Shown here: positions 1 to 64,000 of the stretch, in pieces
Position numbering within the stretch: the stretch's first letter is position 1
Layout: every line of letters begins with the position of its first letter
Source: Candidatus Gastranaerophilales bacterium
Lineage (GTDB): Bacteria > Cyanobacteriota > Vampirovibrionia > Gastranaerophilales > Gastranaerophilaceae
DNA: 64,000 nucleotides
Assembly: GCA_944324455.1 (NCBI GenBank)
Contig: CALUWJ010000005.1
Location: forward strand, 1 to 64,000
Direction: 5' to 3'
Made by a program: the position numbers and the translations under genes
Notes under the pieces: generated by a model
Told to the model about the DNA's origin: nothing
Database searches by the model: none
The model's input: the letters and a program-made list of their open reading frames with translations, nothing else

Positions 1-243
1 CCATCAAAAGAACCAACAGTTGAACCATCAAAAGAACCAACAGTTGAACCATCAAAAGAACCAACAGTTGAACCATCAAATCCTGACAGTGGCGACGGCG
101 ATATGGATGCAGAAGATGGCGGTGCAGATTTTGATGATGATGTTGAGCCATCAAAAGAACCATCAGTTGAGCCATCAAAAGAACCAACAGTTGAACCATC
201 AAAAGAACCAACAGTAGAGCCATCAAATCCTGACAGCGGCGAT
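1..243 (+). repeat. two-level coding tandem repeat (24 bp unit inside a 147 bp unit)
   Basis: A 24 bp unit encoding PSKEPTVE is repeated head to tail at 1-72 and again, with point differences, at about 148-219. The segment from [10 protein letters not shown] to the next [10 protein letters not shown] recurs with a 147 bp (49-codon) period, at positions 73 and 220. Near-identity of the short units suggests recent expansion or contraction by slippage. Confidence 0.8.
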
Positions 244-447
244 GGCGATTTAGATACCGATGATGGTGGTGCAGATTTTGATGATGAACCGCCAACTGAA
301 GGCCTGGAACCACCAGTATCTAATGACGATGAAGGTGATTGTGATCCATTGCCGGAAGTATCTCAAGATGACAGCACAATTCCTGATGGCGAAGCTGAAT
401 TCGAAGATGCACTTAAAGATTTCTATGATTTAGTTGAAAATTCGTAA
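1..447 (+). CDS. acidic Pro/Ser/Glu repeat protein (3' part; start lies outside the window)
   Basis: The reading frame is open from base 1 to a TAA at 445-447, so the start lies to the left. The visible 148 residues are low-complexity and strongly acidic. They contain runs of an eight-residue unit, PSKEPTVE, joined by a longer acidic linker that begins [10 protein letters not shown] and contains DGGADFDD. The last 50 residues are non-repetitive, still acidic, and end in a predicted helix ([16 protein letters not shown]). There is no catalytic motif. Such segments usually act as extended stalks or spacers in surface or secreted proteins, but the functional part may lie outside the window. An intrinsic terminator follows. 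Function is not assigned. Confidence 0.75.
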
Positions 448-480
448 ATTTTAAATGTAAGTTACTGATAATACATTAAA

Positions 481-511
481 GACTTTAGGAAAAATCCTAA
501 AGTCTTTTTTT
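481..511 (+). terminator. intrinsic terminator of the repeat-protein gene
   Basis: A perfect 10 bp stem (GACTTTAGGA / TCCTAAAGTC) with a four-A loop is followed by a run of seven T. It lies 33 bases after the stop of the acidic repeat gene and just before the converging gene's stop. Confidence 0.85.
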
Positions 512-776
512 ACATTTCACAACATTTAAAGGCAAAAGCTTTAATATGTTTAGATGGGATATTTAACCATTTGTATTCTTTTCGATATTCACCTTCATGC
601 CATCTTACTATTGCATCTTTAAGGGTTACAATGCCTTCATAGCATTTTTCATGTCCCATTTCTTTGCAGCATTTATATAGCTGTCCTTCTATTTTTAAAT
701 TACCTAAACTGCATATTAAAATATCTGATTCCGTATGTTTAGATAATTCATATATAGCGTCATAAGTTTTACACAT
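510..776 (-). CDS. small cysteine-rich protein, function unknown
   Basis: This encodes 88 residues with seven cysteines, including two CC pairs (YKCCKEM and the C-terminal FKCCEM). There is no signal peptide or membrane segment, so it is probably cytosolic, possibly metal-binding or redox-active; that is inference from composition only. The start is well supported: AAGGAGG lies 7 bases before the ATG. That Shine-Dalgarno sits inside the 3' arm of the hairpin that ends the upstream gcv operon, so read-through RNA would have it paired. I do not recognise the family. Confidence 0.6.
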   Translation of the reverse strand: MCKTYDAIYELSKHTESDILICSLGNLKIEGQLYKCCKEMGHEKCYEGIVTLKDAIVRWHEGEYRKEYKWLNIPSKHIKAFAFKCCEM

Positions 777-818
777 AAAAAACCTCCTTTTAATTAATAT
801 TAAAATAGAGGTTTTTTT
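777..818 (-). terminator. gcv-operon terminator overlapping the next gene's ribosome site
   Basis: On the minus strand a 15-pair stem has one bulged A and a 10-base loop. The 5' arm is at 818-802 and the 3' arm at 791-777, ending in six U directly before the ATG at 776. It is correctly placed to terminate the operon ending with gcvPA (stop at 843). The 3' arm contains the AAGGAGG of the small Cys-rich gene. Confidence 0.75.
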
Positions 819-842
819 AAAACATTAGATTTAAATTGTAGC

Positions 843-2102
843 CTATATGCGAATTAATGATAAATTTTTAGCTTTTGAAATATATTCATTTATTTCAATA
901 TCATCATTTAATTCCGTTGAACTAACAAGGATATGGCTTTCATCAAGCTTAATTCCGGCTAAAATTCCTTGTTCTTTCATGTGTGCTAAAAATTTTTCGC
1001 TGTTACCTGCATTTATTGTAAATTCATCAAAAAATTCTTTATTTTTAAGCTCAAACCCTAGTTCTTGCAGTTTTTTTGCTAATTTATGAGCATTATCGTA
1101 TGAAGTTTGGGCAATTTTAATCAAAGCGGTTTTGCCTGTTTTTCTTAGATATAAATTAGCACAAAAAGCAATCAAGGCTTGATTTGAACATATATTTGAA
1201 GTTGCTTTTTCCCTTCTTATGTGTTGTTCTCTTGCTTGCAGAGTTAAACAATATGCGGTCTTTCCGTTTTTATCTATTGTTTTTCCGCATATTCTTCCGC
1301 TTAATTGTCTTTTATAAGCGTCTTTGCACGCAATAAAACCTGCATAGGCTCCACCGAAATTTAAATCAATACCTAAAGATTGAATATCTCCAACGGTGAT
1401 ATCTGATTTAGGCGGTTCAAATAAAACCATTGACATTAAATCAACACAAGCGATAATCAGTTCTTTAGAATTTCTTTTTGGCATATCAACAAGTTCACCA
1501 TATTTATTTGGCGTTTGATATAATTTTGCACATAAATCATCATTATTGCAATCACTGCCAACAATTAATTCAATATCACCCGCCCAAAGGTATGTTTTAA
1601 TAACTTCAAGATAATTTGGATTGATATTTTCATCAACAAAAACTTTGTATTTTTTAGTTATTCTTGCAGCCATTAAAATGGCTTCAGCACAAGCTGTGGC
1701 AGCATCATAAACAGAAGCATTTGATACATCTTGGTTTGTTAGTGTGCACATCATAGATTGAAATTCATACATAGATTCAAGTGTGCCTTGTGAAATTTCT
1801 GCTTGATATGGCGTGTAGCAAGATAAAAATTCAAATCTTGATGCCACATCTTTTATGCAAGCCGGAATATATCTTTTTCTTGAGCCTTGACCTAAGAAAT
1901 TTAAATAATTTGTCTTATTTAAATTTGCCAGTTTTTTAATTTCTTTTTGAGCCTCAATTTCATCATGCCCATTATCTAAATCAAGATTTTGCATTCTCGC
2001 TTCTTTTGGAATGCAATCAAAAACTTCTTCAATAGAACTTATTTTGATAGAATTAAGCATTTCTTTTCTATCTTGTTCATTTAATGCTTCAAAATTATAC
2101 AT
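843..2102 (-). CDS. gcvPA: glycine dehydrogenase (decarboxylating) subunit 1, P-protein alpha
   Basis: This is the N-terminal half of the split glycine-cleavage P protein, 419 residues (the family is about 440). Characteristic stretches include FLGQGSRKRYIPACI, SCYTPYQAEISQGTLESMYEF and DAATACAEA. In the split form the PLP lysine is on subunit 2 (gcvPB), which is not in this window. With gcvPB the enzyme decarboxylates glycine and passes aminomethyl to lipoyl-GcvH. It is the last gene of a six-gene operon, 11 bases after gcvH, and is followed by a terminator rather than gcvPB. The start is supported by AAGAGAA upstream of the ATG. Confidence 0.95.
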   Translation of the reverse strand: MYNFEALNEQDRKEMLNSIKISSIEEVFDCIPKEARMQNLDLDNGHDEIEAQKEIKKLANLNKTNYLNFLGQGSRKRYIPACIKDVASRFEFLSCYTPYQAEISQGTLESMYEFQSMMCTLTNQDVSNASVYDAATACAEAILMAARITKKYKVFVDENINPNYLEVIKTYLWAGDIELIVGSDCNNDDLCAKLYQTPNKYGELVDMPKRNSKELIIACVDLMSMVLFEPPKSDITVGDIQSLGIDLNFGGAYAGFIACKDAYKRQLSGRICGKTIDKNGKTAYCLTLQAREQHIRREKATSNICSNQALIAFCANLYLRKTGKTALIKIAQTSYDNAHKLAKKLQELGFELKNKEFFDEFTINAGNSEKFLAHMKEQGILAGIKLDESHILVSSTELNDDIEINEYISKAKNLSLIRI

Positions 2103-2113
2103 TTTATTTTCTC

Positions 2114-2491
2114 TTATTCAACTTCATCTTTGTAATCATTATATTCAAGAAGACCTTGAGAGTCTTGTTGAAAATCTTGCGGTTTAACTTTTATAAGCCA
2201 AGCAGAAAAGGCGTCATCATTAATTAATTCAGGTGAGTTGATTAATTGTTCATTTACTTCAATAACTTCTCCTGAAATAGGCATATAAATTTCGCTTGCA
2301 GCTTTTACAGATTCAATCGTAGAGAAAACTTCTTCTTTGTTAAAGGTTGTGCCAACTTCAGGAAGTTCAATAAAAACAATATCTCCTAATTGTTCAACTG
2401 CCCAATCAGTAAGCCCGATAGTTGCACATCCATTTTCTTCCAGCACCCATTCATGGGTTTTTGAACATAAAATTCCGTCAGGTATATTCAT
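2114..2491 (-). CDS. gcvH: glycine cleavage system H protein
   Basis: A 125-residue lipoyl carrier of the glycine cleavage system. The lipoylation site is Lys63 in ESVKAAS, preceded by the conserved LGDIVFIELPEVG strand region. It shuttles the aminomethyl group between the P and T proteins. It lies between gcvT (19-base gap) and gcvPA (11-base gap). The C-terminal tail after LIKVKPQ is slightly acidic and ordinary. The identification is secure. Confidence 0.96.
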   Translation of the reverse strand: MNIPDGILCSKTHEWVLEENGCATIGLTDWAVEQLGDIVFIELPEVGTTFNKEEVFSTIESVKAASEIYMPISGEVIEVNEQLINSPELINDDAFSAWLIKVKPQDFQQDSQGLLEYNDYKDEVE

Positions 2492-2510
2492 TTATTTCTC
2501 CTATAATTAA

Positions 2511-3677
2511 TTATTTTTTGTAGTTTTTCTTGATAAATGGTTTTTTCACTATTGTAGCATTATATAATTTATTTCTTACCATAATTTGTATTTTAGTGCC
2601 AATACTTTCTTTAATATTGTTAAGTTTTGCTACTAAATCAGAAGACAAATTTTCAAATTCTATCATGCAAAAGCCGATATTTTTTCCTAAAGTCGGGCTT
2701 GGTGCGCCTGATGTAACCATGCCTGCTTTTTTGTTATCAATATAAACTTCATAGTCATTTCTTGCAATTTGTCTATCATCCATAATAAAAGCAAAAAGTT
2801 TTTTTCTTAGCGGAGTTTGATTTAATTTTTGGGCTAAAATTAGGCTTTTGCCGTTGTAGTCTGCTTCTTTTTCTTTTGGAATAAAAAATCCCAAAGAGCT
2901 TTCTAATGGAGTTGTATTTTCATTTAATTCATGGCCATATAAGGGTAAACCTGCTTCTAATCTTAGAGTATCTCTAGCCCCTAAGCCAACAGGTACAACT
3001 TTGAATTCATCTTTATAAGATAAAATTTTATTCCATAATTTTGAAGCATATTTATGTTCAAATATTATTTCAAAACCGTCTTCACCTGTGTATCCTGTGC
3101 GAGTTAGAAAAACAGGGCAGTTATCAAGCATAGCTTTTTTAAAAGTGAAAAATTCAGGTTGATTATCTAAACTAACTCCCATTTTTTCTATGATATATTG
3201 GCTGTTTGGTCCTTGTAGAGCTAACATTGAAAAATCATCACTTTTATTTATTACTTCAACATCAAAATTTTGTGCTTCTTTTTTCATAAATGGTACATCA
3301 AAATCTATTCTGGAAGCATTAATGACAATAAGATAATCAATTTCATTAATTATATTTTTAGAATTATAAATAATTAAATCATCAATTAAACCGCCGTCTT
3401 TATTGGGAAGTTGACAATATATTGCTTGCCCTTCTTTTAATTGAGATAAATTTTGAGGAACGATTGATTCTAAAAATTTAAGGCTGTCTTTTCCTTTAAT
3501 GTAAACTTCGCCCATGTGTGAAACATCAAAAAGTCCTGCAAAATTTCTCGTTGCATTATGTTCTTTTATTATTCCTTCATATTGAACAGGCATAATCCAC
3601 CCGCCAAAAGGCACCATTTTTGCATTTAATTTAATATGTTCATCATAAAGACTTGTTTTTTTCTCTGTTGTTGTCAT
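2511..3677 (-). CDS. gcvT: aminomethyltransferase (glycine cleavage T protein)
   Basis: A 388-residue T protein, close to the usual 360-370 plus a basic C-terminal tail. It transfers the aminomethyl carbon from GcvH to tetrahydrofolate, giving methylene-THF and ammonia. Diagnostic parts are MVPFGGWIMPVQY and GLFDVSHMGEV near the N terminus, then LALQGPNSQ, RTGYTGEDGFEI and GLGARDTLRLEAGLPLYG. It starts 3 bases after the alr stop. Linkage to folD upstream fits its methylene-THF product. Confidence 0.96.
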   Translation of the reverse strand: MTTTEKKTSLYDEHIKLNAKMVPFGGWIMPVQYEGIIKEHNATRNFAGLFDVSHMGEVYIKGKDSLKFLESIVPQNLSQLKEGQAIYCQLPNKDGGLIDDLIIYNSKNIINEIDYLIVINASRIDFDVPFMKKEAQNFDVEVINKSDDFSMLALQGPNSQYIIEKMGVSLDNQPEFFTFKKAMLDNCPVFLTRTGYTGEDGFEIIFEHKYASKLWNKILSYKDEFKVVPVGLGARDTLRLEAGLPLYGHELNENTTPLESSLGFFIPKEKEADYNGKSLILAQKLNQTPLRKKLFAFIMDDRQIARNDYEVYIDNKKAGMVTSGAPSPTLGKNIGFCMIEFENLSSDLVAKLNNIKESIGTKIQIMVRNKLYNATIVKKPFIKKNYKK

Positions 3678-3680
3678 TTT

Positions 3681-4841
3681 CTACCTCACATATATTCTTG
3701 GTAAGCGCATTTTAAGTCTGCAAGTTAGTTCATAATTAATGGTATCAAGCTTTTTTGCCCATGTATCAATTGTGTCTTTTTGATTTTCTTTTCCTAAAAT
3801 GGTAATAACATCACCAACAGAACAATCAATATTTGAAACATCAAACATAACCTGATCCATTGTTATTCTTCCTATTTGAGGAATTACTTTATTATTTAAT
3901 GTAGCACAAATTTTACCTGATAATTTTCTATCTAATCCGTCGGCATATCCTATTGGAATTGTAGCTACTTTTGTATCTTTATCTGCAATATAAGTGTGTC
4001 CATAGCTTATTCCATCTCCTTTTTTTAGAGTGTGGATATTTGTTATTCTTGCTTTTAAGCCCATTACGGGAAGCATGGAATTCATAATTTCATTTTCTTT
4101 TGAAAAAGGACTTAAACCCCACATGATTATACCCATGCGCACCATATCAAAAGAATATTCAGGATATAAAAATATTGCAGGGGAATTTAGACAATGGATT
4201 TTAATTTTTCTTTTTTTAAACTCATCTTTAAATGGCTCAATAACATTTTTAAATTCTGTTATTTGTCTATTAAAAATTTGAGGATTTTCAACGTCTGCAA
4301 AATGTGTAAATATTCCTTTTAAATCAATATAGTCGGCATTTAAAACTTTTTTTGTAAATTCAAGTGCTTTATCTGAACTTATTCCTATTCTATTCATGCC
4401 TGTATCTATTTTAATGTGAGCTTTTATTTTTTTATTTAGTCTTTTATATAATTGTTGAGCAATTTCAAGGTGTTCATCATTAAAAATTGATATTTCAATA
4501 TCATATTTTATGGCATTTTCAAAAGCCCATAGGGGACTTGCACCCAAAACAAGAATTGGAGTTGTGATTTTATTTTCTCTTAGTTCAATCCCCTCGTCTA
4601 TGCTTGCAACGCCAAAATGTGTAACGCCACATGCAATTAAAGTAGGAGCACACATTAAAGAGCCATGTCCATATCCGTCTGCTTTGATAACTGCAAAAAT
4701 TTCAGGAGGATTGTTTTCATCAAGACAATGCTCTAAAAGATACTTTTTAATATTTAATACGTTATTTTCAAGATTGGTAAGATTAACTTCAACCCAAGCA
4801 TCTCTATTTTTATTAACAAATGTTCCTCTAAAATTTTGCAT
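3681..4841 (-). CDS. alr: alanine racemase
   Basis: A 386-residue PLP-dependent racemase that makes D-alanine for peptidoglycan. The PLP lysine is Lys53 in VIKADGYGHG, and the second catalytic base, tyrosine, is in ISYGHTY. The sequences RIGI, NSPA and PIGYADG also match the family. Its first base overlaps the last base of folD, indicating translational coupling. No glycine- or alanine-specific regulatory element is visible in front of it. Confidence 0.95.
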   Translation of the reverse strand: MQNFRGTFVNKNRDAWVEVNLTNLENNVLNIKKYLLEHCLDENNPPEIFAVIKADGYGHGSLMCAPTLIACGVTHFGVASIDEGIELRENKITTPILVLGASPLWAFENAIKYDIEISIFNDEHLEIAQQLYKRLNKKIKAHIKIDTGMNRIGISSDKALEFTKKVLNADYIDLKGIFTHFADVENPQIFNRQITEFKNVIEPFKDEFKKRKIKIHCLNSPAIFLYPEYSFDMVRMGIIMWGLSPFSKENEIMNSMLPVMGLKARITNIHTLKKGDGISYGHTYIADKDTKVATIPIGYADGLDRKLSGKICATLNNKVIPQIGRITMDQVMFDVSNIDCSVGDVITILGKENQKDTIDTWAKKLDTINYELTCRLKMRLPRIYVR

Positions 4842-5686
4842 TATTTTTTATTTTGCTCCAAAAATAATTCCCAAGTATTTTCCATTAAACAAGCTATTGT
4901 CATAGGTCCTACACCCCCAGGGACAGGAGTTATATAGCTTGCAACTTTTTTAACTTTTTCAAAGTCAACATCCCCTATAAGGCTCCTGTCGAATTGTTTT
5001 GTTATACCGACATCAATTACAACAGCACCTTTTTTAACCATGTCTGCCTTGATTAATTTAGGAATGCCTGTGGCAGAAACAATAATATCTGCTTTTTTTG
5101 TAATGGATTTTAAGTCTTTTGTTTTTGAGTGTGCCAGTGTTACTGTGGCATTTTCTTTTGTTAAAAGAGTTGCAGTGGGTTTACCTACAATATTAGAGCG
5201 TCCTATAACAACGGCATTTTGACCCTCAAGCTCTATATTATAAGCTTTTAGGAGTTTAATTATTCCTTTTGGCGTACAGCAAATTGCATAAGGATTAAGC
5301 CCGCAGTTTAATTTACCCACATTGATTGGATGAAAGCCGTCTACATCTTTTTTAGGGTCGATTAATTCAATTATTTGATTAGCGTCAAGGTGATTAAATA
5401 ACGGTAATTGAACTAAAATTCCATTAATTTGTTTATCTTCATTTAATTCATGGATTAATTTAATCAGTTGTCCTTGAGTAATTGATGAATCAAATTTATA
5501 TACACTTGACTTATAGCCAAGAGATAAAGACTGTTTTTCTTTTGATGACACATAAATTTTGCTTGAAGCGTCGTCATTTGCTAAGATTACTGCAAGCCCC
5601 GGTTTTTTTTCCGATTGTTGAACTTTTATTTTAAGATTTTCAAGTAAAGATTTTGCAACTTTTTTTCCATCTATAATAATTGCCAC
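4841..5686 (-). CDS. folD: bifunctional methylene-THF dehydrogenase / methenyl-THF cyclohydrolase
   Basis: A 281-residue FolD that interconverts methylene-, methenyl- and 10-formyl-THF. It shows the YVSSKEK catalytic lysine motif, ILVQLPLF, the VDGFHPINVGKL signature, the dinucleotide site GRSNIVGKP and the C-terminal TPVPGGVGPMT. It sits upstream of the gcv genes that supply methylene-THF. The gap to the upstream ATPase gene is 11 bases, and the stop overlaps the alr start by one base. Confidence 0.97.
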   Translation of the reverse strand: MAIIIDGKKVAKSLLENLKIKVQQSEKKPGLAVILANDDASSKIYVSSKEKQSLSLGYKSSVYKFDSSITQGQLIKLIHELNEDKQINGILVQLPLFNHLDANQIIELIDPKKDVDGFHPINVGKLNCGLNPYAICCTPKGIIKLLKAYNIELEGQNAVVIGRSNIVGKPTATLLTKENATVTLAHSKTKDLKSITKKADIIVSATGIPKLIKADMVKKGAVVIDVGITKQFDRSLIGDVDFEKVKKVASYITPVPGGVGPMTIACLMENTWELFLEQNKK

Positions 5687-5697
5687 TAATCTCTCCT

Positions 5698-6432
5698 TTA
5701 TTCTGTTTCAATTTGAGGTAAATTCATTCTTGGATAAAAAACCTCTAAATTTTGTGCTAATTCATCATAATTGATTTCATTTTTTTGATTAATTGTTCCA
5801 ATTAAATTTAAATCTAAGTCTTTGACAAGCGTCATTGCGTTGTTTAAATTTTCTTTTTCGGCTTTGTTGATAATTATTCCCATTTGACCGTTTAGCGCAT
5901 ATTTTCTTGATGAATTTGCAATTTTTGCGCTAAGTTCAATATCGCTTTTTTTACAGCCTGATACAATAATTGTTTCATCAATAGGATAATCTACAAGAGA
6001 ATTTAAATATTTTAAATCATATTCACAATCAATAATAACAAAATCATATCTTTCAATTAGTTTAATTAAAGAATCTCTGGTTAATTTTGTGCTTGGACAT
6101 TTGCAATCTTTTGGTGTAACAAGCCAAGAAGCAATCATATCAATATTTTCATCAACCTCAATTATAATATCTTCAATTGCCCAATCGATAAATTCTTGTT
6201 TAGTCATTCCATCAGGAATACCTGTTTTATATTCGTGTTTACCTGATTTTATTCCATAGATTGTGTTTCTTGTTTTAATTCCGAAACTGTCGGATAATTC
6301 TAAAGATAAATCATTATCAATTAATAGGATAGATGAATTTGAAAAATTTTTTCTTATTAATCTTGCAAATGCTCTAGTTAGAGTGGTTTTTCCGTTTCCT
6401 GATTTACCTATAAAAGCAATGGTTGATGTCAT
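5698..6432 (-). CDS. CooC-type (SIMIBI) P-loop ATPase, putative metallo-enzyme maturation factor
   Basis: 244 residues. The N terminus has a deviant Walker A, FIGKSGNGKTT, with signature Lys10 and P-loop Lys15, typical of the MinD/CooC/ArsA class. A CXC motif (Cys110, Cys112, in DCKCP) followed by a YDFVIIDCE strand resembles CooC proteins, which load nickel into CO dehydrogenase using a CXC pair at a dimer interface. No CODH, hydrogenase or urease gene lies in the window, so the client is unknown. It is the first gene of the folD-alr-gcv operon, with AAGGA before the ATG. The CooC-like assignment is good; the substrate metal is inference. Confidence 0.7.
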   Translation of the reverse strand: MTSTIAFIGKSGNGKTTLTRAFARLIRKNFSNSSILLIDNDLSLELSDSFGIKTRNTIYGIKSGKHEYKTGIPDGMTKQEFIDWAIEDIIIEVDENIDMIASWLVTPKDCKCPSTKLTRDSLIKLIERYDFVIIDCEYDLKYLNSLVDYPIDETIIVSGCKKSDIELSAKIANSSRKYALNGQMGIIINKAEKENLNNAMTLVKDLDLNLIGTINQKNEINYDELAQNLEVFYPRMNLPQIETE

Positions 6433-6464
6433 CTTTTTTCCTTATATTATTGCTTTTAGATTAT

Positions 6465-6470
6465 ATTATA
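6465..6470 (-). promoter_or_regulatory. -10 element of the cooC-like/folD/alr/gcv operon
   Basis: TATAAT on the minus strand lies 32 bases before the ATG at 6432, in the 166-base gap shared with divergent glgC. No strong -35 is evident. No glycine riboswitch-like structure was noticed in the leader. Confidence 0.45.
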
Positions 6471-6598
6471 AAATTGATTTAAATTAAAGTTATTATTAGT
6501 TTTGTTATAAAAAACATTACTCTAAAAACATATATTTGAATTATTGTTTTTAAAGCTTATAAAAAGTAAAATAAAGAGGTAGCAAGATAGGTGTTATT

Positions 6599-7837
6599 AT
6601 GTATCACGACAAAGTTTTAGCAATGGTTTTAGCGGGCGGGCAAGGAAAAAGGCTTTATCCTTTAACAAAAGACAGGGCAAAACCTGCTGTTCCTTTTGGC
6701 GGCAGATACAGAATAATAGATTTTGTTTTGAATAATTTTGTTAATTCGGGTTTTCATAAAATAAAAGTTTTAACTCAATATAAATCCGATTCATTGAATA
6801 AGCATATTTCAAGAGGTTGGAATTTATGTTCATCTATTGATCAATATGTTGACTTAGTTCCTGCTCAAATGAGAACAGACGGCAATTGGTATAAAGGTAC
6901 AGCGGACGCAATTTTTCAAAATATGAATCAAATAACTGATGAAAGTTTTTCTCATATTTGTGTTTTTGGCGGAGATCATATATATAAAATGAATGTACGT
7001 CAAATGCTTAATTATCATATTGAAAAAAAAGCCGATTTAACAATTTCAGCTATTGCAATTCCTATCGAATTGGCGAGTGAATATGGAATTATTGAAGTTG
7101 ATGATGATTGGAGATTAACAGGTTTTATTGAAAAACCAAAACATGTTCCAAAACATATTCCAAATGACCCGAAAAAGTGTCTTGCTTCAATGGGTAATTA
7201 TATTTTTGAACCTGATAAATTGGTTGAAGAATTAAAAAAAGATGCACTTGATGCAAATTCTTCACATGATTTTGGAAAGAATATTATTCCAAATATGTTG
7301 AAAAACGGTTCAAGGGTTTATATTTATAATTTTTCAAATAATACTTTTGAGGGTATGACAGAAGCTGAAAAAGGCTACTGGAAAGATGTTGGAAATGTTG
7401 ACAGTTATTGGCAAGCAAATATGGATTTGTTAGCATATTCTCCTGAATTAAATTTATATTCACCTGATTGGCCTTTAAGAACATATAACTATAATTTTCC
7501 GCCTGCAAAATTTATCTGGGACGAGGATGAGCGTGTGGGACTGGCGAAAAACTCCTTGGTTTCGGAGGGCTGTATAATTTCTGGCGGTATGATTTCAGGT
7601 TGTGTTTTATCGCCAAAAGTTAGAATAAATAGTTATTCAAGCGTGTGTGATTCTATTTTAATGGAAAATGTTACCATAGGAAGACATTCGCAGATTAATA
7701 GAGCTATTATAGATAAAAATGTTGAAATACCGCCTTATACAGAAATTGGGTTTAATAAAGAAGACGACCTAAAGCGTGGTTTCTATGTTTCACAGGGCGG
7801 AATAACCGTTGTTCCTAAAGGGGCAATTGTTGATTAA
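6599..7837 (+). CDS. glgC: glucose-1-phosphate adenylyltransferase (ADP-glucose pyrophosphorylase)
   Basis: A 412-residue enzyme making ADP-glucose for glycogen synthesis. The N-terminal nucleotidyltransferase domain shows VLAGGQGKRLYPLT, AKPAVPFGGRYRIIDF, WYKGTADAI and FGGDHIYKM. FIEKPK binds substrate. The C-terminal left-handed beta-helix includes YWKDVGNVDSYW and ends near residue 410. It is monocistronic here, transcribed away from the gcv operon, with AGGTG 8-12 bases before the ATG. No other glg gene is in the window. Confidence 0.95.
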   Translation: MYHDKVLAMVLAGGQGKRLYPLTKDRAKPAVPFGGRYRIIDFVLNNFVNSGFHKIKVLTQYKSDSLNKHISRGWNLCSSIDQYVDLVPAQMRTDGNWYKGTADAIFQNMNQITDESFSHICVFGGDHIYKMNVRQMLNYHIEKKADLTISAIAIPIELASEYGIIEVDDDWRLTGFIEKPKHVPKHIPNDPKKCLASMGNYIFEPDKLVEELKKDALDANSSHDFGKNIIPNMLKNGSRVYIYNFSNNTFEGMTEAEKGYWKDVGNVDSYWQANMDLLAYSPELNLYSPDWPLRTYNYNFPPAKFIWDEDERVGLAKNSLVSEGCIISGGMISGCVLSPKVRINSYSSVCDSILMENVTIGRHSQINRAIIDKNVEIPPYTEIGFNKEDDLKRGFYVSQGGITVVPKGAIVD

Positions 7838-7911
7838 TTAGTAGCAGTTAAATAGAGTTAAAATATTTGCAGAAATGAATTATTTTAATCACCCAATGCT
7901 TGTTGATATTT

Positions 7912-7968
7912 GTTCACTTTTCTTCTTTTTTCTCTCAAGCGGCGAAATGAAAAAGAAGAAAAGTGAAC
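7912..7968. repeat. 19 bp perfect inverted repeat in the glgC-prepilin gap
   Basis: Arms at 7912-7930 (GTTCACTTTTCTTCTTTTT) and 7950-7968 are perfect complements around a 19-base GC-richer loop. No T-run follows on either strand, so it is not an ordinary terminator. A partial copy of the right arm (AAAAGAAGAAAA) follows at 7971-7982. It is probably an intergenic repetitive palindrome. Confidence 0.6.
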
Positions 7969-8003
7969 CGAAAAGAAGAAAACTTCCGCCTGCCTCATAA
8001 TTA

Positions 8004-8049
8004 TTGGGCTTTCGCCCAAGTTATATATGTTTTGCTAAAGCAAAACATA
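8004..8049. repeat. two further compact hairpins in the same gap
   Basis: TTGGGC-TTTC-GCCCAA at 8004-8019, and a 10 bp perfect stem TATGTTTTGC-TAAA-GCAAAACATA at 8026-8049. With the 7912-7968 palindrome, these fill most of the 340-base gap between glgC and the prepilin-like gene. I see no gene there. Confidence 0.55.
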
Positions 8050-8090
8050 ATAAAATGTTGGTTAGGTATACTTATCCAATTTTAATTAAT

Positions 8091-8123
8091 AAAAGAAAAA
8101 GCCTTTTAATTTCTTAAAAGGCT
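8091..8123 (-). terminator. intrinsic terminator of the Cys-repeat prepilin gene
   Basis: On the minus strand the stem AGCCTTTTAA / TTAAAAGGCT with a GAAA loop is followed by TTTTTCTTTT. It is 55 bases past the stop of the minus-strand gene. Confidence 0.85.
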
Positions 8124-8177
8124 AAGATATCAAAACACAAAAAATAACATAAAATATGAAATTAAAAACACTGTCTT

Positions 8178-9413
8178 TTAAAAATTTGGTTGACAGTAAT
8201 AATAATCACCTTGAGGTCCTCCCCCAGTAGCTAGACTGTATCCGAATTCGCATCCTGTACATTTTGAAGTGATGCAACTGGAGCATCCAGGTCCGTGTAA
8301 TACCGAGCAAGTAACACAATATCCATAACTATTGGACATAGCGTAACCATCTGGGCATGATGTACAAGTTCCGCTGTTTAGCGTATATCCGCTTGCGCAA
8401 GCTGTACATGTATATGTGGTGCAATTTGTGCAATGTGAAAATAAACTACTGCAATTTTGGCATATTCCATTTTTTAATGCATATCCATTGTTGCATGCTG
8501 TACATGCGCTAGCCGTACAACTTGTGCAAGCTGAACCAAATTTAGCACTGCAAGTTGTGCAACTGCCATTGCTTAAAATATAGTTACCAGAACAAGCTGT
8601 ACATGCGCTAGCCGTACAACTTGTGCAAGCTGAACCAAATTTAGCACTGCAAGTTGTGCAACTGCCATTGCTTAAAATATAGTTACCAGAACAAGCTGTA
8701 CATGCGCTAGCCGTACAACTTGTGCAAGCTGAACCAAATTTAGCACTGCAAGTTGTGCAATTGCCATTATTTAAAATATAGTTACCAGAACAAGCTGTAC
8801 AAGCTGTATCGCTACATGTTATACAATTCTCTCCAAACTTCGTCGGGCAATTTGCAATACAATCATTACCAACTAAATCATAATTAGGTTTACAAGTTTT
8901 ACAAGTTAATTCATCACAAGTTGTACAATTTTCATTAAAAAATTTAGTACAATCTGGAACACATTTTCCATTATCTAACTTATAATTTGTTTCACATGTT
9001 TTACATTCATTTTTATCGCATTTTGTACAATGTTCAAATTTTGATTTACAATCTACACAATTACCATTATCAAGATAGCTTCCATCTAAACAACTTTCAC
9101 ATTTATCACTTTGACATAATGTACAATTACTTCCAAATTTATCAGTGCATGGTAAACATTTACATGATGGAGTATCTTTGTACTGTCCATCTATTGTGCA
9201 ATCAAGATTACACATGACGCATTCATCTCTAAAACATAATTTACAATCATTTGAAATATCCTTACATTCATCACTCCAACCATTAGAACCGCTACTTCCA
9301 CCAAAAACACCACTTGAAAACTTCTTTGTAATAATCGGAGTGAATGCTGCTGTGATACAACTAATTACAATTAAGCTGATTAATAATTCAACTAAAGAAA
9401 AACCTTTTTTCAT
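8178..9413 (-). CDS. prepilin-like protein with Cys-rich 33-residue repeats
   Basis: 411 residues. The N terminus MKKG|FSLVELL is a textbook class III prepilin leader: cleavage after Gly4, Phe at +1, Glu at +5, then a hydrophobic helix to about residue 28. From residue 50 the protein is almost all Cys repeats, about 65 Cys in total. Units start near residues 89, 122, 155, 189, 222, 255, 288 and 321, with degenerate ones to the end. The pattern is C-x7-C-x2-C-x4-C-x2-C-x10-C, resembling furin-like or protozoan CxxC surface repeats. It is probably exported and displayed by the type IV pilus machinery as a disulfide-rich stalk; that is inference. It is alone in its transcript, divergent from an XRE regulator. 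Confidence 0.8.
   Translation of the reverse strand: MKKGFSLVELLISLIVISCITAAFTPIITKKFSSGVFGGSSGSNGWSDECKDISNDCKLCFRDECVMCNLDCTIDGQYKDTPSCKCLPCTDKFGSNCTLCQSDKCESCLDGSYLDNGNCVDCKSKFEHCTKCDKNECKTCETNYKLDNGKCVPDCTKFFNENCTTCDELTCKTCKPNYDLVGNDCIANCPTKFGENCITCSDTACTACSGNYILNNGNCTTCSAKFGSACTSCTASACTACSGNYILSNGSCTTCSAKFGSACTSCTASACTACSGNYILSNGSCTTCSAKFGSACTSCTASACTACNNGYALKNGICQNCSSLFSHCTNCTTYTCTACASGYTLNSGTCTSCPDGYAMSNSYGYCVTCSVLHGPGCSSCITSKCTGCEFGYSLATGGGPQGDYYYCQPNF
8493..8750 (-). repeat. 99 bp tandem repeats within the Cys-rich gene
   Basis: Three near-identical copies with a 99 bp (33-codon) period encode units 5, 6 and most of 7. The marker TACATGCGCT occurs at 8501, 8600 and 8699. Flanking units have the same Cys spacing but diverged DNA, so the central copies are recent duplications. 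Confidence 0.85.
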
Positions 9414-9527
9414 ATCTTAATTACCATTTTAATTTCTACTTTTCATATTTAAACATGGAATTTTGGATATTTCAAGTTGTTTAAAAGTGAGTTATTTTAC
9501 TTCAAAATATGAATAAGGTAGTGAGCT

Positions 9528-9848
9528 ATGACAGATATTAAAAAATTATTAGGTAAAAAAATCAAATATTATAGAGAGTTAAACAATTTAACTCAAGAAC
9601 AAATGTCAGAATTAGTCGGCATAAATAGTCGTTCTATTTCTCTAATTGAGAGAGGTTCTAATTTTGTTACGGCAGAAACATTAACTAATATTGCAAAAAC
9701 ACTTAATGTGTCGATTAAAAAGCTTTTTGATTTTGATGAAGATATTATACAAACAGCAGATATTAAAGAACGACTGTTTGATTTAATAAATAAAAATGAA
9801 GATAAAGTATATACAATTTATAAAATTGTAAGAGGGTACTTAGAATAA
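9528..9848 (+). CDS. XRE-family helix-turn-helix regulator
   Basis: 106 residues. The Cro/C1-type HTH spans residues 9-66 (NLTQEQMSELVGINSRSISLIERG), followed by a short helical tail. It presumably forms a DNA-binding dimer; the target is unknown. AAGG lies upstream of the ATG. Divergent orientation to the Cys-repeat prepilin, with a 114-base shared gap, makes that gene or itself a plausible target. It is similar in design to the XRE gene at 22599, including the K-KYYR-L-LTQEQ core. Confidence 0.85.
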   Translation: MTDIKKLLGKKIKYYRELNNLTQEQMSELVGINSRSISLIERGSNFVTAETLTNIAKTLNVSIKKLFDFDEDIIQTADIKERLFDLINKNEDKVYTIYKIVRGYLE

Positions 9849-9908
9849 ATTTAGTATTTCATTTTGTAAAAGAATTAAAAAGTTGTGCTATTCATAAAAA
9901 TTTTTAGA

Positions 9909-9914
9909 TATAAA
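9909..9914 (+). promoter_or_regulatory. -10 element giving a leaderless transcript
   Basis: TATAAA ends 8 bases before the ATG at 9923 and there is no Shine-Dalgarno. Transcription would start within about 2 bases of the ATG. Confidence 0.4.
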
Positions 9915-9922
9915 ATTTAATT

Positions 9923-10639
9923 ATGAATAAGATTTTAATTATTGATGATGATATAGCAATTTGCGAACTTGTAAAGGTTAATTTGGAGTTATTGGGTTAT
10001 AACTGCGAATATTCCACAGATCCTGTTAAAGGATATGCCCTAATTAAACAAGATGAACCGTCTTTAGTTATTTTAGATGTGATGATGGGTGAAGTAAATG
10101 GATTTGAAATTGCTCATAAAATCCGTCAAACAAGCAATATTGCAAGAACTCCAATTATAATGCTTACTGCTTTAGGAGAATTAAACAATAAGCTTGAGGG
10201 CTTTAATTCAGGGGTTGATGACTATATAACAAAACCATTTGAAATTGAAGAACTAAAAGCAAGGGTTATAGCCCTTTTAAATCGCTCAGGACAAGAACTG
10301 CCTTCTTTAAGAGTGAAAGAGGTATTATCAAAAGGCGATATTACATTAATTCCTGAAAGTTATAGCGTTAGAATTATTGATAAACAAATTCAATTAACAC
10401 CAATTGAATTTGATATTTTAAACGTTTTAATGCAAAAAGAAGGCTCTATGGTTTCTGCTAAAGAACTTTTAAAAGAGGTTTGGGGATATAATGAAGATGA
10501 TGATGTTGATACAATTAGAGTGCATATCACTCATTTAAGAGCAAAAATCAATAAAATTTCTTCTGAAAAAAATAAATATATTCAGACAATATATGGTGGT
10601 GGATATAGACTTTTAGCTTCCGGTGTAGAAAAAAAGTAA
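9923..10639 (+). CDS. OmpR/PhoB-type response regulator
   Basis: 238 residues. The receiver domain (1-118) has acidic pocket DDD at 8-10, phosphoacceptor Asp52 in VILDVMMG, Thr in MLTA and Lys in TKPF. The C-terminal winged helix (about 140-232) shows LTPIEFDILNVLM, VSAKELLKEVWGY and DTIRVHITHLRAKI. No histidine kinase is adjacent. The next gene, a CtpA protease, starts one base after its stop, so the two are co-transcribed. Confidence 0.93.
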   Translation: MNKILIIDDDIAICELVKVNLELLGYNCEYSTDPVKGYALIKQDEPSLVILDVMMGEVNGFEIAHKIRQTSNIARTPIIMLTALGELNNKLEGFNSGVDDYITKPFEIEELKARVIALLNRSGQELPSLRVKEVLSKGDITLIPESYSVRIIDKQIQLTPIEFDILNVLMQKEGSMVSAKELLKEVWGYNEDDDVDTIRVHITHLRAKINKISSEKNKYIQTIYGGGYRLLASGVEKK

Positions 10640-10640
10640 G

Positions 10641-11894
10641 ATGAAACTGAAATTAAATAAAACGCAAATAAGGCAATTTGTTATTCTTTTTGTAAGTGTT
10701 TTTTTGTTGTTTTTAGTAACATACAGAAATTTACAAATAAAACAATTGAATAGAATTAATGATGTTTCATCAATTAATATAGTAAATCAAAAAGAGGTCA
10801 ATCCAAGGCAACTTTTCAATGAAAGCTGGCAAGTAATTAAATCAAATTATTACTCTAAAACTCTAAATAAACAAAATTGGGCAAGATGGAAAAAACGCTA
10901 CACAAATAAAATCAAAACAAAAGAAGACGCTTATGTTGCAATAAATTCTATGCTTGCAAGCTTAGATGACCCATATTCAAAGTTTTTATCAGAAGAAGAA
11001 TTCCAAGAGCAAAACAGTGCAATTAATTCAAAATTATATGGTATTGGAATAAATATTGCTTCAATCTCGGGAAAAATATATATAGTAAATGTTTTAGAAA
11101 ACGCCCCTGCATATAATAGCGGGATAAGAAGCGGTGATATTATCTTAAAAGTAAATTCAAAAGATGTTAACGGTCAATCTGTTTATCAGGTTGCGCAGTT
11201 AATCAGGGGTAATATAAATCAAATAGTTAATCTTGAATTATTAAGAGGAAACGAAAAATTTTCTTGTAATGTTAAAAGAGAAGAAATTAAAGTTAAAACA
11301 ATAGAATATAAAAAAGTTTCAAATGATATCGGATATATCAGAATTTCAAGTTTCATTGGCGTAGATACGCCTGCTGAGTTCATTGTAGCCCTAAACAGAT
11401 TAAAAGATACAAAAGGGCTTATATTGGATTTAAGAGGAAATTCGGGCGGTTTATTTCAAAATGCTATTGTGATATCTAATTTATTTATGAATGACGGTGT
11501 GATTGTTAATGTTATAGCGCGTCAAGGAAAGAAAAACACTTATAAAGCCGAAAATGAAGGTTGTATTTATGATAATCCTTTAGTTGTTTTAATTGATGAA
11601 AATTCAGCTTCAGCTTCTGAAATTTTATCATCAGCCCTAAAGGATAATAAAAGAGCGGTTTTAGTAGGTACAAGAACTTATGGTAAAGGATTGGTTCAAA
11701 AAGTTTTTGCGCTTCCTAATAAATCAGGCATGAATTTAACCATAGCAAGATATTTAACTCCAAAAGGAGTTGATATAAATAAAAAGGGTATTGAGCCTGA
11801 TTATATTGTGAATTTTAAACATAGTGATTTTATAACAAATAATGACCCGCAATTATCTTTTGCTAAAAATTACCTTGAAAAGAAAATTCAATAA
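10641..11894 (+). CDS. ctpA: C-terminal processing peptidase, S41 family
   Basis: 417 residues. One N-terminal membrane segment (about 12-28) anchors it, with the rest periplasmic. It has a PDZ domain (about 125-195, YGIGINI to LIRG) and an S41 catalytic domain with DLRGNSGG, nucleophile Ser near 322 in ENSASASE, and Lys near 349 in TYGKGLVQ. It cleaves C-terminal tails of exported or misfolded proteins. The length fits bacterial Ctp proteases. It is directly downstream of the response regulator, suggesting envelope-stress control (inference). Confidence 0.94.
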   Translation: MKLKLNKTQIRQFVILFVSVFLLFLVTYRNLQIKQLNRINDVSSINIVNQKEVNPRQLFNESWQVIKSNYYSKTLNKQNWARWKKRYTNKIKTKEDAYVAINSMLASLDDPYSKFLSEEEFQEQNSAINSKLYGIGINIASISGKIYIVNVLENAPAYNSGIRSGDIILKVNSKDVNGQSVYQVAQLIRGNINQIVNLELLRGNEKFSCNVKREEIKVKTIEYKKVSNDIGYIRISSFIGVDTPAEFIVALNRLKDTKGLILDLRGNSGGLFQNAIVISNLFMNDGVIVNVIARQGKKNTYKAENEGCIYDNPLVVLIDENSASASEILSSALKDNKRAVLVGTRTYGKGLVQKVFALPNKSGMNLTIARYLTPKGVDINKKGIEPDYIVNFKHSDFITNNDPQLSFAKNYLEKKIQ

Positions 11895-11936
11895 TATGTT
11901 ATTATAGGTATTATATAAAAAAGGAGTATAGTATTT

Positions 11937-12587
11937 ATGTTGTTGGATTTAATTGAAAAAAGGAAAAGTGTTCGAGAATATTTAGATAAAGATATTCCAA
12001 AAGAAGACTTAAAAAAAATTCTAAAGGCGGGATATTTAGCTCCATCTTGGATGAACAGCCAGCCTTGGAAATTTATTTTGGTACAAAATCAACAAACAAA
12101 AGATGTTTTATGTGAGTTATCAGGCAATCAGCCCCATGTTAAAAATGCTCCTGCTTTAATTGCTTGTATTGCAGATAAAAATGGCTGGTCAAAAGAAGAA
12201 TTTGGCGAAGTTTTAGCTTCTCGAGGAATTGGTGAATCAGGCAGAGAAAAAATATTTTCAATTCCAATGTTTTACCCTGTTTTATTGGGTGATGATAAAG
12301 TTTTAATGCGCTCAGTAGAACAAGTAACCTATGCTGTTTCATATATGATGTTAGAAGCAAAAGAATTGGGAATAGATTCTTGTATAATTGGTGCAATATC
12401 AAATGAAGCAACGGTGATTAAGCCTGAAATATATAAAAAGGCAAATGAAATTTTAAATTTAAAGGATGGTCAAGTTTTAATAACAATAATAACGCTGGGT
12501 TATGCAAAAGAAGAAACTCCGACTAATAAATTAAGAAAAGATTTTAATAAGGTTGTGTTTAGTGAAAAAATAGGCAACCCGCTATAA
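11937..12587 (+). CDS. nitroreductase-family FMN oxidoreductase
   Basis: 216 residues. The N-terminal IEKRKSVREYLDKDI and APSWMNSQPWKFILV are the FMN-binding signature of the nitroreductase fold, and the C-terminal half has the usual LGIDSCIIGAI and ITLGYAKEE. It likely reduces a nitro, quinone or flavin-like substrate with NAD(P)H; the natural substrate cannot be read from sequence. AAAGGAG lies about 12 bases before the ATG, 42 bases after ctpA. A strong terminator follows. Confidence 0.9.
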   Translation: MLLDLIEKRKSVREYLDKDIPKEDLKKILKAGYLAPSWMNSQPWKFILVQNQQTKDVLCELSGNQPHVKNAPALIACIADKNGWSKEEFGEVLASRGIGESGREKIFSIPMFYPVLLGDDKVLMRSVEQVTYAVSYMMLEAKELGIDSCIIGAISNEATVIKPEIYKKANEILNLKDGQVLITIITLGYAKEETPTNKLRKDFNKVVFSEKIGNPL

Positions 12588-12616
12588 AAAACCGCCTTTA
12601 AAAGGCGGTTTTTTTA
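12586..12616. terminator. bidirectional intrinsic terminator
   Basis: The stem AAAAACCGCCTTT / AAAGGCGGTTTTT is flanked by A- and T-runs, so it works in both directions. It ends the nitroreductase gene and the converging pil operon. The pilO-like stop codon lies within its T-run. Confidence 0.88.
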
Positions 12617-13186
12617 AATTGTTTTTGTGTATAATCTTATTTTAAATTTTGCAACAAGAATGCTTTTGTCTCTTTCATAAGGTTCAATATATACTTCATA
12701 AAGACTGCTTAGATATTTTTCTTTTGCAATGTTTTTAAAGAAATTTTGTAATTGAGTGTAGCTTCCAACAGTCATAAATGAAAGCTCGCAAGCATTGTAT
12801 CCTGCTGCTTTTGTAAATAAGATTTTATCATCTTGCGGTTGATAGTTATAGTCAATTGAGCGAATTTTAATGCCGCTATTTGTAATGTTAGAAAGAATAT
12901 TCTCAAACATTATACCAAAAGAAGCTTCAGGGCTGAATTGTTGTCCCATTACTTCATATATCACTTTACCGCTTGAAGATTCTTTTTTGCGTGTTGAAGA
13001 TAATTTTTGTTTTTTAATTTGGTCAAGCTGTGCTTCTTTAGTTATTAATTCATCTTGTTTTTGATTGGCTTCGCTGTGGCTTGTCATAGCTAGTGAGCCA
13101 TAATAATGAACAGCGTATAATCCGCCTATAAAGATGATTACAACTAAAAATAAATAAACTATATTTTCTTTAATTAACTTTTCCAT
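12614..13186 (-). CDS. pilO: PilO-like type IV pilus inner-membrane protein
   Basis: 190 residues. It has a short cytosolic N terminus, one membrane helix (about 9-28), a coiled-coil stretch (about 38-68) and a C-terminal alpha/beta region. This is the architecture of PilO, which pairs with PilN in the type IV pilus alignment complex. It is 8 bases downstream of the fused PilM/PilN gene, which supports the call more than primary sequence does. No pilus ATPase, PilC, PilQ or PilP is in the window. Confidence 0.65.
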   Translation of the reverse strand: MEKLIKENIVYLFLVVIIFIGGLYAVHYYGSLAMTSHSEANQKQDELITKEAQLDQIKKQKLSSTRKKESSSGKVIYEVMGQQFSPEASFGIMFENILSNITNSGIKIRSIDYNYQPQDDKILFTKAAGYNACELSFMTVGSYTQLQNFFKNIAKEKYLSSLYEVYIEPYERDKSILVAKFKIRLYTKTI

Positions 13187-13194
13187 TTTTTTTC

Positions 13195-14928
13195 CTATTT
13201 TGCAGGTTTCATTCCTGATGTATTTTCAATATTATTCAGCGGAGTTTTGATTATTATTTCGTTTTCGTTTTCTTGTAGAGGTTGTAAATAATCTATTTGT
13301 TGAGGAGCGTTTGCGTTTTTGCCTCTAACGTTTTTATCTTTTTGTGCTGTTTCATATTGAATTTGAGTATTTGCAATTTCAAAGCTGTATAATCTTTCTG
13401 TATCTTTATTAATAGCAATATCTGATAAATATTTATTCTCTTGAGGTAAGTCTTCTGTTATAACTTTAAGCTCAGTTAATTTAATATCAGATTTTGGAGA
13501 TACTATTCTTAAATTTTTATAATATTCATAAATATCAATAATGCTTTGAGCAACACCCCTAACTACGATTTTATCACCTGTGGTGTTGTAGTATTGAGTT
13601 AGCCAAACATTTTTTGGAATATCTGTTGCGATTGAATCATAGAAATTAATAGCTGAAACATTCATAGCGGCAATTTCGTCAATAATTGTACTTATATCAA
13701 TTTCTTGTTTGCTTTTACCGTCTGTTTCAGATAAAATTTCTGCATTTACTTTCTGTAGTTTGCTTGACAGTTCTGCAATTTTTTCTTGTTCTTTAGAGTC
13801 AATAGTAGCACAAATTAAAGCTATACCTCCAAAGATTACAAAAAATATAACTGAAAGCATTATAGAAACTTTTAAAACCAAATCATTTGTAATATCTACG
13901 GGTGTACCAAGAATGTTTGCCGTAAAATAAACCCCCATAGATGCATTAGGATCATCAGCTAATACATTAAGAATTATATCAAAGTTTGACTTAATGTGTG
14001 CAGCACCTAAAACAGATAAGGTCATTGAGTTTACTTGCGAATAATCAATTGTTGATACAACCTCCAGCAATGGTTTTTTAGAAAATTTATTTGAATCAAT
14101 TGCATGGATTTCTTTATCAAACTGCATTTGATGTTTTAAAACTTCTGCACAAATATCATCAGTTTGGCTGATTATATAAAGCGCATTAATGTTGTGGTTG
14201 TTTATCAGTTGAGCTGAACTTGATACAATTGCTTGGTATGCTTCTTCTGTAGAAAACGATCTGATTGCAATAGGCACTTCGCTATAATCAAGCAGATTTT
14301 TACCCTCCATTTGTAAAAGCGCATAGCTGTTTGTGCCAACAATCATTGCTGTCCATGGAGAATTTTCTAAGATTACATCATCAATTTGCCCTGTAAGATA
14401 CAAACCCCTTAATGTGGCACTGTATGATGTTTCTATGCCTGTTAATTGTAAACCGACATCAGAAAGAATTTCTTTTAATTCTTCAATAGCACTTTTTTGG
14501 AATGAAGAATATGCAATTTTCTTTTGTGAAGTGTTTTCATAACTTGCAATTTGACACCATCCGGAGATTGGTTCTTCTCTTTTAAAAATATAAAATTCTT
14601 CAGCTTTAGATAAAATTGCAGTTTTAATTTCTGTGTTTGTAACTGCAACAGGTACTTCTAAAAAATCAAAATAAACATTAGGTAAAACCAAATATGCAAG
14701 AGATTTTGGCTGGATTTTCATTAAATCCATCAATTCAACCAGCGCGGTTTTAAATTGCACATAGTCCTGAATTTCTCTTGTAGAAAAATTGTAATCTACT
14801 TTTTTTCTTCCATAATTAACTACTGTAGAATTTGATTTATCCAGTATAGCTATTTCTAATCCAATCCCAGGATTAAGAGCAATTCCAACAATTTGTTTTT
14901 GATTTGCTTGTGATAAAAAATTTAACAT
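13195..14928 (-). CDS. fused PilM-PilN type IV pilus assembly protein
   Basis: 577 residues from the ATG at 14928. An upstream TTG at 15009 would add 27 residues, but lacks a ribosome site and has no family match. Residues 1-330 look like the actin-fold PilM ATPase (IVGIALNPGIGLEIAI near the start). A membrane helix at about 355-378 and a coiled coil (SSKLQKVNAEIL) then lead to a PilN-like periplasmic domain ending near 500, plus a polar tail. PilM is normally cytosolic and binds the PilN N terminus, so a fusion is mechanically sensible. The PilO-like gene follows. Confidence 0.65.
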   Translation of the reverse strand: MLNFLSQANQKQIVGIALNPGIGLEIAILDKSNSTVVNYGRKKVDYNFSTREIQDYVQFKTALVELMDLMKIQPKSLAYLVLPNVYFDFLEVPVAVTNTEIKTAILSKAEEFYIFKREEPISGWCQIASYENTSQKKIAYSSFQKSAIEELKEILSDVGLQLTGIETSYSATLRGLYLTGQIDDVILENSPWTAMIVGTNSYALLQMEGKNLLDYSEVPIAIRSFSTEEAYQAIVSSSAQLINNHNINALYIISQTDDICAEVLKHQMQFDKEIHAIDSNKFSKKPLLEVVSTIDYSQVNSMTLSVLGAAHIKSNFDIILNVLADDPNASMGVYFTANILGTPVDITNDLVLKVSIMLSVIFFVIFGGIALICATIDSKEQEKIAELSSKLQKVNAEILSETDGKSKQEIDISTIIDEIAAMNVSAINFYDSIATDIPKNVWLTQYYNTTGDKIVVRGVAQSIIDIYEYYKNLRIVSPKSDIKLTELKVITEDLPQENKYLSDIAINKDTERLYSFEIANTQIQYETAQKDKNVRGKNANAPQQIDYLQPLQENENEIIIKTPLNNIENTSGMKPAK

Positions 14929-15045
14929 CTCTATAAATTCTAAACTTATTCTTCCCTTATTATTATTTATAATACAATAATTAAATAAAATATGAAAATA
15001 ACTTAACAATTATATACATAATTAAGTGTAGGAGATAGTTTATAA

Positions 15046-15804
15046 ATGAATAATAATTTAATTTATGGAAAAAATCCCGTTTGTGAAGCATTGGAAAAAA
15101 ATCCAAAAAGAATTAATAAAATTTACATACAAGATGGTGTTTCTTTTGATAACAGGTTAAAGAAAATTGTTGAATTAGCGAAATATAATAAAATACAGAT
15201 TCAATATGTTAATTTGCAAAAATTTCAAAAAGAATTTGAACAAAAAGTTAATTTTCAAGGGGTTGTTGCTTCAGTTGCAAGTGTTGAATTAATTTCATTA
15301 GAAGATTTTTTATCTCAAGAAAAAATAGGATATAAAAGACTTGTTGTATTAGATGAGATATCTGATCCTCATAATTTAGGTGCAATTATAAGAACAATTG
15401 CAGCTGTCGGATTTGATGGAATCATGGTCCCTAATCATAGGAGCTGTCCTATTAATGCAACTGTTGAAAAAATTTCATCAGGCGCAATTAACCATATACA
15501 AATTATTAAAACAACTAGTCTTTCAGCTAGTATAGACTTATTAAAAAAACAAAACTTTTGGGTAATTGCAACGCAGATGGCTGCAAAAGATAATTATTAT
15601 GAAATTGATTATACGGATATGAATTTTGCTCTTGTTATGGGTTCAGAGGGCAAAGGAATATCTAAAACAATTTTAAATAAAGCGGATTTCACCGTTAAAC
15701 TTGAAAGCAATTTTGAATCTTTAAATGTTTCTAATGCAACTGCAGTCATTTTATATGAAGCCTTAAGACAGATAAGAACAAAGGAAAAATTAAATTCAAA
15801 ATAG
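15046..15804 (+). CDS. rlmB: 23S rRNA (guanosine-2'-O-)methyltransferase, SpoU/TrmH family
   Basis: 252 residues. The N-terminal substrate-binding domain (YGKNPVCEAL to about 75) is followed by a SPOUT knot domain with the three family motifs: ISDPHNLGAIIRTIAA, ALVMGSEGKGIS and LNVSNATAVILYE. It methylates a conserved guanosine in 23S rRNA using AdoMet. AGGAGA lies about 10 bases before the ATG. Another TrmH-family specificity is possible, but RlmB is the best fit. Confidence 0.9.
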   Translation: MNNNLIYGKNPVCEALEKNPKRINKIYIQDGVSFDNRLKKIVELAKYNKIQIQYVNLQKFQKEFEQKVNFQGVVASVASVELISLEDFLSQEKIGYKRLVVLDEISDPHNLGAIIRTIAAVGFDGIMVPNHRSCPINATVEKISSGAINHIQIIKTTSLSASIDLLKKQNFWVIATQMAAKDNYYEIDYTDMNFALVMGSEGKGISKTILNKADFTVKLESNFESLNVSNATAVILYEALRQIRTKEKLNSK

Positions 15805-15824
15805 CTAAAAATCAAAAAATATTG

Positions 15825-15830
15825 TATAAT
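15825..15830 (+). promoter_or_regulatory. -10 element of the sigma factor gene
   Basis: TATAAT (in TTGTATAAT) lies 23 bases before the ATG at 15854, with GGAG and GAGG ribosome-site sequence between. No clear -35. Confidence 0.45.
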
Positions 15831-15853
15831 AACTATGTTCTTGGAGCGAGGAA

Positions 15854-16873
15854 ATGAAACAAAAAACAATGGAAAAAAATACGCAAAATGATTTTTTGTA
15901 TGATGATTTGGATGAACAAACGCTTCTTCAGATTGACAATGATATAGCTTCTCAAGAAGAAAATCTTCAAGATAGCGAAGATGAGCAAAAGCATTCCCAA
16001 GAAGATTATAAGTCAATAACTGCCGATGATTCAGTTAAAATGTACTTGCAGCAAATTGGTAAAATTCCATTGTTGAGTTTTGAAGATGAATTGGAAGTTG
16101 CAAGACAAATTAAAGAAAATCATTCTCAAAAAGCCAGAGAGGTTCTTATCAATGCTAATTTAAGGCTTGTTGTTTCAATAGCAAAAAAATATATAGGTAG
16201 AGGACTTTCATTTCTTGATTTAATTCAAGAGGGAAACCTTGGTTTAATGAAAGCGGCTGAAAAATTTGATTACTCAAAAGGTTATAAATTTTCAACTTAT
16301 GCAACTTGGTGGATTCAGCAAGCAATAACAAGAGGAATTGCCGATAAATCAAGAATGATTAGGCTTCCTGTTCACATGATTGAAACACTAGGTAAAATAA
16401 AACGTGCAACTATTGAATTATCAACAGAATTAAACAGAATTCCAACTAAAGAAGAAATTGCTTCTCGAGTTGATATGCCTGTTAATAAACTAGTTCAATT
16501 AATGAAAAGTTCACAAAGTACAATTTCAATTGAAACTCCGGCTAATCAAAAAGATGACACATCTAAAATTGCTGATTTTATTGTGGATGATACGCATTTG
16601 ACTCCTGATAGCAAAGTTACTCAAGAAAATTTATTGGAAGATGTTCAAAAAATGTTAAACCAATTAAATCCAAAAGAAAAAGATGTTTTAATTATGCGCT
16701 ACGGATTGGATAACAATGGTCAAAAGAAAACACTTGATGAAATCGGCTCTCGTTATGGTGTTTCAAGAGAAAGAATAAGACAAATTGAAACAAGAGCAAT
16801 TGCAAAATTAAAGAAATTATGCAGAAATAAAAATTTATCACTTAATTTAAAAAATTATATAGGGCTTGAATAG
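15854..16873 (+). CDS. rpoD: RNA polymerase primary-type sigma-70 factor
   Basis: 339 residues. An acidic, variable N terminus (to about 55) precedes region 1.2 (DDSVKMYLQQIGKIPLLS). Region 2 has LRLVVSIAKKYIGRGLSF, DLIQEGNLGLMKA and YKFSTYATWWIQQAI; region 3 follows; region 4.2 has TLDEIGSRYGVSRERIRQIE. It lacks a recognisable region 1.1 and the large insert of proteobacterial RpoD, like short SigA forms and cyanobacterial group 1/2 factors. It could be the housekeeping factor or a close group 2 relative; the window cannot decide. Confidence 0.92.
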   Translation: MKQKTMEKNTQNDFLYDDLDEQTLLQIDNDIASQEENLQDSEDEQKHSQEDYKSITADDSVKMYLQQIGKIPLLSFEDELEVARQIKENHSQKAREVLINANLRLVVSIAKKYIGRGLSFLDLIQEGNLGLMKAAEKFDYSKGYKFSTYATWWIQQAITRGIADKSRMIRLPVHMIETLGKIKRATIELSTELNRIPTKEEIASRVDMPVNKLVQLMKSSQSTISIETPANQKDDTSKIADFIVDDTHLTPDSKVTQENLLEDVQKMLNQLNPKEKDVLIMRYGLDNNGQKKTLDEIGSRYGVSRERIRQIETRAIAKLKKLCRNKNLSLNLKNYIGLE

Positions 16874-16875
16874 AG

Positions 16876-18000
16876 CTAAGATTCTTTAACTAAAGGCTTA
16901 TAACCGTATTTTTCAAGGTTATCCAGCCCGTCTTGATATTTAAGCATTGTACATACGCAAAGATCATTAATTTTTTTATTTTCTTTTATAGGCGCACATT
17001 TAGCAAGATATTTTGCTTGGAAATTATATGCGTCAATTTCATGAGGATATGAAAGATAAATGTCATAATTTCCTGAATTATTTTCTTCGTTTTCAGATTG
17101 CTGTTGTAACCCTTTTAATAAATGTTCTTTAGTTGAAAAATACAATGGTTTATTATCTGTTGAAGATATTGAAGTTTCAAGAAGTGTATTTTCATCTAAA
17201 ATTTTAGCCGGTTCATATCTTTTATAATAAGGGTTTTCATGTTTTTGTTTATCTAATTTTAATTCTCTTAATTTATCTGTAACTCTTTCGCCCTCAATTA
17301 TATAAACACCTGATTGCAATAATTCTTGATATAATTTAATTGATTCATCAATAACAGAGATTATATACTCTGTTTTTTCTGCTAATTTAGCATCATAGAC
17401 TTGTTGTGCTTCATCTTTTAATTTATCGCAAGAAAATAAAAGGTGATTTTGAACACAATGTCTTAATTCATGAGCGAAGCAAGATTTTATATAAATTTCT
17501 TTTTCTTCATCATTTAATTTTACAAATTCAAAATTTTGTTCAGGATTATCATCCTTTATATCTTCTTCCACAACAATATTAATAGGAATTTTTTCATTTT
17601 CATATTTTATATATTTTATATAAAAGTCTTGTTGCATTGCTTTTTTGGAAAATTCAACCTGATTGTCAGAAAAATTATAGCTGGCAATCGTAGATGATTC
17701 ATCTTCATCATCATTAAATACAAAAGTTGGTTTTTCTATGTTTAATTCTTTTGTAGTTGGCGGCATTAAAGCCATTATTTCTTCATAAGCTTGGTCATAA
17801 AGCTTTGTTATGTATTTTTCATCAAATACTTTTTTTGTTGGCGCAGTTTGAGCTAAAGGGTTTGTGCTTGCACTTTTTACAAATATATCTTTTTGAAGAC
17901 CATTGAAACTAACAGAGGGGTATTGTTTTTGCTCTGTTATTTTTGGTTTTTTATTTATTGTATAATTCGGAAATAAATTATATAGTGATACATTGTTCAT
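16876..18000 (-). CDS. HExxH putative zinc metallopeptidase, unknown family
   Basis: 374 residues from the ATG at 18000; an in-frame TTG six codons upstream has no support. A short N-terminal region contains PSVSFNGL and low-complexity sequence. A central HELRHCVQNH gives the HExxH zinc-binding motif. About 150 residues later HEIDAYNFQAKYL could provide a third-ligand Glu and the E-x-D helix seen in some gluzincins. There is no signal peptide or membrane segment. It ends 2 bases from the converging sigma factor gene. Peptidase activity is inferred from the motifs; the fold is not confirmed. Confidence 0.6.
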   Translation of the reverse strand: MNNVSLYNLFPNYTINKKPKITEQKQYPSVSFNGLQKDIFVKSASTNPLAQTAPTKKVFDEKYITKLYDQAYEEIMALMPPTTKELNIEKPTFVFNDDEDESSTIASYNFSDNQVEFSKKAMQQDFYIKYIKYENEKIPINIVVEEDIKDDNPEQNFEFVKLNDEEKEIYIKSCFAHELRHCVQNHLLFSCDKLKDEAQQVYDAKLAEKTEYIISVIDESIKLYQELLQSGVYIIEGERVTDKLRELKLDKQKHENPYYKRYEPAKILDENTLLETSISSTDNKPLYFSTKEHLLKGLQQQSENEENNSGNYDIYLSYPHEIDAYNFQAKYLAKCAPIKENKKINDLCVCTMLKYQDGLDNLEKYGYKPLVKES

Positions 18001-18078
18001 ATATATATAAAAAAACAAAATTTAAAAAAATTGCCCTAAATTATTTTTTGCCTGATTTTGGTTTAGGTATTTTATTTT

Positions 18079-18084
18079 TATAAT
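18079..18084 (+). promoter_or_regulatory. -10 element of the glcD-MATE operon
   Basis: TATAAT ends 11 bases before the ATG at 18096. No Shine-Dalgarno is present, so the leader would be only about 5 bases. Confidence 0.4.
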
Positions 18085-18095
18085 AGAATAATTTT

Positions 18096-19460
18096 ATGGA
18101 TATTGTAAATGAGTTGAAAAAAATTTGCCCTGATAATCTTCTTTATAAAAAAGAAGATATATTTGTTTATGCCTATGATACATCGCAAAATCCTGATAAA
18201 ATAATTATGCCTTTAGCTGTAGTTTTTCCAAAAAATACTTCTGAAGTTTCAAAAATTGCCAAATTTGCCTATAAAAATAATATTTCTTTAATTCCAAGAG
18301 CTATGGGCACAAACCATTGCGGAGCTACAAGACCAAGCGAAAAATCAATAGTTGTTCATTTTTCTAAAATGGATAAAATAATAAAAATAGATAAAGAAAA
18401 TTTAGTTGCAATAGTTGAACCTAATGTTGCTATTGGAAATTTAAATAAAGAATTGGATAAATTAAATCTTTTTTTCCCGCCTGACCCGTCTAATCTAGCT
18501 GTTTCAACGGTTGGTGGTGCAATTGCATTATGCGCAGGAGGCCCTAGAACCTTTAAATACGGTAATACTAAAGATTATGTTATTAATCTTGAAGTGGTTT
18601 TAGCTGATGGGTCAATTATTGAAACATCAAAAAACTTGGCTAAAAATGTTACAGGATATAATATTACAAGTCTTTTTGTCGGTTCTGAAGGGACGCTTGG
18701 TTTAATAACAAAAGCAACCTTGAAATTAATTCCAAAACCTCAAACAAGACTTATAACCATGGCTTATTTTGATAGTTTAGTGGAAGCTGCTAAATGTGTT
18801 AATGAAATTATAAATCAAGGGTTTATCCCCTCAACGCTTGATTTATTAGATAAATATACCATTCAAACAATAGAAAAATTTAATCCTTGCGGACTTTTAA
18901 TTGATAAAGAAGCAATGCTTTTAATTGAATTGGACGGATTTAAAAAAAGTGTTTTTTATGAGCTTGAGATTTTAAAAGAAATTTTAGAAAAACAAGGCGC
19001 AAAAAACATTGTTCAAGCAAAAAATGATGAAGAAAATGAAAATATTTGGAGAGCAAGAAGAAGCGCTTTTTCCGCTCTAACGCAATTAAAACCTTCTGTA
19101 ATTACAGAAGATATGGTTGTTCCAAGAAATAAAATCGTTGATATGATTAATAAAATTCAAGAATTATCTAAAAAATATAATATAATAACAGCAACCATGG
19201 GCCATGCAGGAGATGGTAATATTCATCCTAATTTTGCGCTAGATTTAGAAAAAGAAAAAGATAATTTTCTAAAATTAAAAGATGAATTATTTTATTATGC
19301 ATTGTCAATTGGAGGAACTCTATCAGGTGAACATGGTGTTGGTACTCATAAGAAAAAATATATTAATGATGCAATTGAACAAAATGCATATAAATTGATG
19401 AAAAAAATCAAAAAGTTATTAGATGAAAGAAATATTTTAAATCCGAATAAAACACTATGA
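18096..19460 (+). CDS. glcD: FAD-linked 2-hydroxyacid oxidase/dehydrogenase, GlcD family
   Basis: 454 residues, normal for GlcD/D-lactate dehydrogenase flavoproteins. The FAD-binding PCMH domain shows PRAMGTNHCGA, FPPDPSN, STVGGAIALCAGGPRTFKYG and GSEGTLGLIT. The C-terminal cap domain ends with the motif GHAGDGNIHPNF and GGTLSGEHGVGTHKK. It oxidises glycolate, D-lactate or a similar 2-hydroxyacid; the acceptor and substrate are undetermined. The next gene, a MATE exporter, overlaps by four bases (ATGA). The symbol indicates family, not proven substrate. Confidence 0.88.
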   Translation: MDIVNELKKICPDNLLYKKEDIFVYAYDTSQNPDKIIMPLAVVFPKNTSEVSKIAKFAYKNNISLIPRAMGTNHCGATRPSEKSIVVHFSKMDKIIKIDKENLVAIVEPNVAIGNLNKELDKLNLFFPPDPSNLAVSTVGGAIALCAGGPRTFKYGNTKDYVINLEVVLADGSIIETSKNLAKNVTGYNITSLFVGSEGTLGLITKATLKLIPKPQTRLITMAYFDSLVEAAKCVNEIINQGFIPSTLDLLDKYTIQTIEKFNPCGLLIDKEAMLLIELDGFKKSVFYELEILKEILEKQGAKNIVQAKNDEENENIWRARRSAFSALTQLKPSVITEDMVVPRNKIVDMINKIQELSKKYNIITATMGHAGDGNIHPNFALDLEKEKDNFLKLKDELFYYALSIGGTLSGEHGVGTHKKKYINDAIEQNAYKLMKKIKKLLDERNILNPNKTL

Positions 19461-20785
19461 TTAATAAATTAAAAGAATATAGAGAAATAATTTTAAATTT
19501 AATAAAATTATCCCTGCCGATTTTAGGAGGTAATTTAGCTCAGATTTTGGTCAGCTTTGCTGATACCATTGTTGCAGGAAGATATTCAACAGTTGCGCTT
19601 GGAGCAATTAGTGTTGCCAGCGCTATTGTAATGACTGTAACAATAGGAGTTATCGGGTTAATTTTAAGTATAAGCCCTACAATAGCAAACTTTAGAGGGC
19701 AAAAAATTCCATCTAAAAGATATTTTAAATTAACTTTATTGTTTTCTTTTTTGGCGTCTATTCCATTTTTTATTATTTTAGAGATTTTGTTATTAAACAT
19801 TGATTTAATCGGTCTAAGCTCTGAGATAATACATCCTGTTAAACAATATATTGAAATTTGCGCTTGGACAATATTTCCATCTGCTATTTTTACGGCTCTA
19901 AAAGAATTTTTACAAGCTTATGAAAAAGTTGTTTTTGCTAATTTATTAATGCTTTTTATGGTTATATTGAATTTGGTATTGAATATAATCTTGACTTTTG
20001 GTTTTGATTTTTCATTTATTCATATAGCGCCATTAGGGGTTGTGGGGCTTTCAATTGCAACATTGTTGTCTAAAACTTTGGTCGCAGTATTTATGCTTCT
20101 ATATTGTTTACCGTTATTTAAAACTCCTTTTGAAGCATCTAAAAAATATGTAAAAGATTTAGTTAAAATGGGCGCACCTATTTCATTTGCAATGTTTTTT
20201 GAATTTTTAGGATTTAATTTGACTGCTGTTATAATTGGAAAATTTGGTGCACTGTATGCAGGAGTTCACAATATTATTCTTTGCATTGCAAACATGACTT
20301 TTATGATTGTTTTATCTGTTGCTAATGCAGCAAGTGTTAAAATCGGTTATTTTAACGGAAAACAAGATAAAAGAAGTGTTATTGATTATTCTGTTGCAAA
20401 TATATTTATTACTGTTTGTGTATGTTTAACAACATTTATGATATTGGGAATATGGTCAAGAGAGATTATTTCAATTTTTTCACAAGACATGGATGTAATA
20501 ATTCTAAGTGAAAGAATATTAAAAATAGCCATGGCATTTTTATTCTTTGATGGTATTCAAGGAGCATGCGTTGGGATATTGAAAGGCTTAAAAGATACTA
20601 AAATTATTATGTTTACAATGCTTTTCGGGTATTTGATTATTGCAATTCCCTTAGGATGTTATTTAGCATTCAATAAAGGAATAATTTTAGAGGGTTTTTG
20701 GCTTGGATTAGCTTTAGCTTTATTGTTTGCAGCGATAATTACATCAAGCAGAGTAATATATGATATAAAAAAAATCAAATATTAA
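19457..20785 (+). CDS. MATE-family multidrug/cation antiporter
   Basis: 442 residues with about twelve membrane helices in two pseudo-symmetric halves, typical of MatE (NorM/DinF-like) transporters. Start signatures are SLPILGGNLAQILVSFADT and IVAGRYSTVALGA. It exports drugs or metabolites in exchange for Na+ or H+. Its ATG overlaps the GlcD stop codon, so the two are translationally coupled, possibly exporting a related organic compound (inference). Confidence 0.9.
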   Translation: MINKLKEYREIILNLIKLSLPILGGNLAQILVSFADTIVAGRYSTVALGAISVASAIVMTVTIGVIGLILSISPTIANFRGQKIPSKRYFKLTLLFSFLASIPFFIILEILLLNIDLIGLSSEIIHPVKQYIEICAWTIFPSAIFTALKEFLQAYEKVVFANLLMLFMVILNLVLNIILTFGFDFSFIHIAPLGVVGLSIATLLSKTLVAVFMLLYCLPLFKTPFEASKKYVKDLVKMGAPISFAMFFEFLGFNLTAVIIGKFGALYAGVHNIILCIANMTFMIVLSVANAASVKIGYFNGKQDKRSVIDYSVANIFITVCVCLTTFMILGIWSREIISIFSQDMDVIILSERILKIAMAFLFFDGIQGACVGILKGLKDTKIIMFTMLFGYLIIAIPLGCYLAFNKGIILEGFWLGLALALLFAAIITSSRVIYDIKKIKY

Positions 20786-20840
20786 ATTTAAAAATTGTAA
20801 ACTTAAAAAAATAAAAATACTTAAAAAATAATTTAATCTA

Positions 20841-20849
20841 TGGTTAAAT
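20841..20849 (+). promoter_or_regulatory. extended -10 giving a leaderless transcript
   Basis: TGGTTAAAT (TGn plus TTAAAT) ends 8 bases before the ATG at 20858 with no Shine-Dalgarno. Confidence 0.35.
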
Positions 20850-20857
20850 AGTTTATT

Positions 20858-21991
20858 ATGAAACATTTGACACTTAATGATATAAAAATACCAAAGCCTA
20901 ATTTTGGTGTTTCTAAAACACCAAAAGGTCAAGTTGTTTCAGCTTGGTTAGTTGATTGGATTAAACATTCTCTGGAATACGGAATAGCAGACATCGGGGA
21001 TTTTATACCCACAAAAGAAGAACTTGCGGGTTTTTTGGGAGTATCCAGTGCAACTATGCAAAATTCAATCAGACAAGTTAAAGACTTAGGATATTTTACT
21101 TCTAAACAATCTTTAGGTACATGTATAGCTGATTTTTATTCTAAAGATATAAAATCACAAGATGAACTTTATCATGGCTCAATTGCCGAATGTAAAATTA
21201 AAAAAATTGTTTTAGATGAAAAAATAAAATTAAATGAGCCTATTATATCAATTTCAGAATTATCTAAACGAACAGATATTTCTCAAAATACAATCAGATT
21301 TACTCTTGTTAAATTGGCGCAAAAAGGTTATTTAGAAAAAATTCATCTAAAAGGTAATAAATATTCTTGGATATACAAAAAAGAATTTGAATTATCAAAA
21401 GAAGAACTTTTGAATGGAATTGAAGATGAAGATTTTACTTTAACTCATCAATTAGTCGATAAAATTCAAAAATATATTGAAAAAACATACAAACAAGGAG
21501 ATAAAATTCTTCCGAATTTAGCATTTTCAACTATGTTTGATGTCAGCATTAAAACAGTTAATGATGCTATGAAAATTTTAAATGCAAGAAAAATAATCTT
21601 ATCTCGCAGAGGAAGATATGGAACAATATATTTAGGTGAAAATAAGCCTTCTAAAACCTCTTTTTTAAGCAGTGAAAGAAGAAAAATAACTTCACAAAAA
21701 TATATTTATTCTTGGCAAAAGGCATTGGGGCATTTAAAAAAATACATTATAGAAAATTATGAAGTAGGAGATAAAATTGCACCAATTAGAGAACTTGCCG
21801 TAATTTTAAATGTTAGTCCTAATACAATAAGGCGTGCTTTAGCTACATTATTTCAAAGCGGACATCTTGTTTCTCAAAGAGGAAAACTGGGCGGCATTTT
21901 TATTATGGATATGCCTGAACCTGATGAAGATACTTATCGTTGGCTTGCAATAAACCCAGAAGTTGTAAGTTTGAGTGATGAAAATAATTAG
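20858..21991 (+). CDS. regulator with four tandem GntR-like winged helix-turn-helix domains
   Basis: 377 residues. Four successive segments have the GntR-type wHTH pattern: about 26-92 (LGVSSATMQNSIRQV), 108-173 (TDISQNTIRFTLVKL), 194-259 (FDVSIKTVNDAMKIL) and 284-350 (LNVSPNTIRRALATL). Each recognition helix is followed by a wing such as SRRGRYGTIYL or SQRGKLGGIFI. There is no effector-binding or aminotransferase domain. Ordinary GntR proteins have one wHTH plus a ligand domain. This protein could clamp an extended operator as a monomer or act as a nucleoid-type factor; that is inference. It is transcribed alone and converges with the next gene. Confidence 0.8.
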   Translation: MKHLTLNDIKIPKPNFGVSKTPKGQVVSAWLVDWIKHSLEYGIADIGDFIPTKEELAGFLGVSSATMQNSIRQVKDLGYFTSKQSLGTCIADFYSKDIKSQDELYHGSIAECKIKKIVLDEKIKLNEPIISISELSKRTDISQNTIRFTLVKLAQKGYLEKIHLKGNKYSWIYKKEFELSKEELLNGIEDEDFTLTHQLVDKIQKYIEKTYKQGDKILPNLAFSTMFDVSIKTVNDAMKILNARKIILSRRGRYGTIYLGENKPSKTSFLSSERRKITSQKYIYSWQKALGHLKKYIIENYEVGDKIAPIRELAVILNVSPNTIRRALATLFQSGHLVSQRGKLGGIFIMDMPEPDEDTYRWLAINPEVVSLSDENN

Positions 21992-22004
21992 ACTGAAGAG
22001 TTAA

Positions 22005-22481
22005 TTATTTATCTTGTTGTGAATAATCATTTTTATAGCACTTACACTCCTTATTAAAGCATTTTCCATTTTCATCAAGATTTAAAATATCATTTGTTAC
22101 ATATTCAACATCAAAATTATAAATTTCAGATAACTTTAAAATTCTGTTATAATAAACCATCTGCCATTTTTGATTTTCTAAAATTAACACAACTTTTGGT
22201 CTTTTACCTGTCATAAAACCATAATAAAGTGCTTGCCCAATACTTTCAGCCCATTTATTATAAAAATCAAATTCAACAGCATACAATTCTGTTAAACAAT
22301 CAACCCTTGTTTTATCAGGGTTTTCATATTCTATTATTCCATTATGCTTTTTACACCAAGCTATTTGATAGCTCATTTCATTGTGTTTATGTGATGGGAT
22401 TTTAATTGTAGTGTAGGTTTCATAAGCTAAAGCGCCAAGGGTTGATAGGGTTAAGAGAATAATCATTGATAATTTTTTCAT
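22005..22481 (-). CDS. secreted small protein, possible PD-(D/E)xK-like fold
   Basis: 158 residues. A signal peptide (MKKLSMIILLTLSTLGALA) implies export. The mature part has RVDCLTELYAVEFDF followed by KWAESIGQALYYG and KVVLIL. This Asp, spaced Glu, Lys and GQ-x-LYY order resembles restriction-endonuclease-like nuclease cores, though the catalytic spacing is not canonical. The tail has a CFNKECKCYK cluster. Four cysteines in total may form disulfides. The nuclease idea is weak. It converges with the four-wHTH regulator gene, 13 bases apart. Confidence 0.6.
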   Translation of the reverse strand: MKKLSMIILLTLSTLGALAYETYTTIKIPSHKHNEMSYQIAWCKKHNGIIEYENPDKTRVDCLTELYAVEFDFYNKWAESIGQALYYGFMTGKRPKVVLILENQKWQMVYYNRILKLSEIYNFDVEYVTNDILNLDENGKCFNKECKCYKNDYSQQDK

Positions 22482-22537
22482 ACAGAAATTTTAAAAAAAA
22501 TTAAACCAAAAGACATAATCTATAAATACTATTTTGA

Positions 22538-22552
22538 GGTCAATATATGACC
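22538..22552. promoter_or_regulatory. candidate operator upstream of the XRE gene
   Basis: GGTCAATATATGACC is a perfect palindrome with 5 bp arms, 46 bases before the ATG of the XRE regulator. A further half-site, TTTTGACC, follows at about 22570. Autoregulation is plausible but unproven. Confidence 0.35.
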
Positions 22553-22598
22553 GCTTATGCGTGTGGAAATTTTGACCATTAAAAGTGAAAATTACTAT

Positions 22599-22916
22599 AT
22601 GAATGATTTTAAAAAGAAATTCGGTCAAAATGTTAAATATTATAGAAAGTTGGCTAAATTAACTCAAGAACAATTGGCTGAAAAAGCAGGTGTTGCTCCA
22701 AACACCATTGGTTACATTGAAAGAGGTAAAAACTCAATACATTTTTCAAAAATACCTTTATTGGCCGAGGCTTTAGGAGTAGAAATATATAAATTGTTTG
22801 TTTTTGTGGAAATGGAAAATAATCCTAATGTGATTTGTGAACTTGCAAAAACTGCAACTGAAAAAGAACAAATTATAATTGCAAATGTTATAAAATCAAT
22901 TTTAGCTTTAAAGTGA
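22599..22916 (+). CDS. XRE-family helix-turn-helix regulator
   Basis: 105 residues from the ATG at 22599. An in-frame ATG 14 codons upstream gives an N-terminal extension with no family match. The Cro/C1 HTH shows KLTQEQLAEKAGVAPNTIGYIERG, followed by a helical tail (VICELAKTATEKEQIIIANVI). It probably binds the palindrome just upstream. It has the same general design as the 9528 regulator but is not a duplicate. The stretch after it is noncoding and GC-rich. Confidence 0.82.
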   Translation: MNDFKKKFGQNVKYYRKLAKLTQEQLAEKAGVAPNTIGYIERGKNSIHFSKIPLLAEALGVEIYKLFVFVEMENNPNVICELAKTATEKEQIIIANVIKSILALK

Positions 22917-22981
22917 TTTTCGGTTTTGTATAATTTCATTGTGTTTATGAGAGGGCAATTATTACATACCAAGCCAATAAG

Positions 22982-23205
22982 ACCCTGAAACCAGTTCAGG
23001 GTGACAGGGTGTATATGGATTGGTTCTTCACACACGGCTTACGCATTTTTCCGCCCGTGGGTATTTCGGCTCTGTTTGGCTAAAGTCGCCAAACAGCCTC
23101 AATTATCCTACGGCGGCATCGTACGGTTTCAACAAAGCCAAGCTCATCGCTTGTCTTTGTTTTCACACACGGCTGTCGCTTTCTTTTCTTCGACCCAAAT
23201 ATAAG
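22982..23205. repeat. GC-rich patch with inverted and direct repeats
   Basis: This block is visibly richer in G+C than its surroundings. It holds an 8 bp stem (ACCCTGAA / TTCAGGGT, 22982-23002), a 9 bp stem (CTGTTTGGC / GCCAAACAG, 23072-23096) and a direct repeat TTCACACACGGCT (about 23026 and 23162). It looks like a dispersed intergenic repeat or the remnant of a mobile sequence. Short open frames on the plus strand overlap the repeats and are not credible genes. Confidence 0.5.
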
Positions 23206-23323
23206 TCTGTTCATATATAGATTTAAATGGGTTATATTGAAAATCATTATTAATAAAAGGGTTTGTGGCTTTTTTGTTATATTTTTCGGTTTTATGTAAT
23301 AAAAATTTCATATATCTTAGCAT
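23144..23323 (-). CDS. possible 59-residue small protein
   Basis: A short open frame starts at the ATG at 23323 and is preceded at 7 bases by a strong GGAGG. The product is basic and begins MLRYMKFLLHKTEKYNKK, ending VCENKDKR at a TGA in the GC-rich patch. The strong ribosome site argues for translation. Against it, the last third runs into repetitive DNA, so it may be a truncated gene. No family is recognised. Confidence 0.4.
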   Translation of the reverse strand: MLRYMKFLLHKTEKYNKKATNPFINNDFQYNPFKSIYEQTYIWVEEKKATAVCENKDKR

Positions 23324-23509
23324 ATTCCTACCTCCATATATTAAAGGGGTCTATTTTATTATCTCAATTTTTCATTTTTTTAAATTGTCCGATTGTATAA
23401 AATTATAGTTAGCTAAATCTATGGTTTTTAAAAAATAACATTGCTCTTTAAGTATAATAACCCTGCTACATTATTTAGATGATTTTTATTCTATATATAA
23501 TTTGATTTA

Positions 23510-23518
23510 TGCTAGAAT
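23510..23518 (+). promoter_or_regulatory. extended -10 of the RND efflux operon
   Basis: TGCTAGAAT would start RNA at about 23525. That is downstream of the in-frame ATG at 23519 and upstream of GGGGAG and the ATG at 23549, which fixes the start of the adaptor gene. The stretch 23324-23509 otherwise shows nothing recognisable. Confidence 0.5.
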
Positions 23519-23548
23519 ATGGTCAGTAAGGGGAGACATTATTTTATT

Positions 23549-24712
23549 ATGAAAAAAATACTGATTATTGTGTCAGCAGTTATTTTAAGCTTAATTTTGA
23601 TTAGATTTTCTATTACAAAATATGGCGAATATTCAAGAGCTAAATCGCTTGCTATGACTTCGACTCCAACTGTTGAATTGAATGAAGTTAAAGAGATAGA
23701 TATATATAAATCAATTGAAATTCCGGGGCGTGTTCAATCAATGAATAAGGTTGATTTGGTTGCCCGTATAGATGGATATCTTCAAAAGAAGCATTTTAAG
23801 GAAGGTGATTTTGTTAAAAAAGGACAAGTTCTTTTTACAATTGAGCCGACTCAATATTTAAATGCGCTAAATAAAGCAAAAGCAGATTTGCAAAATGCAA
23901 AAGCCACACTTTATAAGGCGCAAAGAGATTATGACAGAGGAAGTGAACTGGTTAAAAAAGATTTTATTTCAAAATCTACTTATGATGGCTTGTATGCTGA
24001 TAAAATGGCAGCAGCAGCTGCTGTTAAATCTGCAAGCGCTCAATTAGCAGAGGCTCAAAGAAATTATGGCTATACATCAATAAAAGCTCCAGTTGATGGT
24101 AAAATTGGTTCTCTGCAAATTCAAGAAGGTAATTATGTAACAGTTTCCTCTGGAACATTAGCCACAATTACAAAAACCAATCCGATATATGTAAAATATA
24201 GCGTTGATTCAAAAATGTTTGAAGAATTAAGGCAAAAAGATTTTATTCCCAAAAAAGGCAATGCTCCAATTAAAGTGGATGTTATTCTTCCTAACGGTGA
24301 AACATATCCAATTAAAGGTGTGCAAGATTTTTGGGATAATCAAATATCAACAACAACAGGTACAATCGATTTTAGAGCGACTTTTAATAACGATGATAAT
24401 ATCTTAATCCCTGGTGATTTTGTTAAAGTTAAAGTTTACTCTAATCAGAAAAATACTGTTCTTGTTGTCCCTCAAGATGTTGTTTTACAAGATTCAAGAG
24501 GCAGATATGTTTATACTGTTTCAAATGATAAAACGGTTTCTCAAAAATACTTTAAAGATGACGGTCAATATGAAAACTATTGGATAGTTAAAGACGGCCT
24601 TGTATTGAATGATAAATATATTGCAACCAATATTACAAAGTTAATGCCAAAAATGGCTGTTAAAGTTGCGCAAAAAGAAGAAAATCCAACAAAAAAAGAG
24701 GATACAAAATAG
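23549..24712 (+). CDS. RND efflux periplasmic adaptor (membrane fusion protein, AcrA type)
   Basis: 387 residues. An N-terminal membrane anchor (about 3-22) precedes the beginning of the barrel-sandwich domain (RVQSMNKVDLVARIDGYLQ, then FVKKGQVLFTIEP). A coiled-coil hairpin (about 105-170) and the returning half (YTSIKAPVDGKIGSLQIQEGN) follow, then beta-barrel and membrane-proximal domains. It bridges the inner-membrane pump and the TolC-like channel. The start is chosen from the promoter position and GGGGAG. It is first in a three-gene operon with the pump (21-base gap) and the outer-membrane factor. Confidence 0.93.
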   Translation: MKKILIIVSAVILSLILIRFSITKYGEYSRAKSLAMTSTPTVELNEVKEIDIYKSIEIPGRVQSMNKVDLVARIDGYLQKKHFKEGDFVKKGQVLFTIEPTQYLNALNKAKADLQNAKATLYKAQRDYDRGSELVKKDFISKSTYDGLYADKMAAAAAVKSASAQLAEAQRNYGYTSIKAPVDGKIGSLQIQEGNYVTVSSGTLATITKTNPIYVKYSVDSKMFEELRQKDFIPKKGNAPIKVDVILPNGETYPIKGVQDFWDNQISTTTGTIDFRATFNNDDNILIPGDFVKVKVYSNQKNTVLVVPQDVVLQDSRGRYVYTVSNDKTVSQKYFKDDGQYENYWIVKDGLVLNDKYIATNITKLMPKMAVKVAQKEENPTKKEDTK

Positions 24713-24733
24713 TAGAAGGTAATAAAGAGGTTT

Positions 24734-27700
24734 ATGTTTTCATCTAAATTTTTCATAGAACGTCCAAGATTTGCGTTTGTAGTTTCAATTGTAATAATGC
24801 TTATTGGTTTTATTGCAATGAAAAGCTTGCCTTTGGAAGAATACCCCACTATTACCCCTCCTCAAGTTACAGTTAGTGCAACGTATATGGGTGCAAGTTC
24901 AGATGTTATCGAATCAACCGTTGCAGCACCTATTGAATCAGCCGTAAATGGTGTTGAGCGAATGTTATATATGACCTCCGATTCAAAAGACGGTCAATAT
25001 AGATTAACCATATATTTTGAAGTAGGGTCCGACCCTGATATGAACGTAGTTAATGTTCAAAATAAGGTTTCTTTGGTAACATCAAGATTGCCCTCTGATG
25101 TATCAAGATATGGTTTAACCGTTAAACAAAATACAAGTGGCGGCGGTTTATTATATTATGGTATTTATTCGCCTGATAATTCAGTTGATTTGGTTACTTT
25201 ATCAAATTATGCTGCAATTTATTTAAAAGATGAATTAGCTCGTATATATGGGGTTGCCGAAGTTCAAGTTTTTGGCGGCAAAGATTATTCAATGAGAGTT
25301 TGGCTGGATAGCCAAAAAATGGCTGCGTTGAATGTTTCGCCATCAGAAGTTGCTGCAGCAATTACTGCCCAAAATGCACAAGTTTCAGCAGGGTCTTTGG
25401 GTAATGAACCATTAGTAAATAAACCTGATATGGCGCTAACTTTAAGAACTCCGGGGCGTTTAAAAACAAAAGAAGAATTTGAAAATATTATTGTAAGATC
25501 AGATAAATACGGACAAGCAATTAAATTATCAGATGTTGCAAGAGTTGAGCTTGCAGGTGAAAACTACGTAACAAATGGTATGGTAGATAATAAATCTGTT
25601 GCGGTTATGTCAGTTATGCAATTATCTTATGCGAATGCAATAGATGTAGCAGATAAATGTAATAAAAAAATGGAAGAATTATCTAAATCTTTCCCTGAGG
25701 GGATTGAATATTCCGTATTCCATAATGCTACTGATTCTGTTAAAGATTCATTATCTGAAGTTACCGAAGCAATTATTTTGGCGGTTCTTATCGTTGTAGC
25801 TACGGTATATCTATTTTTGGGCGATTGGAGAGCAAGTATTGTTCCTTTCTGTGCAATTCCTGTTTCATTAATTGGTACATTTGCAGCTTTTGCGGTTTTA
25901 GGTTTTTCAATTAATACCCTGACATTGTTTGGTTTGGTGCTTGCGGTTGGTACGGTTGTAGATGATGCCATAGTTGTTGTTGAAAACGTACAAAGACACA
26001 TTGAAAAAGGACTAAAACCTAAAGAAGCAGCAATTATATCTATGGAAGAAGTATCAGGAGCGGTTATAGCAACGTCTTTAGTATTGATGGCGGTATTTGT
26101 TCCTGTTGCATTTATCCCCGGTATTACAGGTAAAATGTATCAACAATTTGCTGTAACAATTGCGGTTTCGGTTGGTATTTCAACAATCATGGCATTGACT
26201 TTAGCTCCAGCTTTATGTGCAATTTTTCTAAGAAGCAAAGAAGATATGCCTCAAAGAAGCTATTACGATAAATATAGACAGTTATATAAAGATTATTGGC
26301 AAGATAAAAATAATTTAAAAGGCATAGAATTATTAAAAGCATGGGGTGAATTTTTAGCTTATGCTTGGGATGTTTCTTTAAAGAAATTCGACAGAGCTTT
26401 TGAAAGAACAAAAGAAAGTTTCTTGGAAGGTTCAAAATATTTCATTGAAACGCCTAAAAGGACAATAATTACTTATTTTATTCTTATTATAGCTTTAATT
26501 GGCATGTTTAAGCTTATTCCATCAGGATTTTTACCAACAGAAGATTCGGGTGCGGTTTTTACCAATGTTCAAATGAAAGACGGTACTTCATTAGCTAAAA
26601 CAACAGAAATGGTTAGCTCATATACTGATGATTTGTTGAAAATTCCGGGAGTTCATTCTGTTCTTTCAATGATTGGTTTTCAAGGTCAAAATACTGCAAT
26701 CTTAATTGCTCATTTAGATAACTGGAAAACAAGAATGAAGCCGAAATTTATGCAATCTTTGTTTATGTCTAAAAAAGAAAGAGATGAACAATCTCATAAA
26801 TCAATTGATGATATTATACAAAAAGCAAACGGGCTTAGCGTAAAATATCCTAATACAACTATGTATTCTTTTGTACCGCCTGCAATTACAGGTTTATCTA
26901 TGTTTGGCGGTTTTGAATATCAATTGTTGGATAAAGGTGAAAGAACTCCGCAGGAGTTGCATAATGAAGCTAAACAATTAATTTTAAAAGCAAACCAAGA
27001 CCCTAAATTAACAAGTGTGTTTACTCAGTATAACTCTCAAACTCCTCAGTTAATGGTTAATATTGATTATCAAAAAATCTTAGCTCAAGGAATTGATATT
27101 AATGATGTTTATACCGCACTATCAAGCCAATTTGGTACATATTATGTTAATGACTTTAATTTATACGGACGTGTATTTAGGGTTATGATGCAGGCAAGTG
27201 AAGAATATCGCTCAACTATTAATTCGATAGATAAGGTTTATGTCAAAACTGCCTCAGGTGCTTCTGCTCCTTTGTCATCTATAATTAAAATTGAACCGAC
27301 CACAGGTCCTTATGATATAACAAGATTTAACATGTATAAATCTGTTCAAATTCAAGGTTCACCTGCAAAAGGTCAATCTTCAGGTGACGCTATTAAAGAA
27401 ATGGAAAAACTATCAAAAGAAAATTTACCTGAAGATATGAGTTTTGCTTGGTCAGGAACATCTTTGCAAGAAATTGAATCAGCAGGGCAAACAGGAATAG
27501 TATTATTAATGGCTTTAACATTTGTATATTTATTCTTGGTTGCATTGTATGAAAGCTGGATGTTGCCGATAGGTGTTATGTTAATTGCTCCCATTGCGAT
27601 GTTGGGTGCAATTTTGTTCCAATATTTATGGGGCTTGTCTTTGGATTTATATGCTCAAATCGGTCTTATTATGTTAATTGGTTTGGCCGCAAAACAAGCA

Positions 27701-28036
27701 ATTTTGATTATTGAATTTGCCAAAACTGAACATGATGAAAATGGCTTACCTATAATCGAGGCTGCCGAAAAAGCTGCAAGAACAAGATTTAGAGCGGTTA
27801 TGATGACTGTTTTAGCGTTTATATTCGGTATATTACCGCTTGTGTTTGCGGTTGGTCCCGGGTCTAATTCAAGACAATCACTTGGTGTAACCGTATTCGG
27901 CGGGATGACAGCAGCAGCAATCATTGGTACGATAATGGTACCGGCATTTTATGTAGTAATACAAAAATTAAGAGAAGATACTAAAAATAAATGTCATAAT
28001 AAAGATAAAGGGGTAGAAGAAAAGAATGAAGAATAA
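24734..28036 (+). CDS. RND multidrug efflux pump, HAE1 (AcrB/MexB) family
   Basis: 1100 residues, about 60 longer than AcrB. The extra length lies mostly in a charged segment around 510-565, on the cytosolic side between the two halves. It starts [20 protein letters not shown], has the porter-domain docking sequences and the proton-relay helix [21 protein letters not shown] with paired Asp, and the second-half helix [21 protein letters not shown]. Protons drive export of hydrophobic compounds. Its last 11 bases overlap the outer-membrane gene. Which drugs it handles cannot be read from sequence. Confidence 0.95.
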
Positions 28037-29570
28037 ATTTAAAATTTCATTTATTATTCTTTGTCTTTTGTTGACGACATTAGGCGCATATTGCAATGAG
28101 GATAACAACAAAGATTTAGATATAGGTAAAAAAATCTTTAAGAAAGAAAAGAAAGAAAAGAAACCTAAAAAGGTTAAAGTTAAACCTACAAAATTAAAAA
28201 AACAATATCAGGTAACAGATAAAGTAAAACAGGAATATTCAATTCCTACTGATATTTATATGAATGTAGGTGAAAAGAGCGATAAAGTAGTTAAGCTTGA
28301 AGGCGGGGTTTCAAAGTCAATTGAGCTTAATATGGCAGATTGCCTTGAGCTTGCTTTAATAAATAGTCCAAAGATTAAATCAGCTTATGCTAAAACAGAA
28401 ATTGCAAAATATAAAAAATGGGAAACTCTTTCAGGATATACTCCAAGCCTTGATTGGTCTACATCAATCAACCATAATATGCCTGACCTTAGTATGATTA
28501 GAAATATGAAAGCAAGTGCTTTTAACAAATATACGCTTGGTCAAATTGGTATTAAACAGCTTGTTTGGGACTTTGGCTATACGCAAAATCAATATACTAT
28601 TGATAAAATTTCATATGAAAAAGCCAAAACAGATATTGATACAACCGTAAATGAGGTAGTGTGCGCGGTTAAAGATGCATATTATAATCTTTTATATGCT
28701 TTTGATAAAAAAAGGGTAGCTCAAGAAACTCTTGATAATTATACAAAAACATATCATCAGGCAATGGCATTTTGGGAAGTCGGAACAAAAACAAAAGTTG
28801 ACGTTTTGTTTGCTCAAACCAATATGGAAGACGCCAGAGCCCAGTTGATTTCAGCAGAAAATAATGTTGATATAGCATATTCTCAATTGAATAATGCTAT
28901 GGGTTTGCCTTTTTCTGATCCTTATATGATTGATACATCGCTAAGATATGAGCCTGTTTCAATAACCATGAGAGAAGCTGTTGAAATAGCAAATGAATCT
29001 CGCCCTGACCTAAAAGGTGCAATGCTTAATGTTGATGCTGCTAATCAAGGGGTTAAATTGGCTTGGAAAACATTTTTACCCAGAATTGAATTTCAAGCAA
29101 ACTTTGCAAAAGGCGGTGTTGATAGCTGGACAGACAGAGATTGGTATAACTATGGCGGATTTTTAACTTTTCCGACTGTAAACCCTGTATTAATCAGAAA
29201 CCAAATCAAAGAAGCAAAAGCAACTTATGAACAAGTGCAATATGATACAAAAGCACAAATTAATGATATATATTATGAAATTCAATCTGTTTATACCAGA
29301 TTAAAAGATGCAAAAGCAAGAATACCTGTGGCTAAAACTGCCATGGATAAAGCAATTGAAAACTATGAACTTACTTCAGGCAGATATAAAGTAGGTTATG
29401 GTGATGTAATTGAATTAAAAGATGCTCAAGTTGCACTTGCAACTGCAAAGATGAATTATTATCAAACAATTTATGACTATAATTCAGCAAGAGCTAATCT
29501 TGAAAAATCCATAGGACAAACAATTAAGCCTGATACATCAGAATTGATTGATAATTCATCAGATATTTAA
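28026..29570 (+). CDS. TolC-family outer-membrane efflux protein
   Basis: 514 residues. It has a signal peptide (about 1-21), an unusual Lys-rich linker (about residues 36-60, repeated KEKK and KPKK), then two OEP repeats. [20 protein letters not shown] begins the first and [18 protein letters not shown] the second. It forms the trimeric channel for the RND pump. Its ATG overlaps the pump's 3' end by 11 bases and is preceded by GGGGTAGAAG. The basic linker is not typical of TolC and could contact peptidoglycan (inference). Confidence 0.92.
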
Positions 29571-29836
29571 AAAAACAAAGGATAGAATTTAATAAAATAA
29601 AGATAATATAATATTGCTAAAATTATAATTTCAATTTGTTGAATGTAATATTTTGGTGAAAAAAGATAGAAAATGCTTGAAATTAATAATAAGAAAAATT
29701 CAATTTGCACATAGATATATTCTTTAATATGAAAAGTGGTTTTGAATTTAATCAATGGGGGCAGAAAGGTTATGCAAAACATTGCCATTATCAAAAAAGC
29801 CGAACCTATTAAATAATATTTTGTTTGTCTTTTCAT
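29567..29836 (-). CDS. small membrane protein, unknown
   Basis: 89 residues with three predicted membrane helices (about 7-28, 42-60, 66-86) and a basic start (MKRQTKYY). No family is recognised. It lies 3 bases after the second WYL-type regulator and probably shares its transcript. Its stop overlaps the converging TolC-like gene by four bases. A helper or sensor role for the WYL pair is only a guess. Confidence 0.6.
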   Translation of the reverse strand: MKRQTKYYLIGSAFLIMAMFCITFLPPLIKFKTTFHIKEYIYVQIEFFLLLISSIFYLFSPKYYIQQIEIIILAILYYLYFIKFYPLFF

Positions 29837-29839
29837 TTA

Positions 29840-30712
29840 TTAAACTCCGCTTTTTAGTTTTCTAAGTGAATTATTGACAAGGTTTTGAAATTCTTTTACA
29901 TCATTTTTTGAATGTATTATTTTACATAATACATCATAGCGCAATAATCTTTTAAATAAAACTTTTTTATCTGAATTTGAATTTGCTATTACAATTTTAT
30001 TGGGGAATTTTTCTATTAATCTTTCATTTTCTTTTAGGCGGTAATTTTTTGCTAATCTGCCGTATAGTTCAAAAATGGTTTCATTTTTAAATTCAATATC
30101 GTTTTCACTTTCATCTATCGGGATAATTTTTGTTATATCTTCAAATAATATTGTTTTATTTTCGTTTTTTTCTTCATCATAAAAATGAAAATAAATATTT
30201 TTTTCATCCATTATTATATTAATCGGTTTTAAAATATAGCTTTGATTGGATTGAGTGGTTATTTTTGTTATTTTATTTTTATTAATCAGTTCTTCAAATT
30301 CGCTTATTTTGTCGCTATAATCTGAATATATTTTTGCTTTTTTAAATAGTTCAAATTTATTATGTATTTCATCATATTTTTCTTTTGAAGACAGTAAAAG
30401 TATTTTTTCTATGGCTGTTTTTAAGTTTTTTGCCTTTTTTTTGCTCAATATAAAATGTGCTAAAACTAAAAGATGAGCGATTGTGCTTGTGTCTGTATTT
30501 TTTAGTTCAATTAAATTGCTGAAAGCTTTAATTTTATAGTTTGAACCATCTTTCATTATTTTAAAATCAGCTTGTTTAAGCTCAGTCAAGTGTTTAAAAA
30601 ATGCACCTGATTTAATGTTGCATTTTTCAATTATTTCTTCTTTGTTTGAATATTTTTTTAATAATTCACAAAGAATTTTTAGAGAATTTTTATCTGTTGT
30701 TTTTGTTGTCAT
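29840..30712 (-). CDS. WYL-domain-type transcriptional regulator (second of a pair)
   Basis: 290 residues. An N-terminal helix-turn-helix (about 8-60) is followed by a helical linker and a C-terminal WYL-like beta domain (about 150-215: SYILKPINIIMDEKNIYFHF) and a WCX-like extension. The proteobacterial/actinobacterial PafB-PafC pair has this layout and senses ligands or nucleic acid. The WYL signature itself is degraded here. It overlaps the 3' end of the upstream paralogue by 23 bases, so the two are probably made together and may heterodimerise. Confidence 0.65.
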   Translation of the reverse strand: MTTKTTDKNSLKILCELLKKYSNKEEIIEKCNIKSGAFFKHLTELKQADFKIMKDGSNYKIKAFSNLIELKNTDTSTIAHLLVLAHFILSKKKAKNLKTAIEKILLLSSKEKYDEIHNKFELFKKAKIYSDYSDKISEFEELINKNKITKITTQSNQSYILKPINIIMDEKNIYFHFYDEEKNENKTILFEDITKIIPIDESENDIEFKNETIFELYGRLAKNYRLKENERLIEKFPNKIVIANSNSDKKVLFKRLLRYDVLCKIIHSKNDVKEFQNLVNNSLRKLKSGV

Positions 30713-31589
30713 ATATAGTTTTTAGAGTTTCCAGTCTTTCGATTATAGAATTTTTAATTTTTCCTTCTGAAATATAGATTAAATCAGGGCAAAATTCAAA
30801 CAGCCTTTGAATAAGAAAAAATTCGTTTGTAATCGGAGTTTCAATTTCATAATAATTTTCATTATAATCCGTAACTTTTTCTTTTAAATCAATTAAAGCA
30901 TTATCCCAAGTGTTTTTTAAAATTCTATATGTTAGAGTGTCCGTTTCAACATTAAACATTAGTTTTTTTCTGATTGTTTTTTTAATCATATAAATTCTAT
31001 CAATAGGAAGTTTTGAAAATGTCTTTCCTCCTTTGATTATTCCTTCAAGATAAAGTCTTTGTGAAGTTGTTGAGGGAGTTATTTTATCTGTGTGTATTTC
31101 TTCTAGTTTATTTGTGCCATAAGGTAAAATATAATCAATAAGGATAACATCTTTGTTTTTGCAGTGGTTTTCAAGTTTATATATTAAATCCCAGTTTAAT
31201 TCCGAATAATATCCAAAATCCATTAGTTCATATTTTAAATCTTCATTTTTAATAAATTTAGAGATTTTATAAAAAAATCTCATTACCATTCTTATGATTT
31301 TATAATTTTTTTCTGCTATAACTGCCTTTTTTATTTCGTTTAAGGCTTTAATATTATCTTTTGTTAATTCAAAATCATAAGAAGAACAATCAATATAAAA
31401 ATTCAAACCATCTTTTTTAAGGGCTATATTATTATCTTTCAGCTTTTTTAGGTAATTATTTAGGGTTGCAAGCGAAATTTCATTTTTAAGCAATGAGAAT
31501 TTTTTTAAGATTTCTTTTTTGCTTAATTTATTTTTAAGTAATAAATTTGCTAAAAATAGCATATTATATGTGCTTTTAGCGTAGTTCAT
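30690..31589 (-). CDS. WYL-domain-type transcriptional regulator (first of a pair)
   Basis: 299 residues from the ATG at 31589. This start is chosen because TATAAT ends 7 bases before it; an in-frame ATG at 31661 would add 24 residues. An N-terminal HTH (LSKKEILKKF and NNYLKKLKDN) precedes a WYL-like core with ILIDYILPYG, ITPSTTSQRLYLEGI and PIDRIYMIKK. The LYLEG/DRI pattern corresponds to the family's WYLxG and RxDRI positions. It is divergent from the S1-domain gene and probably regulates itself or that gene. Confidence 0.7.
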   Translation of the reverse strand: MNYAKSTYNMLFLANLLLKNKLSKKEILKKFSLLKNEISLATLNNYLKKLKDNNIALKKDGLNFYIDCSSYDFELTKDNIKALNEIKKAVIAEKNYKIIRMVMRFFYKISKFIKNEDLKYELMDFGYYSELNWDLIYKLENHCKNKDVILIDYILPYGTNKLEEIHTDKITPSTTSQRLYLEGIIKGGKTFSKLPIDRIYMIKKTIRKKLMFNVETDTLTYRILKNTWDNALIDLKEKVTDYNENYYEIETPITNEFFLIQRLFEFCPDLIYISEGKIKNSIIERLETLKTIYDNKNNR

Positions 31590-31596
31590 GTTTATT

Positions 31597-31602
31597 ATTA
31601 TA
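31597..31602 (-). promoter_or_regulatory. -10 element of the WYL pair, leaderless arrangement
   Basis: TATAAT on the minus strand ends 7 bases before the ATG at 31589, with no Shine-Dalgarno. Confidence 0.45.
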
Positions 31603-31732
31603 TTAAAAAAATATTCTAGATGAGCGGGTTTTGTTTCGTACAAATGTAGTAAATTAACCATAAAAAAGATTGTTTTTAGTTAAAAACCTCTATAATAAAA
31701 ATAATAAATACGGTTTTATAAGGATTTACATT

Positions 31733-32764
31733 ATGATTAGCGATTTAGAATTTGAAGAATTAATTGAAAAATATAATTATTCTTATAAACCTAAAGAAAT
31801 TGTTAAAGGAAAAGTCATAGGCTATGACGGCAATTGTGTTTTAGTTGATATTAATTCTAAAACAAATGCAAAATGCCCCTTAAATGAAGTTTTAATGTCT
31901 AGGGAACAAGATATTAAAGATGTTTTAAAACTAAATGAAGAATATGATTTTGTGATAAATAGTTTTGAAGATGAAGACGGGGTTTTTTACCTTTCTCATA
32001 AAAAAGTTATGTTATCTCATAACTTGGGAATTTTGGAAGAAAAATTTAAAAATGATGAAACTGTTATTGGCTCAGTAATTTCAATTGTCAAAGGCGGGGT
32101 TTGCGTTAATGTAATGGGAGTAAAGGGTTTTGTTCCATCTTCGCAATTAAAAGCAGACGATGAAAAAATAGGAAAGGAATTGGAGCTAAAAATTCTCGCT
32201 CTTGATATAAATAAAAATAATTTTGTTTTATCAAATAAAAAAGTTTATCAAGAGTCAATTGAAAATGTTAAAAAAGAAATTTTAGACAAAGTTGAACTAA
32301 ACATGGTAGTAAAAGGAAAGGTAGTAAGAATAACGGATTTTGGCGCATTTATTGATATAGGAGGATTAGATGCGTTATTGCCGTTATCTCAAATATCTTG
32401 GGGTTGGATAGATAATCCAAGTGATGTTCTTGCTTTAGATGAAAAAATAGATGTTGAAATTATAGGAATTGATAAAGAAAAACAAAGAATTTCATTGAGT
32501 TTGAAATCATTAGAAAAAAATCCTTGGCTTGAAGCTAAAGATGAACTTGAAACAGATAAAAAAATTAAAGGAAAAGTTACAAGAATTAAACCTTTTGGTG
32601 CTTTTGTTGAGGTGTATCCTAAAGTTGAAGGGCTTTTAAATAAATATCAGCTTCAAGAATATAAAAAGCAAAATGGAAAAGATTTATCAGAGCAAGATGA
32701 AATTGAAGTTGTTATTAAAAAATTTGATGTAGAAAATCAGAAGATTAATCTTGATTTAGTTTAA
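31733..32764 (+). CDS. rpsA: S1 RNA-binding-domain protein, ribosomal protein S1-like
   Basis: 343 residues from the ATG at 31733, which has AAGGA 9 bases upstream; an earlier in-frame ATG lacks one. Four OB-fold S1 repeats lie at about 18-85, 103-165, 182-250 and 268-342. The third is the most canonical (GKVVRITDFGAFIDIGGLDALLPLSQISW) and the fourth has GKVTRIKPFGAFVEV. Short S1 forms of this length occur in Gram-positives and cyanobacteria. Its role is mRNA binding at the ribosome. Its 3' end overlaps the converging methyltransferase gene by 20 bases. Confidence 0.88.
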   Translation: MISDLEFEELIEKYNYSYKPKEIVKGKVIGYDGNCVLVDINSKTNAKCPLNEVLMSREQDIKDVLKLNEEYDFVINSFEDEDGVFYLSHKKVMLSHNLGILEEKFKNDETVIGSVISIVKGGVCVNVMGVKGFVPSSQLKADDEKIGKELELKILALDINKNNFVLSNKKVYQESIENVKKEILDKVELNMVVKGKVVRITDFGAFIDIGGLDALLPLSQISWGWIDNPSDVLALDEKIDVEIIGIDKEKQRISLSLKSLEKNPWLEAKDELETDKKIKGKVTRIKPFGAFVEVYPKVEGLLNKYQLQEYKKQNGKDLSEQDEIEVVIKKFDVENQKINLDLV

Positions 32765-33551
32765 TTTTTTTATAATGCGAAAGAGTCATAAGATTAGAAT
32801 TTTTTAGTTCTTTTTCTCTATTTTCAATAATTTCTTGATGAGATAAATTTAAGTTTTTATCTTTATAGGTTATTGCGCTTTTTGTGTTTAGCTGTCCGAT
32901 TTCATAATTATTTAGAGGATTTAAAATATTTTCTTTATTAAATGAAGCGCAAGTACCTATTATTTTATTATCTTTTATTGTTTTACCAATAATTAAACCT
33001 GCGTTTAATAAAGCTTTTAAAACAGGTTTTGAATGGTTATATGTGCAATAAATTCCATTTTTATCCAGTAATTTTGAAATATAAAAAATTAATTCTTCAC
33101 TCCATAATTCACTTTGTTTGTGCGGCGCAAAACCGTCATGGAAGATAATATCATATTTTTTATTTAGGTTTTTTATAATATTTCTAACATCATCAATATA
33201 AAAATGAATTAAATCATTTTTTTCTAAATTAGATTTGATTATTTCATCTATATCATTTCTATATTTAAATTTATAAGAATTAAAAACCAGATTTTTATTT
33301 ATTTCAACACAATCAATTAAAGAAATATTTTTAAAGTTTTCTAGGGCACATTTTGTGTTGTAGCCTATTCCATAGCAAATATCCAGAATTTTTAGAGGTT
33401 TATTGTTGATAATTTTAGCAGGTTGAATAAATTTTTCAAAAGCTTCTGTTTTAGCCCCATATATTGAATGAAAAATTTCATCAAGATTTTTATCGTAAAG
33501 CCCAATAGAATTATCTTTAGTTTTAATTATTTGAATATTATCACCCAGCAT
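32745..33551 (-). CDS. MnmC-like SAM-dependent methyltransferase
   Basis: 268 residues from the ATG at 33551; a TTG further up lies inside the preceding terminator. It has the MnmC methyltransferase-domain signatures: DEIFHSIYGAKTEAFEKF at the start, the AdoMet loop LDICYGIGYNT, and IIFHDGFAPHKQSELWSEEL followed by YCTYNHSKPV. MnmC(m) methylates the wobble uridine nm5(s2)U of tRNA. The FAD oxidase half of bifunctional MnmC is missing, as in many bacteria. There is no Shine-Dalgarno at the start. Confidence 0.8.
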   Translation of the reverse strand: MLGDNIQIIKTKDNSIGLYDKNLDEIFHSIYGAKTEAFEKFIQPAKIINNKPLKILDICYGIGYNTKCALENFKNISLIDCVEINKNLVFNSYKFKYRNDIDEIIKSNLEKNDLIHFYIDDVRNIIKNLNKKYDIIFHDGFAPHKQSELWSEELIFYISKLLDKNGIYCTYNHSKPVLKALLNAGLIIGKTIKDNKIIGTCASFNKENILNPLNNYEIGQLNTKSAITYKDKNLNLSHQEIIENREKELKNSNLMTLSHYKKIKLNQD

Positions 33552-33559
33552 AAAAAAAT

Positions 33560-33595
33560 AATAAAATAAAAAGGCAGTTTTTTTCAACTGCCTTT
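33560..33595 (-). terminator. intrinsic terminator of the NarL-type regulator
   Basis: On the minus strand the 10 bp stem AAAGGCAGTT / AACTGCCTTT has a six-base loop and is followed by TTATTTTATT. It is 7 bases past the regulator's stop. Confidence 0.8.
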
Positions 33596-33601
33596 ATAAT
33601 G

Positions 33602-34297
33602 TTACACCGATACAAGACCTTCTTTAATTGCTTTTACTGCTGCTTGAACTCTATCATCCACGCATAATTTTTGCAAAATTGAACAAACATGGGCTTTTGC
33701 AGTGTGTACTGAAACGATTAATTCTTGTGCAATTTCTGTGTTAGATTTACCTTGCACTAAAAGCTTTAGAACTTCACTTTCTCTTTCTGTTAATTTTGCT
33801 TTCACATCCATTGAATGACCCGAATTTAAGATTTCTGTGTTTTCCGGTTTCGGGAATAATTTAAGCGCTAAATGAGCAACATTTGAATCTATCCAACACG
33901 CACCTTTTGCCACATTTTTAATCACGTTTGATAATGTGTTTGGGTCAATATCTTTTAAACAATATGCACTTGCGCCTGAACCCAAGGAGGCTACAACTTC
34001 TTCTTCTCTATCATGAGAGGTTAAAATAATTACTTTTGTATTGGGGGAGATTTCTTTAACTTTGCTTGTTGCTTCAAGCCCGTTTATCCCCGGTAAACCT
34101 AAATCCATCAATACTACATCGGGTTGTTCTTTTTTAATTATTTCTAAGCCTGTTTCGGCGTTTTGCGCTTCTGCTATAACATTGATATTCTCAATTTCAT
34201 TAAGAGCATATCTTAAACCTACTCTTGTAAGTTTATAATCCTCAACAATAATTACTCTTACATCTTTTTGGGTTGTTCTTACAGTTTGTTGAACCAT
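33602..34297 (-). CDS. NarL/FixJ-type response regulator
   Basis: 231 residues. The receiver domain (about 13-132) has acidic Glu19-Asp20, phosphoacceptor Asp65 in VVLMDLGLPG, Thr/Ser in ILTS and Lys in CLKDID. A LuxR-type HTH (about 166-228) has LTERESEVLKLLVQGKSNTEIAQ and VSVHTAKAHV. An unbound N-terminal extension of 12 residues precedes the receiver. There is no adjacent sensor kinase. GAGGAAGGA lies upstream of the ATG. It is monocistronic with its own terminator. Confidence 0.93.
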   Translation of the reverse strand: MVQQTVRTTQKDVRVIIVEDYKLTRVGLRYALNEIENINVIAEAQNAETGLEIIKKEQPDVVLMDLGLPGINGLEATSKVKEISPNTKVIILTSHDREEEVVASLGSGASAYCLKDIDPNTLSNVIKNVAKGACWIDSNVAHLALKLFPKPENTEILNSGHSMDVKAKLTERESEVLKLLVQGKSNTEIAQELIVSVHTAKAHVCSILQKLCVDDRVQAAVKAIKEGLVSV

Positions 34298-34423
34298 TGC
34301 TAATTATCCTTCCTCTTTTGTATCATTAATAAATTACCTATGGATTAATACTAAGCTATTAAGCGCAGATAGCCAATTAGCCTAGTGTCTAATTTGATAA
34401 TTGCCCTCTAAGATAATAAAAGC

Positions 34424-34708
34424 TTAAACTAAGCTTACGGGAGCTTTGTTTTCTTCTTGTTGTTCTTTTAGTTGTTTTTGTTTTATTAATTTTCTTTTGT
34501 AAATAACGCTGCTTAATAAATTATATGCACTTTCATTATTTATGCAATTAATATGAATAGCATCATCAGTTAATTCAATATCTATTGATTTTGTTTCCAT
34601 AAAGTCAGATTTAAAGCCTGTTATCTGTATTATTCTGTTCTTCAGAATAGATAAAGGCAAGGCAATAAACTCTTCAAATGAATCCATTATTTTATTTTTG
34701 CTTTTCAT
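34424..34708 (-). CDS. conserved-looking small protein, unknown
   Basis: 94 residues. It has a helical N terminus (MDSFEEFIALPLSILKN from residue 8), a central beta-like stretch (SIDIELTDDAIHINC) and a charged, Gln/Lys-rich tail. There is no membrane segment or motif. Its promoter is divergent from speE. TATAAT lies 8 bases before the first ATG without a ribosome site, which favours the first ATG and a leaderless transcript. Function is unknown. Confidence 0.55.
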   Translation of the reverse strand: MKSKNKIMDSFEEFIALPLSILKNRIIQITGFKSDFMETKSIDIELTDDAIHINCINNESAYNLLSSVIYKRKLIKQKQLKEQQEENKAPVSLV

Positions 34709-34716
34709 TAAAATTA

Positions 34717-34722
34717 ATTATA
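34717..34722 (-). promoter_or_regulatory. -10 element, leaderless arrangement
   Basis: TATAAT on the minus strand, 8 bases before the ATG at 34708. It is back to back with the speE -10. Confidence 0.45.
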
Positions 34723-34743
34723 ACAAATAAGCGAATTTTTTTG

Positions 34744-34749
34744 TATAAT
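34744..34749 (+). promoter_or_regulatory. -10 element of speE-aroA
   Basis: TATAAT in TTGTATAAT, the same form as in front of the sigma factor gene. It is followed by a 35-base leader with AAAGGAAAG before the ATG. Confidence 0.5.
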
Positions 34750-34784
34750 ATTAAAACATGTTTAGATTAATAAAGGAAAGTTAA

Positions 34785-35636
34785 ATGTCAGAAAATTTAT
34801 ACCATGAAATTACTCCTGAGGGTTTCGGTATCGCAATAGAAAAAGATAAAGATTTATTTTCAGATAAATCAGATTTTCAAGAAGTGGATGTTTTTCATTC
34901 ACGCGCTTTTGGTAATGTTTTAACGCTTGACGGGTTAATGATGGTAACTGAAAGAGATGAATTTTTCTACCATGAAATGATAGCTCATATCCCAATGTTA
35001 ACTCATGAAAATCCTGAAAATATCTTAGTTATAGGCGGCGGTGACGGCGGAACAGTTAGAGAATTATTAAAACACCCATCTGTAAAACATATTGATATGG
35101 TTGAAATTGATAAAATGGTTATAGACGCATCTAAGGAATTTTTCCCAACAGTAGCGTTAGAGCTAAATAATCCAAAAGTTGATGTTAGAGTTGAAGATGC
35201 TATTGATTTTATTAAAGACAAAGAAAATATTTATGATGTTGTTTTAATTGATTCAACTGATCCTATTGGCCCTGGGGAAGGTTTATTTAACGAAGGATTT
35301 TATAACAATGTTAAGCGTGCCTTAAAAAAAGGCGGAATTGTTGTTCCTCAAACAGAAGGACCTTTTGCACAAAGCGAAAATATGAAAAAAACCTATGCGC
35401 TATTAAGAAAAGTGTTTAAAAATGTAGCTCCATACGCTGGACCTATGCCAACATACCCAGGTGGATATTGGTCTTGGGGTTTTTGCAGCAATGATGTTGA
35501 AATTCCGTTGGATTACACAAAAATTGATGAAAAAAGAGCACAAGAAATTTCAAAAACTTGTAAAATATACAATAGAAAACTTCACAGCGCAGTTTTCTGT
35601 GTTCCAAACTTTGTTTCAGAGCTAGCTAATGGATAA
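34785..35636 (+). CDS. speE: polyamine aminopropyltransferase (spermidine synthase)
   Basis: 283 residues. It transfers aminopropyl from decarboxylated AdoMet to putrescine. Signatures are LDGLMMVTERDEFFYHEM, the nucleotide loop VIGGGDGGTVRELLKH, VEIDKMVIDASKEF, LIDSTDPIGPGEGLF with the catalytic Asp, and YPGGYWSWGFCS. AAAGGAAAG precedes the ATG. It overlaps aroA by 8 bases. No speD is in the window, so the aminopropyl donor must be supplied from elsewhere. Confidence 0.95.
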   Translation: MSENLYHEITPEGFGIAIEKDKDLFSDKSDFQEVDVFHSRAFGNVLTLDGLMMVTERDEFFYHEMIAHIPMLTHENPENILVIGGGDGGTVRELLKHPSVKHIDMVEIDKMVIDASKEFFPTVALELNNPKVDVRVEDAIDFIKDKENIYDVVLIDSTDPIGPGEGLFNEGFYNNVKRALKKGGIVVPQTEGPFAQSENMKKTYALLRKVFKNVAPYAGPMPTYPGGYWSWGFCSNDVEIPLDYTKIDEKRAQEISKTCKIYNRKLHSAVFCVPNFVSELANG

Positions 35637-36930
35637 TATTTTAGAAACAAAAAAATTAATAAATGGATTAAAGGGGGAAATAACCATTCCCCCTGATAAA
35701 TCTATTTCTCATAGAGCATTGATTTTTGGTGCTTTGACTAATTCAAAAATTAAAATAAAAAATCTTTCAAAAGGCGAAGATTGTATTTCTACTCTTAAAA
35801 TTTTGGAAAAATTAGGGGTAGAATATGAATTTATATCAGAACATGATTTAATTTTAAATTCTTCTAAAGGTTTAAGCGCAAAAGAAAAAGTTATTTTAAA
35901 TTGCAATAATTCAGGGACAAGCGCAAGATTATTAGCAGGATTATTTTCAAGATGTGATTTTTCTTGTGTTTTAATTGGCGATGACAGTCTTTCAAAACGC
36001 CCGATGAAAAGAATAATTGCACCACTAGAGCTTATGGGGGCTAAGATTAAATCAAATGATAATAACCTCCCCTTAGAAATTGAAGGAACAAAATTAAAGG
36101 CAATTACATATCATTCACCAATTTCATCAGCACAAGTTAAAAGTGCACTAATATTAGCGGGGCTTGGAATTGATGAACCTACAAGAATTTATGAAAAAAC
36201 GCTATCAAGAAATCATTCTGAAATTATGCTTTCATATTTAGGGGCAGATATTAAGATAGGTCAAGATGATAAAGGGCATTTTGTTGAGGTTAAAAAAACA
36301 AAATTAATCCCAAAAGATATAGAAATAGCAGGCGATATTTCATCAGCGGCATTTTTTATGGTAGCAGCTGCAATAGTTCCAAATTCTGATATAACAATTA
36401 AAAATGTCGGAATAAACCCTACAAGAACAGGAATTTTAGATGTATTTAAACAAGCGGAAATTGATTTTTCAATAATAAATGAAAGATTGGTTTCATCTGA
36501 ATTGGTTGCTGATATTAGGGTTAAATATACAAAAAACATTAAACCTTTTGAAATAAAAGGTGATTTAATTCCAAGATTAATTGATGAAATCCCGATTTTA
36601 GCAATTTTAGCAGCAAAAGCTCAAGGAATAAGCACAGTATCAGATGCTCAAGATTTAAGAAATAAAGAGTCAGATAGAATAAAAACAATTGTTGAAGCTC
36701 TATCTTTTTTGGGAATTAATATAAAAGAAAAACCTGATGGTTTCAATATTAAAGGCTGTGATGAAATAAATAAAACAGCTATATTAGAAACACATTTAGA
36801 TCATAGGCTTGCTATGAGCTTTTATGTTTTATCTATGATTAATAATCAAGCAATGAAAATAAAAGGATTTGATTGTATAAATACTTCATTTCCCGAATTT
36901 TTAAAACTTATAAAAGAATTAAAAAGCTAG
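35629..36930 (+). CDS. aroA: 3-phosphoshikimate 1-carboxyvinyltransferase (EPSP synthase)
   Basis: 433 residues. It catalyses the PEP-dependent step of the shikimate pathway. Signatures are PPDKSISHRALIFGAL, NNSGTSARLLAGL, LSKRPMKR, SAQVKSALILAGL and RNKESDRIKT, then LDHRLAMSF near the C terminus. The ATG lies within the end of speE, implying translational coupling. No other aromatic-pathway gene is adjacent. After it come 129 bases with a weak hairpin but no clear terminator. Confidence 0.96.
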   Translation: MDNILETKKLINGLKGEITIPPDKSISHRALIFGALTNSKIKIKNLSKGEDCISTLKILEKLGVEYEFISEHDLILNSSKGLSAKEKVILNCNNSGTSARLLAGLFSRCDFSCVLIGDDSLSKRPMKRIIAPLELMGAKIKSNDNNLPLEIEGTKLKAITYHSPISSAQVKSALILAGLGIDEPTRIYEKTLSRNHSEIMLSYLGADIKIGQDDKGHFVEVKKTKLIPKDIEIAGDISSAAFFMVAAAIVPNSDITIKNVGINPTRTGILDVFKQAEIDFSIINERLVSSELVADIRVKYTKNIKPFEIKGDLIPRLIDEIPILAILAAKAQGISTVSDAQDLRNKESDRIKTIVEALSFLGINIKEKPDGFNIKGCDEINKTAILETHLDHRLAMSFYVLSMINNQAMKIKGFDCINTSFPEFLKLIKELKS

Positions 36931-37059
36931 TTTCCCTTCTGCTAAAATCCTTTCTTTTGCGACTTTAGCAATTATTATAATATGCCTTTTAATTAATTCT
37001 AATCTAAAATGACATATTCTTACGTTTTAGAAAACTAAAAATAATAATTTTAAGGGAAA

Positions 37060-37266
37060 TTAATTGTTGCTTATTAAAATTGCTTTAAAAGCAGCCAAGC
37101 TTCTTATTGAAATACCTTTTGAAGTTTCTTTTTGTTCGTTAGCAATGTTGAATATTTTTACAATTCTTCTGATTTCATCGGCATTTTTTGTAGAGTTTGT
37201 AGCATAAACATTTTTAACTCTTTCAGGGGAAATGTTAAATAATGCGTTTAATTCAACTTCTGTCAT
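37060..37266 (-). CDS. small hypothetical protein
   Basis: 68 residues, mostly helical, with no signal peptide, membrane segment or recognised motif. It starts MTEVELNALFNISPERVK; the ELNALFNISPERV portion could form a short helix-turn-helix, but this is speculative. GAGAG lies about 10 bases before the ATG. It is monocistronic between aroA and the FlhA-like gene. Conservation is not known. Confidence 0.5.
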   Translation of the reverse strand: MTEVELNALFNISPERVKNVYATNSTKNADEIRRIVKIFNIANEQKETSKGISIRSLAAFKAILISNN

Positions 37267-37396
37267 AGCTTTTCTCTCAATTAACTAACTAATACCTTAT
37301 GTATTAATAAAGTATTTAAAATATAATCAATTGCACAAAACGCTCAAAAGTTTACAAAAGTTAATAATAAATTTACAAAAAACCACGGATTATCAG

Positions 37397-38848
37397 CTAA
37401 ATTTTACCTAAAACTGTTAATTTATACTCAGGTGCAACTTCTTCAAAACAAATAGTTGGAATATCCATGAATAATTGAGAAACAAGAATGAATATAACTT
37501 GTCTGTATTGCTGCGGAGCAATTAAAACAGCACTTTGATTGATTAAATCTTCTTTTGTTTCTTTTAAGATTTTTTTAAATTTAGAAAATTTAGATAAGTC
37601 TATTTTAACGCTTGATTCTTCATTATTTGTTTGCTTTTCCAATAATTCTAAAGTGTCATTATCTATTTCATAAGCAAAAATTTCTTTATCTTTATTGGAT
37701 ACGCTTTGAGAAATTTGCCTTGACAATGCCATTCTTAACTTATCTAATAAATCTGCTTTATTTGGGTCGTCTGAAAAATCGTTTAATTTTTCAAAAATAT
37801 AGACAATATCTTTAATGCTAACTTTTTCTCTGATTAATTGACTTAAAAGATATTTAAGCTCTGAAATGCTTATATAATCACCCAAAATTGTATCGGTCAG
37901 AAAAGAATTTTGATTGCTGACAAATTCAATATATCTGTTTAAATCGTTATAATCAAAAATTTCTTCAACATGCGCAATAGCATAATAGCTTAAATAATTT
38001 GCTATGTATTCGCTTGCTTCAATTCCTTCTATCCAAAAGTTTTCGCATTGATTTTTTTCAATCCAGATGATTTTTCTTTTGGTTAAGGGGTCTTTTATTT
38101 TAAATGAATTTTTGGGTAATTTTTCAATATTTAATTCATCTTCAAAAAAAGCAAGATGATTAGGATATGCTTTTGAATTAACAACGCTAACCCCATGGAT
38201 ATTAATTGAAAAATCAAAGGCGTCTAGTGATGTGTTTTCAATAAATTGAACTTTTGGAATTATATAGCCAAGCCCATGGGTTAATTCTTGTCTTACTTTT
38301 ACTGTTTGAGATAAAAGATTTTTTTCAATTTTCGGATCACACAAAGAATAATTTTCACTTGAAAGGCTTATTGAAAGCTTTTCTTCTCCTAAAAATTTAA
38401 TCATTTTAGAGGGGGCTAAAACTTCTTTTAAGTCTTTTTTAAGATTGTTTAATTCATCAATGTCTTTTTTGATTTCATCGTTTAAAATTTCTCTTTCTTC
38501 ATCTTTTGATGTTTCAAGAAATTTTTTAACCCGTTCAATTTTATCTTTTTTATCTTTTATTTTCTTTTGTAAATTCAAACAAAGTTCATAGGGTTCTTCT
38601 TTTGAATATAACATTTTTTCAACAGAATTTCTGAAATTAATTATATCATCATTTTCTTCTGTTTCTTGATTTTCAACTTCTTTTACAAAAATGCAATTAT
38701 AAACTATTTTAGAATTTTGTTCTGCTTCATAAATTGAATACAACTCCCAGCCTGAAATAGACATGGCGTTAAGCGTATTTTCAAGTAAAAGCGCATCTTC
38801 TGTTGGGATTTGTTTAATAGAATATTCTTGTCTAAATTGCTTCATCAT
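37397..38848 (-). CDS. soluble FlhA cytoplasmic-domain paralogue with an N-terminal DUF4177-like domain
   Basis: 483 residues with no membrane segment. Residues 5-57 resemble a DUF4177-type fold (NAMSISGWELYSIY). Residues 85-145 form a Lys/Glu-rich coiled coil. From about 153 to the end it aligns with the cytosolic part of FlhA encoded at 53578-55662: LGYIIPKVQF against LGYIIPNIRI, and LIREKVSIKDIVYIFEKL against LIREKVSIKDVIFIFERL, then LRMALSRQI against LRAALGRQI. FlhA_C forms the export gate's ring that docks chaperone-substrate complexes. This copy lacks the eight-helix membrane half. It is far from the flagellar operon. Function is inferred only. Confidence 0.8.
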   Translation of the reverse strand: MMKQFRQEYSIKQIPTEDALLLENTLNAMSISGWELYSIYEAEQNSKIVYNCIFVKEVENQETEENDDIINFRNSVEKMLYSKEEPYELCLNLQKKIKDKKDKIERVKKFLETSKDEEREILNDEIKKDIDELNNLKKDLKEVLAPSKMIKFLGEEKLSISLSSENYSLCDPKIEKNLLSQTVKVRQELTHGLGYIIPKVQFIENTSLDAFDFSINIHGVSVVNSKAYPNHLAFFEDELNIEKLPKNSFKIKDPLTKRKIIWIEKNQCENFWIEGIEASEYIANYLSYYAIAHVEEIFDYNDLNRYIEFVSNQNSFLTDTILGDYISISELKYLLSQLIREKVSIKDIVYIFEKLNDFSDDPNKADLLDKLRMALSRQISQSVSNKDKEIFAYEIDNDTLELLEKQTNNEESSVKIDLSKFSKFKKILKETKEDLINQSAVLIAPQQYRQVIFILVSQLFMDIPTICFEEVAPEYKLTVLGKI

Positions 38849-38854
38849 ATCTTT

Positions 38855-38863
38855 AGTTTAACA
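38855..38863 (-). promoter_or_regulatory. extended -10 giving a leaderless transcript
   Basis: TGTTAAACT on the minus strand ends 6 bases before the ATG at 38848. There is no Shine-Dalgarno. Confidence 0.35.
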
Positions 38864-38935
38864 CTATTTGAATTATTTTACAGTATTTATATTTGTAAAT
38901 TATTATAAATTTATCTTTTTATAAATTTAATATAT

Positions 38936-38943
38936 GATACAAT
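38936..38943 (+). promoter_or_regulatory. extended -10 close to the start codon
   Basis: TGATACAAT (TG at 38935-38936, hexamer 38938-38943) ends 9 bases before the ATG at 38953. No Shine-Dalgarno. Confidence 0.4.
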
Positions 38944-38952
38944 CTTTCTACA

Positions 38953-39585
38953 ATGAATATAATAAATTTTATTAAAAAATATATTGATTTTAGTTTTAAT
39001 AAAATTAATATTATTCCATTAGCTGTTCTAATAATAAATGTTCTGCTTTTAAGATTATTAAATATAACTGCAATTTATGAAAACAGTTTATTAGAAAATT
39101 TACAGCTGATTGCTTTGTTTTTGCCTATATTTTTTGCATTTAGGGCAAAAAATCATAAAGCGTTTTTTAATCTTGTTATCATGGTTTTAATTCTTATGAT
39201 TGCAAGAGAAATAAGCTATGGCAGAGTTATTTTTGGGGCGATTGACGGCCAGCCTAATGCTTTTTATCAGTGGAGCGATTATAAATATGGTTTTTTAGTT
39301 AACTATATTATAGGTATTTATATTGCAATAATGATTTTATACGCTTTTTTTAAAAAAATATACTTAGATGTTTTTGTTATATTAAGAAAAGTTAAAATGC
39401 CGTTTTGGTCCGTATTTTTCTGCGGATTGTGTACAATAGGGCAAGTGTTAGGCGAAGGAATATTAGAAAACACTGTTTTAGAAGAAACCTCTGAAATGGT
39501 TTTATATACTATAATTTCTGTTTTGGTAGTGTATTATGCTAAAAAGTTAAATAAAACTATTCATCCAAAACAGATTCATCAATAA
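38953..39585 (+). CDS. polytopic membrane protein, unknown
   Basis: 210 residues with about six membrane helices (near 20-38, 46-62, 68-86, 108-130, 146-162, 172-192). Acidic residues sit at helix borders (ENSLLENLQL and EGILENTVLEETSEM), perhaps a conserved polar site. It is not recognised as a transporter or enzyme. Its 3' end overlaps the converging small gene by 29 bases. It is divergent from the FlhA-like gene with about 100 bases between, so co-regulation is possible. Confidence 0.65.
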   Translation: MNIINFIKKYIDFSFNKINIIPLAVLIINVLLLRLLNITAIYENSLLENLQLIALFLPIFFAFRAKNHKAFFNLVIMVLILMIAREISYGRVIFGAIDGQPNAFYQWSDYKYGFLVNYIIGIYIAIMILYAFFKKIYLDVFVILRKVKMPFWSVFFCGLCTIGQVLGEGILENTVLEETSEMVLYTIISVLVVYYAKKLNKTIHPKQIHQ

Positions 39586-39901
39586 TTTCATCTGTTAATT
39601 CTTCTTTTTTTTCTGATGTATTTTTTATTTTCTTTTGAGAAGAATCTTTTTCTTTAAGTGTTTTCATAAGCATGATTGAACCGGCATTTGCCATGGCAAG
39701 CCCGTTTAGGGATGCACGAAGTTGAGCAGATCTGTCTTGGAAAGTGTTTTGTTGTTCTTGGTTTTCTTCTTCTATTATTTCTTGAGCAAAATATTCGCCG
39801 CCTTGGCCCATTTTTTCTTCTGACATTTTATTTGCCATTGCAGAGCCGTCGCTTGCGTTAAAATAACCACTAACAGGACTTATCCCTCTGTTATCAACCA
39901 T
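39557..39901 (-). CDS. hypothetical Gln/Glu-rich small protein
   Basis: 114 residues. It has a Gly/Ser-rich, flexible N terminus (MVDNRGISPVSGYF), a charged middle (IIEEENQEQQ), a short Ala/Leu/Met-rich helix (LNGLAMANAGSIMLM) and an acidic/basic tail. GAGGG is 7 bases before the ATG. There is no known domain. It resembles small structural or assembly-associated proteins only in composition. Function is unknown. Confidence 0.55.
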   Translation of the reverse strand: MVDNRGISPVSGYFNASDGSAMANKMSEEKMGQGGEYFAQEIIEEENQEQQNTFQDRSAQLRASLNGLAMANAGSIMLMKTLKEKDSSQKKIKNTSEKKEELTDEIIDESVLDE

Positions 39902-40006
39902 TATTTACCCTCATGCAAAATATTTTTATGATAATAGCATTTTTTAATTTAAAAAACAACACTATTTTGTCTTACAAAACATGAAAAGAAAATTTTTTGC
40001 GCAGGA

Positions 40007-40735
40007 TTAATTTTTAAAAAAATTTTGAATTTTTTCTATGGCTTCTTTTTCGCTAAAGCCTTTGTTATTTGGCTCACAGTTGCCCCAAAGAGCAAGAATT
40101 GTATCAATATTTTTATAATTTTTACAAGAATTTATGTTGTTTATATTATCATCAACAAAAAGTGCTTTTTGATAATTATTTTCTTTCATATAATTTTCAA
40201 AAAATTCGCCTTTTGATGAAAACTTATCAAGCTCATCTCTTGCAAAGACTTTGTTTTCATCTAAATTAAAATTGTATTCGCTAAATCTTTTTAAAATTGA
40301 AGATTTATTTTTTTTAGAAGCCACAACTATATTAATTTTTTCTTTATTGTAAAATTCTTTAATGTCATAGAAAAATTGATAAGGTGTTTCTAATTTTTGC
40401 CAAAAATCATAATGATTTTTTATTAAATCAGCTCTAATCTGAAGAAAATTTTTGCAAAATTCTTCTTCTTTTTTAATATCTCTATTAGAAATCAGTTTTT
40501 TATATTGCGCTACAATATCTTCTTCTTTGGTGTTTGAAAAAAGAAGAAGATTATAATAATAAAACATCCAGATATTATAAACCAGATATTTGTATTTAGA
40601 AAAAAGCGCATAAGATTTTTCTTCAACAGGCTCAAATAAATTTATCCCTGTTTGAATATATCTGTTTACAAGATATACTTCTTTTATTGTGTCAAAAAGC
40701 ACTCCATCGAAATCTAAGAATAATATTTTCTCCAT
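40007..40735 (-). CDS. HAD-superfamily hydrolase
   Basis: 242 residues. Motif I is FLDFDGVLFD (nucleophile Asp8, acid/base Asp10). Motif II Ser is in VVASKK, motif III a Lys, and motif IV FVDDN. The helical cap (about 20-120) is large and unusually aromatic. It is a phosphatase or phosphoglycolate phosphatase-like enzyme of unknown substrate. TGATATTTT ends 6 bases before the ATG, the leaderless layout seen elsewhere in the window. Confidence 0.8.
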   Translation of the reverse strand: MEKILFLDFDGVLFDTIKEVYLVNRYIQTGINLFEPVEEKSYALFSKYKYLVYNIWMFYYYNLLLFSNTKEEDIVAQYKKLISNRDIKKEEEFCKNFLQIRADLIKNHYDFWQKLETPYQFFYDIKEFYNKEKINIVVASKKNKSSILKRFSEYNFNLDENKVFARDELDKFSSKGEFFENYMKENNYQKALFVDDNINNINSCKNYKNIDTILALWGNCEPNNKGFSEKEAIEKIQNFFKN

Positions 40736-40756
40736 ATAAAGAAAATATCATAAAAA

Positions 40757-40918
40757 TTAGTATCCATAAAGTTTTATTTTAGGTTTTATATTTTGTATTT
40801 TAATTTTTTCAGCAAGTGCTTGGAGTCTATATTCTCTATATTCATTTAACAGGTACTCCGAGTAGTCTGAAAAGTCGTATTTCTCCGTTTCTAAAATTAG
40901 TTTTTCTTTCTTTTCCAT
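40757..40918 (-). CDS. small hypothetical protein (53 residues)
   Basis: It starts at the ATG at 40918, which has GGAG 7 bases upstream; an earlier in-frame ATG would add ten residues without a ribosome site. The product is charged and helical (NEYREYRLQALAEKIKI), with no motif. It lies between the DUF4145-like and HAD genes on the same strand, with gaps of 21 and 70 bases. It is probably real because of the ribosome site. Function is unknown. Confidence 0.45.
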   Translation of the reverse strand: MEKKEKLILETEKYDFSDYSEYLLNEYREYRLQALAEKIKIQNIKPKIKLYGY

Positions 40919-40988
40919 TTTTACTCCATCAATAAAAAATAACATCATATTAATATAAAGTATTTTTGATGGGTAAAATTGCTAAATA

Positions 40989-41789
40989 CTAAAAAATCAG
41001 TAACATTTTTAATATTAGTATTAAAGAAATAATCACAAAAATGCAAAATAATACGTGTTTTAGCGAGCTTTTTTTCTTTTTATTGTTTTTTTTAGGTTTA
41101 GATTTTGCTTTTTGCGGTTTATTAATATTTTCTTTTAGATTTTTCTTTGCTTGTTTTACTTTTTCTTTAATTTTCTTTTGAGCGGGGGTTAATTCTTTCT
41201 TTTTATATTTTTTTGTATTTTTAATAAAATTTTTATCTTTAAAACCGTTTTCATCTTTTTTTTCAACTTGAGAATTAAATTCACCTTGTTTTGAATTTAA
41301 TAATTCTTCTTTTTGTTCTTGGGCTAATTGAACATATTTATCAATAAGTTTATTGTCTTTCAATGGTTTTTGGGTGACTAAAAGGGTAGTGTCAAATTGA
41401 AGTTTGTTTATTTTTTCATCTTTCTTTTTTGAATAAGCATAGTTAATTGCTGCTTCAAAAGCTCTTTCTATTGCTTCAATTACATCAGAGGGTTTAGAAT
41501 CTTCACCATGGGCTGATTTATTTCCTATTTTTTTAATAAAAAATAAGTCATCAATAAATTCTTTTTCTTTTTCTGTTTTAATTTTGTCTTTTAAACAATT
41601 CAGAGTATCATCAAATGTTAAATTTGGATTTTGATGATTTAAGATTTTTTTAGCCATTTTTTCGGCAAAAATTCTAAGCTGAATAGCGCATTGATTAAAA
41701 TATTCATCTCGAAATAATTTTTCTGAGTCTAAAATTATTTCATAAAGTTCTTTATCAATCGTTTTTAAAAAATCAAAATTGCTCGCCAT
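40989..41789 (-). CDS. DUF4145-like protein with Lys-rich linker and C-terminal membrane anchor
   Basis: 266 residues. The N-terminal 115 residues match the DUF4145-type helical fold (CAIQLRIFAEKMAKKI, then FFIKKIGNKSAHG), often found with restriction, defence or signalling proteins. A strongly basic linker (about 165-238) follows, then one hydrophobic helix at the extreme C terminus (about 243-265), so it is tail-anchored with the domain in the cytosol. It is 5 bases downstream of the receiver/GGDEF-like gene and probably works with it. Confidence 0.7.
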   Translation of the reverse strand: MASNFDFLKTIDKELYEIILDSEKLFRDEYFNQCAIQLRIFAEKMAKKILNHQNPNLTFDDTLNCLKDKIKTEKEKEFIDDLFFIKKIGNKSAHGEDSKPSDVIEAIERAFEAAINYAYSKKKDEKINKLQFDTTLLVTQKPLKDNKLIDKYVQLAQEQKEELLNSKQGEFNSQVEKKDENGFKDKNFIKNTKKYKKKELTPAQKKIKEKVKQAKKNLKENINKPQKAKSKPKKNNKKKKSSLKHVLFCIFVIISLILILKMLLIF

Positions 41790-41794
41790 TTATT

Positions 41795-43144
41795 TTATTG
41801 TGCTTTTTTTCTTAAAACAATAATGAATTTATCAATCAATTCGCTGAGCATAAGTGAAACTTTGCGATAATTTAAAATAGTAAAATCTACAGATTCTGTT
41901 TCAAAAAGTCTTTTTTGTTCATCATCAACAATGCTTAAACGAACTATGGCATTTTCAATGCCATCATATTCTATTGCCATTGAAGCATTAACTCCGTTAG
42001 CAGAAACACTAAACAATGATTTTGCTCCCGTGTAGGCGTTTATTGCAAAATCTTGTCTTTTTATTTTTAAAATATTTTCATATTTTTTAAATACGGGCGC
42101 AATAACAACTTTTAGTTTTCTTTGATATGCTTGGTTGAAAAGCTTTACGCTATTTTTATCAAAATTACTTTGAGCTTCATTTATTGGAGCTATTGGATTG
42201 TTTTTGTTTATAATTTTATTTTCTTTTTGTTTTTCTATAATATCTTTTGGTGTTTCAAATATAATTTTATTATCCGGTGTATTTGAATAAAAATCTGAAG
42301 CCACAATCAATGAATTAGTATTTTCATTTGCTTTTTCTAAAGCGGCATCTAAGGCTTCTTTGATATCTTCAAATTTTTGTTCTTGAACTTCAACAACACC
42401 TGCGTTAGCACCTGAATCAATACCAAGATTTGTGTTTATCCTCTCAAATACGCTATATGCTCCGTTTAGTTTTGTTTTTTGAAGATATACATAGAATTTG
42501 TCAACATCTTTTATTGCAATAGAATCATTTAAACGAATTGATTTTTTAATGATTTCTATAAATTCTTTCGGATTTTTATAGTTTGGATATTTTTTATCAG
42601 GAGAAATTAATAAAATACAAGCTCTTTGAGAGTATTTTCTTGTTTGAGCTATTTCGTTTTTCAAAAATTCATCACAATATTTTTGAGTATAAACTCCTGT
42701 ATCAGCTTGAACAACTCCAAGAGCAGTTAAGAAATTGGCTTGAGATTCAATGTTCATATTCAATTCATTTTTTTGTAAGCACCAAATAACTCTTATTAAT
42801 AGTTCATAATCAATAATAGGCATAAATAAAACATCGCTAATACCGTTATCAAATGCTTCAATAATAACTTCTCTTGAACAGTTTTCATTGATTAGAAGTA
42901 TTGGGAGGTTTTTATATATTTCTTGTTTTTTAAGGCTTTTTATTAAATTAATTGCTTGAATGTTGTTGTTATCGCAATGCAGAATTAAAACATTCGGGCT
43001 AAAACCGTCGAACATGTTTTGCGCTTCTTCAATTGAGCAGGATTTGATTTTATCAAGATTTCTTAATAATACCAATTTTTGAGAAATTTGGTTTATCAAC
43101 TCTTGTCTGTTGCTAACTATTACAACGGTATTTATATCTGCCAT
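41795..43144 (-). CDS. degenerate receiver plus degenerate GGDEF-type protein
   Basis: 449 residues. Residues 5-125 have the receiver pattern but lack the acidic pocket (SNRQE), and His56 replaces the phosphoacceptor Asp in VLILHCDNN. Residues 150-290 resemble a GGDEF fold without a GGDEF motif (GANAGVVEVQE aligns near its end). A third region (about 335-449) is an unassigned alpha/beta domain. It probably acts by protein contact, not by phosphorylation or c-di-GMP synthesis. The tail-anchored DUF4145-like gene follows directly. Confidence 0.7.
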   Translation of the reverse strand: MADINTVVIVSNRQELINQISQKLVLLRNLDKIKSCSIEEAQNMFDGFSPNVLILHCDNNNIQAINLIKSLKKQEIYKNLPILLINENCSREVIIEAFDNGISDVLFMPIIDYELLIRVIWCLQKNELNMNIESQANFLTALGVVQADTGVYTQKYCDEFLKNEIAQTRKYSQRACILLISPDKKYPNYKNPKEFIEIIKKSIRLNDSIAIKDVDKFYVYLQKTKLNGAYSVFERINTNLGIDSGANAGVVEVQEQKFEDIKEALDAALEKANENTNSLIVASDFYSNTPDNKIIFETPKDIIEKQKENKIINKNNPIAPINEAQSNFDKNSVKLFNQAYQRKLKVVIAPVFKKYENILKIKRQDFAINAYTGAKSLFSVSANGVNASMAIEYDGIENAIVRLSIVDDEQKRLFETESVDFTILNYRKVSLMLSELIDKFIIVLRKKAQ

Positions 43145-43272
43145 TAAATAATATTACTCCACAATAATTCTACTTAATTATTACAATACTACAAAAACCG
43201 CTTTTGTAAAAGATTTTTAAAAAATATAATATTTAAAGTCCTCTTAATTTATGACGACAAAAAGCCAGTGTT

Positions 43273-43281
43273 TGCTAGAAT
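43273..43281 (+). promoter_or_regulatory. extended -10 giving a leaderless transcript
   Basis: TGCTAGAAT ends 7 bases before the ATG at 43289. The same TGCTAGAAT sequence precedes the RND operon. Confidence 0.5.
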
Positions 43282-43288
43282 AGATTTT

Positions 43289-44680
43289 ATGAAAGATTTA
43301 TTAAAAGACAACAAAGTAATTTTAATTTTAATTATATTATTGGGTTTAGCACTAAGATTATGGAATTTAAATAAACCTGAGGGTTTATGGAATGATGAAT
43401 ATATTACATATTCAATTTCAATGCTTAAATTTCCTTTTGATTTTTTTGACGGCATTAGAACAAATTGCCATGCGCCTTTGCATTATTTTTATTTAAAATT
43501 TTGGATGATGATATTTAAAAATTCTGATTTTATGTTGAGATTATCATCATTAGTTCCTAATATTTTAGGCTGTGTTGTGATGTATTATGTCGGAAAGAAT
43601 TATCAAACAAAATTCCATTCAATTCAAATCGGCTTAGCATGTGCTTTAATTGCTTCTATTAGCTCATTTTTAATTTATTTTTCTCAAGAAGTTAGAATTT
43701 ATTCTATGATATTTTTCTTATCTTCTTTAATTTTATTGTATTCAATAAAAATGTTTGAAGCACCCTCAAGGAAAAATGCCGCTTGGTTAAGTGTGTTTTC
43801 TGTTTTGTTGATTTTAGAGCATACAATCGGTTTTGTATATGTTTTATTTAATATTTTTGGTTTAATTGCCTTTAGACCAAAAAAGAAAAAAGAAACAGAT
43901 TTATATATGCCTATTGTAGCGGGATTAATATTGTGCTTACCTATAATACCGTTTATTTTAAGAATATTTGTTCATCCTACTTATTTTTCTCAATGGTGGG
44001 CGCCTTTTAGCTGGTCTAAGATATTTTTCTATTTTACGGATTTATTCTCACCTGTGTTAAAAAATATAACAAATTCGCCTGTAAGTTTTTATCATCAAAT
44101 AATTAACCATGATGTTATTAATATTGGCTTTGTTATGTTTGCTCTTATCCCTATGGGAATTTGTCTTTTAATGATAATAAAATCAAATATAGATTCTAAA
44201 AGAATTAATAAATATCTTTTAACAGTATTTTTAGCAACATTTTTAACAATTTTAATTACTGCCATAGCAGGAAAAATAATCTTTTTAACAAAATATTTAA
44301 CGGAATTATATCCGATTTTGATTTTAATGGCAGCAATTGGCTGGGCACAATTAAATTCAAAAAGTACAAAAATTACTCTTGCAACAATTTATGTTTTTAT
44401 GACATTGTTTTTTATTGTTGTTTCTCATACGTCTGCTATAAGACTCGTTAGACAAGAAGGACAAAGATTGCCTGTTTTGGCTATGCAAAAAATGGATATA
44501 AAAAAACAAGATAAAATTTTATTTCTTTTTTATCCAAAAACACATTTTACAAAATACTATAATGATAATGACTATATAGCTATGTCTATTGATAAATATA
44601 ATTTTCCCTATGCTCTAAAAGCAGGGTCTACTTATGATGCTTTTTTAAACGGACATTCTATTTATAAAGTTTTTTTTTAA
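43289..44680 (+). CDS. GT39/ArnT-type membrane glycosyltransferase (N-terminal part, before a frameshift)
   Basis: 463 residues before a TAA at 44678-44680. The first helix (about 8-26) leads into the catalytic loop LWNLNKPEGLWNDEYITY, where Asp-Glu matches the DE active-site region of GT39/PMT family enzymes. About ten more membrane helices follow, with the usual NCHAPLHYFYLKFW loop. It transfers a sugar from a polyprenyl phosphate to a surface glycan or protein. The frame ends at a run of eight T, and the -1 frame continues with the rest of a C-terminal domain. Start chosen from the -10 at 43273-43281. Confidence 0.8.
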   Translation: MKDLLKDNKVILILIILLGLALRLWNLNKPEGLWNDEYITYSISMLKFPFDFFDGIRTNCHAPLHYFYLKFWMMIFKNSDFMLRLSSLVPNILGCVVMYYVGKNYQTKFHSIQIGLACALIASISSFLIYFSQEVRIYSMIFFLSSLILLYSIKMFEAPSRKNAAWLSVFSVLLILEHTIGFVYVLFNIFGLIAFRPKKKKETDLYMPIVAGLILCLPIIPFILRIFVHPTYFSQWWAPFSWSKIFFYFTDLFSPVLKNITNSPVSFYHQIINHDVINIGFVMFALIPMGICLLMIIKSNIDSKRINKYLLTVFLATFLTILITAIAGKIIFLTKYLTELYPILILMAAIGWAQLNSKSTKITLATIYVFMTLFFIVVSHTSAIRLVRQEGQRLPVLAMQKMDIKKQDKILFLFYPKTHFTKYYNDNDYIAMSIDKYNFPYALKAGSTYDAFLNGHSIYKVFF

Positions 44681-44697
44681 AAAATGATTATCCGATT

Positions 44698-44967
44698 TTG
44701 GCTGAAAAATTAAATAGAGAAATTTTATCTGATATGAAAAAAGGGCAAAAGCTCTTTGTGGTTGATCTTGAAAGTGTTAGCATTTATAGCGATGAGCAGA
44801 TGAAAAATCTTTTATCTGATGAAGAAAAATATAAAAAGACTCCATTTTTATTTTTGATTGCTTCATATATGAGAAATAAATCTCTTGATTGGGCAGCTCG
44901 AAATCTCTTGTATCAAGGAAAAATAAAAACAGGCTCTTGGATGGTATATTCTTTTGTAAAAACATAG
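44698..44967 (+). CDS. C-terminal part of the same glycosyltransferase, in the -1 frame
   Basis: This soluble alpha/beta segment (LNREILSDMKKGQKLFVVDLE and later SWMVYSFVKT) is open in the -1 frame from 44668. A -1 shift at T8 (44671-44678) joins it to the previous frame without a gap, giving a 559-residue protein of normal GT39 length. As a separate gene it would need a TTG start at 44698 with no ribosome site, so I treat it as the displaced 3' end. Confidence 0.6.
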   Translation: MAEKLNREILSDMKKGQKLFVVDLESVSIYSDEQMKNLLSDEEKYKKTPFLFLIASYMRNKSLDWAARNLLYQGKIKTGSWMVYSFVKT

Positions 44968-45007
44968 TTTAAAAAAGTAAATTTTGTTTGTTTATAAATT
45001 ATGTTTT

Positions 45008-45016
45008 TGTTATCAT
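45008..45016 (+). promoter_or_regulatory. extended -10 giving a leaderless transcript
   Basis: TGTTATCAT ends 6 bases before the ATG at 45023. There is no Shine-Dalgarno. Confidence 0.4.
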
Positions 45017-45022
45017 CAAGCT

Positions 45023-45589
45023 ATGCATGATATTATTCATTTCGATGAGTTAAATTCAACAAGCGCTTACGCTCATCAACATCTAGAGGAATTGGATGAT
45101 TTTCAAGTGATATCTTGTGACTTGCAAACACAAGGACACGGTCAATTTGAACGCAGTTGGTATTCATCTGATAAAAACGGAGGCAATTTATATATTTCCC
45201 TAATTTTAAAGCCTCAAAATTTATTGCATTTAAATGAATTAACAAGATTTGCTGCCTTAATTGGTGCAAAGACTTTAGAAGAATATAATTTAAAACCTCA
45301 TTTTAAATATCCTAACGATATATTAATTGATGGCAAAAAAATAGCAGGAATTTTAGCTGAGTCTGAATTTATCGGACAAAATTGCAAAGGTGTTATTTTA
45401 GGCTGCGGAATTAATTTAAATCTTGAAGAAGATGAGCTTAAAAATATTGACCAAAAAGCAACATCAATCTATGTTGAAACAAATAAAAGGGTTGATAAAA
45501 ACGAATTTTTAGATAGATTTTTATCAAACTTTAAAAAAGAATACAATGATTTTTTAGAAAACGGAATAAAAGGAGAAATACTATGTTAA
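45023..45589 (+). CDS. birA: biotin-[acetyl-CoA-carboxylase]-type ligase, short form
   Basis: 188 residues from the ATG at 45023. It has catalytic-domain motifs only: FDELNSTSAYA, TQGHGQFERSW (the biotinyl-AMP loop), FKYPNDILIDGKKIAGIL and GCGINLN. It lacks the N-terminal repressor HTH and most of the C-terminal SH3-like domain, ending at LENGIKGEILC. It attaches biotin to a lysine of biotin-dependent enzymes. The last 7 bases overlap oadG, and the obvious client, OadA Lys567, is two genes downstream. Confidence 0.88.
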   Translation: MHDIIHFDELNSTSAYAHQHLEELDDFQVISCDLQTQGHGQFERSWYSSDKNGGNLYISLILKPQNLLHLNELTRFAALIGAKTLEEYNLKPHFKYPNDILIDGKKIAGILAESEFIGQNCKGVILGCGINLNLEEDELKNIDQKATSIYVETNKRVDKNEFLDRFLSNFKKEYNDFLENGIKGEILC

Positions 45590-45816
45590 ACCCTGAATTA
45601 TGGGCAACAGGCGGTACGGCAATGGTTGTCGGAATGGGAATTGTTTTTTCATTTCTGATAGTTCTTGTTGGTGCAATCGCTTTAATGGCAAGATTTGTTG
45701 AATTTTTAAACAAAGTTTGCCCCTTGCCGACTGTTGAACAAAAAACAAGAAAAGTAAATACAACAGATGATACTGATATTGCGCTTGCAATTGCAGTTGC
45801 TGTTGCACAAGGTTAG
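45583..45816 (+). CDS. oadG: sodium-pumping decarboxylase gamma subunit
   Basis: 77 residues. One membrane helix (about 13-37, VVGMGIVFSFLIVLVGAIAL) precedes a polar cytosolic tail ending DDTDIALAIAVAVAQG, the typical OadG layout. It assembles the alpha and beta subunits of the Na+-translocating decarboxylase. AAAGGAG lies upstream of its ATG, within the 3' end of birA. The position right before alpha and beta supports the call. Confidence 0.85.
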   Translation: MLNPELWATGGTAMVVGMGIVFSFLIVLVGAIALMARFVEFLNKVCPLPTVEQKTRKVNTTDDTDIALAIAVAVAQG

Positions 45817-45846
45817 TTTTAAGTAAAAATTTAAGAGGATAAAAAA

Positions 45847-47652
45847 ATGACAAAAAAACAAATTAAAGTTATGGATACGTCATTTCGTGACGGTTTCCAA
45901 TCCATCTATGGAGCTAAGGTTTTAGTTGATGATTTCATCCCTGCACTTCAAGCTGCAGTTAACGCAGGTTTAAGACACTTTGAAACAGCAGGCGGTGCTC
46001 GTTTTCAAGCTCCTATATTTTTCTGCAATGAAAACGCTTTTGAAACAATGGATAAAATCAGAGCTGCTGTTGGTCCTGATGTAGTTCTTCAATCATTGGC
46101 TCGTGGCGTTAATGTTGTAGGTTTAAATTCTCAACCTCGTGATATTATTGATTTGCACGCAAAAATGTTCGCTAAACACGGTGTTAATGTTATCAGAAAC
46201 TTTGATGCATTAAATGACGTTAATAATTTAATTGATTCAGCAAATTCAATTAAAAACCATGGGCTAAAACACGAAGTTACAATCACAATGATGGAACTTC
46301 CTTATGGTTGCGAAGGTGCTCATGATGTAGCTTTTTATGAAAGAGTATTAAGAAATATCCTAGATTCAGGACTTCCTTTTGATTCATTAGCATTTAAAGA
46401 TGCTTCAGGTACTTCAAACCCAAGAAAAGTATATGAAACAGTTAAAATGGCTCGTGAATTATTGGGCGCTGATGCTCATATCCGCTTCCATTCACATGAA
46501 ACAGCAGGTACTGGTTTAGCTGCATATTTAGCTGCTCTTGATGGTGGTGCTGATGGTATTGACCTTGCTATGAAACCTGTTTCAGGCGGTACAGGTCAAC
46601 CTGATATTATTTCTATGTGGCACGCTTTAAAAGGTACTGAATATGACCTTGGTTTAGATATTAAGAAAATCATGGAAACAGAAGAAATCTTCAAAGAATG
46701 CTTGAAAGATTATCCGATTTCACCAATTTCATTAGCAGTTAACCCAATCTTAATCCAAGCTCCGCTTCCTGGTGGCGCTACAGCTACAACTGTTAACCAA
46801 TTAAAAGATATGGGTATGTTAGATAAATTCCCGAAATTGATTGCAAATATGAAAGAAGTTGTTGAAAGAGGCGGTTTTGCAACAAGCGTTACACCCGTAT
46901 CTCAATTCTATGCTCAACAATCATTCTTAAATGCTATTACTGACCAACCTTGGGAAAAAGCTAACCCAGGATATGCTAAAATGCTTTTAGGTTACTTTGG
47001 TAAAACTCCTTGTGAACCTGATCCTGAATTAGTTAAATGGGCGCAAGAAAAAACAGGTTTAGAACCAACTACTGAAAAAGTTGTAGATTTGAATGATAAA
47101 GACCCTGAAAAAGGTGTTGAAGCAGCTAAGAAAAGATTACAAGAAGCAGGTTTACCTCTTACAGAAGAAAATATCTTTATTTCAGCAGCATGTAAAGATG
47201 GTAATGTTGATAAAGGTATTGAATTCTTATTAGGTAAAGGTCAAGTTTCAGTTAATAAAGTTTCAGCTGATAAAAAAGAAGTTGCAACAACTTCTGCAGA
47301 TGGCTACACTGTAACTGTTAATGGTAAAAAATATGCTGTTAAATTAGATGGTTCAAAAGCTACAGTTAACGGTAAAACTTATGATATCGGTGTTAAAGCC
47401 GGTGTTGAAGAACAAGCTAAAACTCAATCTTCAGGCGAAGGTCAAGAAGTTAAAGCAGCACTTCCTGGTAATGTTTTACGTGTTGAAGTTTCTGAAGGTG
47501 ATGAAGTAGCTGAAGGCGATGTATTATTAGTTATTGAAGCAATGAAAATGGAAACAGAAATTAAATCTCCTGTTTCAGGTAAAATTTCATCTGTTGAAGT
47601 TGCTCAAGGCGACCAAATCAAAACAGGTCAAGTATTGGTTGTTGTAGGTTAA
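45847..47652 (+). CDS. oadA: biotin-dependent decarboxylase alpha subunit (oxaloacetate decarboxylase / PycB type)
   Basis: 601 residues. The N-terminal carboxyltransferase TIM barrel has DTSFRDGFQS, FDALNDVNNL, the active-site lysine in AFKDASGT and the metal-binding HSHE. A helical middle region follows, then a C-terminal biotinyl domain with EAMKMET (biotin on Lys567). It differs from classical OadA at several motifs, for example ETAGGARFQ instead of the usual WGGATF, so the substrate could be another carboxy-acid. It releases CO2 through carboxybiotin to the OadB pump. Confidence 0.9.
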   Translation: MTKKQIKVMDTSFRDGFQSIYGAKVLVDDFIPALQAAVNAGLRHFETAGGARFQAPIFFCNENAFETMDKIRAAVGPDVVLQSLARGVNVVGLNSQPRDIIDLHAKMFAKHGVNVIRNFDALNDVNNLIDSANSIKNHGLKHEVTITMMELPYGCEGAHDVAFYERVLRNILDSGLPFDSLAFKDASGTSNPRKVYETVKMARELLGADAHIRFHSHETAGTGLAAYLAALDGGADGIDLAMKPVSGGTGQPDIISMWHALKGTEYDLGLDIKKIMETEEIFKECLKDYPISPISLAVNPILIQAPLPGGATATTVNQLKDMGMLDKFPKLIANMKEVVERGGFATSVTPVSQFYAQQSFLNAITDQPWEKANPGYAKMLLGYFGKTPCEPDPELVKWAQEKTGLEPTTEKVVDLNDKDPEKGVEAAKKRLQEAGLPLTEENIFISAACKDGNVDKGIEFLLGKGQVSVNKVSADKKEVATTSADGYTVTVNGKKYAVKLDGSKATVNGKTYDIGVKAGVEEQAKTQSSGEGQEVKAALPGNVLRVEVSEGDEVAEGDVLLVIEAMKMETEIKSPVSGKISSVEVAQGDQIKTGQVLVVVG

Positions 47653-47670
47653 GATTGGAGGAAATAAATT

Positions 47671-48849
47671 ATGAATATAGGAGAAGTTTTCCAACAATTA
47701 TGGCATACAACAGGTATATATAACTTTGTTCAACCTGCTGATCCTAATATTACAAATGTATGTGAACAATTCATGCATCAATATGGCTCACCTATTATGC
47801 TTGTTGTTTGCTTGTTTTTAATGTGGTTAGGAATTAAAAAGCAATATGAACCATTATTGTTAGTTCCGATTGCTTTTGGCGGTTTCTTATCAAATATTCC
47901 AAATGCAGGTATAGCAGAACCCGGTGGATTTTTGAATATCATTTATGAAGCAGGTATTCACCAAGGCTTATTCCCATTGATTATTTTTATGGGTGTAGGC
48001 GCTATGACAGACTTTGGTCCTTTATTGGCAAATCCGAGAACTGCGCTATTAGGTGGTGCTGCTCAATTTGGTATTTTCGGTGCGTTATTATTGGCACTTT
48101 GTGTGTTTGGTTTTACTTTGCCTCAAGCTGGTGCAATCGGTATCATCGGTGGTGCTGATGGTCCGACATCAATCTATGTTACATCTAAATTAGCTCCTGA
48201 ATTACTAGGTGCAATTGCAGTTGCAGCATATTCATATATGGCATTGGTTCCCGTAATTCAACCACCGATTATGAAACTTTTAACAACTAAAAAAGAACGC
48301 GAAATTCAAATGAGCCAATTAAGAGAAGTTTCTCAACGTGAAAAAATTGTTTTTCCTTTGTTAGTTCTTTCTCTATGTATTTTATTATTGCCTGACGCAT
48401 GCCCATTGGTCGGTGCTTTGGCATTTGGTAATTTATGTAAAGAATGTGGTGTTGTTGAAAGACTTTCAAACACATTACAAAATGCTTTAATTAACATTGT
48501 TACTATTTTCTTAGGATTATCTGTTGGTTCAAAATTATCAGCAGACCAATTCTTAACTGTTCAAACATTGTTCATTTTAATTCTTGGTGTTATAGCATTT
48601 TCACTTGCAACTGCAGGTGGTGTTGTAATGGCAAAGATTATGAACTTGTTCTCAAAAGACAAAATCAACCCGCTTATCGGTTCAGCAGGTGTATCTGCAG
48701 TTCCTATGGCAGCTCGTGTATCAAATAAAGTTGGTTTAGAATATAATCCAAACAACTACTTATTAATGCATGCTATGGGTCCAAACGTAGCAGGTGTTAT
48801 CGGTTCAGCTGTTGCAGCAGGTGTATTGTTAACAGTTTGTGTTAAATAG
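47671..48849 (+). CDS. oadB: sodium-pumping decarboxylase beta subunit
   Basis: 392 residues with about nine to ten membrane helices. It has the family signatures [31 protein letters not shown], the Na+-site region [14 protein letters not shown], and the C-terminal [14 protein letters not shown] and [16 protein letters not shown]. It decarboxylates carboxybiotin and exports Na+, creating a sodium gradient, which could energise a sodium-driven flagellum or transport (inference). A SD, GGAGG, lies about 9 bases before the ATG. A strong terminator follows the gene. Confidence 0.95.
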
Positions 48850-48870
48850 TAAAATTTAAACAATAATATA

Positions 48871-48904
48871 AAAAGCAGAGTTATTTTAGCTCTGCTTTTT
48901 GCTT
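48871..48904 (+). terminator. terminator of the birA-oadGAB operon
   Basis: The 10 bp stem AAAAGCAGAG / CTCTGCTTTT has a nine-base loop and is followed by a T-rich tract (TGCTTTTT), 21 bases after the oadB stop. Confidence 0.85.
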
Positions 48905-49050
48905 TTTAGTAAAAAATAATTAAATATTATATAAAAGTATTTGGCTTCCCTCTTAAAATATTTCCTAACTACTTTAAATGAATGATTTTTTGAAATTTAG
49001 TTTAATATAAAACTTTTAAGGTCGTGAAATAAAAGAGGGGAAAGGTGAAA

Positions 49051-49710
49051 ATGTTTAGTCCGCAATTGCAAAATTACATAAATTCTTCTTCTCAAGCTCA
49101 AGCGTTTAATCGTGTTAATGAGCTAAATCGCTATATTAATTCAATTTATCCTAAACAGCCTGAAGTTAATAAAACCTCTGCTTTTGATGAAATTTTAGCT
49201 GAATCTAAAAAAGAAGTTGAATCAAACAGTGTTTTTGAGCTTGATACTCCTCCAATGGTGAAAAAAGATATTAAAACTCTTCCTTTTGGCTCTTTAAGCG
49301 GATTAAGAGGAGCGGAAGAAAAAGTATCAAACACTAAAGAAGCAATTTTAGGTTATATTAAAGAAGCAAGTGAAAAATATGATGTAGATGAAAGATTAAT
49401 CAAAGCATTAATAAAACAAGAATCAAACTTTAATCCTAATGCTGTTTCATCAGTTGGCGCAAGGGGTTTAATGCAGTTAATGCCGCAGACAGCTAAGGCT
49501 TTAGGTGTTGTTAATTCTTTTAATCCTAAAGAAAATATTGATGGCGGAGTTAAATATTTAAAACAAATGCTTGATAAATACAATGGAAATAAAATTCTAG
49601 CTCTTGCTGCTTATAACGCTGGCCCTGGGGCTGTGGATAAATATAACGGCATTCCTCCTTATAAAGAAACTCAAAATTATGTTAAATCTGTGTTAGCTAA
49701 TTACCTATAA
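49051..49710 (+). CDS. lytic transglycosylase (SLT domain), flagellar-operon head
   Basis: 219 residues from the ATG at 49051, preceded by GAGGGG; a GTG two codons upstream is too close to it. The first 85 residues are polar and probably unstructured. The SLT domain (about 95-219) shows [14 protein letters not shown] with catalytic Glu124, [13 protein letters not shown], and AYNAGPGAV. It cuts peptidoglycan, likely making room for the flagellar rod. No clear signal peptide, so export would be by the flagellar pathway or another route. It is 12 bases upstream of fliE. Confidence 0.88.
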
Positions 49711-49722
49711 AGGAAATAAAAA

Positions 49723-50031
49723 ATGGATAAAATAAATCAAGTAAATTTTTTTAGAACGAACCGCATGGAACCTTTAGAAGCTAATATTTCAATTAGCTCT
49801 GATGATACAAACGTGAAAAGTTTTAAAAATGTTGTAGCTGATATGATGCAAGAATTAAATGAGGTTACAAATAAACCGGAACAATTAACACAAGACGCAA
49901 TGCTAGGTAAGGCAGATGTTCATGATGTTATGGCGGCAATTGCTCAAAGCGAGATTACAGTTCAAGCAGCAACTACCATTACAGGTAAAATCCTACAAAC
50001 GTATGAGAAAATAATGCAAATACAGATTTAG
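49723..50031 (+). CDS. fliE: flagellar hook-basal body protein FliE
   Basis: 102 residues. The C-terminal half matches FliE (VHDVMAAIAQSEITVQAATTI, then KILQTYEKIMQIQI), the adaptor between MS ring and rod. The N-terminal half is variable, as usual. AAAGGA precedes the ATG. The order transglycosylase, fliE, fliF is unusual because flgB and flgC, normally just upstream, are missing here. Confidence 0.9.
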   Translation: MDKINQVNFFRTNRMEPLEANISISSDDTNVKSFKNVVADMMQELNEVTNKPEQLTQDAMLGKADVHDVMAAIAQSEITVQAATTITGKILQTYEKIMQIQI

Positions 50032-50056
50032 TCTTAACTTTAGCATATTATGATAG

Positions 50057-50062
50057 TATAAT
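50057..50062 (+). promoter_or_regulatory. possible internal promoter before fliF
   Basis: TATAAT ends 17 bases before the fliF ATG in the 48-base fliE-fliF gap. There is no obvious Shine-Dalgarno for fliF. Confidence 0.35.
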
Positions 50063-50079
50063 TTAATTAATAGAACAGT

Positions 50080-51792
50080 ATGGAAAAATTTGACCTAAAA
50101 CAATTAACCGAAAATAAACCTCTTTTATACACTATAATAGCTGCGATAGTGGTTGTTGTAGTGATGGCTATTATTATGATATCGGTTATGGTGAGCGTTG
50201 GTTCAAATAATAACCAAGGGCAAGATAATAAAATAAAACAAGCGGAAAAAGTTATTAAAAATGACCCTGTTACTCTTTTTACAACTGAAAATACAGGAAA
50301 AGCCCTTGAGGTTCAGGCTCTTTTGGCTCGTGAACAAATTGTGGCAACAAAAGTTGATAATGGGTCAAAAGTTAGTATTGTATTAAAAGAATATACTCAA
50401 GACCAAAGAGATAGAGCGCTTTTGGCCATTGTTAAAAGCGGGCTTTTAGATGAGCATACAGGTTTAGAAATTTTTGATAAGGGTGATTTTACATCCACTA
50501 AAGATGATAAAAAAATTAAACTTATAAGAGCAATAAATGGCGAATTGGCAAGATTAATCAGAAAAATTCCGCCTATTGAAAATGCTCAAGTGTTTATTTC
50601 AATTCCTGAACAAACATTTTTCTCTCAAGACCAAAAACCAACGACAGCAACTGTTCAAATCACAATGCCGTCAGGTGAAAGATTGGATAACATGAAAGTA
50701 AAAGCAATTTCTAATTTGCTTTTAGGTGCTGTTCATGGGCTTCAAGCAGATAATATTTCAATAACTGATACCAATGGAACTGTTTATAATTCAATAATTG
50801 GTGCTTCTGATGATGCTATTGCAAAATTGGAAGAAAACGATAAATACATGCAATCAAAAGTTAATGCTCAATTGGATAAATTAATTGGTAAAGGTAATTA
50901 TATTGCCACTGTTTCAACATTCTTAACTCAAGCACCTGTTGAAAAAACAAGCATATTGTATGACCCTGAACAAAAAACATCTGTATCAGAACAACAATTC
51001 AGTGAAAACTTAGGCGATAATCATAATGATACAACTTCATCAGGCATGAATCCTGTTAGCGTTTATGTTCCAGATGGAGTAAAAGGAGCGGTGCAATCTG
51101 GTTCATCAAGCCAAGATAGGCAATATTCACGCTCTGCTGTTGAAACTCAATATGGTGTATCAAAAACACAAGTGAGCGAATTTACCCAAGCGGGTACAAT
51201 TGAAGAAATAACAGTTGCTGTTTCAATTGAAGAAAATTCAATTCCAACAAATATGAGTCTTTATGAATTAAAAACTTTAATCGCTCATGCTGCAAGCCCT
51301 AAAGTTGATCCTGAAAATGTTTCTATTGCTTTTGTTGAATCTAATAGCCTTGTTTTAGCGCCTGAAAAAGAAAATGAACTTCCAAAAGTTGAAGAATCAG
51401 GCAATCCTTGGTGGGTTGTTGGTTCAATGTTATTAATCGGGCTTATTTTGGGGCTTGGTCATATAGGTAAAAAAGTTAAAGATGAAGCAAGAAAACAAGA
51501 AGAAGAACTTGAATATTTAAGACAAATTGCTGCAAATCAAGAACAGCAGTTAAAAGATGTTACTCAGCAAGCTTCAAATTTAATAGCTCAACAAGAGCAA
51601 ATGGCGCAAAGTTTTATTGAACAAAAAAACCAATACGCTCTTGCCCTTGAGCAGGCTAAATCTGCTGCGGCAGTTACAAAAGCACCAAGACATAATTTGT
51701 CTGATGCTATTGATGAATTAGAATCTGATTTTAATTCCATGGATGAAAATGAAGCAATTGAAAATATAAAAAACTGGATTGAAAATGCCTAA
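50080..51792 (+). CDS. fliF: flagellar MS-ring protein FliF
   Basis: 570 residues, the family length. A membrane helix at about 16-40 precedes the YscJ/FliF domain (DPVTLFTTENTGKALEVQALL, ISIPEQTFFSQDQKPTTATVQI). Then come a FliF C-terminal domain and a second membrane helix (about 444-462, WWVVGSMLLIGLILGLG). A cytosolic coiled coil rich in Gln follows, with a C-terminal helix (LSDAIDELESDF) that should bind FliG. It forms the inner-membrane MS ring. Confidence 0.93.
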   Translation: MEKFDLKQLTENKPLLYTIIAAIVVVVVMAIIMISVMVSVGSNNNQGQDNKIKQAEKVIKNDPVTLFTTENTGKALEVQALLAREQIVATKVDNGSKVSIVLKEYTQDQRDRALLAIVKSGLLDEHTGLEIFDKGDFTSTKDDKKIKLIRAINGELARLIRKIPPIENAQVFISIPEQTFFSQDQKPTTATVQITMPSGERLDNMKVKAISNLLLGAVHGLQADNISITDTNGTVYNSIIGASDDAIAKLEENDKYMQSKVNAQLDKLIGKGNYIATVSTFLTQAPVEKTSILYDPEQKTSVSEQQFSENLGDNHNDTTSSGMNPVSVYVPDGVKGAVQSGSSSQDRQYSRSAVETQYGVSKTQVSEFTQAGTIEEITVAVSIEENSIPTNMSLYELKTLIAHAASPKVDPENVSIAFVESNSLVLAPEKENELPKVEESGNPWWVVGSMLLIGLILGLGHIGKKVKDEARKQEEELEYLRQIAANQEQQLKDVTQQASNLIAQQEQMAQSFIEQKNQYALALEQAKSAAAVTKAPRHNLSDAIDELESDFNSMDENEAIENIKNWIENA

Positions 51793-51814
51793 ATTTTGAG
51801 GGTAAAAAGGAAAA

Positions 51815-52768
51815 ATGGCACAAACTGATATAAAAACATTTAATTTTGAAGCTTTTGCCAAAGACTTGTCAAGCCAAGCAAGTCAAGTTATTCCTAATGA
51901 TATTTCAAAGCCTGATAAAGATTTTGTTGTTGAAATTATTTATCGTTTTTGCGTAATGGCGGGTGATGCTTTAGTTAAAGAAGAAAATTCTAAATTGAAT
52001 GCTCAAGAAGCAAGCCTTGTTACACAATTTATCGGAGAATGGATTTTTCATAAATCAATTGATTTAATTAGAGCAAAAATTGACCCTCAATATAGAGAAG
52101 GGGTCTTACAAAAAGTTGCATTTACGGTTTTTGATATAGCAAAAAAAGCTGTAGAAAAACAAATCCCGCAAGAACAATTAATATCCTTGGTTGAAGCACA
52201 GGTTAAAAAATCTTTTACAAAAGCCATGGAAGATTTAAAAAATAGAGGCGTAATATCAGAACAATTAACTCAAAATGCCTTAACTCAATCTAATATTGAC
52301 GCTATGGCTCAAGAACAAGTAAAAGAAGAAACTATGACAAATATCGCTGCTATGAGCGATGAAAAAATAATAAAACTTGCTTCATTGGCGATATTAATGA
52401 AGAATTTTTCAAGCGAAAAAATAAAAAATATTTTGCAAAAGTTTAATAAGCCTGAACGAGAAGTATTAATAAAATATCTAAAAATGCCTGATTTAGAGGA
52501 AAAATTAGACACAAAGGCTACTATGAGGTGTTTTGAGGAAATGAAAAGCGCATTACCTGAGACAGTTACAATAAGCTATGATAAAGCTTATAAAAAAATG
52601 TGTAAAATTGTTAAAAATTCGGATAAAAATCAAATTTTGAATATTATAGAAAATGAAAGACCAAATATTAAAGAATACGTTTTGTCTTGTTATGATAAAA
52701 AAAGAAAAAAACTTCCTGCACACATTGCAAATATAATATCTAAATATTTAGAAGAAAATGTTTCATGA
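51815..52768 (+). CDS. protein in the fliG position, divergent FliG candidate
   Basis: 317 residues, fully helical and soluble. It sits between fliF and fliH, where fliG (about 335 residues) normally is, and overlaps fliH by four bases. The usual FliG signatures (the EHPQT armadillo motif and the torque-helix charge pattern) are not visible. The C-terminal 120 residues (IIENERPNIKEYVLSCYDKK) have an armadillo-like helical look. It is either a very divergent switch protein or another basal-body component. FliG is a position-based inference only. Confidence 0.5.
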   Translation: MAQTDIKTFNFEAFAKDLSSQASQVIPNDISKPDKDFVVEIIYRFCVMAGDALVKEENSKLNAQEASLVTQFIGEWIFHKSIDLIRAKIDPQYREGVLQKVAFTVFDIAKKAVEKQIPQEQLISLVEAQVKKSFTKAMEDLKNRGVISEQLTQNALTQSNIDAMAQEQVKEETMTNIAAMSDEKIIKLASLAILMKNFSSEKIKNILQKFNKPEREVLIKYLKMPDLEEKLDTKATMRCFEEMKSALPETVTISYDKAYKKMCKIVKNSDKNQILNIIENERPNIKEYVLSCYDKKRKKLPAHIANIISKYLEENVS

Positions 52769-53577
52769 TAATTAGAAAACAAAATATTCAAAATAAAAAA
52801 ACTCAACAATCTTCTTCAAATAAAATTATTAAAAAGGGTAATATTATAAAAAAAGAAGATTTAATTTCTGATGTTGAGGATGTTTTAGAAAATGCGCAGG
52901 ATATTGAACCGAAAGCACCTGTTCAAAAGCCAAAAGTAAAAGAAGAAGTAATTGCTGAAAGTTTTGAAAAAATTGATATTTCATCAATCGAATTTAAAGA
53001 AAGAGTTGAAAGAAGACGAGGCGATAGAAGACGCGGCTATAGAAGAATAGATGAAAGGTCTTTGGTTTCAAGAGCTCAACAAGAAGCCCATTCAATTAAA
53101 GAACTGGCAGCAAGAGAAGGTTATCAAAACGGATTAAAAAAAGCACAAAATGAAGTTGAAGAAATAAAAGCTTCGCTGAATGAGTTTTTAGCTATGCGAG
53201 ATGAAATGTATGAAGAATTTTATCCTCATATTATGGAAATTGCTATGGAAATAGCTAAAAAAATCATTAAAAAAGAAGTAGATTTATCACAAGATGTACT
53301 AAAAAATATTATTATGTCTGTTTTAGATGAAATTCATTCTGATTGTGAAAAAGTAACAATAAAAGTAAATCCTGATGATGTTGAATTTGCAAGCGCATCA
53401 CTGCCTGAAATATTAAGTTCTAAAAATATTAGTGCAAAAATAGGCGTTGTAGCTGATGAAACAATTGAAAAAGGAAGCTGTTGTGTTGTTGCAAATAACG
53501 GAGTAATCGACGCTAATTTTAAAACACAGTTGGCAGTTTTACAAAGCGCTTTTGGAATTTATAAAGGAGGGGTTTAA
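52765..53577 (+). CDS. fliH: flagellar export stator protein FliH
   Basis: 270 residues. A long charged, Lys-rich N terminus (to about 85) includes an Arg-rich patch (ERVERRRGDRRRGYRR). A coiled coil (about 100-145) and the FliH/YscL globular domain (about 150-265: HIMEIAMEIAKKIIKKEV, ending VIDANFKTQLAVL) follow. It regulates the FliI ATPase and docks it to the export gate. fliI, normally the next gene, is absent, with flhA following directly. The GGAGGGG that ends this gene is the ribosome site of flhA. Confidence 0.88.
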   Translation: MIIRKQNIQNKKTQQSSSNKIIKKGNIIKKEDLISDVEDVLENAQDIEPKAPVQKPKVKEEVIAESFEKIDISSIEFKERVERRRGDRRRGYRRIDERSLVSRAQQEAHSIKELAAREGYQNGLKKAQNEVEEIKASLNEFLAMRDEMYEEFYPHIMEIAMEIAKKIIKKEVDLSQDVLKNIIMSVLDEIHSDCEKVTIKVNPDDVEFASASLPEILSSKNISAKIGVVADETIEKGSCCVVANNGVIDANFKTQLAVLQSAFGIYKGGV

Positions 53578-55662
53578 TTGGCTGCTCCTCAACAAAATTC
53601 TAATCCTGTTTCAGAAATTGCTTTAGCGGGTTTTGTCATTGTTTTAATATTGATTTTATTATTAGAAATGCCAAACTGGGTTATCAATTTTTCAATCAGT
53701 TTCAATATTACGCTTGGAATTGTTTTATTAATGATTTCATTATATGTTAATAAACCCCTTGAATTAGCGGCTTTTCCCTCTATTCTTTTGATTGGGACAG
53801 TTTTTAGGCTTGTTTTATCTATTGCGTCCACTCGTTTAATTTTAGCTAAAGGGGATGCAGGACAAGTTGTTGAAGCTTTTGGGCACTTTGTTACAGGCGG
53901 AAACATGGTTGTTGGCGGTGTAATTTTCTTAATTATTACTGTTGTGCAATTTATGGTTATTACAAAAGGTGCTGAACGCATAGCCGAAGTTTCAGCCAGA
54001 TTTGCACTGGACGCTATGCCAGGTAAACAAATGACAATTGACGCCGATTTTAATGCAGGGTTAATTTCTCCTGAAGAAGCAGTTAAAAGACGTGAAGATT
54101 TACAAAGAGAATCAAGCTTATATGGTTCAATGGATGGTGCTATGAAGTTTGTTAAAGGTGATACTATTGCAGGTATCATTATTACTTTAATCAACATCAT
54201 AGGCGGTTTAATTATCGGTATTTTATTAAACGGTATGGCTCCTGCTGATGCTATTCAAAAATATACCATTTTAACAATTGGTGATGGTTTAGCAGCACAA
54301 GTTCCATCTTTGTTAATGGCTATTTCATCAGGTATAGTGATGACCCGTGCAACAGGGGGCGGTGTTGCACTGGGTTCTGATTTGGCTATTGAAATTTTAT
54401 CCAAACCGACAAGTTTATTTTTGGCTTCAGGATTTTTGATTTTAATTGCCTTAACATCAGGAATTACAGGTTTGCCTTGGTTTCCTTTTTTAGTTTTTGC
54501 GACAATTTTAATATGCGGAGGGTTATCTGTTTTAGTAAATCAAGATGTTCAACAGCAATTGGGTCAATTGGACGCTGTTAAGCAAAATATGCAAGATTTA
54601 GTTAACCCTAATAAAATGTATGAAAGATTGGGTGTTGATGTTTTGTCTTTGCAAGTGGGTGCAGGGCTTTTAGTTATAGCAGATCCTGAACAAGATGGGC
54701 AACTATTAGCTAAAATTGCAGCGCTAAGACAAAGAGTAACGGATGATTTAGGCTATATTATTCCAAATATAAGAATTATGGACTCAAGTGCAATTGGAGA
54801 TAATGAATATTTAATTTCAATTCGCGGTAATCCTGTTGCAACGGGTACGGTTTACCCAGGAAAATTAATGGTTATAGCTGATCAATATGATTCATTAGGC
54901 AAAAAATTGCCTGATAATGCTATTGTTTCAGTTGAACCAACATTCCAATCTCAAGCTTATTGGCTAAATCCTCAACATATAGGAAAAAATGATAAAATCC
55001 AAGCGGTTGACGCTGTGGATGTAATTGTTACACATTTACAAGAATGCGTTCGAAAATATGTTGATGAAATTATGACAAAAACAGATGTCTTAAAATTAAT
55101 GGAGCTTGTTAAATCTCAAGACCCAACTTTGGTTAACGACCTTGTTCCTACAATCATTTCAACATCTGATTTAAGAAAGATTTTTGTAAATCTTATTAGA
55201 GAAAAGGTTTCAATTAAAGACGTAATATTTATCTTTGAAAGATTGTGTGATTATGCAAGATTTTCAAAAGAACCGGATATTTTATCTGAAAGATTAAGAG
55301 CAGCGCTAGGTAGACAAATTTGTCTTTCCAATGTTAATAAAGAAAAGGTTTTATATGCACTAACTCTTTCATCCGAATGGGAAAAAACGCTTGATGACAG
55401 CTGCCAAAGAACTGAATTGGGTACAATGTTTTTATTAAATCCAATGCAAGTCCAAGAGCTTATTGAATCAACCGCAAATACCCTAATGAGAGCGCAAAGT
55501 GCCGTTGGGGTGCAGCCTGTAATATTGTGTTCTCCAAGAATAAGATTGCCTTTATATCAAATGCTGGAGCGTCATATACCAACTATTGTTGTAATTTCGT
55601 ATTCTGAATTAATAACAGATATCAGAGTTGAAGCAATAGATACAATTGGAGAAGGCTATTAA
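53578..55662 (+). CDS. flhA: flagellar export gate protein FlhA
   Basis: 694 residues starting at a TTG immediately after the fliH stop, with GGAGGGG 6 bases before it; this start gives the usual family N terminus. It has eight membrane helices to about 315. The FHIPEP-family loop is present (DAMPGKQMTIDADFNAGLI and EEAVKRREDLQRESSLYG). The four-subdomain cytosolic part (about 345-694) contains LGYIIPNIRIMD and LIREKVSIKDVIFIFERL. FlhA couples the proton motive force to export and binds chaperones. A soluble paralogue of its C-terminal part lies at 37397-38848. Confidence 0.95.
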   Translation: MAAPQQNSNPVSEIALAGFVIVLILILLLEMPNWVINFSISFNITLGIVLLMISLYVNKPLELAAFPSILLIGTVFRLVLSIASTRLILAKGDAGQVVEAFGHFVTGGNMVVGGVIFLIITVVQFMVITKGAERIAEVSARFALDAMPGKQMTIDADFNAGLISPEEAVKRREDLQRESSLYGSMDGAMKFVKGDTIAGIIITLINIIGGLIIGILLNGMAPADAIQKYTILTIGDGLAAQVPSLLMAISSGIVMTRATGGGVALGSDLAIEILSKPTSLFLASGFLILIALTSGITGLPWFPFLVFATILICGGLSVLVNQDVQQQLGQLDAVKQNMQDLVNPNKMYERLGVDVLSLQVGAGLLVIADPEQDGQLLAKIAALRQRVTDDLGYIIPNIRIMDSSAIGDNEYLISIRGNPVATGTVYPGKLMVIADQYDSLGKKLPDNAIVSVEPTFQSQAYWLNPQHIGKNDKIQAVDAVDVIVTHLQECVRKYVDEIMTKTDVLKLMELVKSQDPTLVNDLVPTIISTSDLRKIFVNLIREKVSIKDVIFIFERLCDYARFSKEPDILSERLRAALGRQICLSNVNKEKVLYALTLSSEWEKTLDDSCQRTELGTMFLLNPMQVQELIESTANTLMRAQSAVGVQPVILCSPRIRLPLYQMLERHIPTIVVISYSELITDIRVEAIDTIGEGY

Positions 55663-55663
55663 G

Positions 55664-55894
55664 CTATTTTTCCATTTGTTTTTTAAGAGCTGCTTCAAGA
55701 GTTTTAATTTTGTTTTCAAGAGTTTTAACTCTTAGGGATGAATCATCTGCTCCTATTGATTTTTTTTCATATTGTCTTTTTAGGCTTTTAATTTCTTTTT
55801 TCATTTTTGATATGAAAATCATAAAAATAATGCCTGCTATCATAAAGCCAATCATCATATAGCATATATCAAATAGTTCAAGATTAATGTTCAT
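55664..55894 (-). CDS. small single-helix membrane protein
   Basis: 76 residues. One N-terminal membrane helix (about 11-29, MMIGFMIAGIIFMIFISK) precedes a basic coiled coil (about 30-75). It has the same shape as other short membrane/coiled-coil proteins of unknown role. Its start lies within the rluD-like gene (11-base overlap), so it is the last gene of that operon. It ends 1 base after the converging flhA stop. Confidence 0.6.
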   Translation of the reverse strand: MNINLELFDICYMMIGFMIAGIIFMIFISKMKKEIKSLKRQYEKKSIGADDSSLRVKTLENKIKTLEAALKKQMEK

Positions 55895-56861
55895 TTTTAC
55901 TCCTTAAAAAATTTAAAACTTTTATAAAATCTTTGCTGAATTTATCTTCTTTTAGTTGAAATTCCATAAATTCTTTTGTTTTTGGATGAATGAAAGATAA
56001 ATAATAGGATTGAAGCAGTTGTTCATTTGTTTTTAGGTTATAAAATTCATTTCTCATAAAGCTTTTAGCTCCATAAAGGCTATCACCAAAAATAGGATGA
56101 TTAATTGAAGCTAAATGAGCTCTTATTTGATGAGTTCTGCCTGTTTTTAGTTCCAACTCAACTAAAGAAACCCCCTTAAATTCTTCAATAACTTTATAAT
56201 GAGTTATAGCTTTTAAACCTTTATCATCATCTGACACATTCATTTTAACATTATTTTTAAGATAATGAATTAATGGTTTATCTATTATTCCTTCTTTTTT
56301 ATTAAAATTGCCCAATGCAAGAGCAAGATATTTTCTTTTTGCTGTTTTTTCTTTAATTTGTTTTGCTAAATCAACATGAGAAAAGTTATTTTTAGCTATT
56401 ACAATTAAACCTGCTGTATTTTTATCAAGTCTGTGGATAATTCCTAATCTGTCTGAGCCTTGAATATCAGATAAATTATTTTGATAACGATATAAAAGCG
56501 CATTAACAAGAGTGTGCTCTCTATCATATTTAGTTGGGTGAGTAAGAATATTTTTTTCTTTATTAATAACCGCTAAATCATCATCTTCATATATAATATC
56601 AAGATTAAAATTCCAAGGAATAAGCTCATTGGATGGATTTAAAAAAGCATTTAAATTTGCTTCATCAAAAGAAATAACATCATTTATTTTTAGTTTATAA
56701 GAGTTTTTTTGTTTTTTTTGATTAACTAAAAAAACTCCATCATCAATTAATGAAGCTATTTTTGCTCTTGGGTATTTGTTTTTAAAATATTCAACAATAA
56801 AAACATCTAATCTTTTTTTGTTATCATCATTTGTTATTATAATTGTTTGAATTTCAGCCAT
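55884..56861 (-). CDS. RluA/RluD-family pseudouridine synthase
   Basis: 325 residues. An S4-like RNA-binding domain (about 10-70, RAKIASLIDDGVFLVNQKK) precedes the catalytic domain with IIHRLDKNTAGLIVIAKN containing the catalytic Asp. GRTHQIRAHLASINHPIFGD is the family's second signature. It modifies uridines of 23S rRNA (RluD-type most likely) or tRNA. It starts 1 base after the lspA stop, the typical lspA-rluD order. Confidence 0.92.
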   Translation of the reverse strand: MAEIQTIIITNDDNKKRLDVFIVEYFKNKYPRAKIASLIDDGVFLVNQKKQKNSYKLKINDVISFDEANLNAFLNPSNELIPWNFNLDIIYEDDDLAVINKEKNILTHPTKYDREHTLVNALLYRYQNNLSDIQGSDRLGIIHRLDKNTAGLIVIAKNNFSHVDLAKQIKEKTAKRKYLALALGNFNKKEGIIDKPLIHYLKNNVKMNVSDDDKGLKAITHYKVIEEFKGVSLVELELKTGRTHQIRAHLASINHPIFGDSLYGAKSFMRNEFYNLKTNEQLLQSYYLSFIHPKTKEFMEFQLKEDKFSKDFIKVLNFLRSKNEH

Positions 56862-56862
56862 T

Positions 56863-57327
56863 TTAGGTTTCTTTATTGTCTTTAGAAAATAAAATAAAAC
56901 AAATGTATAATATTACACTTATGCTAATCATTATATCAAAACAATTAAATATCGGAAAATTGATAAAGTTTAATTTAATATAATCAACAACATAGCCGTT
57001 TTGTATTCGCTCAATTAAATTGCCTAAAGTTCCTGCGCTAAATAATGTTAAAGATAAAAGAGCTATTTTGTCTGAGAATTTAATATTTTGAAAAACATAA
57101 AAAGCAAGAACAATAACAGCAAAAAGACCGATAAAAGATAAAAACATTGCGCTATTTTGAAATAACCCAAAAGCACTGCCTGAATTGTTTATATGATAAA
57201 TTGAAAAAACAGGATTATCAAAATCTTTTAAATATGGATTATAGCTAATTTTTCTGATTTGATTTCCAAAATCCAAAAGAATTATATTCATTAAAAAATA
57301 GAAAATGCAGGCTTTTTTATCCTTCAT
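56863..57327 (-). CDS. lspA: lipoprotein signal peptidase (signal peptidase II)
   Basis: 154 residues with four membrane helices. Motifs: NSGSAFGLF, GTLGNLIERIQNGYVVDYI (catalytic Asp in VVD) and FNCFDIMI (second catalytic Asp). In most LspA the GNxxDR Asp is also conserved; here it is Glu (GNLIER). It cleaves signal peptides of prolipoproteins. GGAG precedes the ATG. It adjoins the next secreted-protein gene directly. Confidence 0.9.
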   Translation of the reverse strand: MKDKKACIFYFLMNIILLDFGNQIRKISYNPYLKDFDNPVFSIYHINNSGSAFGLFQNSAMFLSFIGLFAVIVLAFYVFQNIKFSDKIALLSLTLFSAGTLGNLIERIQNGYVVDYIKLNFINFPIFNCFDIMISISVILYICFILFSKDNKET

Positions 57328-58212
57328 TTATTTTTTCTCCGCAATATTTGTATTGATTGCTTTATTTCTGTTCATATTAATTCTTTTCATAATATAAGCA
57401 ATTCCTAAGATTTCAATTCTTGCTTTTGTTATTTCTTCATTAATTGAAACTTTAGTAAAACCAACGCTTGCAAGGGCATATTCGTTTAAATTTTTATTGT
57501 TTGCTTTAACATAGCGCTCTAAATCACCTGTTTCCGGGATTTTTCTGAATTTTTCATTATAATCAGCCGGCGGATAAGTTATTTCTTCTCTTGAAATTGA
57601 AGCAAGAGCAATTATGTCTTCCGGTTTATTGGGCATTTTTAGAGAAATATCATAGTTTTCATCATTTTCAATGAATATGGGCGTTTCTAATTCCATATCT
57701 ATTTTTTTAGCTACACCATATTTTAGAGATGTTTCTTCCATTAAAATTTCGTCTGCAACTATTTTCCAATTATCTTTATCTTTTTTAAAATAAACTAAAT
57801 AGGAGCTCTTGCCCTCTAGAGTGCCTGCTTTTTCTTTATTTTTTTTGTCTTTATCAAGATATACTTTTGCATAAGTTTCATCGCTCATTTGCGCCAATGC
57901 CCAATTATCATAGGCAGTTATATTGTTTATTTTTGTTTTATATTTGATATTAGTGTAGGCTTGATGCGTTTTTTCAAGCATTGTTTTCATATCTTCAAGA
58001 TTAAAACCATCGGCACTTTTATAATTTTCATCATAATAAGATTGAACTAAATTAACATTATGCTCAGCCATTGCTCTATTGTGTTTTTTTAAGACTTTTT
58101 TGATTTCTCTTTGAGGATTGTTTTTGTTAAAAAATGAAAAATCAAAAGCATATAAAGGGCAATTCATAGATAGAATTAATGTTGCAATTAATGATGAAAC
58201 AAGTTTTTTCAT
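57328..58212 (-). CDS. secreted protein with an NTF2/SnoaL-like domain
   Basis: 294 residues. A signal peptide (MKKLVSSLIATLILSMNCPLYA) is followed by a region with an NTF2/SnoaL-like pattern (about 35-165: VLKKHNRAMAEHNVNLVQSYYD and NWKIVADEI). The remaining 130 residues are an unassigned beta-rich segment and a basic tail. It is probably periplasmic. AAGGA precedes the ATG. It is in one operon with lspA. Neither enzyme activity nor ligand can be read from the sequence. Confidence 0.7.
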   Translation of the reverse strand: MKKLVSSLIATLILSMNCPLYAFDFSFFNKNNPQREIKKVLKKHNRAMAEHNVNLVQSYYDENYKSADGFNLEDMKTMLEKTHQAYTNIKYKTKINNITAYDNWALAQMSDETYAKVYLDKDKKNKEKAGTLEGKSSYLVYFKKDKDNWKIVADEILMEETSLKYGVAKKIDMELETPIFIENDENYDISLKMPNKPEDIIALASISREEITYPPADYNEKFRKIPETGDLERYVKANNKNLNEYALASVGFTKVSINEEITKARIEILGIAYIMKRINMNRNKAINTNIAEKK

Positions 58213-58227
58213 TTATTTTTCCTTATT

Positions 58228-58824
58228 TTAATCTTTTTTGAATAAAAGATAATATTTTTTATCTCCATAATATAATATCATATCCCAATAAATTCCCATA
58301 TCATTAAATTCAATAAATGCCTTGGGAATAGGTGTTCTTTGATTTTTATGACCCCATTTTGTGCCGATAAAATCCATTGTTTTATTTTTTATTTTTTCAT
58401 AAATATTTGGTTTCGGGTGCGGAAATTTATCTTCATAAAATTCTTCAGGAACTGTTTCTTCTTTATAGACAGGGATTACATAAGAAATTTTTCCGTTTTC
58501 TTTAAATAAAACCCAAGTTTTGCCGTTTTTTTCTCTTGGGGTTAAAAGGTAATATCCCGGAGGAATTGTTTTGGATTTGAAAATAAGGTTTACGCCTGTT
58601 CTAAACAAAGGATATGGTGTGTACATATATTTTGTATATTCATCTGCTTGATATGGGTCTATTCCAAAAATATAATCAAAATCAGCTTCTTGCAATAGTT
58701 CATATATTTCATCGTAATTTTTTAATTTTGAATTTGATAAATTTTCGTTTGCAAAACTATTGCAGCTAAAAAATAAAAATGCAACAAGAATAAATGATGT
58801 AATTTTGTTGATTAAATTTGCCAT
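58228..58824 (-). CDS. secreted protein, unknown
   Basis: 198 residues. A signal peptide (MANLINKITSFILVAFLFFSCNSFA) contains a Cys at a poor lipobox (FFSC), so lipoprotein anchoring is uncertain. The mature part has many aromatic residues (DYIFGIDPYQADEYTKYMY; GTKWGHKNQRTPIP; a C-terminal YYGDKKYYLLF). No domain is recognised. AAGGG is 6 bases before the ATG. It is the first gene of the lspA operon and divergent from the Maf-type gene, with only 30 bases between start codons. Confidence 0.6.
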   Translation of the reverse strand: MANLINKITSFILVAFLFFSCNSFANENLSNSKLKNYDEIYELLQEADFDYIFGIDPYQADEYTKYMYTPYPLFRTGVNLIFKSKTIPPGYYLLTPREKNGKTWVLFKENGKISYVIPVYKEETVPEEFYEDKFPHPKPNIYEKIKNKTMDFIGTKWGHKNQRTPIPKAFIEFNDMGIYWDMILYYGDKKYYLLFKKD

Positions 58825-58838
58825 AATAACCCTTTTAA

Positions 58839-58847
58839 TGCTACCAT
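58839..58847 (+). promoter_or_regulatory. extended -10 giving a leaderless maf-type transcript
   Basis: TGCTACCAT ends 7 bases before the ATG at 58855. The divergent gene starts at 58824, so both promoters must overlap. Confidence 0.45.
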
Positions 58848-58854
58848 ATTGCGT

Positions 58855-60777
58855 ATGGAAAATAAAGTATTAAATGAAAATATCACCCATATTGCTAAAT
58901 ATAATAAAAAACTTTCTAGTGAGATTTTAAGGTTTAATTGTGAAAAATCAACACCTAAGCTTGTAAATATGGAAAATGGCGTGTTTAATTTATTATTGGA
59001 TGATGTTTTTATCCATGATATTAACGGAGCTGAAAATGAAGCAAAAAGAATAGTTAATTCTATTAAAAATAAAGAAGAAAAAAACATAATAAGAATAATA
59101 TATGGGCTTGGTTTGGGTTATTTGATTGATGAAGCTGCAAATAATTTAGAAGGTAAAATTATAGTTTATGAACCTGATTTAAATATTATAAAATTTGTTT
59201 TAAGTTTAGCTAAAATAGATGGATTGATGAAAAATAATGTATTTTTGTGTTGTGATAAAGATACATTAGCTGAATATGTTTATTCTTTAGCTGATGATAA
59301 AAGCGAAATTTCAATAACTTTTTTAAATTATCATAAAAATCTTTATATAGATGATATAAAAGATGTTTTATATATTGCACAAAAAGCGCAAGCGCAACAT
59401 ATAGGCAATAGGGAAACAATATATAAAAAAATGCCTCAGGCTCTATTAAATACATTTATGAATTTTGAAAAAGTTCTAAAAACTCCTAATATATTAACTC
59501 TAAAAGATATCTATAAAGGAAAAACTGCGCTTTGTGTTTCAGCAGGTCCATCTTTAGCTGAAAATATAGAAATAATTAAAAAAAACCAAGACAAATTTGT
59601 TATATTTGCCCTAAATCCAACCATTAAACTTTTAAACAAGCATAATATTCAGCCTGATTTTATTGTGTATATTGAAACAGTCGATAATAGTGCTCAATTT
59701 GAATATGATATAGTTAAAAATTCATATTTAATTCTTGAACCCTACTGTTCTTGTGCGGTTTATGATTTAAAAACCAAAGGAATATTTAATTATATTTCAA
59801 AAAATACGTTTTTAAATTCTTGGGTATTGGATTGTTTAAAAACATGGTCAAATGTTACAACAATGGGCACTGTTTCATATACTGCTTTAGTTAGTGCGTT
59901 TCTTATGGGGTTTGATGAAATTATATTAATAGGGCAGGATTTAGCTTTTAAGGATGGAAATTGTTATTCAAAAGGAAGTCATTACGAAAATTTAAAATGT
60001 GTATTTAAAAAAGATTTGAATAAATATGTAATTGAACCAGATAATTATGAGGAATTTGAAAAAGCTGCAACATGTTCATCCATAGATAAAAATTTGGCAA
60101 AAGTAAATATAAAAAAATATTTGGAATTTTTAAATAAAAATATTGCAACAATAAAAGCCCAAGATGGTTCTATGCTTCCAACACAATGCGGATATGCGAT
60201 TTTTGTTGATGTATTTAGAAAATTAGGCAAAGAATTAAAGAATTTAAAGCCATCTTTAAAATTAATAAATTCATCAACAGGCGGAGCACAAATTGATAAT
60301 TTTGAAAATATAAAACTGGAAGAAATAGTTAAAAATTTAGATTTTGTTGAAAAAAAGAATTTAGATATAAAATTGCCTGATATTGATAAGGAATATATTA
60401 AAAGTAAAATTCCAAAAATGAAAGAAAATCTTTCAAAATATAGAAATTATTTAGCTAAAATGTATTTGATAGTTGAAAAATTGTCTGATGAATTAAATAA
60501 AAAACTTGAATTCAATGAAACAATAATAAAACTATTAAAACAATTAAATGAAACTTTAAAAGAATCTCAATTTTTGCCAAAAGAAGAATATTTTAAAATG
60601 CTGACAGGAAGTATAGATAATGCTCTTATCGGGTATTTTGATGAAAATTATTTAAAAACTCCAAAAGAATGTTTAGAAAAAAACACTTTAGTTTTGAGAT
60701 ATTTAAAAGTTATGCTTGGTGCTTTTGATATGAGTATAAAAAAACTAACAGATTGTGAGCTTGTCTTCTTGCAATAG
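58855..60777 (+). CDS. motility accessory factor (Maf, DUF115)-type flagellin glycosyltransferase
   Basis: 640 residues from the ATG at 58855; a TTG two codons earlier lies too near the promoter. It has an N-terminal domain (about 1-200) with YGLGLGYLIDEA and IIVYEPDLNI. The central MAF_flag10/DUF115 domain (about 200-430) has KTALCVSAGPSLAENIE, IIYALNP-like IFALNPTIKLL, MGTVSYTAL and IILIGQDLAF. A helical C terminus follows. Maf proteins attach sugars such as pseudaminic or legionaminic acid to flagellin. No flagellin gene is nearby. Overlaps the converging CheW gene by 33 bases. Confidence 0.85.
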   Translation: MENKVLNENITHIAKYNKKLSSEILRFNCEKSTPKLVNMENGVFNLLLDDVFIHDINGAENEAKRIVNSIKNKEEKNIIRIIYGLGLGYLIDEAANNLEGKIIVYEPDLNIIKFVLSLAKIDGLMKNNVFLCCDKDTLAEYVYSLADDKSEISITFLNYHKNLYIDDIKDVLYIAQKAQAQHIGNRETIYKKMPQALLNTFMNFEKVLKTPNILTLKDIYKGKTALCVSAGPSLAENIEIIKKNQDKFVIFALNPTIKLLNKHNIQPDFIVYIETVDNSAQFEYDIVKNSYLILEPYCSCAVYDLKTKGIFNYISKNTFLNSWVLDCLKTWSNVTTMGTVSYTALVSAFLMGFDEIILIGQDLAFKDGNCYSKGSHYENLKCVFKKDLNKYVIEPDNYEEFEKAATCSSIDKNLAKVNIKKYLEFLNKNIATIKAQDGSMLPTQCGYAIFVDVFRKLGKELKNLKPSLKLINSSTGGAQIDNFENIKLEEIVKNLDFVEKKNLDIKLPDIDKEYIKSKIPKMKENLSKYRNYLAKMYLIVEKLSDELNKKLEFNETIIKLLKQLNETLKESQFLPKEEYFKMLTGSIDNALIGYFDENYLKTPKECLEKNTLVLRYLKVMLGAFDMSIKKLTDCELVFLQ

Positions 60778-61788
60778 TTTATCAACATCTAAAACTTGAT
60801 AAATTTCTCCGTCTTTTACAAATTCAAGCGTGCTTGTTTCTTCTTGCTTTTGCAGTTTATTTTGAATAATTTCTTCAAAATTGATGTTTAAGCTTTCACA
60901 GATTTCATCAGCTAAAATTCCTATTTTAAATTCATTTGAATTTAAAATAATTATGGTCGATTTTTCTTTTATGTGAGTTTTGGAGTTATTGAAAAATTTT
61001 CTTATATCAAGAACGGTTATATATTCCCCTTTTATGTTTGCAACTCCATAGATAAAATCAGGAGTAGAGGGGATTTTTATGAATTTTGTATTGTTTACTT
61101 TAAAAAATTCTTTAACACTTGCCATGTTAATATAATATTTTACATTATTAATAGAAAACGAAACTCCCATATCATATAATGGTGTATTTGTTTGAATATC
61201 TTGGGTTATTTTGGTTAAGAATTTTTTTCTTTCTTGGAGAGTTTTTTTAGAAATTTCATCATTAATTATATATTTTTCATTGTTTTCTTTGTTTAAATAT
61301 TTTTCGGGATTTTTTTTGATGTATTCTTCAATAGCGTCTATATTTAAAATATAAACATCTTTTTCGTTTTCCATAAAAACACCTTTGTAGAGACTGTTTT
61401 GTGTCATATATGGAATATCTTTTATTTTTGAGAGGTTTATTTTTTTAACATCAACCACATTATCACAAATTAGTGCAGTGGTTGATTTTTCGGTTTTTAT
61501 AACAAGAATTTTTGCACTTAAATTATAAGTTATTCTTTCATTTTTTAATATTTCTCTTAAATCAATAACGGCTATTGGAGTTTGCTCGTATTCCATTATT
61601 CCTAAAATGCAAGAGGGAAGATTATAAGGATAATCCAATTCCATTATTTTTACAATCTCAAGCACATTTTTTGTTTCAATAGCATAAATTTTTTTATCTA
61701 TTTCTATAAGAGTATATATTTCATTTTCTTCTTTTTGAATTTCTTGAAGAAGACTATTGGGTTGAAGTGTCAGATTACTGTCTGTCAT
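60745..61788 (-). CDS. tandem CheW-domain protein
   Basis: 347 residues with two CheW domains: about 22-155 (YTLIEIDKKIYAIETKNVLEIV, then PIAVIDLREIL) and about 200-345 (VSFSINNVKYYINMASVKEFF, then TVLDIRKFF). They are joined by a charged linker. CheW couples chemoreceptors to CheA; tandem forms can bridge arrays. Its start overlaps the receiver/GGDEF gene by 14 bases. The chemoreceptor gene is on the other side of that gene. No cheA is in the window. Confidence 0.85.
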   Translation of the reverse strand: MTDSNLTLQPNSLLQEIQKEENEIYTLIEIDKKIYAIETKNVLEIVKIMELDYPYNLPSCILGIMEYEQTPIAVIDLREILKNERITYNLSAKILVIKTEKSTTALICDNVVDVKKINLSKIKDIPYMTQNSLYKGVFMENEKDVYILNIDAIEEYIKKNPEKYLNKENNEKYIINDEISKKTLQERKKFLTKITQDIQTNTPLYDMGVSFSINNVKYYINMASVKEFFKVNNTKFIKIPSTPDFIYGVANIKGEYITVLDIRKFFNNSKTHIKEKSTIIILNSNEFKIGILADEICESLNINFEEIIQNKLQKQEETSTLEFVKDGEIYQVLDVDKLLQEDKLTIC

Positions 61789-63211
61789 TTTTAATTACCA
61801 CCTTTTCATTTAGGGCTTCATTATATGCCTTTTGAGCAATTTTTTGGGCTTCGTGGATATTATAGCTTCCATCTATCATGCAATCTGCTGCAGTAATAAT
61901 TGCTTCAACGCTATATTCATTGTAGTTAATTTTATTTAATAGTGCATATAATGATTTTAATCTGCTTTTTAATTCTTTTTCGTCTTTGGTGAACATTATT
62001 ATTGCGTATTCATCTTCGTAGTTTTTGTGAATTTGTTCATTTTTATTTATCGTACTGATTATTTTTTCTGATATTTTTGAATTTATAATATCAAGATTTT
62101 CTGTTGATAATTCGTCTTTCAACTGTTGAAAATTAACTACATCAACAATAACAAGAAATATGTGGTTGTTTTCTAAAAGCGCATTTTCAATTTTGTTAAA
62201 AAAATTTAATTCCGTTTTATTTAGAGAGTATTTTTTTTGAGAGCCTTTTTTTGTGTAAGAAAATTTATTAACATATCTTGCTATGAAGAATTTTTCTAAA
62301 ACATCTTTTAGAATTAAAATGTTTTCTTCATCTTGCCATTTTTCTTCTTCAAAAGAAAAAAAGCATACTTCTGCCATTTTTTTGTTTAAATGTTGAAAAT
62401 TAAGCTCTATTTTTGAATTAAATTCTTCAAGATTTACAACGGTTTTTGAATGAGGGGCGTAAGTTTTAAAAAGTGTATTATTTTTAGCTTTATATTTGTG
62501 TAGAATGCTATTTTGAAATATTGGACTTAAAATAATATCTCTAATATCTAAATATACTTTTTCTTCTTTTTTTTCAAACGAATGAACTGAAACAAGCCCC
62601 AAGTCGTATTTTAGCAGGGGATATAGAATGTTGAAAAAATTTTTTGCTATTTCTTCATCATCCAATGTGAAGTCATAAAGTTTTTTAAAGGCAAGTTTTA
62701 GTTCATCTTCATTGATTTTTTGAATTTCTTCTTGAATAATTTCTTCTTCTTCATTTGATGTTTCAATATCTTCCGTTTCATCAGTTTGAGTTTGAGAAGA
62801 TGATTGTTCTAAAATTTGATTTTTATATTCTTCAGTCAAAGGGTGGTCAATTATTGCTTTTTGGGCTAATTCAAGAAGAGAATTTATATTATCGCTTTTG
62901 GTCAAAAAATATTCATTAATATCATCTTGAAGATAGTATCTGGCATGTTTAACATCAAGAATACTATATACGATTACAGGAATTTTTGATATAGCAGGGT
63001 TTTCTTTAATGGATTTAACAAGTTTAAACCCTCCAATTAGAGGCATGATTGCATCTGTAATAATTAAATCAGGTGCAATATCAAAAATCATTTCGTATCC
63101 GATTCTTGCATTTTGAGCACTATACACTTCCCAATTATTTTTAGCAAGAATGGTTTTTAAAAGATTTAATTGGGTGCTGCTATCATCTATAATGATTACT
63201 TTTTTTATCAT
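61775..63211 (-). CDS. response receiver plus degenerate GGDEF-type protein
   Basis: 478 residues. The receiver (1-118) is intact: Asp9-Asp10, phosphoacceptor Asp53 in ITDAIMP, a Ser in VYSILD and Lys in LTKSD. A Glu/Gln-rich linker (about 140-180) leads to an unassigned middle domain and a GGDEF-like C terminus (about 345-465) with NYEDEYAIIMF in place of GGDEF. It is unlikely to make c-di-GMP. It is coupled to the tandem-CheW gene, so it probably acts in chemosensory signalling. Confidence 0.82.
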   Translation of the reverse strand: MIKKVIIIDDSSTQLNLLKTILAKNNWEVYSAQNARIGYEMIFDIAPDLIITDAIMPLIGGFKLVKSIKENPAISKIPVIVYSILDVKHARYYLQDDINEYFLTKSDNINSLLELAQKAIIDHPLTEEYKNQILEQSSSQTQTDETEDIETSNEEEEIIQEEIQKINEDELKLAFKKLYDFTLDDEEIAKNFFNILYPLLKYDLGLVSVHSFEKKEEKVYLDIRDIILSPIFQNSILHKYKAKNNTLFKTYAPHSKTVVNLEEFNSKIELNFQHLNKKMAEVCFFSFEEEKWQDEENILILKDVLEKFFIARYVNKFSYTKKGSQKKYSLNKTELNFFNKIENALLENNHIFLVIVDVVNFQQLKDELSTENLDIINSKISEKIISTINKNEQIHKNYEDEYAIIMFTKDEKELKSRLKSLYALLNKINYNEYSVEAIITAADCMIDGSYNIHEAQKIAQKAYNEALNEKVVIKNDRQ

Positions 63212-63276
63212 AGCTTAACTTATTTAATAAAATTATTTATAATAAAATTATACATTTTTTTATATAAAGGTGGAAT

Positions 63277-64000
63277 ATGTCAAAAGAAGTAAATAATAAT
63301 CAAAATAATAAAATTAATATCAATAGAGAACTTACAAGAAAGCAAATTTTTGACGGAGCAATGGTATTTATTGCTTTTTGCGTTAATTTTTATTTTGTAA
63401 AAGTATTGGGTTATGTTAGCTATGACTTGATTACTGTTTCAATAATAACTTTAATTATATTATTGTTTGCTTTTGAATATAGTAAAAATGCCGTTCAAAA
63501 TCCTATGAATAATATCATAATTGATTCTTTAGATGAAACCTTAACTTCAGTCAATTTAATTCAAGATAAAAATAATTCACAAAAAGAAAATAATATTTCC
63601 TCAAATGATAAAATAAAAAATGCAAAAGAATTAATCTTAAATCTTCAAAAATATTCTGATGAAATGGCAGAATTGACTGATAAAACCAGAGAAAAAACAA
63701 ATCAGTCAATTAGTTTTACGAATAATGAATATAGTGCAGTTAAGGCAAATATTGAAAAAATGTTTTCAATAAGACATAAAATTCAAACAATTGCAGAATT
63801 AATTTTAGAATTGTCTGATTTTGTGCAATCAATTTCATCTACGATTGGTCTTGTTGAAGATATAGCAGAGCAAACTAATCTTTTAGCACTAAATGCTGCA
63901 GTAGAAGCAGCTCGTGCCGGAGAACACGGCAAAGGTTTTGCTGTTGTTGCTTCTGAAATTAGAAAATTAGCAGATGAATCAAAACAAGCAACTACAAAGA
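63277..64000 (+). CDS. methyl-accepting chemotaxis protein (5' part; runs off the window)
   Basis: 241 complete codons are present and the frame is open to the end. The start has AAAGGTGG 4 bases before the ATG. Two close membrane helices (about 29-46 and 50-67) leave almost no periplasmic sensor. A cytosolic coiled coil then reaches the receptor tip, [20 protein letters not shown], then [18 protein letters not shown]. No HAMP domain is evident. The tip binds CheW/CheA, probably including the tandem CheW encoded next door. It may sense internal or membrane signals (inference). Confidence 0.93.

What the first reader, a model, noticed from the sequence alone, without database searches (positions are those of the whole stretch)
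37397..38848. Stand-alone soluble paralogue of the FlhA cytoplasmic domain fused to a DUF4177-like domain
Seen: from about residue 153 the protein aligns along its whole length with the cytosolic part of the FlhA in the same window (LGYIIP, LIREKVSIKD-IFEKL and LRMALSRQI blocks), but it has no membrane helices. In their place are a small domain and a coiled coil. Known: FlhA_C forms a ring that docks chaperone-substrate complexes and sets substrate order. Inference: a free copy could act as a decoy, an alternative docking platform or a regulator of export. I know of no described system with this architecture.
Basis: partly seen in the sequence, partly recalled or inferred. Interest (0 to 1): 0.82.

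Follow-up and report, generated by a model that had tools for sequence, protein, structure and literature searches.

The report
Soluble stand-alone FlhA export-gate paralogue
Almost every gut cyanobacterial relative of the order Gastranaerophilales carries a free-floating copy of the docking half of the protein-export gate FlhA, with a new head in place of the membrane half; it goes with a second, rotor-less export machine rather than with the flagellum, and I found no description of it.

Summary
Window 37397-38848(-) encodes a 483-aa protein whose residues ~146-483 are a complete FlhA cytoplasmic domain (Pfam FHIPEP 321-656/657; best solved-structure match FlhA_C). It has no membrane half. 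A DUF4177-like domain and a coiled-coil hairpin stand in its place. It is not an assembly artefact: 283 of 286 sampled Gastranaerophilales genomes have it, dN/dS is ~0.04, and it was not found in sister orders. The host has two complete flagellar-type export systems, and the FlhA in this window belongs to the second, divergent one, with its own FliF, FlhB and FliOPQR. Relatives that lost flagellin, FlhA-1 and FliG keep this second system, and nearly all keep the soluble protein, whose domain branches with FlhA-2. So it is not tied to the flagellum. The GYXLI switch and hydrophobic chaperone dimple of FlhA_C are replaced by polar or charged residues, so a simple chaperone decoy is unlikely. The linker peptide that locks FlhA_C rings is kept (Pro 41/41, Met 39/41). 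Best reading: an accessory soluble subunit docking on the FlhA-2 ring as an adaptor or sorter. Function is untested.

The parts
37397..38848 (-). Soluble FlhA_C paralogue (here called SOL), 483 aa, stand-alone gene
38669..38848 (-). N-terminal DUF4177-like domain, residues 1-60, fold beta-alpha-beta-beta, motif LLN.MS..GWELY...E......NCIF
   Evidence: AlphaFold2 pLDDT 93; PF13783 in 19 of 21 members, best E 4e-5
38420..38593 (-). Antiparallel coiled-coil hairpin, residues 86-143, after a disordered stretch (61-84)
   Evidence: AlphaFold2 helices 86-113 and 116-143
38387..38413 (-). Retained FlhA_L-type linker peptide, residues 146-154 (P-x-x-M-aromatic)
   Evidence: P146 in 41/41, M149 in 39/41, an aromatic within 148-152 in 39/41; aligned with NPNKMYERLGV of FlhA-2
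37400..38386 (-). FlhA_C domain D1-D4, residues 155-483
53578..55662 (+). FlhA-2, full-length export-gate protein of the second export system; nearest full-length relative of SOL (29% over the C domain)
49045..49710 (+). Lytic transglycosylase (SLT) of the second-system cluster
49723..50031 (+). FliE of the second system
   Evidence: PF02049 E 1e-15
50080..51792 (+). FliF-2 (MS-ring) of the second system
   Evidence: PF01514 E 4e-36; two FliF in the genome
51815..52768 (+). Unknown conserved protein in the place where FliG usually lies; no significant Pfam or PDB match
52765..53577 (+). FliH of the second system
   Evidence: PF02108 E 9.6e-23

Best explanation
[quoted passage not shown] It lost the membrane half and acquired a DUF4177-like head and a coiled-coil hairpin. 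Most likely it works as a soluble accessory gate subunit: its FlhA_C framework and retained linker peptide let it join or stack on the FlhA-2 ring (or form its own ring beneath it), while the head and coiled coil recruit or sort a partner, such as a substrate, a chaperone or the ATPase stalk, for that machine. Shown: fold, architecture, descent from the FlhA-2 side of the family, near-universality in the order, purifying selection, loss of the chaperone dimple and switch motif, retention of the linker peptide. Inferred: ring docking, the partner and the sorting role.
For: Fold and architecture. In the C-domain tree SOL is one clade (ultrafast bootstrap 92, including one truncated copy) inside a 100-supported group with FlhA-2 of this and sister orders; FlhA-1 lies outside. 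Present in 283 of 286 order genomes, not found in 42 sister-order genomes that do have FlhA. Relatives without flagellin, FlhA-1 and FliG keep FlhA-2 and, in most cases, SOL. The linker peptide in which Trp350 of Vibrio FlhA locks into the neighbouring subunit (PMC8213127) is retained: P146 41/41, M149 39/41, aromatic 39/41. D1/D3 framework residues R391, G399, P403, D508, E559, R579 and D4 residues R655, E676 are kept. dN/dS 0.035-0.054, with the head most constrained in dN.
Against: The gene is not linked to second-system genes outside its own genus in the loci read and has no conserved neighbours. Three order genomes have FlhA-2 but no SOL (G029, G030, G334), and three have SOL but no FlhA-2 found (G242, G329, G346); gaps in assemblies may explain some. 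Because the second system is present in all order members sampled, co-occurrence has little power. D4 of SOL keeps only 5 of 48 FlhA-2-invariant positions and D3 12 of 43, so a shared ring interface is not assured. No coordinates of a ring were available to test it.
Confidence: 0.45

Rival explanations
1. SOL has left export altogether: its FlhA_C fold and head form a self-assembled cytoplasmic scaffold or regulator with an unrelated job.
For: Orphan gene with no conserved neighbours; long branch (1.1 substitutions per site) at the base of the clade; switch motif and dimple lost; the head gives weak Foldseek similarity (E 6e-3 to 3e-2) to self-assembling dodecins and KCTD C-terminal domains.
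Against: Found only in lineages with the FlhA-2 system; the linker peptide that serves ring docking is kept; FlhA_C framework residues are kept.
Confidence: 0.22
2. Regulator: the DUF4177-like head senses a ligand or a partner, and SOL binds the gate only in one state and so switches export on or off or changes substrate class.
For: Head strongly conserved with invariant L26, N27, W34, Y37, E41, C52, I53, F54; in FlhA the linker peptide is itself a switch element (PMC10965912).
Against: No ligand or partner known; DUF4177 has no assigned function; nothing here tests sensing.
Confidence: 0.15
3. Decoy: free SOL binds chaperone-substrate complexes in place of FlhA and thereby limits export.
For: It is a soluble FlhA_C fold, and Asp456 of the dimple is kept in 23 of 24.
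Against: Leu461, which with Asp456 is essential for FliT binding (PMC5932034), is mostly Arg, Glu, Lys or Gln; Phe459 is mostly Thr, Ser or Asn; Thr490 is mostly charged or polar; GYXLI Gly368 is Ser in 23 of 24. It persists in genomes without flagellin.
Confidence: 0.08
4. Spare part: SOL can replace the FlhA-2 cytoplasmic domain, as H. pylori HP1575 (FlhX) can for FlhB.
For: Precedent: a stand-alone FlhB C-domain homologue acts as a spare part (Wand 2006, title seen).
Against: SOL is only 29% identical to FlhA-2 and lacks most of its invariant residues, while FlhA-2 itself stays 79% identical between families.
Confidence: 0.05

Closest known systems
FlhA / SctV (FHIPEP family), cytoplasmic domain
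   Same: Same four-subdomain fold, linker peptide and framework residues; significant profile and structure matches
   Different: No membrane half; extra head and coiled coil; chaperone dimple and GYXLI motif lost; encoded alone
FlhX / HP1575 of Helicobacter pylori (stand-alone FlhB C-domain paralogue)
   Same: A stand-alone cytoplasmic-domain paralogue of an export-gate membrane protein
   Different: Derived from FlhB, not FlhA; no fused head known to me; tied to the flagellum
Myxococcal non-flagellar T3SS without secretin (Abby and Rocha 2012, PMC3459982)
   Same: Like the second system here: export core without FliG or filament, so presumably not motile
   Different: The Myxo systems also lack FliE, FlgB and FlgC, whereas the second system here keeps FliE (window) and rod-type proteins (seen in G045); it is in Cyanobacteriota; I know of no soluble FlhA_C copy in Myxo systems
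DUF4177 (PF13783) small proteins
   Same: beta-alpha-beta-beta head with a GWEL-type motif; weak Pfam matches in most members
   Different: The two weak head matches seen elsewhere in the phylum are small open frames of about 80-110 aa, not fused to FlhA_C

Membership tests
FHIPEP family (FlhA/SctV), cytoplasmic domain | Significant match to the C-terminal half of PF00771 | tested here: met
   E 4.8e-44, positions 321-656/657; all 41 aligned members match
FHIPEP family (FlhA/SctV), cytoplasmic domain | FlhA_C fold with D1-D4 | tested here: met
   AlphaFold2 model, Foldseek to 6ch2/3a5i/7amy E down to 6e-21
FlhA as a complete export-gate protein | N-terminal membrane domain with the FHIPEP motif | tested here: not met
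   Absent; DUF4177-like head instead; no membrane segment. So it is not an FlhA, only an FlhA_C-domain protein
FlhA_C chaperone-docking platform | Hydrophobic dimple (L438, I440, P442, F459, L461, V482, V487 around D456 and T490) and GYXLI motif | tested here: not met
   Of the key positions only D456 is firmly kept; G368 to S in 23/24, F459 to T/S/N, L461 to R/E/K/Q, T490 variable
FlhA_C ring subunit | Linker peptide with a hydrophobic residue that docks on the neighbour | tested here: met
   P146 41/41, M149 39/41, aromatic within 148-152 in 39/41; the motif is present, docking itself was not tested
FlhA_C ring subunit | Formation of a nonameric ring | not testable with these tools
   No multimer prediction and no ring coordinates available
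DUF4177 (PF13783) | Profile match above the curated cut-off | tested here: inconclusive
   19/21 isolated heads match at E up to 0.1, best 4e-5; window copy not among them; cut-off not shown for members
Flagellar export protein (flagellum-dependent) | Lost together with the flagellum | tested here: not met
   Kept in G010, G028, G033, G034, which have no flagellin, FlhA-1 or FliG

The most novel reading that the evidence does not exclude
Gastranaerophilales carry a previously unrecognised rotor-less and filament-less type III export machine of flagellar ancestry, and SOL is a new kind of gate component of it: a soluble second FlhA_C ring or cap whose DUF4177-like head, not the classical chaperone dimple, selects what is exported.
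Probability: 0.27. Interest if true: 0.85.

Novelty: new variant of a known kind. Interest (0 to 1): 0.64.

Why it matters
FlhA_C is thought to set substrate order in flagellar and related type III export, always as part of the membrane gate. A soluble, nearly universal, strongly constrained copy with another head shows that the docking half can be detached and reused, and gives a natural experiment on what the fold does without the dimple and switch. It also draws attention to a second, apparently non-motile export machine in a major gut lineage. Soo et al. 2014 read the incomplete flagellar gene sets of this order as loss of flagella (PMC4040986); the data here say that the genes left over in such genomes include a complete separate export core.

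Tried and rejected
Assembly split of a full FlhA: rejected, same architecture in 283 genomes. Duplicate of the flagellar FlhA: rejected, the tree joins SOL to FlhA-2. Conserved neighbourhood as a clue to function: none outside the genus. Another protein with the same head in the genome, which might name the partner: none in G000 or G033. PDB sequence search with the head: nothing; fold search with the head: only weak dodecin/KCTD-like similarity, no E below 0.001. Mapping SctV ring salt bridges from PMC8635156 onto SOL: not done, residue numbers could not be placed safely without the SsaV sequence. Search for the same architecture in other phyla: the tool took no named genome as centre, so spread beyond Cyanobacteriota is untested; within the phylum the head was found fused only in this order.

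Full report
What was claimed and what is there. The ORF at 37397-38848 on the minus strand is real. Residues 129-475 match Pfam FHIPEP only over its cytoplasmic half (321-656/657, E 4.8e-44). A profile of 41 orthologues finds FlhA_C and SctV_C structures in PDB down to E 8e-48, and the AlphaFold2 model (pLDDT 82) matches FlhA_C structures. Before it come a beta-alpha-beta-beta head (residues 5-59), a low-confidence, probably disordered stretch (61-84) and a coiled-coil hairpin (86-143). The head alone models at pLDDT 93 and matches DUF4177 in 19 of 21 members, weakly. No membrane segment is present.

Organism. Close orthologues come from records titled Candidatus Gastranaerophilales, the gut order of the non-photosynthetic class once called Melainabacteria.

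Two export systems. The genome has three FHIPEP proteins, two FliP, two FliF and two FlhB. System A is the canonical flagellar set: FliPQR, FlhB and FlhA-1 together on contig 2 (gene names from order and family searches), FliF-1 and the only FliG on contig 5 outside the window. System B comprises SLT, FliE, FliF-2, an unknown protein, FliH and FlhA-2 in the window, a double-SpoA protein with FliO, FliP-2, FliQ-2 and FliR-2 on contig 13, and FlhB-2 on contig 6. In G045 the same cluster has rod-type proteins before it and a FliI-type ATPase behind FlhA-2. Genomes G010, G028, G033 and G034 have no flagellin, no FlhA-1 and no FliG, and keep system B with SOL (G034 also has a second, weak FliF-like hit). 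System B therefore stands alone without rotor and filament. Di Rienzi et al. listed two flhA genes in one genome and a gut genome without filament genes (PMC3787301), and Soo et al. read such sets as loss of flagella (PMC4040986); neither, in the passages read, separates a second system.

Distribution of SOL. Of 382 class genomes searched, 328 have FHIPEP matches; I count 42 of these in sister orders, leaving 286 in the order, of which 283 have SOL at E below 1e-130 (counts made by hand from the table). The exceptions G029, G030 and G334 have FlhA-2 only. Three others (G242, G329, G346) show SOL but no FlhA-2, although FliP-2 is present; this may be incompleteness. The head was not found in sister-order genomes. 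In the rest of the phylum two weak hits are to small open frames of about 80-110 aa.

Origin. In an LG+F+R4 tree of the C domains FlhA-1 and the FlhA-2 group separate (98), and SOL (92) falls with FlhA-2 of this order and of sister orders in a group of support 100. The SOL stem is long (1.1), so the exact attachment is uncertain. At least two origins of detached FlhA_C seem needed; some of these short ones may be decaying copies.

Selection. Against four near relatives dN/dS is 0.035-0.054, and dN is lowest in the head (synonymous sites are near saturation). Invariant residues are spread over head, coiled coil and FlhA_C.

Function from residues. In Salmonella the dimple around D456 and T490 receives chaperones, D456 and L461 being essential for FliT (PMC5932034), and GYXLI drives domain motion (PMC10965912). 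FlhA-2 of this order keeps D456, V482, V487, T490 and an aromatic at 459. SOL firmly keeps only D456 (23/24); G368 is Ser, R370 Glu, F459 mostly Thr/Ser/Asn, L461 charged or polar, T490 variable. A chaperone decoy is thus unlikely. The linker peptide that docks on the neighbour in rings (Trp350 of Vibrio FlhA; PMC8213127) is kept as P-x-x-M plus an aromatic.

Conclusion. SOL is an FlhA_C-domain protein but not an FlhA. Best reading: soluble accessory subunit of the system B gate (0.45), with a scaffold or a regulator role as main rivals. The contact with FlhA-2 is inferred, not shown.

Noticed in passing
window 49045-55662; L114 7317-11085; G000:C6:48883-49908: A complete second flagellar-type export core (system B) spread over at least three loci, kept when flagellin, FlhA-1 and FliG are lost; possibly a non-flagellar secretion system. 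This may be the larger finding.
   Followed up: partly
window 51815-52768; L043 6492-7055 and 7066-8025: Conserved protein between FliF-2 and FliH, where FliG usually lies, without significant Pfam or PDB match; G045 has two tandem copies.
   Followed up: partly
L114 7317-8576: 419-aa protein with two FliMN_C (SpoA) stretches next to FliO, FliP-2, FliQ-2 and FliR-2.
   Followed up: no
L106 5472-7001; L100 5295-6956: FlhA_C domains carried by a single hydrophobic N-terminal segment or a small membrane region instead of the full FlhA membrane half.
   Followed up: partly
L105 6998-7867 and 7994-10114: A 289-aa FlhA_C-like protein encoded directly behind flhA-2 in a sister order (G086).
   Followed up: no
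window 41795-43144 and 61775-63211: Two proteins with a receiver-like domain and a degenerate GGDEF-like end, the GGDEF part (and one receiver) below the Pfam cut-off.
   Followed up: no
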